A DNA stretch of 26,157 nt, from IMG/VR virus record IMGVR_UViG_3300048922_000114, positions 1 through 26,157 of that record, one strand, 5' to 3'. Positions 1 to 26,157 of the stretch are shown piece by piece. The DNA comes from a virus. The position numbers and the translations under genes are program-made. The notes below the pieces were generated by a model. It did not search any database. It saw only the letters and a list, made by a program, of their open reading frames with translations, and was not told the DNA's origin. How positions within the stretch are numbered: position 1 is the first letter of the stretch; each line of letters starts with the position of its first letter.

Positions 1-2
1 GC

Positions 3-68
3 CCTTTCGATCGGGCGTCGGCGCACTTCTCCATGCACAACCCGGTGCCGGGGTCTAACGGGCAATAG
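3..68 (+). CDS. C-terminal end of an upstream phage gene, probably portal
   Basis: An open frame enters from the left edge and ends at TAG 66-68, giving 21 residues ending in VPGSNGQ. It lies directly before the scaffold gene, where podoviruses of this type carry the portal gene. The visible piece is too short to recognise by itself; the portal call rests only on position. The other two forward frames also stay open for a while, so even the frame is uncertain. Confidence 0.35.
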   Translation, partial: PFDRASAHFSMHNPVPGSNGQ

Positions 69-167
69 GGCGTCAGGCCGTCATCCTGACAGGTGGTGCC
101 GACCATAAGGGCAATGCCGGTGCCGGGTGATCGGGCAAACGTAATCCCCACGAACGAGGAAATCACT

Positions 168-1016
168 GTGACTGTAAAATCACTGGACGACATCATGTCG
201 GGCCGGGGCGAACCCGCGTCCGAAGAAGCCAACGCTTCTGTTGCAACGGAAAGCGCGACACCAGCGCCAGCAGAGCCCACAGGAGCGTCACGAGACGAGC
301 AAGGCAGGTTTGCCGCCAAGCAGACGGATGCCGCTGTAGCAGTGCCGGAAGTACCGGTCTCCGCGCCAGCGCCTACCCAGCAGCCAAGCGGACAAGTTCC
401 AATCCAAGCACTCGACGCTGAGCGCGGTAAGCGCAAAGAACTCGAGGAGCGCTACGATCGGGACATGCGGGAACTGCGAGACCAACTCGCACGCCTATCC
501 GCACCACCAGCGCCCACTGAACCGCCGAAACCACCACCGGCCCTTTGGGATGATCCGGACGGTTATCTCCAGCACCAACTCACGCCAGTCCAGCAGCAGA
601 TGCAGGAAATGCGGGAAGCGCTGCAGGAGACGCAGGCAATCAGCACGCACGGTGCAGCGAAAGTGCAGGCCGCCAAGCAGGCCGCTGAAGCACTTTTCAA
701 CACACCGCAGGGGGCAGCACTCGGCCGTGAATTGATGGCCGGAGGCAACCCTTTCGACAATCTCGTGAAATGGCATGAACGTCAGACAATGAACGCTGAG
801 ATCGGTGGTGATCTGGAAGCCTATAAGGCAAAGATCCGCCAGCAGATCATGGATGAAATTGCATCCCAGCAGCAGCCGCAGACAGCGCCAACACCCCAAC
901 CGGCCCCAGCCCCCAATCTTCCTACAGCCTTCGCGAAGACGCCTGCCGGCGGTCCTCGTGGCGGTGCGGAGTATGGTGGCCCAAGGCCTCTTTCTGAAAT
1001 CATGGGCGGCAGATGA
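168..1016 (+). CDS. Phage head scaffolding-like protein
   Basis: About 282 residues, rich in Pro, Ala and Gln, with no transmembrane segment. A disordered Pro/Ala-rich N-terminus carries an RDEQGRFA segment near residues 42-49, followed by a charged helical stretch (VPIQALDAERGKRKELEER onward, about residues 77-110), a Gln-rich helical middle, and a Pro-rich low-complexity tail. Scaffolding-type proteins just before N4-gp56-like capsid genes often have this composition. The frame is open from a GTG at 93, but GTG 168 is preferred because GAGGA lies a few bases before it. It ends 26 bases before the capsid gene. The expected role is to guide capsid assembly and then leave the head. The role is inferred from composition and position, not from a catalytic motif. 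Confidence 0.7.
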   Translation: MTVKSLDDIMSGRGEPASEEANASVATESATPAPAEPTGASRDEQGRFAAKQTDAAVAVPEVPVSAPAPTQQPSGQVPIQALDAERGKRKELEERYDRDMRELRDQLARLSAPPAPTEPPKPPPALWDDPDGYLQHQLTPVQQQMQEMREALQETQAISTHGAAKVQAAKQAAEALFNTPQGAALGRELMAGGNPFDNLVKWHERQTMNAEIGGDLEAYKAKIRQQIMDEIASQQQPQTAPTPQPAPAPNLPTAFAKTPAGGPRGGAEYGGPRPLSEIMGGR

Positions 1017-1042
1017 TCGCCCGATCCAAGAGGTAAAAAGCA

Positions 1043-2161
1043 ATGGCAGAGACTCGCGTACAGGCGGATCTTTCTCCGACAATCTGGGACGACCAGTTTT
1101 CGACTGAGTTCTTCCAGCGAAATCCGTTCTCGGCATACGCCGGGACTGGCGCAGACAACCCGATCGTGATGAAGGAAGACTTTGCTTCCAAGCAGGGCAA
1201 CGGCATCACTTTCGAGTTCATCACCAACCTGAAGCGTGGCGCCATCAAAGGCCGCCAGCCGCTTCGTGGCCATGAAGACAAGCTTGGCGAATACGGCGAC
1301 AAAGTCTTCTGGGACATGCGCAAGAAGGCGATTTCCACCCACGAGCTTGACAAGGATCTCGCCGCCATCGACCTGCGCAAGGCGTTCAAGGTCGCGTTGA
1401 AAACGTGGTCTGAAGAAGACGCCAAGTACGAAGTCATCGACCGGCTTCAGGATGTTGGCCAGTCCATCAATATTCCATACGCCGACGCAGCGGCTGCCGA
1501 CAAGAATACCTGGCACACCAACAACAAGGACCGCGTGCTTTACGGCAACTCGCTGTCCAACTATGTGGCCGCCAACCATGCAGCCTCCCTTGCCAACATC
1601 TCAACATCCACCGGCAAGTTCACCAAGGATTCTGTATCCCTGTTGAAACGCATTGCTCTCTCGGCTCGCCCGCGCATCACCCCGATCCGCATCAGCGAGG
1701 CAGAAAATCGCCGGTTCTTCGTTTGCTTCGTTGGATCGCTGGAAATGCGCGACTTCGTAGCATCGATGAATGAAACGGAGCGGCAGCAGTCGGTTGCCCG
1801 TCGCTCCGAAGGCATGTTCCTTGGTGGCGACCGTGAATGGGATGGTGTCATAGTCCACGAAGTCGATGACATGCCTATCCTGCCAGGTGTCGGCAACTCC
1901 GGCATCAACGTTCAGCCGGCATTCCTGCTTGGTCAGGAGGCGCTCGGATGGGCAATTAAGGAACGCTACAAGTCCCGCGAGCAGAAAGACGATTATGACC
2001 AGGTCCAAGGCCTAGGCATGATCGGCAAGTGGGGCATGAAGAAGCTCGGTTATACGCTGGGCGATGCGGTTACCGTTGACGCACTTGACGGCACACAGAC
2101 CAACGTCCTCGGCAAGCAGCGCGGCGTCGTTAACGCCTACTTCGCTGCGACCGGCGACTAA
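1043..2161 (+). CDS. Major capsid protein, N4-gp56/DUF4043 type
   Basis: 372 residues, soluble, of the length and sequence type of the N4-gp56/DUF4043 capsid family. Recognisable features are the N-terminal WDDQFSTEFFQ segment, the KQGNGITFEFITNL and GRQPLRGHEDKLGEYGDKVFWD region (about residues 50-95), and a C-terminal QPAFLLGQEALGWAIKER segment typical of the P-domain of HK97-fold capsid proteins. It forms the icosahedral shell. An AGAGG ribosome site precedes the ATG. The gene follows the scaffold gene and precedes two small head genes, as expected for a head operon. Full length, with no sign of damage. Confidence 0.88.
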   Translation: MAETRVQADLSPTIWDDQFSTEFFQRNPFSAYAGTGADNPIVMKEDFASKQGNGITFEFITNLKRGAIKGRQPLRGHEDKLGEYGDKVFWDMRKKAISTHELDKDLAAIDLRKAFKVALKTWSEEDAKYEVIDRLQDVGQSINIPYADAAAADKNTWHTNNKDRVLYGNSLSNYVAANHAASLANISTSTGKFTKDSVSLLKRIALSARPRITPIRISEAENRRFFVCFVGSLEMRDFVASMNETERQQSVARRSEGMFLGGDREWDGVIVHEVDDMPILPGVGNSGINVQPAFLLGQEALGWAIKERYKSREQKDDYDQVQGLGMIGKWGMKKLGYTLGDAVTVDALDGTQTNVLGKQRGVVNAYFAATGD

Positions 2162-2181
2162 GCGGGAAAGGAGAGCACACA

Positions 2182-2622
2182 ATGTCTAATCCTATCTGGA
2201 CGAACCCGATCAAGCATCCTGAAGACGTCGGCGTCGGCGTATGGCGTCGGCGTATTCCGCTGAACACTGTCGGGCTTACCACTGGTGTCCCGGTCGTTGC
2301 CCTTGAAAAGGGCAGCATCCCGCTTCGGGCTTATGTCCGCATCGAAGAAGCGTTCAACGCTGGCACCACCAACGTTCTCGTTCTCGGCTCTGCCGCCGAC
2401 GATGACGGACTGGTGACCTCGGCAAACGCTGCGGCAGGCACGACCGGCTTCAAAGCTGGCACGGGCGTCGAACTGGGGGCTGAACTCGCCGCGGACACCA
2501 TCTTCTACGGCAAGTTTACCCAGACGGGTACAGTGGCAACCACCGGCATTGCCGAGTTTGTTGTTGAATTTGCCAACCCCCGCAACTGGGCTCACTACAG
2601 CAACCGTAGTCAGGGGCTCTGA
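2182..2622 (+). CDS. Small phage head protein, possible decoration protein
   Basis: 146 residues, with no membrane segment or signal peptide. Many alternating hydrophobic/polar stretches (PLRAYVRIEE, TNVLVLGSAADD, FVVEFANPRNW) suggest an all-beta fold. A strong AAGGAGAG site precedes the ATG. Genes of this size often follow capsid genes in this phage type and may encode capsid-decorating or minor head proteins. I do not recognise a specific family, so the role comes from position only. Confidence 0.6.
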   Translation: MSNPIWTNPIKHPEDVGVGVWRRRIPLNTVGLTTGVPVVALEKGSIPLRAYVRIEEAFNAGTTNVLVLGSAADDDGLVTSANAAAGTTGFKAGTGVELGAELAADTIFYGKFTQTGTVATTGIAEFVVEFANPRNWAHYSNRSQGL

Positions 2623-2624
2623 TC

Positions 2625-3029
2625 ATGACGAAGATCACATACACCTCTGATGGCGATGCTGATGAAGTCGAAGCTTTCGGCGTCAAGTTCACTGACGGCA
2701 AGTCTGTCGATGTTTCTGACGAAGTGGCAGCCAAGCTGAAGGGCAACCCATTCTTCAAAGTTGCATCTGAAAAGGCGTCTACGGACAAAGCGCCTGCCGC
2801 CCCCGCCAAAGGGGGGAAAGCCACGGACAAAGCGCCTGAACAGCCCACCGAAGGCGACACCCCGTTCAAGGCTCCGTTTGAGGCCAAGGACGAGGAAAAC
2901 GGCTGGTGGGCCGTCTATGACGCTGACGGCAAGAAGGTGAAAGCTCTCCGCAAGGACGATGCTGAAGTCTTTACGGAACTCAGCGAAGAGGACAAGGCTA
3001 AACAGGTAGAATCCTGGTCGGCCGACTAA
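2625..3029 (+). CDS. Hypothetical head-region protein, acidic and Lys/Ala-rich linker
   Basis: 134 residues in two parts. The N-terminal 45 residues (ITYTSDGDADEVEAFGVKF onward) resemble small phage proteins that describe a feature to be kept from a threshold value. A Lys/Ala/Pro-rich linker (about 46-85) with a repeated TDKAPxxP motif leads to a compact C-terminal part with WWAVYDADGKKVKALRKDDAE. The ATG lies two bases after the stop of the previous gene, with AGGGG before it, so translation is probably coupled. A hairpin follows the stop. Function unknown; a head or head-tail role is inferred from position. Confidence 0.6.
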   Translation: MTKITYTSDGDADEVEAFGVKFTDGKSVDVSDEVAAKLKGNPFFKVASEKASTDKAPAAPAKGGKATDKAPEQPTEGDTPFKAPFEAKDEENGWWAVYDADGKKVKALRKDDAEVFTELSEEDKAKQVESWSAD

Positions 3030-3036
3030 CAGGATC

Positions 3037-3062
3037 GCGGGCGGGGCTCTGGCCCCGCCCGC
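3037..3062 (+). terminator. GC-rich intergenic hairpin
   Basis: An 11-bp perfect inverted repeat (arms 3037-3047 and 3052-3062, GCGGGCGGGGC and its complement) with a TCTG tetraloop sits in the gap before the gp4-like gene. No T-run follows, so it is not a textbook intrinsic terminator. It could attenuate transcription or protect the 3' end of the upstream message. It is the only substantial gap in the head and ejection gene block. Confidence 0.5.
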
Positions 3063-3086
3063 CCATCGACAAAGGGAGTGGTCGTT

Positions 3087-3425
3087 ATGAAAACACGCCA
3101 AGAGTTGATCGCGGCCACGCTTAAAAAGCTGAACGTGATCGGTGCAGGACAGGCGCCCGAGCCGGAAGATGTTCAAGAGATAGAAGACAACATCGACGGG
3201 AAAATTTCGGAGCTTAACGCCAATCAGATATTCTATTTTAGCGACCGACAGAATTTCGAAGAGGAATGCGTCGATCCACTAGCTATCATCTTGGCAGATC
3301 AAGCCGCGCCAAGCTTTGGCCAGCCGAGCAACGCCGAATCCCGAATTCTTGCCGAAAACCGCCTTAGATCGCTCCGCAACAGCAGCTGGCAGCGTGAAGA
3401 CGTTATACCGAGCTTGTATTTCTGA
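3087..3425 (+). CDS. P22 gp4-like head-tail adaptor (tail accessory factor)
   Basis: 112 residues from ATG 3087, mainly helical, starting KTRQELIAATLKKLNVIGAGQAPEPEDVQEIEDNIDG. This is the pattern of P22 gp4-like tail accessory factors, with a helical start, an AGQxPEPED turn and a second helix. It is shorter than P22 gp4 (166 residues), as in many distant relatives. An upstream in-frame GTG at 3078 exists, but ATG 3087 has GGGAG eight bases ahead. The protein would bind below the portal and close the packaged head. Its stop overlaps the start of the gp10-like gene, which supports the assignment. Confidence 0.78.
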   Translation: MKTRQELIAATLKKLNVIGAGQAPEPEDVQEIEDNIDGKISELNANQIFYFSDRQNFEEECVDPLAIILADQAAPSFGQPSNAESRILAENRLRSLRNSSWQREDVIPSLYF

Positions 3426-4849
3426 TGGTTGATATCGTTTTCCCGAATAGCACGTCGCCTGGCATCCGGCCCGGCGAAGGTTCTGGCAGGCTGATCAATT
3501 GCTACGCATCGAAGCTAGATGATGGCGCTAGATCGCTGTTTGCTCGCAGGCGAGCGCCGGGGTTACGCATGATAGCCTCTACATCCCATCAGGCTGGTCG
3601 CGGGGCGCATTTCTACAACGGGGACCTATACGTCGCCCAAAAGGATAGATTGACGCTCATCACGCTCGTTAGTGGTTCCTACGTCGTAACCGACCTTGGA
3701 GCCTTGCCGGGAGACGATCGGGTAACTTTTGCTCGGAATAACAAGGCGCCGATCCCTGACATTCTCTGCGTGACTGAGAATGATGTGTACAAAATTCACC
3801 GGGACGCCCCGCCCGAAACACTTGCTGAGCCTGAATTGCCTCAGCCGCTCGCAGTTATGTTCATCGATGGCTATTTTGTGTTTCCGATCCGAGATGGCCG
3901 ATACTTCGTTTCCGCCATTAACGATACTACGGTTTCAGCGCTTGATTTCGGCAAGGCCGAGAGCCGCCCCGGCGGCATCTTTAATGCGGTGCCTTACGGT
4001 GAGCAGCTTTTACTGTGCGGCCCGTCATCGATGGAAGTGTGGAACAACGCGGCAAATGCGACCGGCTCTCCATTCTCGCGCACGACTGTCATTCCTAAGG
4101 GATTGGCTTCAACATTCGCAATTGCAGGCTTTGAGGAAGGGTTTTCAACCATCGTGTTCGTGGCTGATGACAATGCCGTTTACCGAATGGATGGTGGCTA
4201 CTCGCCGTCAAGGATAAGCAATCAAGACCTCGAGGCGCTAATCGAAGGCGTTGCTGACAAAAACAAGATTGATGTCACGGTAGGCGTTTCGTCGGGCCAT
4301 ATGTGGGCGACAGTCACGGGCCCAGCCTTCTCTTGGACCTATGAAGTTGGCACAGGACTATGGCACGAACGCCGAAGCTACAATTGGAAAAACTGGCGCT
4401 CCATCGTATCGGTTCAGGCCTTTGGGGCGTGGGCTATGCTCGATCGGCAGAGTGATGCCGTTTGGTTGCTAGATGCAAAATATCAGCGGGAAGGGCTTGA
4501 GCCCCTCGTTGTGGACCTCTGGTCTTTGCCTCTGTCCGGATTCCCCAACAGGACAATCATTCCAAGAGCCGATTTCGATATTACTGTGGGGCAGGGCCTC
4601 GTGTCTGGCGACGATCCGATTGAGGTTGACCCTGTATGCCTCATTTCTTGGTCTGACGACGGGGGGGTGACGTTCAAGACGCCGCTATCTCGGAAGCTCG
4701 GACGCATTGCAGGCTCACGTGTGCCGGTTTCTGTCAACAGGACTGGAATGGCAAGCCGATACGGCCGGGTGTGGCGGATACAGATATCTGATCCCGTTTA
4801 TGCCTCGGTTCTTTCAGGAACTATGGATGCAGCAGGAGTATCGCGCTGA
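3425..4849 (+). CDS. P22 gp10-like packaged DNA stabilization protein
   Basis: 474 residues, almost the same length as P22 gp10 (472). The N-terminus (FPNSTSPGIRPGEGSGRLINCYASK) and the series of beta-propeller-like stretches (GAHFYNGDLYVAQ, YLV-type strands, LLLCGPSSMEVW, IVFVADDNAVYRMDGGYSPSRIS) match the Phage_stabilise family. It forms part of the tail hub that plugs the head after DNA packaging. The ATG overlaps the previous stop (TGATG), and the next gene overlaps in the same way, so the three genes are translationally coupled. Complete, with no internal stop. Confidence 0.88.
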   Translation: MVDIVFPNSTSPGIRPGEGSGRLINCYASKLDDGARSLFARRRAPGLRMIASTSHQAGRGAHFYNGDLYVAQKDRLTLITLVSGSYVVTDLGALPGDDRVTFARNNKAPIPDILCVTENDVYKIHRDAPPETLAEPELPQPLAVMFIDGYFVFPIRDGRYFVSAINDTTVSALDFGKAESRPGGIFNAVPYGEQLLLCGPSSMEVWNNAANATGSPFSRTTVIPKGLASTFAIAGFEEGFSTIVFVADDNAVYRMDGGYSPSRISNQDLEALIEGVADKNKIDVTVGVSSGHMWATVTGPAFSWTYEVGTGLWHERRSYNWKNWRSIVSVQAFGAWAMLDRQSDAVWLLDAKYQREGLEPLVVDLWSLPLSGFPNRTIIPRADFDITVGQGLVSGDDPIEVDPVCLISWSDDGGVTFKTPLSRKLGRIAGSRVPVSVNRTGMASRYGRVWRIQISDPVYASVLSGTMDAAGVSR

Positions 4850-5055
4850 TGCCCTCTCAAATTGGTGAAATTACCCCGATCCCGAGCCCACAGGTGCCAG
4901 TGATCAACCTTCGAACCGGTCTAATTGACCCGGCCTGGTATCTATTCCTCAAGCGCATCCATGACCATGCCAAGGAAGACGCGGGCCGCCTTGACGGGAT
5001 TGACGGAGAACTTGCGGCGCTCGACGCGCGCGTGACAGATTTGGAGACACCATAA
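4849..5055 (+). CDS. Small phage protein with C-terminal coiled coil
   Basis: 68 residues. The front half is Pro-rich (ITPIPSPQVPVINLRTGLIDPAWYLFLKRI) and the back half is a short predicted coiled coil (LDGIDGELAALDARVTDLE). It overlaps the gp10-like stop and its own stop overlaps the gp7-like start, so it is part of the operon. Genes in this place in P22 encode the gp26 tail needle; this protein is far shorter than gp26 and no homology is visible. It may be an adaptor or virion accessory protein of unknown role. Confidence 0.65.
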   Translation: MPSQIGEITPIPSPQVPVINLRTGLIDPAWYLFLKRIHDHAKEDAGRLDGIDGELAALDARVTDLETP

Positions 5056-5744
5056 TGGGTTTTCTTAGCGGCATTCTGGGCTTGGACGCCGGCAAGCCCA
5101 CGATGAGGGCGGCGGTCAATAACAAAGACCAATATGAGCGGCTTCGTGATGTCGGCCACGCGACCATCAATGATGGTCAGACGGAAGCAATAGGGGCGCT
5201 CAATCAGGCGGTGAACGCTTATTCGCCCTACGCCCAGACGGGGCAGTCAGCAAACACGATGTACGGAAATGCGCTCGGTCTTAATGGTGTGGATGGCAAC
5301 ACCGCCGCGACTAGTGCCTTTCAGGCCGGACCAGGTTACCAGTTTTCTCTTGACCAGGGGACGCAGGCAGCGTTGCGTGGCGCTAGCGCGGCTGGGATGC
5401 TGAACAGCGGCAACACGCTGACGGCTCTTTCTAGGTATGGGCAAGGGCTTGCAAATCAGGAATATGGCGGATGGCTCGACCGGTTGGCGGGGCAGTCTGC
5501 CCAAGGGCTCCAAGCCGCCAGCGGTCAGGCATCAGGATGGAACAACATTTCTGGCGCATACCAAAACTCCATTGATCGCCGCCTTAACCTAGAAGACGCC
5601 TATACCTCTGGCGTTACGGGCGCCACAAACCAAGCGGCGCAAGGCGGTGAGGCCAACAAGGCTGCTGGAGCAGGCTTCTTTGGCGGCCTCCTCAAGAACG
5701 GTATAGGCCTCGCAACGCGAGCGAAAACAGGGGGACTCTTCTAA
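5055..5744 (+). CDS. P22 gp7-like DNA ejection protein
   Basis: 229 residues, the same length as P22 gp7. The N-terminus MGFLSGILGLDAGKP, the YxPYAQTGQSANTMYGNALGL segment and the FQAGPGYQFSLDQGTQAALRGASAAGMLNSG region (about residues 91-122) are typical of gp7-like DNA-transfer proteins. The C-terminus is Gly/Ala-rich and ends FFGGLLKNGIG. Such proteins sit inside the virion and leave with the DNA to form a channel through the cell envelope. The next gene starts on its last base (TAATG). Confidence 0.85.
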   Translation: MGFLSGILGLDAGKPTMRAAVNNKDQYERLRDVGHATINDGQTEAIGALNQAVNAYSPYAQTGQSANTMYGNALGLNGVDGNTAATSAFQAGPGYQFSLDQGTQAALRGASAAGMLNSGNTLTALSRYGQGLANQEYGGWLDRLAGQSAQGLQAASGQASGWNNISGAYQNSIDRRLNLEDAYTSGVTGATNQAAQGGEANKAAGAGFFGGLLKNGIGLATRAKTGGLF

Positions 5745-7636
5745 TGGCTCTTCAACTCCCCCAGACGCCAAGCATCCCTCGGTCTGATTTTTCATGGATG
5801 GACAGCATCGGTGATACGCTCGGCGGCGCCATCGATAAAAAGAGCAGAGATTTATCCCTTTCGCGTCTCGCAGACATGTCGGTAGGATCTCCGCCATCGT
5901 CACAGGGTGGGTTTCTTTCCAGTTTAACTGGTCCACAGCAGACGCAAACTGCTCCCGTTGTCCCTGTGTCGCGTTCGGCGCTTCAAGGTGATACCTACAA
6001 ACCATTCATAGATACCGTTCGCTCTGGTGGGCTGACTAACCCATATGGCCTTGCTGCGGTCGCATCGACAGGCAAGGCTGAAAGTGGATGGTCGGCAAAG
6101 AACGCAATGCGTACGTGGAGCGACCCCAGTGAAAGCGGGCAAGCTGGCACGGCTGGCGGCATCCTGTCTTGGCGCGGCCCCCGTTATCAGGCGCTTGCTG
6201 CAACTGGCGACCTTTCCCCTGAAGGGCAGGCAAAGTTCTTTCTTCAGGAGAACCCGCAGCTTATTCAGGCCCTCAACAACGCGGGCAGCGTGGAAGAAGC
6301 ACAGCAACTTATGAACCGGGCTTGGGCGTTCGCCGGATACAATAGACCCGGTGGCGAGTCCGCTCGTCGTCTAGCGATGGCGAAAAGCTATTACTCTAAC
6401 GAGTTTGGAAACGCGCCTGCAAACGCTGGAGCCGCCGCTATCGAAGCAGTGACCCCAATCGAGCAGGGCGACACCAGCGGGAGTGAAACTGCTTACGTAG
6501 ATCCCATGGTGAAAGTTGAGCCGCGCACCGACGCCGCGCCTTATACAATGGCGTCACCCACTGCTCCTAGCCCCGCCGCAGCACCGATGCAGGTAGCAGA
6601 CTCAACCGGCGCTGCCTCTAACATGATCGCTCAGGGAGTGTCGCCCGTTCAGCGTGGGGGCGTTGACCCCTCCGTAATTCGCCAGTTGTTAAAAGACCCG
6701 CAACTCAATTCGATAGGCCTAGAACTGTGGAAGGCTAACGTTCAGGGCCAAAAAGCAAGCGAGCCTTGGCAGTTCGTCAACCTTCCAGATGGCACGCTGG
6801 CTCGTGCGAACCAGCAGACGGGCGCTGTAGAGAGGCTGGGCAATTTCGCAAAGACTGATCGGCAGGGCCTCGTCAACGCCGGAAACGGAGTTCTTTACGA
6901 CCCGAACAACAAGGAGTGGATCACCTCTCCGAGTGCTGGTCAGCAGTTCCGTCAGGCAACGTCGGAAGAGGCGAACAAGTACGGCGCACAGGCTGGACAG
7001 TTCGGACCTGACGGCAAGTTTTACCCCATAAATCCGCCGTCTGGAACTTCTTTGCAGGTTGACCCGGCTACAGGAGCCGTCACCTTTAATCAGGGTGCTG
7101 GCGTAAAGCCTCTGACAGAAGGCCAGTCGAAGGACACGGTTTATGCGACCCGCGCCACGAATGCGATGCCTCTGCTCAATCAGCATGAGGGTGCGCTGTT
7201 GAACCTTGGAGAGACCCTTGCCAATGGCATTCCAATGAATCTGGGCAACTATGCGCAGTCAGAGGAGTACCAGCTTGCCCGTGATGCTGGGAAAGACTTC
7301 CTCGCATCGATCCTTCGAAAAGACACGGGCGCAGCAGTCACCAAGTCGGAAGAAGACCTTTATGGGCGTATCTTCCTTCCCCAACCGGGTGACAAACCCG
7401 CGACTGTAGAATCCAAACGTCAACGCCGAGCCATCGCGGTTGAAGCCATCAAGGCGGGTATGCCGCCGGCAGCGATCCAGAACATGGCAAAGGCGCTAGG
7501 CACCGCTGAAAACCCCGCAAACGGTAGCAACAATAATCCGCCGCCCGCAACTAACACAGCAGCGCCGCGCGCTCGAAATCCCCAGACAGGGAAGGTTATC
7601 GAGCTTCGAAACGGCAAATGGGAAGAGGTGCCGTGA
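5744..7636 (+). CDS. Internal virion/ejection protein with lysozyme-like domain
   Basis: 630 residues. A phage tail lysozyme-type domain spans about residues 82-218 (YGLAAVASTGKAESGWSAKN, then GGILSWRGPRYQAL, then WAFAGYNRPGG); Glu113 in KAESGW is the likely catalytic acid. The rest is long, Gln/Ala/Gly-rich and poorly conserved, with a beta-rich centre (NAGNGVLYDPNNKEWIT, about 375-395) and a low-complexity Asn/Pro/Ala C-terminus ending with NGKWEEVP. The position between gp7- and gp16-like genes is that of P22 gp20. The likely role is to enter the periplasm with the DNA and cut peptidoglycan locally. Carrying the lytic domain on this ejection protein differs from P22, in which gp4 has the muralytic activity. 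Confidence 0.8.
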   Translation: MALQLPQTPSIPRSDFSWMDSIGDTLGGAIDKKSRDLSLSRLADMSVGSPPSSQGGFLSSLTGPQQTQTAPVVPVSRSALQGDTYKPFIDTVRSGGLTNPYGLAAVASTGKAESGWSAKNAMRTWSDPSESGQAGTAGGILSWRGPRYQALAATGDLSPEGQAKFFLQENPQLIQALNNAGSVEEAQQLMNRAWAFAGYNRPGGESARRLAMAKSYYSNEFGNAPANAGAAAIEAVTPIEQGDTSGSETAYVDPMVKVEPRTDAAPYTMASPTAPSPAAAPMQVADSTGAASNMIAQGVSPVQRGGVDPSVIRQLLKDPQLNSIGLELWKANVQGQKASEPWQFVNLPDGTLARANQQTGAVERLGNFAKTDRQGLVNAGNGVLYDPNNKEWITSPSAGQQFRQATSEEANKYGAQAGQFGPDGKFYPINPPSGTSLQVDPATGAVTFNQGAGVKPLTEGQSKDTVYATRATNAMPLLNQHEGALLNLGETLANGIPMNLGNYAQSEEYQLARDAGKDFLASILRKDTGAAVTKSEEDLYGRIFLPQPGDKPATVESKRQRRAIAVEAIKAGMPPAAIQNMAKALGTAENPANGSNNNPPPATNTAAPRARNPQTGKVIELRNGKWEEVP

Positions 7637-9738
7637 TGGCCGATCAGAAACTGCCGCCGTTGCCTGCCGGCTTCGTTCTTGAACAGTCGACCGAAAATGC
7701 GCCCGGCACCACGATGCCCGCGTTGCCGCCGGGTTTTGATACTACCCAGGTAAACGGTTCTGGAAAGCATCTTTCTTTCGAGGAAGGCCAAGCCATGCTC
7801 AATGCTGAGGACCAGCAGCAGCGAATGGAAGGCGCGAGCGGTGCCGTGGGTGCGGCTATCACGGGTCTCGCCAATGGTGTGCCGGTTGCTGGGCCTGCGT
7901 TGCTTGGTGCCGGCCAGCGCGGCGCAGCTATAGCTTCCACAGTCATGAACGGTGGAAGCTATGATGAAAACCTTCGACAGGCTCAGGGGATTACCCAACG
8001 GGCGCAGGAAGAGCACCCTTGGGTTACGACTGGCGCGAGTATTGCCGGTGCCGTTGGTGGCACAATCCCCATGATTGCCGCCGCTCCGGCTGCTTTTGGC
8101 GTGGGTGTGTCCAGCACCCCGGCCGCTATGGCACTGTCGGGGGCAAGCGGCCTTGCTATTGGAACCACGGATGCTGGTGTGCGCTCTGATTGGGATCCAT
8201 GGGAAATGGCCAAAGGGGGTGGTTTGGGCTTGGGCATGGGCTTGACAGGCCCTCTCGTCGGTGACTTGGCAGGGAGAGGCTATAAAGCTTTTCAGTCAAG
8301 CCGCGCGACCGCCGATGCAGCGCGGCAGGCCGGGACAAGCCCCGAAGCCGTGGATGTCGTTGCGCGCGCCATGGGAGCAGACAATGCCCTTGGTGCGACG
8401 AATGCCAACATTCAGGCCGCCGGCCCCGGAGCAATGCTGGCTGATGCTGGTCCTTCAACTCTGAGCACACTTGATACCGCCATCCAGCGTGGCGGTCCTC
8501 GTGCCGGAGAGGCAGCAAGCCGGATTAACGCACGCGCTGAACTGGCAACGCAGGATATCAACGCTGCCCTTGATGCTGGATTGGGTGCACCAGAAGGCAT
8601 GGTCAAGCCGCTCATAGCCCTTCGTCAGCAAACGCAGCCGGCACGCGCCGCCGCTTATGATGCAGCCTATGCTACACCCATTGATTACGCCGATCCTCGT
8701 GGCATTGCCTTAGAAAAGGTTGTCAAGACGCGGGTGCCACAGTCCGCTATCAACCGTGCAAACGAACTGATGCGCGTCAACGGTGAGGAAAGCCAGCAAA
8801 TCCTTGCAAAGATAGCCGATGACGGATCTGTAGTATTTGAGACGCTGCCCGATGTTCGGCAGCTTGATTACATCACCCGTGGGCTGAAGGATGTTGCCAG
8901 CGAGGCGGATGGTAAAGGCAAACTAGGCGGACAAACCGATATTGGCCGCGCCTATGAGGGCCTTTCCCGTGAGATCAGAAATCTCACCAAGTCGCTAGTG
9001 CCTGAATACAAGACAGCGCTCGACACAGCGGCGGCACCTATTGCCGCCCGAGAATCCAAGTTGTTCGGCCAGACGATGCTCTCTCCTTCCGTGGCTAGAG
9101 ACGAGGTTGAGGCCTTCGTATCTGGGCTTTCCGACGCAGAGTTGAAAAGTCTTCGTGGGGGGCTCCGGTCACAGTTTGCTGAAAAGCTCTCCAATGTGAA
9201 ACGCACCGTGAACGACCCGAACGTGGACGCTCGTCAAGGTGTTGCCGCACTTCGCGACCTTTCCAGCGATGCAGCCCGTGAAAAGCTGGCGACCGTCATG
9301 GGGAAATCCGAGGCTGATGCTATGATGAAAGCGGTGGATCAAGCCGCGAAGGCGTTTGATATCCGCGCCGGGGTTGCGACAAACAGCAGGACCTATGCAC
9401 GACAGACTGCGGAACGCGCTGTTGACGCCGCAACGCAGCCGGGCATTATCGAAAACGCTGCGAGTGGGCGCCCTTGGGCGTCTTCCCAAGGATTTTTGCA
9501 GGGGCTATTCGGGACTGGCCCGCAGGCGCAGCTTGGCAGGCAGGACGCGGCATGGGGCGAAATCGCCAATATACTGACGCAGCCAGCCAATCAGGGCGGC
9601 GGGGCATTCATGCAGGCCTTACAGGGTGCAGCGGGGAGGTTGCCCGTCATTGATCAGAATGCAGCGCGTATCACTGACGCTGTCACGAGGGGAACAGCTA
9701 TCTCCGCCGGTCCAACCAGAAGGCTAGCGGGAACATAA
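7636..9738 (+). CDS. P22 gp16-like large DNA ejection protein
   Basis: 700 residues from ATG 7636, which overlaps the previous stop (TGATG); a 7618 ATG in the same frame is less likely. The N-terminus is polar (KLPPLPAGFVLEQ with a repeated LPxGF). Then come Gly/Ala-rich hydrophobic segments near residues 60-105 and 130-175 (IAGAVGGTIPMIAAAPAAFG), able to enter a membrane, and a long helical Ala-rich C-terminal region. This pattern and size fit gp16-type ejection proteins (P22 gp16 is 609 residues). Its last 41 bases overlap the minus-strand gene that follows. Confidence 0.75.
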   Translation: MADQKLPPLPAGFVLEQSTENAPGTTMPALPPGFDTTQVNGSGKHLSFEEGQAMLNAEDQQQRMEGASGAVGAAITGLANGVPVAGPALLGAGQRGAAIASTVMNGGSYDENLRQAQGITQRAQEEHPWVTTGASIAGAVGGTIPMIAAAPAAFGVGVSSTPAAMALSGASGLAIGTTDAGVRSDWDPWEMAKGGGLGLGMGLTGPLVGDLAGRGYKAFQSSRATADAARQAGTSPEAVDVVARAMGADNALGATNANIQAAGPGAMLADAGPSTLSTLDTAIQRGGPRAGEAASRINARAELATQDINAALDAGLGAPEGMVKPLIALRQQTQPARAAAYDAAYATPIDYADPRGIALEKVVKTRVPQSAINRANELMRVNGEESQQILAKIADDGSVVFETLPDVRQLDYITRGLKDVASEADGKGKLGGQTDIGRAYEGLSREIRNLTKSLVPEYKTALDTAAAPIAARESKLFGQTMLSPSVARDEVEAFVSGLSDAELKSLRGGLRSQFAEKLSNVKRTVNDPNVDARQGVAALRDLSSDAAREKLATVMGKSEADAMMKAVDQAAKAFDIRAGVATNSRTYARQTAERAVDAATQPGIIENAASGRPWASSQGFLQGLFGTGPQAQLGRQDAAWGEIANILTQPANQGGGAFMQALQGAAGRLPVIDQNAARITDAVTRGTAISAGPTRRLAGT

Positions 9739-9916
9739 CCGCGGCACCAATGGCAACAACAGAGAAGAGGGCGATAAGACCATAAGCGTCAGCCACCAAG
9801 TTCAGCGCTGCGCCAACCAAGATCAAAACAGTTGTGGTGACTATGGTGACGAAAATTGTCTCGCCTCTTGTAGAGCGAGACTTTTCGTGTGGATCGTGGT
9901 CGATTTGACGGGTCAT
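9698..9916 (-). CDS. Small two-helix membrane protein
   Basis: 72 residues with two membrane segments, about residues 21-42 (IFVTIVTTTVLILVGAALNLVA) and 46-66 (LIALFSVVAIGAAVMFPLAF), and a polar N-terminus and a WLDRRR tail. It overlaps the end of the gp16-like gene antisense, and its start overlaps the stop of the upstream gene at 9913, so the two are read together. No family recognised. Together with its partner it occupies the same place as P22 sieA; a role in superinfection exclusion is a guess from position and topology. Confidence 0.6.
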   Translation of the reverse strand: MTRQIDHDPHEKSRSTRGETIFVTIVTTTVLILVGAALNLVADAYGLIALFSVVAIGAAVMFPLAFWLDRRR

Positions 9917-10377
9917 TCAGAAAACCTAACCGAAGAAACCCTTGTTGACCAGTTCAAAGCTTTGATGTCCTCGCCCTTCAATTTTCCGTAATTCAACTCG
10001 TAGCTAGCTAGGGACCAGCATGCAAAATACACATCACCAGGCTTGAGAATGCGATCACTGGTATGAAAATGGGAGTAAACGTCTGAACTGTACCCCGGCC
10101 GCTTTGCCAATATCGTGAAATCGACGCTGTTTATCTGTTTTTTTGTTCCGTTTGAAATTGACACCCCGATTGGGAACTGCGGATCGTCACACCCTATGTC
10201 TGTTCGGGCAGACATTACTATTTTTGATCGCTCTTTAGCTGCTGCATTGGATTCTGCGGTGCTGTAAATCCATGTGGCAGCGCCAATACCAAGAAGGATC
10301 AAAATCAAGAGTCCTACTTGCTTTGGGAAAGCAAAAAGGAAGAACAAAAATATGCCGATACCAACAACCCACGCCAT
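9913..10377 (-). CDS. Membrane-anchored protein with a soluble C-terminal domain
   Basis: 154 residues. Two hydrophobic stretches at about 2-17 and 21-41 are followed by a soluble domain (about 50-154) with beta-like segments: IGVSISNGTKKQINSVDFTI and SHFHTSDRILKPGDVYFACW. These resemble FxLYD/NxTS-type extracellular beta-sandwich domains, with conserved Gly-Asp turns. Three Cys occur in the soluble part. A ribosome site AAGGGA lies before ATG, right at the stop of a tiny upstream ORF. The context suggests a lysogenic conversion gene. Specific function is unknown. Confidence 0.65.
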   Translation of the reverse strand: MAWVVGIGIFLFFLFAFPKQVGLLILILLGIGAATWIYSTAESNAAAKERSKIVMSARTDIGCDDPQFPIGVSISNGTKKQINSVDFTILAKRPGYSSDVYSHFHTSDRILKPGDVYFACWSLASYELNYGKLKGEDIKALNWSTRVSSVRFSE

Positions 10378-10389
10378 GTGGCACGTCCC

Positions 10390-10449
10390 TTACTCTACGG
10401 GCCGATAGGATAGAACAAAGACCGCCAAAAGAAGTGCAATTCGTTTCAT
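10390..10449 (-). CDS. Possible 19-residue hydrophobic leader peptide
   Basis: ATG (10449) is followed by 18 codons and TAA. The peptide is MKRIALLLAVFVLSYRPVE: a Lys/Arg start and one hydrophobic stretch. A good GGGGGAT site lies just before the ATG. The TAA falls just before the AAGGGA site of the membrane gene at 10377, so ribosomes finishing it could restart downstream. It is too short for any homology claim and could be the remains of a signal peptide. Confidence 0.35.
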   Translation of the reverse strand: MKRIALLLAVFVLSYRPVE

Positions 10450-10508
10450 TTTATCCCCCATCACCCGAGCGATTATATCCACACTTTGAAGGAGAGATGA
10501 ATATGCCC

Positions 10509-10820
10509 TTAGTTGGCCTGAGACTTGTCTACCGGTGTGAGGGCTTCCTTTATCATGCCATCAAGAAGGTTGCGGAGAAACTGCGCGGAGGCGAGGGACA
10601 TTCTCATTCGGTGGGTGATGTCAACGAACGGTTTTCCGTTGGCGTCTATAACGCCAGCGCCGAAGGAAAGAGAAACGACCCCGTTGCCATGTCTAGCCTC
10701 CGTTATGACGTCAGTGAACATAACCGGATGGCCGCCGTCCCGAATGTCCCAGAACTCACTCCCAATGGCAATCTTGCCGCCGGTACGCACAAAAACTTCG
10801 TTGTCTGACTGGTCGCTCAT
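10509..10820 (-). CDS. DUF3467-like hypothetical protein
   Basis: 103 residues. The C-terminal DITHRMRMSLASAQFLRNLLDGMIKEAL (about 67-94) resembles the ending of small DUF3467-type proteins (RI-type strand, then MSxxxAxxLxxxLxxxI helix). Ahead of it are beta strands (PVMFTDVITEARHGNGVVSLSFGAG). The ATG is preceded by GGGGGA, part of a small hairpin (see separate entry). A plus-strand ORF covers the same bases with different sequence, but this reading has the more protein-like composition. Function unknown. Confidence 0.6.
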   Translation of the reverse strand: MSDQSDNEVFVRTGGKIAIGSEFWDIRDGGHPVMFTDVITEARHGNGVVSLSFGAGVIDANGKPFVDITHRMRMSLASAQFLRNLLDGMIKEALTPVDKSQAN

Positions 10821-10829
10821 TATTTCGTC

Positions 10830-10843
10830 CCCCTGATTAGGGG
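10830..10843 (-). promoter_or_regulatory. Hairpin covering the ribosome site of the DUF3467-like gene
   Basis: CCCCT-GATT-AGGGG is a 5-bp inverted repeat with a four-base loop. On the minus strand its 3' arm is the G-run that would act as the Shine-Dalgarno for the ATG at 10820. Folding would hide the site. The stem is short, so a regulatory role is only possible. Confidence 0.3.
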
Positions 10844-10923
10844 CATCATTGAATCAATTCCCGCAGAAGTCGAGTCAGCCAGCATGACGAGATGGAAGGG
10901 CGATCGAAGGCGAGGGCGGCGGG

Positions 10924-11358
10924 TTAGCCTGCCAGCGCATATTCCTCGGTATTATTCTCGTCACTTGATGAGGCTATTTCATGCTTCGCAGCCCTGGCAA
11001 GAAAGCCGGATCGGGTCAGGCCTTTGGACGCGGCGAAAGTATCGATCTCTTTCAAAACGTCCTCTGGAAGCGTGATGTTGAGGCGCACAGATTTCTTGCT
11101 CTCGGCCTTGAGCGTAACAAGGATAGCAACCGCGTCCTTATTCTCAGGATCAGCCATCACAGCATCGAGATACGAAGGCTCTGGAATAGCTTCGCCGTCT
11201 TCGATCATGCCTTCGACATGAAGCGCCAAGGCTTCTTCCGCCATACGGCGCGCGTCGTCTAGATCGGTGCCGGCCGTTACAACGCCAGGAAAGTCAGGAA
11301 AGGAAACGCCGTAATCGCTATCAGCGTCCTTGTGGATCAGTCCGATATAGTTGCGCAT
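10924..11358 (-). CDS. hicB: HicB-family antitoxin
   Basis: 144 residues from ATG 11358. The N-terminal half is the HicB partial RNase-H-like fold (YIGLIHKDADSDYGVSFPDFPGVVTAG, residues 3-30 region, then DDARRMAEEALALHVEGMIEDG). The C-terminal part is a ribbon-helix-helix DNA-binding domain (SVRLNITLPEDVLKEIDTFAASKGLTRSGFLARAA, about 90-125). HicB binds and blocks HicA and represses the operon. The toxin gene lies immediately upstream and its stop overlaps a first ATG (11364); the second ATG is preferred because GAGG lies eight bases ahead. Complete gene with an unusually long acidic tail (SSSDENNTEE). Confidence 0.88.
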   Translation of the reverse strand: MRNYIGLIHKDADSDYGVSFPDFPGVVTAGTDLDDARRMAEEALALHVEGMIEDGEAIPEPSYLDAVMADPENKDAVAILVTLKAESKKSVRLNITLPEDVLKEIDTFAASKGLTRSGFLARAAKHEIASSSDENNTEEYALAG

Positions 11359-11363
11359 GGTCA

Positions 11364-11552
11364 TTACCTCAGTTTCAGTCCGGATTGTTTTTCGATGCTT
11401 TTCAGCGTGCCTATCGGCAGGTCTCGCTTGGGATGTGGAACGGTGACGCGCCCTTGTTTTTCAGGATGCTTGAATTGAACGTGGCTGCCTTTGGTTGCCA
11501 CTTCGAACCAACCGTCTGCTTTTAATGCCGATATGATGTCGCCGCTTTTCAT
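11364..11552 (-). CDS. hicA: HicA-family mRNA interferase toxin
   Basis: 62 residues from ATG 11552, a normal HicA length. The double-stranded-RNA-binding-like fold and catalytic His are visible: DGWFEVATKGSHVQFKHPEK, with His24 in the GSH motif, then GRVTVPHPKRDLPIGTLKSIEKQSGL. HicA cuts mRNAs when HicB is lost. An in-frame ATG at 11573 would add seven residues, but it falls across the putative promoter. The stop overlaps the hicB start region, giving the usual hicAB order. Confidence 0.9.
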   Translation of the reverse strand: MKSGDIISALKADGWFEVATKGSHVQFKHPEKQGRVTVPHPKRDLPIGTLKSIEKQSGLKLR

Positions 11553-11588
11553 GTGTGTACCAATACACATCATTTGTAGTCAGGTCAA
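11553..11588 (-). promoter_or_regulatory. hicAB promoter with overlapping palindromic operator
   Basis: On the minus strand TTGACC (11588-11583) and TATTGG (11565-11560) are separated by 17 bases. A 6-bp inverted repeat TGTGTA-CCAA-TACACA (11554-11569) covers the -10 and ends two bases before the hicA ATG. This fits repression by the HicB ribbon-helix-helix domain. A start of transcription about seven bases after the -10 would fall on the ATG, giving an almost leaderless message. The -10 matches the consensus only in its first three bases. Confidence 0.5.
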
Positions 11589-11603
11589 GACGCGGGGGGC
11601 TAG

Positions 11604-12002
11604 TCAGTCGCGGTTCTTGCGCGCTGTTCGTACTTGGTGATCTGTTTCCTCAGGTGGCGCCAGTGCGGCTTCGATACGAGCTACCCGTTCGTTGATCGCA
11701 GCAAGCATTTCATCCATGCCTTGCTCGGTCAGGACCTTAGTCCGCTTCGCGGCCTTTCGCTCGTTGTCCTCAATGAAAAGGTGCATCCTATCAAGCTCGT
11801 CCTCCGGCACGTTGCCGAGCGGCTCTAGGCCGCTCTGCAACCTAGTATAGTCAGCCTGAAATAGTGCTGACTCAAGCATGTAAACGATCTGCATATTCAT
11901 TGAGCGACCGCCGGCCTCCGCGTGAGCTTTGATTCTGTCCCTCATGCCTTCAGGCATGCGGATCATGAACTTGTTCTGATCTCTCGTCGCGTTGTCAGAC
12001 AT
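11604..12002 (-). CDS. Arc-like ribbon-helix-helix repressor
   Basis: 132 residues. Residues about 10-48 (NKFMIRMPEGMRDRIKAHAEAGGRSMNMQIVYMLESAL) are a clear Arc-family RHH domain: a beta strand with alternating contacts, then two helices and the GRSMN turn. The remaining 80 residues are charged and helical (about 70-118), perhaps an oligomerisation region absent from the 53-residue P22 Arc. It faces a divergent RHH gene, with repeated sites between them that it may bind. Position between ejection and tail genes is that of P22 arc/mnt. No strong Shine-Dalgarno is seen before the ATG. Confidence 0.85.
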   Translation of the reverse strand: MSDNATRDQNKFMIRMPEGMRDRIKAHAEAGGRSMNMQIVYMLESALFQADYTRLQSGLEPLGNVPEDELDRMHLFIEDNERKAAKRTKVLTEQGMDEMLAAINERVARIEAALAPPEETDHQVRTARKNRD

Positions 12003-12040
12003 AGAAATACGGGAACCCTATCAAGAGGTTATAAGAAATA

Positions 12041-12092
12041 CGCCCAAATGCCACTAGTGCCCTATTGCTACTATAGCGCCCAAATGCCACTA
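12041..12092. promoter_or_regulatory. Operator-like repeats between divergent RHH genes
   Basis: A 16-bp direct repeat, CGCCCAAATGCCACTA, occurs at 12041-12056 and 12077-12092 (36 bp apart). Between them a third partial copy, TGCTACTA, lies at 12066-12073. The motif is thus TGCYACTA at 12049, 12066 and 12085. The first copy continues into the 8-bp palindrome CACTAGTG (12053-12060). RHH proteins bind repeated short sites, and both flanking genes encode RHH proteins. AT-rich hexamers suitable as -10 elements overlap the repeats, but no promoter can be fixed. Confidence 0.6.
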
Positions 12093-12126
12093 TGAACTTG
12101 TACCACAAAGCGCAAAGGAGGCAATC

Positions 12127-12300
12127 GTGGCCGAAATGAAAAGCGAGAGGATTCCGATTACCATGGAGCCGTCGCTGCTGACTAAAGTGGATGATTTCCG
12201 TTTTGGCAATCGCATCCAATCCAGAACAGCAGCCGTGCGCGCCCTGATCGAAAAAGGTCTGGAGTGCGTTGAAAACGAAAAGAGCGGGACACCGGCCTGA
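12127..12300 (+). CDS. 57-residue ribbon-helix-helix regulator
   Basis: Starts at GTG 12127, five bases after a strong AAAGGAGG site. The 57-residue product contains RIPITMEPSLLTKVDDFRF, then RIQSRTAAVRALIEKGLE: an alternating strand, a helix, a short turn and a second helix, as in CopG/MetJ-type RHH proteins. The tail is polar (CVENEKSGTPA). It is transcribed away from the Arc-like gene, with repeated sites in between. It is the first gene of the operon that runs to 14177. A regulator of this operon or of the divergent gene is likely. Confidence 0.8.
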   Translation: MAEMKSERIPITMEPSLLTKVDDFRFGNRIQSRTAAVRALIEKGLECVENEKSGTPA

Positions 12301-12353
12301 GAAACCGTCCCGCTCAATTCAGCAACACAATCTGGAAAGAAGGATATTGCGCT

Positions 12354-12644
12354 ATGGACAATAGCAGTAGCGGCATTGTTTTGCAATCTGCTCGGCAAGG
12401 CGGTTCTTGTCTTGTCGTAATTGAGGGCGGGCGAGGCGCCCCTCGCAACGTTGCCCGCATTAACGCGCTAATTGAAAGCCTTACAGAGGCTCAGTTGGTG
12501 GGTTTCAACAAGTTCCTCCTATGCCTCCGTTGCCCGCTTTCAAAGGCGTGCATCCCCTTCAAGCTGTATGAGCAAGCCGATCCTGACGACCCGCTCAATC
12601 CTGCTTTTGGGGCCTGCGCACGACGCAGGGAACTGGAGAACTGA
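12354..12644 (+). CDS. Hypothetical protein with clustered cysteines
   Basis: 96 residues. The N-terminal half is hydrophobic/Gly-rich (GGSCLVVIEGGRGAPRNVARINALIESL); the C-terminal half has CLRCPLSKAC and a later Cys (GACARRRELEN), four Cys in a pattern that could hold a metal. A GAAGGA site lies upstream of the ATG. It lies between the RHH gene and the ParB-domain gene and is presumably co-transcribed. No family recognised. Confidence 0.6.
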   Translation: MDNSSSGIVLQSARQGGSCLVVIEGGRGAPRNVARINALIESLTEAQLVGFNKFLLCLRCPLSKACIPFKLYEQADPDDPLNPAFGACARRRELEN

Positions 12645-12765
12645 AATCTGAATACCCTTGGCCAAAGGGGAAAGCGTGGACACCGAGCTTCCTTCGGCGC
12701 TCGGTTCCGCGAATGCGGACCAGTGCGCTTCTGGCTTGGCCGGCCGGGCGTCGAAGGAGACCAAA

Positions 12766-13683
12766 ATGGTTATAGAATATGGAAAAGCGGAGGACGTGAA
12801 ACCGGCAGACATTCAGCCTCACTATTTGGCGAATCTATTTCCGATGATGGACGAGCCAGACCTTGCTGAATTGGTTCGTGACATAGAGCGGTTTGGCCAA
12901 AGAGAGCCTATCGTTCTGCTGGACAATAAAATTCTTGATGGCCGAAACCGGTTCAAGGCCTGCTTGCAACTTGGGATCACTCCGAAATTCAGAGAATACC
13001 ACGGCAACGACCCTATCGGGTTTGTGGTTAGCCTGAACCTGAAGAGAAGACATCTCACAACATCGCAGAGGGCGATGGTTGCGGCGCGGATAGCAAACCT
13101 CGCGGTTGGGAGCAATCAGCACGTTCACCGTTTGAAGCAGGACAATATGACGGGTGAGGAATTTTCCCCACCCATGACAGTCACCGCTAAAACGATGAAA
13201 ATCGATCGGAAGACGGGACAGGCCGCGAAAACAGTCCTGAGTACTGGTCATGTGGATCTTATCGCGGCGGTTGATCAAGGGGAGATTTCGGTATCTGCGG
13301 CTGCCATTATCGCCAAAGAACCAAAAGACGTGCAGCAGTTGGTGATGACCCCTTCGCAAGACAAGGAGTTATCGACGGCTCTCAAGCGTCTGCAGAACGC
13401 CAAAGCGCAAGATGATGAAGCCGACAAGTTTGTTCCGCCTGATCCCCTCAGCGAGGACGAGAAAGCCGAACGCGAGCGAATCTTCGGCACTCGCGAGGTT
13501 CGCAGTTTTCTCTCAAAGGTGCTGACGACTTCGGAGATCATTCCAACTCTGCCGTCGCCTGAGGATCTGGCGCGATCTGTTCCAGCGGCAATGGAAAATA
13601 TCATCACTGACAACATCAACGCTATGCGGGAGGTGTCGAAGTGGTTCGACGCTTTCGCTACTGCATGGCAGGCCAAGGAGTAA
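12766..13683 (+). CDS. ParB/Srx-domain protein
   Basis: 305 residues from ATG 12766 (GAAGGAG just ahead; an open frame from 12658 adds 36 unlikely residues). Residues about 10-110 form a ParB/sulfiredoxin-like domain: IQPHYLANLFPMM, LVRDIERFGQREPIVLL, then LDGRNRFKAC (DGRNR at 58-62 in place of the GxRR box), then NLKRRHLTTSQRAMVAARIANL. A helical region with GHVDLIAAVDQGEISVSAAAIIAK follows, as in the middle (HTH-like) part of ParB-type proteins. The C-terminus is acidic and helical. Related proteins are common on rhizobial mobile elements; phage function is uncertain: DNA binding, nuclease-like or CTPase-like activity are possibilities. Confidence 0.8.
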   Translation: MVIEYGKAEDVKPADIQPHYLANLFPMMDEPDLAELVRDIERFGQREPIVLLDNKILDGRNRFKACLQLGITPKFREYHGNDPIGFVVSLNLKRRHLTTSQRAMVAARIANLAVGSNQHVHRLKQDNMTGEEFSPPMTVTAKTMKIDRKTGQAAKTVLSTGHVDLIAAVDQGEISVSAAAIIAKEPKDVQQLVMTPSQDKELSTALKRLQNAKAQDDEADKFVPPDPLSEDEKAERERIFGTREVRSFLSKVLTTSEIIPTLPSPEDLARSVPAAMENIITDNINAMREVSKWFDAFATAWQAKE

Positions 13684-13688
13684 GCGGA

Positions 13689-14177
13689 ATGTCGAATTTC
13701 ACTGATATCGTTGACAAGGAAGTTCTTGCTGAGCTTGAAAAGCCGAAGGTTCGTAGCAAGGGTTTCATACAGTCACAATTGGCGCGGGCCATTTGGGACC
13801 AGATCGATGACGATCAAAAGTTCCAGGTTGGCCATCCCCAGCTTATCCGAGCAATCAATCGCTCCGCTAAGAAGCACATGAAGAGCGCTTTGGCGAAGTA
13901 CGAGACCGCCGAATATCAGCTTCCATTCAACATCGACGGTGCCATTTCCATCCCGGATGGGGAGACACAGACGATCCGGATCACTGAAACGCTGTCGCAA
14001 GACGATTGGGATCGAGCCTTTGATGAAAGGCGAAAGCAGCACGAAGCTTACGGCAATGCTCTTGAAGAGTATGCCAACGCCAACAGAATGTTGAAACCGA
14101 TATGGAAAACGCACCCGAAATGGACGGTCGGTCAGTGCATCCGACAGATTGTTAAAGATGCGTCCCGCAAGAAGTAG
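13689..14177 (+). CDS. Hypothetical protein following the ParB-domain gene
   Basis: 162 residues from ATG 13689, which has AAGGAG eight bases ahead and sits just after the ParB-domain stop; an open frame from 13641 overlaps that gene and is unlikely. It is charged and mostly helical: KGFIQSQLARAIWDQIDDDQ in the front, a beta-like centre (YQLPFNIDGAISIPDGETQTIRI) and a helical end with KPIWKTHPKWTVGQCIRQIV. No membrane segment. The terminator after it makes it the last gene of the operon. Family not recognised. Confidence 0.65.
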   Translation: MSNFTDIVDKEVLAELEKPKVRSKGFIQSQLARAIWDQIDDDQKFQVGHPQLIRAINRSAKKHMKSALAKYETAEYQLPFNIDGAISIPDGETQTIRITETLSQDDWDRAFDERRKQHEAYGNALEEYANANRMLKPIWKTHPKWTVGQCIRQIVKDASRKK

Positions 14178-14206
14178 GCGAACAGAGCACACCCAAAGTC
14201 CTCAGT

Positions 14207-14233
14207 GGCGGTTCTTCGGAGCCGCCTTTTTTT
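14207..14233 (+). terminator. Intrinsic terminator with UUCG tetraloop
   Basis: Stem arms 14207-14214 and 14219-14226 (GGCGGTTC / GAGCCGCC, one G-T pair) close on the very stable C(TTCG)G loop and are followed by seven T (14227-14233). This closes the operon that begins at 12127 and stands only 13 bases before the spike base gene start. Confidence 0.9.
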
Positions 14234-14245
14234 ATGGAGGCCGCA

Positions 14246-14512
14246 ATGGCTGCAGTAGATCCGTACTTGAAAGACATCACGCAGGTTGGCCCGGCTCGTT
14301 ATGCCGTGGCTGTAACGCCAAACGATGCAAGCGACCTCGCAACGGTGCCGCGCGCAATAATGGTCGGCGCTGACGGTGTTGTCGTCATGGTCATGTCCGG
14401 TAACGGGCAGGAAGTGCCATTCACAATGCTTGCGGGCATTCTCTACCCTTTTGTCCCGACGCGGATCAAGGCCACGGGAACGACTGCAACCGGCATTGTG
14501 GCCGTCTGGTGA
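14246..14512 (+). CDS. Spike base protein-like, RCAP_Rcc01079 family
   Basis: 88 residues from ATG 14246, after ATGGAGG that lies inside the end of the terminator region. The sequence pattern matches the small beta proteins annotated as spike base proteins after Rhodobacter GTA Rcc01079: YAVAVTPNDASDLATVPRAIMVGADGVVVMVMSGNGQEVPF and a final TRIKATGTTATGIVAVW. These are thought to anchor head or tail spikes. It precedes a collar-domain gene, consistent with a tail/spike cluster. The identification is by pattern only. Confidence 0.7.
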   Translation: MAAVDPYLKDITQVGPARYAVAVTPNDASDLATVPRAIMVGADGVVVMVMSGNGQEVPFTMLAGILYPFVPTRIKATGTTATGIVAVW

Positions 14513-14521
14513 GGTGCTGAC

Positions 14522-15466
14522 ATGGCAGGTTTCTGGCCTAACAGCCTTTCTCAGATCAGCAACGCCAAGGGTGTTCCATATATTGGGGCACGGGCGTATT
14601 TTTACAGCGGCGGGACAACAACCCCGATTACCACATATCGCGACAACGACCTATCGACTCCGCATCCGAACCCCCTGGTGACGGATGGTAATGGCGTTTT
14701 CCCGGCTGTGTTCTTTGACGAAGCCGATGAGTTTTATCGCGTGCGCGTAACTACCTCTGGCGGGGTGGTGCTTTATGACACGCCAGCAATTCCAATTATC
14801 GGGCCAAGTGGGAGCGGCGGCGAAGCGCCCCCAACCCCAGTAGACCCCGATTCATTAATGGCCACCGGAGATATGATGCTCCGCTTCGGTAACGAGCCTC
14901 GCGTGGGCTTCGTGCGCCTCAATGGGAGAACTATCGGTTCTGCCACGTCTGGCGCCGAAGAACGAGCAAACAGCGATACTCAGCCCCTTTATAGTTACCT
15001 CTGGAATATCTGGCCCGCTGCGCCGATCACAGGCGGTCGAGGGGCTTCTGCCGCAGCCGACTTCAGCGCCAATAAAACTATGGGTTTGCCAGACTGGCGC
15101 GGTCGAACGGTTGTTGGTTACGACAATATGGGTAACGCAGCAGCGGGTGTAATGACGGGAGCAACCGCTGTCGGTTGGTCTGGTGGGAGCCAGAGCCACA
15201 CGCTTACAGCGGCTCAAATGCCATCGCATTCGCACGGGGTTAGTGACCCAGGCCATCGCCATGTCCAAGATTACCCGCAACCGATTTATCGGCCGGGTTG
15301 GGGTGACCGGGGAAGCTCATCCAGCATGTTTGCGATTGACCAATTCACTAACACGCAGGTTACGGGCATCGGAATAACCGGAATCGCCATTCAACCATCT
15401 GGCGGTGGTGAGCCGCATAACAACGTTCAGCCATCAACAGGCTGCTCGATCTATATGAGGCTCTGA
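14522..15466 (+). CDS. Tail collar-domain protein
   Basis: 314 residues. Residues 1-95 form a beta-rich N-terminal module (GARAYFYSGGTTTPITTYRD, then PHPNPLVTDGNGVFPAVFFD), common in front of alphaproteobacterial tail fibre proteins. After a Gly/Pro linker (about 96-110) comes a phage tail collar domain, with RVGFVRLNGRTIG, GLPDWRGRTVVGYDNMG and the His pairs SHSHG (His236, His238) and GHRHV (His245, His247), which can bind iron in trimeric fibres. The C-terminus ends PHNNVQPSTGCSIYMRL. It would be part of the receptor-contacting tail apparatus. Ten bases after the spike base gene. Confidence 0.82.
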   Translation: MAGFWPNSLSQISNAKGVPYIGARAYFYSGGTTTPITTYRDNDLSTPHPNPLVTDGNGVFPAVFFDEADEFYRVRVTTSGGVVLYDTPAIPIIGPSGSGGEAPPTPVDPDSLMATGDMMLRFGNEPRVGFVRLNGRTIGSATSGAEERANSDTQPLYSYLWNIWPAAPITGGRGASAAADFSANKTMGLPDWRGRTVVGYDNMGNAAAGVMTGATAVGWSGGSQSHTLTAAQMPSHSHGVSDPGHRHVQDYPQPIYRPGWGDRGSSSSMFAIDQFTNTQVTGIGITGIAIQPSGGGEPHNNVQPSTGCSIYMRL

Positions 15467-15468
15467 CC

Positions 15469-15813
15469 ATGTATCAAGGATCGCTAGAGCCTATTTCTAA
15501 CCGTGCCGACTGGTTTGGGACCGTCGAAATCATCAATGACGATACCGACGAACCGGTAGCAAACCTTGATGACGCAGTCGTCAGCATTGCCATTCGCAAG
15601 AATGGTTGCTCTCCGGTGCTCACCGCTCGCACAGGTGACGGGAAGGTTTCCGTTATCTCAGAGGGCATAATCCAATGGCACTTCACGCCGAATGATCTCT
15701 CGCACCTGTGTGCCGGCACATACGAGATCGGCATCACCATCAAGCTTGATGATATTACCGAACAAGAGCTGGTCGCCACCATCGGCATTATAGACGGAGT
15801 TGTCCGCCAATGA
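15469..15813 (+). CDS. Small beta-rich tail-region protein
   Basis: 114 residues, no membrane segment. Repeated strand-like stretches (WFGTVEIINDDTDEPVANLDDAVVSIAIRK, GTYEIGITIKLDD, LVATIGIIDGVV) suggest an immunoglobulin-like or BppU-N-like sandwich. It starts three bases after the collar gene and its stop overlaps the fibre gene (ATGA), so it is part of the tail operon. A structural adaptor or fibre chaperone is possible. Confidence 0.6.
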   Translation: MYQGSLEPISNRADWFGTVEIINDDTDEPVANLDDAVVSIAIRKNGCSPVLTARTGDGKVSVISEGIIQWHFTPNDLSHLCAGTYEIGITIKLDDITEQELVATIGIIDGVVRQ

Positions 15814-17648
15814 GCAATCGCACCTCTCTACGCTTGCGTGTTCTACCCCGCTTTCCGGCCCGCATCATGGGCGCCAATGGCCTAGATGCCGAGCGCGACG
15901 GGTCGGATATGGTGGTTAAGCCAGACTTTGGCGCTCTCGCGCGAATTCCATCCGTTTCCACTCCTGATACAACCTATTTTTGGGGATGGGACCAGTCGAT
16001 CGATATGTATTCGCGCATATCGTTTCAGGACCTCGTCAGTAATATCCAGTCGGTCATTATCGGTCCTACGACGGCTGCGATGGAGGCAACAACCCCTGGC
16101 GACGATCAGTTTATCTATTTCACTGGGCCGGATGCTGCCGCTGTCACTGGCTTGACTGCTGCCGGTCGCGCATTGCTTGACGATGCCACGCCAGCAGCCC
16201 AGCGCAGCACACTAGGCTTGGGTACGGCTGCGCTTTCGGATGACACCGATTTCGCTACTGCTGCGCAAGGCACGACAGCAGACAACGCCGCGCAAAAAGC
16301 TGCAAATCTCTCGGACTTGACGAATGCAGCAACAGCCAGGACAAATCTCGGGCTTGGGAACTCCGCAACGCGAAGCGTCGGGACGACGGATGGAACGGTC
16401 GCAGCCGGGGATGATGCGCGTATTACTGACGCCTACAAGTCGCTGTCAACAGAAGCGGGCACAACAGCGGCACGAAATCGCGTGTCTGCGATGGCCTCGC
16501 AGGTAACAACATCGCTACCGGACGAAGGTGTAGGCGCGCCGTTAAACCCGCCGCTAGTCCCTTTTGCCGCGACTGGTGTTAAGTCTTACGAATTTGCGGA
16601 ACAAAAAACTACGCACTCGGGCGCTTTCTTTACTAAATCATTCATTAAGAAATCTTCAGGCTCAGGAGAATTTGGTCCACAGTCGGCAGACGGGGCGCTC
16701 ATTTTATCCGCAGAGAAGGTAACCTACACCGGCGACATTGAAAGCGGAGATTGGAAAACCGCACAAGGCGAAGGCGAAATAGACACGTTAATCGTAGTCG
16801 CGCGGCAAGGTCACAAAGGAGACACTGCAGGCATTGCGGTTGACGTGCGTAAAGTTCGCACAGGCGCGGCGGGCGAAACCGGAGGCGGTACACCTATAGA
16901 AATCGCAAGTGCCATCGTTAACGAAAGCGATGTACCTAGTTTGTCTATGCACTGGATACCAGGAATGACTGAAACGTCTGCTGGATTGTCAGCGGGTAAA
17001 GGTTATGGTCATTTTACAGAAACACGCGCCGGTAGATGGTACGCTGCGTATTACGCCGGGAATGTTGGTGCAGCTAGCCCTATTAACGAAAACCCTCTAC
17101 TAGGCAACGATGCCTTTGACTATTTCCTGGTTGCATCCACCAGCCGAGACCCTACCGGATCTGATGTTTATTTTGCTGTTGAGTCTAGCATTGCTGGCGG
17201 GTCTCCGGGCGGGATTTTAATTGGTAAACCTTCTAACCGCAGGGCGATACGGTTTGACGCGGGCACGGGCGTTCTTTCGATACGAAAACAAGATGGAACA
17301 TTTCTTTTTACGGTGGACGACGTAGGGAATGTAAGTGTTGGATCGGGGTTGCAAATCCGCAGCGGCTCTGTACAGCAATACCTAAAAACGGTCAGCGGTA
17401 CTTTTGATCCGCCGTCTATTGCTGCTTTCGCAACTGTGGACCTCGTGGAGCTTGATTGCCCCGGCAGCCTCCCGGGAGACATGGTAACCGCTACTTGCAC
17501 ATCGACTTTAGGGGTATTTGCTTCTCTCCAACTTACGGGCGTTGTCTACTCTGCGAACAAAGTCACGCTTCGCGGGAGAAATACAACTAACGCTAGCGTT
17601 GACTACGCGTCATTTCCTTACACGATAAAGGTGGAGAGGTTCGTGTAG
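15810..17648 (+). CDS. Tail fibre protein with distinct C-terminal region
   Basis: 612 residues. A short N-terminal part (RVLPRFPARIMGANGLDAER, VKPDFGALARIPSVSTPDTTYFWGWDQ, YSRISFQDLVSNI; about 8-80) looks like the virion-attachment module of rhizobial phage fibres. A middle Ala/Thr-rich part carries tail-fibre repeats with RSTLGLGTAALSDDTDFATAAQG (LGLG at 135 and 180). From about residue 255 the style changes: more Lys/AAA codons, AT-richer DNA and a beta-rich receptor-binding-like part ending in YPFTIKVE-type strands (YASFPYTIKVERFV). This break suggests exchange of the receptor-binding half. Confidence 0.8.
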   Translation: MSNRTSLRLRVLPRFPARIMGANGLDAERDGSDMVVKPDFGALARIPSVSTPDTTYFWGWDQSIDMYSRISFQDLVSNIQSVIIGPTTAAMEATTPGDDQFIYFTGPDAAAVTGLTAAGRALLDDATPAAQRSTLGLGTAALSDDTDFATAAQGTTADNAAQKAANLSDLTNAATARTNLGLGNSATRSVGTTDGTVAAGDDARITDAYKSLSTEAGTTAARNRVSAMASQVTTSLPDEGVGAPLNPPLVPFAATGVKSYEFAEQKTTHSGAFFTKSFIKKSSGSGEFGPQSADGALILSAEKVTYTGDIESGDWKTAQGEGEIDTLIVVARQGHKGDTAGIAVDVRKVRTGAAGETGGGTPIEIASAIVNESDVPSLSMHWIPGMTETSAGLSAGKGYGHFTETRAGRWYAAYYAGNVGAASPINENPLLGNDAFDYFLVASTSRDPTGSDVYFAVESSIAGGSPGGILIGKPSNRRAIRFDAGTGVLSIRKQDGTFLFTVDDVGNVSVGSGLQIRSGSVQQYLKTVSGTFDPPSIAAFATVDLVELDCPGSLPGDMVTATCTSTLGVFASLQLTGVVYSANKVTLRGRNTTNASVDYASFPYTIKVERFV

Positions 17649-17711
17649 CGCTTGAAACCGTGCTGACCTGCTAATAGTGTCCCCCTACGTTTTAGTCGGA
17701 GGATATGTAGC

Positions 17712-18698
17712 TTGGGTAATGAAGTTAGCGCAATAGACGCTTTGTACCGCAACATTTTGGATAGAGCCCCCCAGCAGGAAGAGCTCGATGAAGGGGTGCT
17801 GGCTCTCAGGGCGCACGGCCTAGAGAAGGTGCTGCAAGATTTGCTAGCCTCACCAGAAAGGGTGAGGAAGGTTGGGGCGCACCCGCCAGGACATTACTAT
17901 TCGCCACTGAACGACTTCGGAAAAATTGACTACCACAAAATATTCTTAGATCGCTCTACGTTGAAGGAAATACCTGGCGTCGACGTTAATTTACGGGGGC
18001 AAAGGATCACGTGGAAATCTTTGGTGGGCGAGCTTCTCGGGAGGCGTCCCAAAAACCAAATTTACCATCGGTATAGCCTACCAAACGGCACGTATGGCGA
18101 AGGCGATGCAGTCATTCAGAAGGGCATGATGCTAAGCCTTTCGCCCCGGATGATAATAGAGATTGGGTCTGGGTATTCATCTGCATCCATGCTCGACTGC
18201 TCGGAAGAATATGATCTTGGTGTAAATTTCGTTTTTATTGAGCCTTTTCCTTCCACGTTAAATGGTCTCCTACGGCCAGAAGACGCACCAAGGGTTATTA
18301 AAGACTTCGTACAGAACGTCAGCTTGGAAATATTTGATGAATTGGGCGAAAGCGACATTCTTTTCGTTGATTCATCGCACGTCATGAAATCGCAAAGCGA
18401 CGTCAATTTTGAACTGTTTGAGATACTACCCAGATTAAAATCTGGAGTCGTTGTACATTTCCATGATGTGTTCTGGCCGTTCGAGTACCCAATCGATTGG
18501 ATGCAAAGCAGAGGATATAGTTGGAACGAGTTATATGGCCTCCGCGCCTTCCTTATGTACAATCATCAATTCGAGATCATATTTTGGAATGATGCTTTCC
18601 CGATCCTTTGCGGCGACGCCGTAGACGCTGCCCCGGACGCGATTAAAACACCGTTTCTGAAAAACCCTGGGGGTGGGCTCTGGCTTCGCAAGAAATGA
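17712..18698 (+). CDS. DUF4214-methyltransferase fusion (class I SAM methyltransferase, Methyltransf_24-like)
   Basis: 328 residues from TTG 17712, after a good CGGAGGA site. Residues about 5-53 resemble a DUF4214/linker-repeat module (ALYRNILDRAPQQEELDEG ... LLASPERV). Residues about 140-290 carry a class I SAM methyltransferase: motif I IIEIGSGYSSA (148-158), acidic strand FVFIEPFP, then DILFVDSSHV (215-224) and VVHFHDVFWP (247-256), as in Methyltransf_24 enzymes that often act on sugars. DNA is AT-richer than neighbours, and terminators close it on the right, so it looks like cargo. A likely target is a surface glycan; this is inference. Confidence 0.75.
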   Translation: MGNEVSAIDALYRNILDRAPQQEELDEGVLALRAHGLEKVLQDLLASPERVRKVGAHPPGHYYSPLNDFGKIDYHKIFLDRSTLKEIPGVDVNLRGQRITWKSLVGELLGRRPKNQIYHRYSLPNGTYGEGDAVIQKGMMLSLSPRMIIEIGSGYSSASMLDCSEEYDLGVNFVFIEPFPSTLNGLLRPEDAPRVIKDFVQNVSLEIFDELGESDILFVDSSHVMKSQSDVNFELFEILPRLKSGVVVHFHDVFWPFEYPIDWMQSRGYSWNELYGLRAFLMYNHQFEIIFWNDAFPILCGDAVDAAPDAIKTPFLKNPGGGLWLRKK

Positions 18699-18752
18699 CA
18701 GAGGGTAGGAGGCAACCCCGCCTATCTTGAAAACGCAAGATTATGAATAATC

Positions 18753-18778
18753 GGCTCCCATTCGGGGGGCCTTTTTTT
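18753..18778 (+). terminator. Terminator after the methyltransferase gene
   Basis: Stem GGCTCCC / GGGGGCC-type arms (18753-18759 and 18765-18771, one G-T pair, five-base loop) followed by seven T (18772-18778). It ends the tail/cargo transcription unit. Confidence 0.85.
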
Positions 18779-18849
18779 ATAGCCGTAACCCGGCACCCAT
18801 AACCCACAATCAGGAGAAGCGCGGTGAGGGGATGCAGGGGGCGCCCCAA

Positions 18850-18878
18850 AGAAAAACCCGAGGGGTTGCCTCGGGTTT
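18850..18878 (-). terminator. Terminator of the higBA-type operon
   Basis: A perfect 10-bp stem (AAACCCGAGG 18854-18863 and CCTCGGGTTT 18869-18878) with a five-base loop stands just past the stop of the antitoxin gene. On the minus strand it is followed by a T-rich stretch, as in an intrinsic terminator; the A/T symmetry could also let it work from the other side. Confidence 0.85.
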
Positions 18879-18883
18879 GATAC

Positions 18884-19219
18884 TTAGCAAGCAGAGCGAC
18901 GAGCGGGAGGCTCGTGAGCGCTCAGATTGATCTCGCGCAGGGCCTGAAGCAACTTTTCCGGCTCTCGATTAATCAGGAGAAGATAAGCGCGCATGGCTTG
19001 AACCGGACGCGAGCGACCTTGCTCCCACTGCTTGAGTTGATCGACACCGAAACCAAAGGTCGAAGCAAAGTCCTTCTGGGTCAGACCCGTGCGCGCACGA
19101 ATAGCCTTGACATCAATTTCGGCAGGAACATGAAGCTTGTAAGGTTCGGATTCGCCACGAGCGACGGCCAAAGCCTCATTCAAGCCCTCTGCGATTTGAT
19201 CGAATACCTTTTTGCTCAT
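18884..19219 (-). CDS. HigA/NadS-type XRE antitoxin
   Basis: 111 residues. A Cro/C1 helix-turn-helix spans about residues 35-72 (DVKAIRARTGLTQKDFASTFGFGVDQLKQWEQGRSRP), preceded by an N-terminal helix (MSKKVFDQIAEGLNEALAVARGE) and followed by a helical end with LLLINREPEKLLQALR. This is the form of NadS-like antitoxins that pair with RelE/HigB toxins. It starts one base after the toxin stop with AGGAGA ahead. It would neutralise the toxin and repress the operon. Confidence 0.85.
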   Translation of the reverse strand: MSKKVFDQIAEGLNEALAVARGESEPYKLHVPAEIDVKAIRARTGLTQKDFASTFGFGVDQLKQWEQGRSRPVQAMRAYLLLINREPEKLLQALREINLSAHEPPARRSAC

Positions 19220-19220
19220 C

Positions 19221-19589
19221 TCATTCTCCTACAGCGATCGGAAGTACCCGTCTCGAATATGTCTGCACTACACTATCTGACAGCTTCTTCAGATCATTGC
19301 GCTCGGCTTTGGTCAGGCTGACCTTTTGGCTTTTACCGAACACAGTAATTAGAAACACAGGAAGGTGTTCACCGGTAAACAAGGTAATTGTGCGAACTCC
19401 GCCGCTTTTTCCCTTGTTGTTTGACTTGATCGCCCATCGCAACTTGCGACAACCGCCTGTCCCTGGCATTTCATCGCCAGCTTGAGGATTGTCTGACAAA
19501 TACGTCGTCAGGGCTTCGATGTCTTCATCAGACATCCCTGCCGTTTCGGCTGCCTTGCGGAACGATTTGAGTTCAGTGACCGTGTGCAT
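19221..19589 (-). CDS. RelE/HigB-family toxin
   Basis: 122 residues from ATG 19589 (an in-frame ATG at 19625 would lie across the promoter). The RelE-like pattern is visible: DEDIEALTTYLSDNPQAGDEMPGTGGCRKLRWAIKSNNKGKSGGVRTITLF, then LPVFLITVFGKSQKVSLTKAERNDLKKL. Conserved positively charged residues around RKLRWA and GKSGGVRTI would contact mRNA in ribosome-dependent cleavage. The HTH antitoxin gene follows immediately, giving the HigBA gene order (toxin first). Confidence 0.87.
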   Translation of the reverse strand: MHTVTELKSFRKAAETAGMSDEDIEALTTYLSDNPQAGDEMPGTGGCRKLRWAIKSNNKGKSGGVRTITLFTGEHLPVFLITVFGKSQKVSLTKAERNDLKKLSDSVVQTYSRRVLPIAVGE

Positions 19590-19595
19590 GCCTCT

Positions 19596-19625
19596 CTTAT
19601 GTGTGTAATCTACGCACTCTGTCAA
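19596..19625 (-). promoter_or_regulatory. higBA-type promoter with imperfect palindrome
   Basis: On the minus strand TTGACA (19625-19620) and CATAAG (19601-19596) are 18 bases apart. An imperfect inverted repeat TGTGTA-ATC-TACGCA (19602-19616) lies between them, where antitoxin could bind. The expected transcription start falls within a few bases of the ATG at 19589, as at hicAB. Confidence 0.5.
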
Positions 19626-19736
19626 TAACTAAGTCGAGTTAATGTTCCGTAACTTTCGTACGTACGGGCTATTTTTCGTGGTCGCGTAAGTTTCGCGCAA
19701 GCCCCATTCACCTCTCGAAAAATCAGGAGAAGCCTC
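19626..19736 (+). promoter_or_regulatory. Intergenic region before the endolysin gene
   Basis: About 110 bases between divergent operons. It contains the 10-bp palindrome CGTACGTACG (19657-19666) and a near-repeat CGTAACTTTCG (19648-19658) / CGTAAGTTTCG (19685-19695), 37 bp apart. An AGGAGA ribosome site stands before the endolysin ATG. The lysis operon promoter should be here, but I cannot fix a -35/-10 pair. Confidence 0.35.
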
Positions 19737-20816
19737 ATGTTGAAGGCTGATGTCGCGCGCTCAATAGAGCGAGTTGCGAGCGTGCACGGTATTGACCCGG
19801 CGGCGCTGAAGGCTGTTGTCGAGGTCGAGAGCAACGGCGTTGTGTTTGCTGATATCGACGGTAAGGAAATGCCGATCATCCGGTTCGAGGGCCATTACTT
19901 CGACCGGCTGGTGACGGCGTCTCGTCGTGAGGAGGCGCGGCGTCTCGGTCTAGCTTCCCCGAACGTCGGTGGGGTCAAGAACCCTGCATCGCAGAAAGCC
20001 CGCTGGCAGCTTCTTGGACGGGCGATGACCATCGACAAGCAGGCAGCACTGGAAAGCACGTCCTTCGGCGTTGGGCAGGTCATGGGGAGCCACTGGAAGG
20101 CGCTCGGCTATCCATCGGTCATTGACTTGTTCGAAGCGGCCCGCAGCGGCGTAGAGGGCCAGGTCGATCTGATGGTTCGCTTCATCAAGACCAACAATCT
20201 CCTCGGGGCGCTGAGCCGGAAGGATTGGGCCGGGTTCGCACGCGGCTACAATGGGGCCGCATACAAGAAGAACGCCTACGACACGAAGATGGCCGCCGCC
20301 TATGAGCGCTATGCGAGGAAAGAACCGGCCGCATCTGGTGCGACGGGTATGCTTCGTCTTGGCTCCAAGGGGGCAGGTGTTCGCGAAATTCAGGTGCTTC
20401 TCACGCGCGCGGGCCATTCCGTTCCGGCGGATGGGGACTTTGGCCCTGCCACGGATCGGGCTCTTCGCATCTTTCAGGATGAAAACTCTCTGACGGTCGA
20501 CGGCGTTGCCGGTCCGCAGACCATGCGCAAGCTGAAAGAGTTTCAGGTGTCCGCGGATGAGAAGCCGGGGAATCTCGGTATCGCGCAGGTGCCCGAAGTG
20601 AAGAACGCCGCGCGCAACTTTGGCCCGCTGGCGCTGGTGACTGCCGCTCGCGACCAGATTGCCGAACTCGCCACGTATGTCACCGGCATCAACTCGGATC
20701 TGGCGAACACCATCGCGAACGGGATGCTCGCGGTCTCCGGCGCCATCGGTCTCGGCCTCACGATCTGGGGTGTCTACGGCTGGTGGAAGAGCAAACAGAC
20801 GGTGGAACAGGCATGA
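19737..20816 (+). CDS. Endolysin: N-acetylmuramidase (DUF3380) with peptidoglycan-binding domain and C-terminal membrane helix
   Basis: 359 residues. Residues about 10-193 match DUF3380 muramidases: GIDPAALKAVVEVESNG (Glu29/Glu31, one the likely catalytic acid), IIRFEGHYFDRL, AALESTSFGVGQVMGSHWKALGY and GFARGYNGAAYKKNAYDTKMAAAYERY. Residues about 206-268 form a peptidoglycan-binding_1 domain (LRLGSKGAGVREIQVLL ... GDFGPATDRALRIFQ). Residues about 325-350 are a strongly hydrophobic helix ending WWKSKQ, so the protein is probably membrane-anchored or holin-like at its end. It starts the lysis cassette and overlaps the spanin gene. No separate holin is obvious. Confidence 0.88.
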   Translation: MLKADVARSIERVASVHGIDPAALKAVVEVESNGVVFADIDGKEMPIIRFEGHYFDRLVTASRREEARRLGLASPNVGGVKNPASQKARWQLLGRAMTIDKQAALESTSFGVGQVMGSHWKALGYPSVIDLFEAARSGVEGQVDLMVRFIKTNNLLGALSRKDWAGFARGYNGAAYKKNAYDTKMAAAYERYARKEPAASGATGMLRLGSKGAGVREIQVLLTRAGHSVPADGDFGPATDRALRIFQDENSLTVDGVAGPQTMRKLKEFQVSADEKPGNLGIAQVPEVKNAARNFGPLALVTAARDQIAELATYVTGINSDLANTIANGMLAVSGAIGLGLTIWGVYGWWKSKQTVEQA

Positions 20817-21076
20817 TCACTGACAAGATCAGTTTCGCCGCAGGAGCCGCCGCTGGCGCGATTGTGGCCACTCTGCTGTTCACCACCATCAACGCCGTCT
20901 GGTGGCTTCCCAGCGCCAAGCAAGAGGCCCGTATCATCGAGCGTGCGGAACTCGACGCCGCTACCAACAAGGCAATCGGAGAACTCACCAATGAAGCTGA
21001 CAAGGCTCGCGTCAATCGTCGCCTGTGCCGTGAGCGTGGCGGCGTGTACCTCAACGCAACAGGTCGCTGCCAGTAA
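20813..21076 (+). CDS. Rz-like inner membrane spanin
   Basis: 87 residues from ATG 20813, overlapping the endolysin stop (ATGA). A short N-terminus is followed by a membrane segment about 8-31 (FAAGAAAGAIVATLLFTTIN), then a charged helical periplasmic part (AKQEARIIERAELDAATNKAIGELTNEADKARVNRRL) and a Cys-containing end. This is the build of Rz-type i-spanins. The o-spanin gene overlaps it by 86 bases in another frame, which strongly supports the pair. Confidence 0.75.
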   Translation: MITDKISFAAGAAAGAIVATLLFTTINAVWWLPSAKQEARIIERAELDAATNKAIGELTNEADKARVNRRLCRERGGVYLNATGRCQ

Positions 21077-21254
21077 GGAACGGCTGAACCAGTCGGCGCG
21101 CGCAATTGTCGGCACGTCACTGGTCGGTGCACTCGGTGCTTCTCCGAAGGATCAGGATGCGATCGATGAAACGGTTGCCGGTATTTGCGGCGCCAAGGTT
21201 TGGACCGTTGGCGAATGCGCACGGCATGATGAGTTGACAGGGGTACGCAAATGA
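20991..21254 (+). CDS. Rz1-like outer membrane lipoprotein spanin
   Basis: 87 residues from ATG 20991, +1 frame inside the i-spanin gene. The N-terminus is a lipoprotein signal: KLTRLASIVACAVSVAAC with a VAAC lipobox and Cys19 as the lipid-modified residue, then CTSTQQ. The mature part is about 69 residues (QVAASKERLNQSARAIVG ... CARHDELTGVRK) and lacks the Pro-rich tail of lambda Rz1. It starts before the end of the i-spanin gene and its stop overlaps the next gene (ATGA). With the Rz-like partner it would span the envelope and fuse the membranes. Confidence 0.75.
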   Translation: MKLTRLASIVACAVSVAACTSTQQVAASKERLNQSARAIVGTSLVGALGASPKDQDAIDETVAGICGAKVWTVGECARHDELTGVRK

Positions 21255-23047
21255 TCGGTCTTGGACTTGGCCTGTCTCCCGGGGTGTCTGGTAAGGGCGC
21301 CTCTCTGCCAAACATAGCACCGGCCACAAACTGGCGCGTCCCCGTGTTGGCGGCATATGACAGCCTTGGCGACAGCGTTCTTGTCGCAGCTCTTGTTGCG
21401 GCAGGCTCGGATAAATCCAGACCGTCATATCCGATCGCTGCAACTGCTACCCGAACTGTGGCTTGGAAGCTGGGTGCTATCGCCGCACCGGGTGGGATGC
21501 TTTCCTTCGTTTTCGAAGGCGCGAGCGCAACGGTGGCGGTTGCGTATAGCGATGACAGTACCGATGGTGCGAACGGCACATGGACGGCTATCCCATATTC
21601 TCTGGTTTCTCCGACCGCTTTCTATACCGGTCGCCGTCAGCCTGTTTCATTGCCGGCCTCAGCGTCTGGCCGATGGGTGAGACTGGTGATTACGAACCCG
21701 GCTGCATCAACGGTCTATTCTGTATACCCGCTGATCAACCAGTTGCAGTCCAGCAAGGTTCGCAATGACGCTCAGCTGATCATGGGCGCATCCCAGACGA
21801 CGAACGGCTTCCTGTCGCTCGTTTATGAAGCTGCAATCCAGTCTGCGTTCCCGACCTCTGATCCTATTGTGTTCAATTACGGGGAGGCGGGTGAAACTGC
21901 CTCCGGTATCTTGGCGAACTGCGCGCCCGCGATTTCAGCTTTCAGTGGCTTCTGCCCTCGTGTGTATCTCGATAACCTGATTGGGAACGATATCACAAGC
22001 GCCCAGCCGATCAGCGACGATTCTCCGTCGAGCCTGACGACCATGCGAAGCCTTGTCGATCAGATCATTGCTGCCTTCGCCGGATGGAACATATTTACTT
22101 CGGACATCACGTTCCGAGAATATACAGGTGTCACACCATCCGCACCCGACAATGGCTCTCTGCCTTATAACCAGCAGATCATGTGGCCTGCGATCCTTGC
22201 GGATAACCCCGATTGCTACGACAGGGCACTCGGCGTTTCCCGCATCAACCTCTATTCGTGGGCACTGTTCAATCGCAACTGGCTTCAGGACCAGATCCAC
22301 TACAGCAATTACTCGACCTATCGCACTGAACTCGTTCGCACTATGGAGAGCCGGGTGCGCAATCGGCAGTGGCCGGATAGCTATGCTCTGATGCTGGTAA
22401 AGCGGCTTGAGACCGAGCGGCTTTACCACCTGAAACGCGAGGCCGGATATGCAGTCAGTTCTCTTCCGGCGTCCAGCACGAAGACGGCGCTTCAGGCTCG
22501 CATTGATGCTGTGACCAATCTGTTGCCGTCTCGCATGAAGATAAGCCATGGACCGGATGCGAACGCACCGCCAGCGCCGTGGACCAACACCGCGAGAACA
22601 ACGGTCGGCGCCGCAATCACGGACATCATCACGGAGGATGGCTTCAAGACCTCCTACGTCTGGAATATCTCCGTAGCCGGCAATGGCGCCTTTGCCTTCG
22701 GCGCTCAAGGTGCCGCTCAGGGTGCCGAGTTCCCGGATACCGCTCTGCTCGGTTACCTTTCCGATACCGTTGACAATATGGCTGTCAAGCTTTCGGGGGC
22801 CGATGCATCCGAGCGCTATCGCATCAAGGCAATGGCTTCGCGAGCCGGGACCGGAACGAGATTGCAGGACTTTGTTATCGGTGGCGTCACTCAGTCGATC
22901 AACGCCCTTGGAAACCTCACAAGCGTCTCCGATTTTACGGGACTTGCGCCTGTCGCCGGCGAAATTGAGATGGCGATCAATCGCGGCGCTGGGAACACCA
23001 CGGCGGTTTATCTCAACGGCGTCATTCTGGAAGCGAACGCCGCCTGA
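21251..23047 (+). CDS. Large SGNH-hydrolase protein, probable surface polysaccharide esterase
   Basis: 598 residues, no membrane segment. An N-terminal beta-rich part (1-165) is followed by an SGNH/GDSL hydrolase core with all four blocks: QLIMGASQTTNG (Ser181 nucleophile), FNYGEAGETASG (Gly211), LDNLIGNDITS (Asn246), and LQDQIHYSNY (Asp347, His350). The block I is GAS instead of GDS, seen in some carbohydrate esterases. A beta-rich C-terminal part (about 450-598) looks like a binding domain. A tail-associated protein that removes acetyl groups from surface glycan is likely. Unusually it lies after the lysis genes, starting on the o-spanin stop. Confidence 0.72.
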   Translation: MIGLGLGLSPGVSGKGASLPNIAPATNWRVPVLAAYDSLGDSVLVAALVAAGSDKSRPSYPIAATATRTVAWKLGAIAAPGGMLSFVFEGASATVAVAYSDDSTDGANGTWTAIPYSLVSPTAFYTGRRQPVSLPASASGRWVRLVITNPAASTVYSVYPLINQLQSSKVRNDAQLIMGASQTTNGFLSLVYEAAIQSAFPTSDPIVFNYGEAGETASGILANCAPAISAFSGFCPRVYLDNLIGNDITSAQPISDDSPSSLTTMRSLVDQIIAAFAGWNIFTSDITFREYTGVTPSAPDNGSLPYNQQIMWPAILADNPDCYDRALGVSRINLYSWALFNRNWLQDQIHYSNYSTYRTELVRTMESRVRNRQWPDSYALMLVKRLETERLYHLKREAGYAVSSLPASSTKTALQARIDAVTNLLPSRMKISHGPDANAPPAPWTNTARTTVGAAITDIITEDGFKTSYVWNISVAGNGAFAFGAQGAAQGAEFPDTALLGYLSDTVDNMAVKLSGADASERYRIKAMASRAGTGTRLQDFVIGGVTQSINALGNLTSVSDFTGLAPVAGEIEMAINRGAGNTTAVYLNGVILEANAA

Positions 23048-23122
23048 AACGTCACCCTCGACCTATGGCCGGGGCTTTCTTTTACTCGCATGCAGGCTGG
23101 GATAATGGCAGGAAACCGAGAT

Positions 23123-23404
23123 ATGAGCGAAGAACTTCCCGAGAAGATGGTGGAGCTGCCAGAGAAGACCAGAGCCTTCCTTGCTGGTCTCCGTCCAGAC
23201 GAATTGAAGACGCTCGAGGCGATAATCGAGATGCCTGCTGAAGACGTCAGAGAGGGCTTCCGAATGGTGCGGGATATGCGAACCGTTGGAAAGTTCATGC
23301 GCTGGCTGCTGCTATCGATGGTCGCGCTCTTCGTCGGCTCCATCATGCTCTACGAGAACATTCAAAAGGCAATCGGCTACCTGAAGGGAGGGCCGACACC
23401 ATGA
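23123..23404 (+). CDS. Membrane protein with long cytoplasmic N-terminus
   Basis: 93 residues from ATG 23123, preferred because AGGAAA lies ahead; in-frame ATGs at 23090 and 23105 are also possible. The N-terminal ~55 residues are charged and helical (EELPEKMVELPEKTRAFLAGLRPDELKTLEAIIEMP), followed by one membrane segment (FMRWLLLSMVALFVGSIMLY). The next gene overlaps its stop. A holin-like or accessory role is possible; no family recognised. Confidence 0.6.
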   Translation: MSEELPEKMVELPEKTRAFLAGLRPDELKTLEAIIEMPAEDVREGFRMVRDMRTVGKFMRWLLLSMVALFVGSIMLYENIQKAIGYLKGGPTP

Positions 23405-23871
23405 AGCGTTTCCTATGGAAAATTATCGGCATTGGCGTTTTCGCGCTGGCTGGACTGGGATCGGTCAATCTCGGCATTTGGGTTGTGGATCGCGAACCTC
23501 CGATCATCTATGAGGACGCCAAAGCACTGGCGGCATCTGTAGAGCAGGGCGGTACAATAGAGATTGAGTTCTCGGTTTTCCGTACTCGCATCTGTCCGCT
23601 TATCACCAAGCGCTGGTTGACGGACTCCGCTAAGGAGCGCCACAGTATCCCCCAGTTCACCACCGGGCTTCGTTTGTTGGCGGGTAGGGAAACTTACCGC
23701 CGGTCAATTACCGTGCCGCCCGCGGCGGCTCCCGGGCCTGCCCAGTACAGCGTGACGCTGGAATACGTCTGCAACCCGCTACAGAAAATCTTCGGCCCGA
23801 TAGTCGTCACCTCGCCACCCGTGAGGTTCAAGGTTTTGCCGGCGCGGCTTGTTGCCGTCCCGCAAGCCTAG
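23401..23871 (+). CDS. Membrane-anchored periplasmic beta-domain protein
   Basis: 156 residues, overlapping the preceding stop (ATGA). An N-terminal membrane anchor or signal (about 3-28, FLWKIIGIGVFALAGLGSVNLGIW) leads to a beta-rich domain with GGTIEIEFSVFRTRICPLITKRW, RRSITVPPAAAPGPAQYSVTLEYVCNPLQ and VVTSPPVRFKVLPA: strands and two Cys that could pair. It looks like a small periplasmic sandwich domain. Co-transcribed with the membrane gene before it. Function unknown. Confidence 0.6.
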   Translation: MKRFLWKIIGIGVFALAGLGSVNLGIWVVDREPPIIYEDAKALAASVEQGGTIEIEFSVFRTRICPLITKRWLTDSAKERHSIPQFTTGLRLLAGRETYRRSITVPPAAAPGPAQYSVTLEYVCNPLQKIFGPIVVTSPPVRFKVLPARLVAVPQA

Positions 23872-24037
23872 ACGGCAGTAGTGTCGTCTTATGAGGGTAA
23901 TGCTCCCAGCAATGCCACGACGACTTCTCGGCCTTCGATCTGGAATATCCGAAGCCGCCCCATTTCTTACAGCCCGGGTACTCACACCAGTGAGCCTCAT
24001 GAACACCGTCGCCGGCTTTGCTATTCTGGTCGCTCAT
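23828..24037 (-). CDS. Small zinc-ribbon-like phage protein
   Basis: 69 residues. CEYPGCKKWGGFGYSRSK followed by SSWHCWEHYPHK gives Cys-x4-Cys and a Cys-x2-His pair that could hold zinc. Its 3' end overlaps the plus-strand gene 23401-23871, so one end of either may be mis-set. It follows the upstream gene on the minus strand with an ATGA overlap. Small proteins of this type are frequent in rhizobial prophages; role unknown. Confidence 0.6.
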   Translation of the reverse strand: MSDQNSKAGDGVHEAHWCEYPGCKKWGGFGYSRSKAEKSSWHCWEHYPHKTTLLPSRLAGRQQAAPAKP

Positions 24038-24402
24038 AGTTTCTCTCTAATCCCGACGACAGGCGGTAGCCCGGCCGCCTTTCTCACCATGTCATAGTGG
24101 TCTTCCACTTTGCGTGCCGCCTCGTGCACGTCTGGCGCATAGCCGCCCTGTGGAAGCACCTTGACCTTGATGCGCCTTGAATGCCCTCCATCCCATTTGT
24201 AGGTCCCGCGCATCGGTCCGGTCTCTTGATCAGAGATACGGCCGACAATCTCCCCCTCGACAATGCATACGAAGTCGTTGAGCAGTTCGCCGTTCAAGGC
24301 TCGCTCTCCCGGCCACGTCCGGGCCCACATATGTCTGCGTTGGTATTTCGTTTCATCGCGCACGGGCTTTCCCTCCGGTGACAGAGTTTCGTTTTGCCGC
24401 AT
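24034..24402 (-). CDS. Hypothetical phage protein near the attachment end
   Basis: About 122 residues from ATG 24402 (MRQNETLSPEGKPVRDETKYQRRHMWARTW), soluble and basic. A beta-rich middle (NDFVCIVEGEIVGRISDQETGPMRGTYKWDG) is followed by a helical end (APDVHEAARKVEDHYDMVRKAAGLPP). The frame is open upstream to 24504, and an ATG at 24330 is also possible; no start has a strong ribosome site. Tandem with the zinc-ribbon gene, and the last gene before the tRNA. Family not recognised. Confidence 0.55.
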   Translation of the reverse strand: MRQNETLSPEGKPVRDETKYQRRHMWARTWPGERALNGELLNDFVCIVEGEIVGRISDQETGPMRGTYKWDGGHSRRIKVKVLPQGGYAPDVHEAARKVEDHYDMVRKAAGLPPVVGIREKL

Positions 24403-24453
24403 GTGATGGAGCGCGCCGCCCAGCGCGGAAAAGAACCCTTGGTGAACAGCAAC

Positions 24454-24505
24454 TGTAAACCGGTTCTTTTCGTGTAAACTGCTTGAGGGTGGGGGATGCC
24501 TCAAG
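24454..24505. repeat. Short repeats next to the attachment site
   Basis: TGTAAAC occurs as a direct repeat at 24454-24460 and 24473-24479 (19 bp apart) around AACCGGTT (24458-24465). A 7-bp inverted repeat CTTGAGG (24482-24488) / CCTCAAG (24499-24505) follows. Near the tRNA junction these could be integrase arm sites or a promoter region of the minus-strand gene; neither is proved. Confidence 0.35.
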
Positions 24506-24517
24506 TCTTTGAATTAA

Positions 24518-24594
<77 letters not shown>

Positions 24595-24608
24595 AACCTG
24601 AAAGCCGT

Positions 24609-24618
24609 TTATATATAA
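24609..24618 (-). promoter_or_regulatory. Probable -10 of the tRNA-Pro promoter
   Basis: TTATATATAA stands 15-24 bases upstream of the tRNA on its coding strand, in the expected place for a -10. A matching -35 is not clear (TTGCGC or TTTCCG upstream are weak). Confidence 0.4.
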
Positions 24619-24813
24619 GCCTGTTAGGGCGCAAGCGGAAAATAGCCTTTTCTTGAAAAAAGGAACAAAGGCTGTGGACGGTGGGCAGGGGACTTTCTTC
24701 CCGAAGATGTTGCCCGTCAAACGCGTGACACATCATCCTTCCATCATGGCGGGAACCTGCCGTGTTCTTTGGCGTTCCAATCTAAGCGAAACTGAAATTC
24801 AGGGAGATGAAAC

Positions 24814-25350
24814 ATGTCCGAACTCGTCGTTGTCGGTTTTGACGGAACGGAAGAGGCCGACCGGGTCCTTCTGAAACTTGCTGGAATGAAAAAGGAATAT
24901 CTGGTAGATCTGGAAGATGCCGTCGTCGTCGTTCGCGATGAAAACGGCAAGGTGCACCTGAAGCAGAGCGTCAATCTGACGGCGATCGGTGCAAGCTCCG
25001 GTTTTCTCTCCGGTGGTCTCTGGGGCGGCCTCGTTGGCCTGCTGTTCCTCAATCCGCTCGCGGGATTTGCGATTGGCGGCGCGATCGGTGCGGGAACGGG
25101 TGCGCTTGCGGGGTCGTTGACGGATTATGGCATCGACGACGATTTCATCAAATCTCTGGGTGAAACCATCCCGAATGGATCTTCGGCGTTGTTCGTGCTG
25201 ATCCGCAAGGTGCAGCCGGAAAAGGTGATGGCGGAACTGGAGGGTCTTCGTGGGCGGGTCATCAAAACCTCGCTTTCGCCAGAGCAGGAAGCACAACTGC
25301 AAAAGGCGCTTTCCGGCGGAACGGAACAAGCCGCAGCACCTGCCGTCTGA
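24814..25350 (+). CDS. DUF1269 family membrane protein (host)
   Basis: 178 residues with the typical DUF1269 start SELVVVGFDGTEEADRVLLKL and LVDLEDAVVVVRDENGKVHLKQS. Residues about 58-105 form a Gly-rich hydrophobic hairpin (GASSGFLSGGLWGGLVGLLF, then AGFAIGGAIGAGTGALAGSL), followed by DDFIKSLGETIPNGSSALFVLI. AGGGAG precedes the ATG. Common in rhizobial chromosomes; its role is unknown, perhaps stress-related. The strand and composition differ from the phage region, so this is host DNA. Confidence 0.88.
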   Translation: MSELVVVGFDGTEEADRVLLKLAGMKKEYLVDLEDAVVVVRDENGKVHLKQSVNLTAIGASSGFLSGGLWGGLVGLLFLNPLAGFAIGGAIGAGTGALAGSLTDYGIDDDFIKSLGETIPNGSSALFVLIRKVQPEKVMAELEGLRGRVIKTSLSPEQEAQLQKALSGGTEQAAAPAV

Positions 25351-25370
25351 ACGAGGCAGGGAGAAGATGC

Positions 25371-25391
25371 TGCGGCATGATTCATGTCGCA
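25371..25391. other. Small hairpin between convergent host genes
   Basis: TGCGGCATG (25371-25379) and CATGTCGCA (25383-25391) pair with one G-T and a three-base loop. No T-run follows on either side, so it may or may not end transcription of the DUF1269 gene. Confidence 0.3.
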
Positions 25392-25446
25392 GCAGATCTA
25401 TAAAAGTGCGGCGGCGCTCTTTGCGACCCTCGCCGGAAACGTTGGC

Positions 25447-26088
25447 TTAAACCGTCAGCGTTCCGGTTTTAGGCTGCGGCCAGGTCAGATAATAATACCG
25501 ACTGCCGACATTGCCAAAAAATGCATTGTCGCCGGAAATACTGTCGACATAGGCGCCACCGGTGGTCTTTGCATAAGCGGAACCGTCGCGCTTGAGGTGG
25601 TCCTTCAGAAAATCGCTCCAGCCGGTCGTGGTGATCTCGGTTGCCGGTTTTGAGGTGGTTGTCTTGTCGGCCTCCACGTCCCAGGCTTTTATCTTTGCGC
25701 CTTCGGTCGGATCGGAGACTGTCAGCGTTCCAGCGGCCAGCGCTTCCAGCATTGCCTTGGCTTGCGTAGATTTGCTCGGATCCTTGGAGAGTTCTTCCAG
25801 CGTCGCCTTCAGGCTTGTCATGAAACTGGCCTGTGTAATGTCGCCGGAGGGCGCCTGCGTGCTGGTGTCGTCGGTCTCCGCGTCAGTGCCGGAGACTTGC
25901 GCATATTGTGCCAGAAGCTGTGTCAGCCGCGTATTGGTGGAGGAGGGCGAGGTGTCGATCCCATAGGAGTCGAGGATCGCAGTTCGTGGCGAGGAGGTCG
26001 AAGCGGAATTGTCCTCCTGCTCCTTGATGGCCTTGAGTGCGAGTTTGGTGGCATTGATGCGTGTGGACAGGTCGACGGAGGAGACCAT
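25447..26088 (-). CDS. Hypothetical Ser/Thr-rich protein (host)
   Basis: About 213 residues from ATG 26088; in-frame ATGs at 26106 and 26127 are possible, and GGAAA before 26088 slightly favours it. The front is helical (SSVDLSTRINATKLALKAIKEQED), then comes a Ser/Thr-rich linker, a helical middle (TSLKATLEELSKDPSKSTQAKAMLEALA) and a beta-like C-terminus ending YYYLTWPQPKTGTLTV. Acidic, with no signal peptide or membrane segment. Two genes face each other across a 96-base gap. Family not recognised; a secreted or surface-related protein is possible. Confidence 0.6.
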   Translation of the reverse strand: MVSSVDLSTRINATKLALKAIKEQEDNSASTSSPRTAILDSYGIDTSPSSTNTRLTQLLAQYAQVSGTDAETDDTSTQAPSGDITQASFMTSLKATLEELSKDPSKSTQAKAMLEALAAGTLTVSDPTEGAKIKAWDVEADKTTTSKPATEITTTGWSDFLKDHLKRDGSAYAKTTGGAYVDSISGDNAFFGNVGSRYYYLTWPQPKTGTLTV

Positions 26089-26157
26089 TGCGCTCACTGT
26101 TTCCATGATCAGGCCGATACACGTCATGCATACCGAACCGGCTCGGCGAAGATTCTC

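Follow-up and report, generated by a model that had tools for sequence, protein, structure and literature searches.

A proposed phage immunity-type module whose ParB-like gene is preceded by a previously undescribed structured RNA leader

Main findings

Our analysis has shown that a swappable gene unit resembling the immI region of phage P22 lies between the DNA-ejection and tail genes of the phage contig IMGVR_UViG_3300048922_000114, and that the main gene of this unit is preceded by a structured RNA of about 105 nt that has not been described before. The whole stretch of 26,157 nt that was analysed is referred to here as the window. Covariance models recovered 40 distinct copies of this RNA, mostly in Hyphomicrobiales phages, where it also precedes antirepressor genes and the RNA-guided VIPR systems of phage conflict. 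The RNA therefore marks, and probably controls, a slot for genes used by phages against other phages. The fold of the RNA is established by covariation, whereas its regulatory action and the function of the ParB-like protein are inferred from sequence.

Organization of the module

The window is identical (100%) to IMG/VR contig 3300048925_000643 (L001; L-numbers denote the loci that were compared). The ejection genes occupy 5055-9738 (phrog_5880 to the left of the region, phrog_598 upstream) and the tail-fibre genes begin at 14234 (phrog_12296, phrog_8763). Between them lie, in order, two unknown genes, a HicB/HicA toxin-antitoxin pair that sits directly beside the module in the same cargo region, and the features listed in Table 1. 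The first-pass annotation had described an Arc-like repressor facing an operon of a short RHH regulator, a four-Cys protein, a ParB/Srx-domain protein with a DGRNR motif and an unknown 162-aa protein, with its own control region and a strong terminator and without an Ant/KilA-N/BRO antirepressor. This description was correct, as every item that it named exists at this locus and no antirepressor family was found within the module by profile search. It did not, however, include the RNA or the HicA/HicB pair. A search for known defence systems with PADLOC gave no useful hit.

Table 1. Features of the module and its left neighbour in the window
Position	Strand	Feature	Evidence
10924-11573	-	HicB/HicA pair	PF15919 E=1e-38; PF07927 E=1e-22
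11604-12002	-	Arc-like RHH repressor, divergent from the operon	PF03869 E=4e-13; Arc homologues face the operon in L002 and L158
12041-12092	.	Operator region (inferred): three tandem 16-nt repeats CGCCCAAATGCCACTA, two identical and one 75%, spacing 17 and 19	Repeat analysis
12127-12300	+	Second short RHH regulator, 57 aa, C-terminus ENEKSGTPA	phrog_4738 (transcriptional repressor) E=3.5e-12, no Pfam hit; C-terminal tail shared with RHH proteins of L002, L158 and L159
12277-12320	+	Hairpin GAGCGGGAC...GTCCCGCTC across the stop codon of the second RHH gene, within a 45-nt segment 100% identical in L002	Folding z=-4.1; near-identical in L158 and L159
12354-12644	+	Gene a: Cys-rich protein, 96 aa, five cysteines, four of them in CxxCx5C...C; position-specific to this phage	Real ORF; no family
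12655-12759	+	Structured RNA leader: P0 12655-12659/12665-12669; PK1 12660-12664/12737-12741; PK3 12672-12677/12725-12730; anti-SD arm 12689-12698 with SD arm 12750-12759; 12700-12704/12744-12748; P3 12706-12710/12715-12719; P4 12720-12723/12731-12734; alternative helix 12682-12687/12700-12705	Covariance model hit of 95.9 bits with the window left out of the model; covariation
12754-12759	+	Shine-Dalgarno AAGGAG in the 3' arm of the closing stem, 6 nt before the ATG	Spacing 5-10 nt in relatives
12766-13683	+	Gene b: ParB/Spo0J-like protein, 305 aa, with N-domain, HTH region, DGRNR motif and C-terminal helical tail	phrog_21315 E=2e-28; ParB-like phrog_4715 E=8e-12; profile hits to solved Noc/Spo0J/ParB N-domains, E down to 6e-10
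13689-14177	+	Gene c: orf5, 162 aa, partner of the ParB-like gene	97% in L002 and 36% in L009; no family
14207-14233	+	Rho-independent terminator GGCGGTTCTTCGGAGCCGCC-T7 (hairpin 14207-14226)	Terminator search

The ORF of the ParB-like gene had been listed as starting at TTG 12658. This start was rejected because the reading frame is broken there in L002, the nearest relative of the window, and because the stretch is the RNA; the true start is ATG 12766. We also considered a conserved leader peptide (V/L-R-F-W-L-G-R-P) encoded in the core of the element, but codon third positions do not vary and the frame relative to gene b changes, and this reading was rejected as well. An AF2 model of the ParB-like protein was too poor to use (pLDDT 55). 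In L068 (5035-6153), a metagenome-assembled genome, the ParB-like gene is split into two frames, by either a true mutation or an assembly error.

The first-pass annotation had treated the five genes as one module, and conserved co-occurrence had been set as a test of this view. The result was negative, as relatives keep pieces of the unit and exchange the rest. L002 retains the tail of the second RHH protein, the RNA, the ParB-like protein (69%) and orf5 (97%), but has a different Arc and a different gene a. The ParB family is broad, with 407 relatives in viral contigs, and most of these relatives lack the RNA. Orf5 was not found in 200 Rhizobiaceae genomes, and a search of phage records gave no hit. 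Gene a is often a small protein with a twin-arginine-like signal (e.g. MMDRRTVLKGG), as in L002 (7579-7875), L009 (5086-5343, minus strand), L098 (1115-1483), L102 (6361-6738) and L108 (upstream of the RNA), and could be an envelope or exclusion factor. In L013 (6517-6972) gene a is a CI-like C-terminal (S24-type) domain without HTH (phrog_6201 E=1.5e-4), perhaps a repressor decoy, and a similar small protein is present at L096 5544-5903.

A conserved RNA in front of gene b

Comparison of the window with L002 showed that 12645-12763 is strongly conserved although the gene upstream is different. The stretch folds into a long closing stem, the last bases of which are the Shine-Dalgarno of the ParB-like gene. 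A pattern of the core was used to find further copies. A covariance model built from six of these, not including the window (R1), scored the window at 102.7 bits. Searches of whole genomes added divergent copies, and a second model built from 11 copies, again without the window (R2), gave the score listed in Table 1. A looser pattern in viral contigs gave 34 matching rows in all, and the final alignment (A12) holds 40 distinct copies. R2 was specific: a pattern scan of 84,980 genomes gave 71 hits, of which 70 were judged by context to be chance, and R2 found nothing in the 522 kb of those 70 loci. The RNA was present in about 7 of some 796 Hyphomicrobiales-level genomes and in 1 further among 385 alphaproteobacterial genomes, with none further in 200 of the phylum; these are lower bounds, since few candidates per genome were scored. 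A blastn search of GenBank phages found no copy, although blastn is a weak method for this purpose.

The fold comprises P0 (CCC/GGG and extension), PK1 (the P0 loop with UGGCC), PK3 (the linker after P0 with the P4 loop), the closing stem with its anti-SD and SD arms, P3 and P4. On A12, 38 base pairs including the two pseudoknots gave 97.4% paired cells, with compensatory changes in 22 pairs and 214 double-change cells against 66 +/- 6 in shuffles. The covariation score was 0.426 against 0.166 +/- 0.008, none of 500 shuffles was as high, and the score was at most 0.09 when the structure was slid along the alignment. PK1 and PK3 alone, which were not part of the aligning model, gave 79 double-change cells against 28.5 +/- 3.7, with examples such as GGCCA/UGGCC, GACCA/UGGUC, CCGCCA/UGGCGG and CGCAAA/UUUGCG. 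Persistent G-U pairs (24 of 40 at one position) fit RNA. A competing helix (the alternative helix of Table 1, which is extendable) is also kept, and the early transcript is predicted to form it first. Swapping partners between sequences cost 0.9 to 6 kcal/mol on average for the five helices tested, including the competing one, on 15 representatives below 80% identity (p from 5e-5 to 1e-3). Relatedness is only partly controlled in these statistics and the covariance model alignment leans towards its own nested structure; the pseudoknots and a MAFFT alignment (A9) are the independent checks. No Rfam family matched the element: for c4 (RF01695) or any other family there were 0 hits at the gathering threshold in 12 loci, and none with relaxed filters in two short stretches. 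Among the papers searched, none describes this RNA, and the main text of the VIPR paper does not mention it.

Genes that follow the RNA

In all 40 copies a gene follows, with an ATG 5-10 nt beyond the RNA in all but one; counted over rows, an ATG gene begins 5-10 nt after the GGAG in 46 of 48. These genes are unrelated. Of the 40 distinct copies, 23 precede phrog_4652-type proteins, 8 precede ParB-like proteins as in the window, 6 precede antirepressors and 3 precede others (one HNH endonuclease, one weakly helicase-like and one unknown). The antirepressors are of the Bro-N/Ant (L100, L125, L132), Rha-KilAC (L137) and phrog_63 Ant-like (L118, L112) types. The phrog_4652 profile matches the solved Vipr RAMP protein of SUSP1 (PDB 36pp) at E=9e-9, and its predicted model (pTM 0.76) resembles Csm3/Cas7 subunits. 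GGY/NN tracts lie about 0.8-2.3 kb downstream, with 7-12 of 15 units in phase in almost all Vipr-type loci with enough sequence, against 3-5 in other loci; L116 (3) and L121 (4) are exceptions. These are therefore VIPR systems as described in PMC13142463, where VIPR acts between phages and can silence or induce prophages. In Hyphomicrobiales prophages such as L096, L097, L098, L102, L105, L109, L110, L135 and L145, the guide-RNA tracts lie about 1.2-2.3 kb downstream of the RNA, and each system has a downstream gene of phrog_15946 type that is a possible vap.

The end of the second RHH gene with its hairpin recurs almost identically in four otherwise divergent phages (window 12277-12320; L002 7499-7543; L158 3147-3180; L159 546-579). 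No T tract follows the hairpin, so it may be an attenuator or a processing site. The same Arc / RHH-ENEKSGTPA / hairpin head lies upstream of an ORF6N antirepressor in L159 (phrog_4608 E=1e-27, PF10543 E=4e-14) and of the stump of an antA-like gene in L158. In L158 (3211-5104) the reading frame after the hairpin begins like AntA proteins but runs into tape-measure sequence, as if a deletion had removed the rest of an immI module; for comparison, L096 has an intact AntA gene (PF08346 E=4e-25). The head of the window module is therefore the head of an immI-type unit.

Interpretation

With moderate confidence, we interpret this locus as an immI-like inter-phage conflict module inserted in the late genes of a Hyphomicrobiales podovirus-type phage. 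The first-pass interpretation is thus supported in part: its analogy with the P22 position that holds arc-ant-mnt, and its suggestion of an undescribed immunity, defence or DNA-handling unit, agree with our results, while the proposal of a five-gene unit is not supported. What the analysis shows directly is the set of genes, the RNA fold by covariation, the inclusion of the Shine-Dalgarno in that fold and the exchange of gene b among conflict-type genes; the remainder of the model is inferred. In this view, the two RHH proteins would bind the tandem repeats and repress both promoters. The closing stem of the leader pairs the Shine-Dalgarno of gene b with an upstream anti-SD, and the competing helix can break up the inner part of that stem. 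Genes b and c are therefore probably translated only when the leader is in its open state, at a time fixed by transcription, a protein or another factor. The predicted cost of opening the Shine-Dalgarno region in the window (10.9 kcal/mol) is high but not unique (20 other genes: median 6.2, maximum 11.8), which weakens any claim that it is a strong outlier, and the gating claim rests on conservation rather than on energy. Gene b, which is an antirepressor or a Vipr RAMP protein in relatives, is here a ParB-like DNA-binding protein (binding inferred from homology) that, with its partner orf5, most likely acts on the control DNA or repressor of a resident or competing phage. Against this interpretation, the module itself contains no antirepressor or Vipr gene, and ParB relatives are common in phages and plasmids, mostly without the RNA.

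A bolder reading, which we regard as tentative, is that this new class of pseudoknotted, bistable leader RNA is the common translational switch of inter-phage conflict cargo (VIPR, antirepressors, ParB-orf5) in Hyphomicrobiales phages, sensing a phage life-cycle or competitor signal, and that ParB-like/orf5 proteins are a third, undescribed effector type in this slot. With these results an unexplained ParB gene becomes a member of a recognisable slot, in which one RNA marks where rhizobial phages carry genes used against other phages, including the newly described VIPR systems. The covariance model offers a search handle for unknown conflict genes, the covariation supplies mutants with which gating of translation can be tested directly, and the question of how VIPR and antirepressor genes embedded in late operons are kept quiet until needed becomes testable.

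Of the alternatives, the one that we consider possible, although doubtful, is that the leader only insulates inserted genes from read-through of late transcripts without sensing any signal, as RBS-occluding hairpins do for the homing endonucleases of phage T4. Copies of the RNA lie inside head and tail operons, sometimes directly behind portal or tail genes without regulators of their own, and one cargo gene is an HNH endonuclease. However, two conserved pseudoknots, a competing helix and long invariant loops are more than simple occlusion needs. It is unlikely that the ParB-like gene is an ordinary partition or DNA-maintenance gene of a phage-plasmid with the RNA as its mere leader. The homology of the N-domain, the annotation of relatives as partition proteins in plasmids, and the R. 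serenus copy of the RNA on a plasmid record are consistent with this view. On the other hand, no ParA-like gene was found in the module or among the window genes scanned, the gene sits between structural genes, and the same RNA precedes antirepressors and VIPR genes that do not partition DNA; in R. serenus itself it precedes a Vipr-type gene.

Two further possibilities are also unlikely. The element could work as DNA, either as a folded recombination or insertion site (attC-like) or as a protein-binding palindrome that lets gene cassettes be exchanged, since the downstream genes are unrelated and swapped, a folded single DNA strand would also show covariation, P0 is palindromic, and sequence identity between the window and L002 begins and ends abruptly. 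Nevertheless, all copies have one orientation with the Shine-Dalgarno inside the stem and the ATG shortly after it, wobble pairs are kept in many sequences, which suits RNA, the element occurs once per locus and not in arrays, and no integrase-type recombinase was seen near it in the loci inspected. Alternatively, the RNA could be processed and act in trans as an antisense RNA (sar- or c4-like) or as a guide or scaffold for the Vipr or ParB protein. The sar and c4 RNAs act on ant mRNA, the anti-SD segment CUCCUU could pair with other copies, and Vipr proteins bind structured RNA tails (PMC13142463). Against this, the anti-SD covaries with the SD arm of its own transcript in every copy, there is no GGY/NN tract in the element, and ParB-type loci carry no Vipr and no array.

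Comparison with known systems

The ParB-like protein shares the N-domain, the DGRNR motif and the HTH region with the ParB/Spo0J/Noc/KorB family, but it has its own C-terminal helical tail, an orf5 partner and a late-gene location in a phage; no ParA ATPase was found among the neighbouring genes scanned, and no parS site is known for this clade. With VIPR systems (Vipr, vap and vrRNA) the module shares phage late-gene slots and the leader, as more than half of the copies of the RNA precede vipr-type genes, nearly all with GGY/NN arrays. The window itself, however, encodes no Vipr, has no GGY/NN tract of six or more units and shows at most 5 of 15 units in phase downstream of the element, so that a vrRNA in the window was rejected. 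The c4 antisense RNA of P1/P7 (RF01695; PMC2864571) is likewise a structured phage RNA linked to the RBS of an antirepressor, but here the Shine-Dalgarno and anti-SD lie in one 105-nt fold directly before the start codon. Finally, the P22 immI region (mnt/arc/ant with sar RNA) resembles the module in its Arc-type RHH regulators with their own control region, in its position between ejection and tail genes and in the antirepressors that occupy the slot in relatives (L100, L125, L132, L137 and L159). Control of effector translation at the RNA level is only suggested in the module, where an SD-sequestering, covarying RNA is present. P22 sar and P1 c4 RNAs repress antirepressor translation (PMC12197685). 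The module differs from immI in that it has a ParB-like gene plus orf5 in place of Ant, and in that its RNA is a cis leader on the sense strand with pseudoknots, whereas sar is a 68/69-nt antisense RNA.
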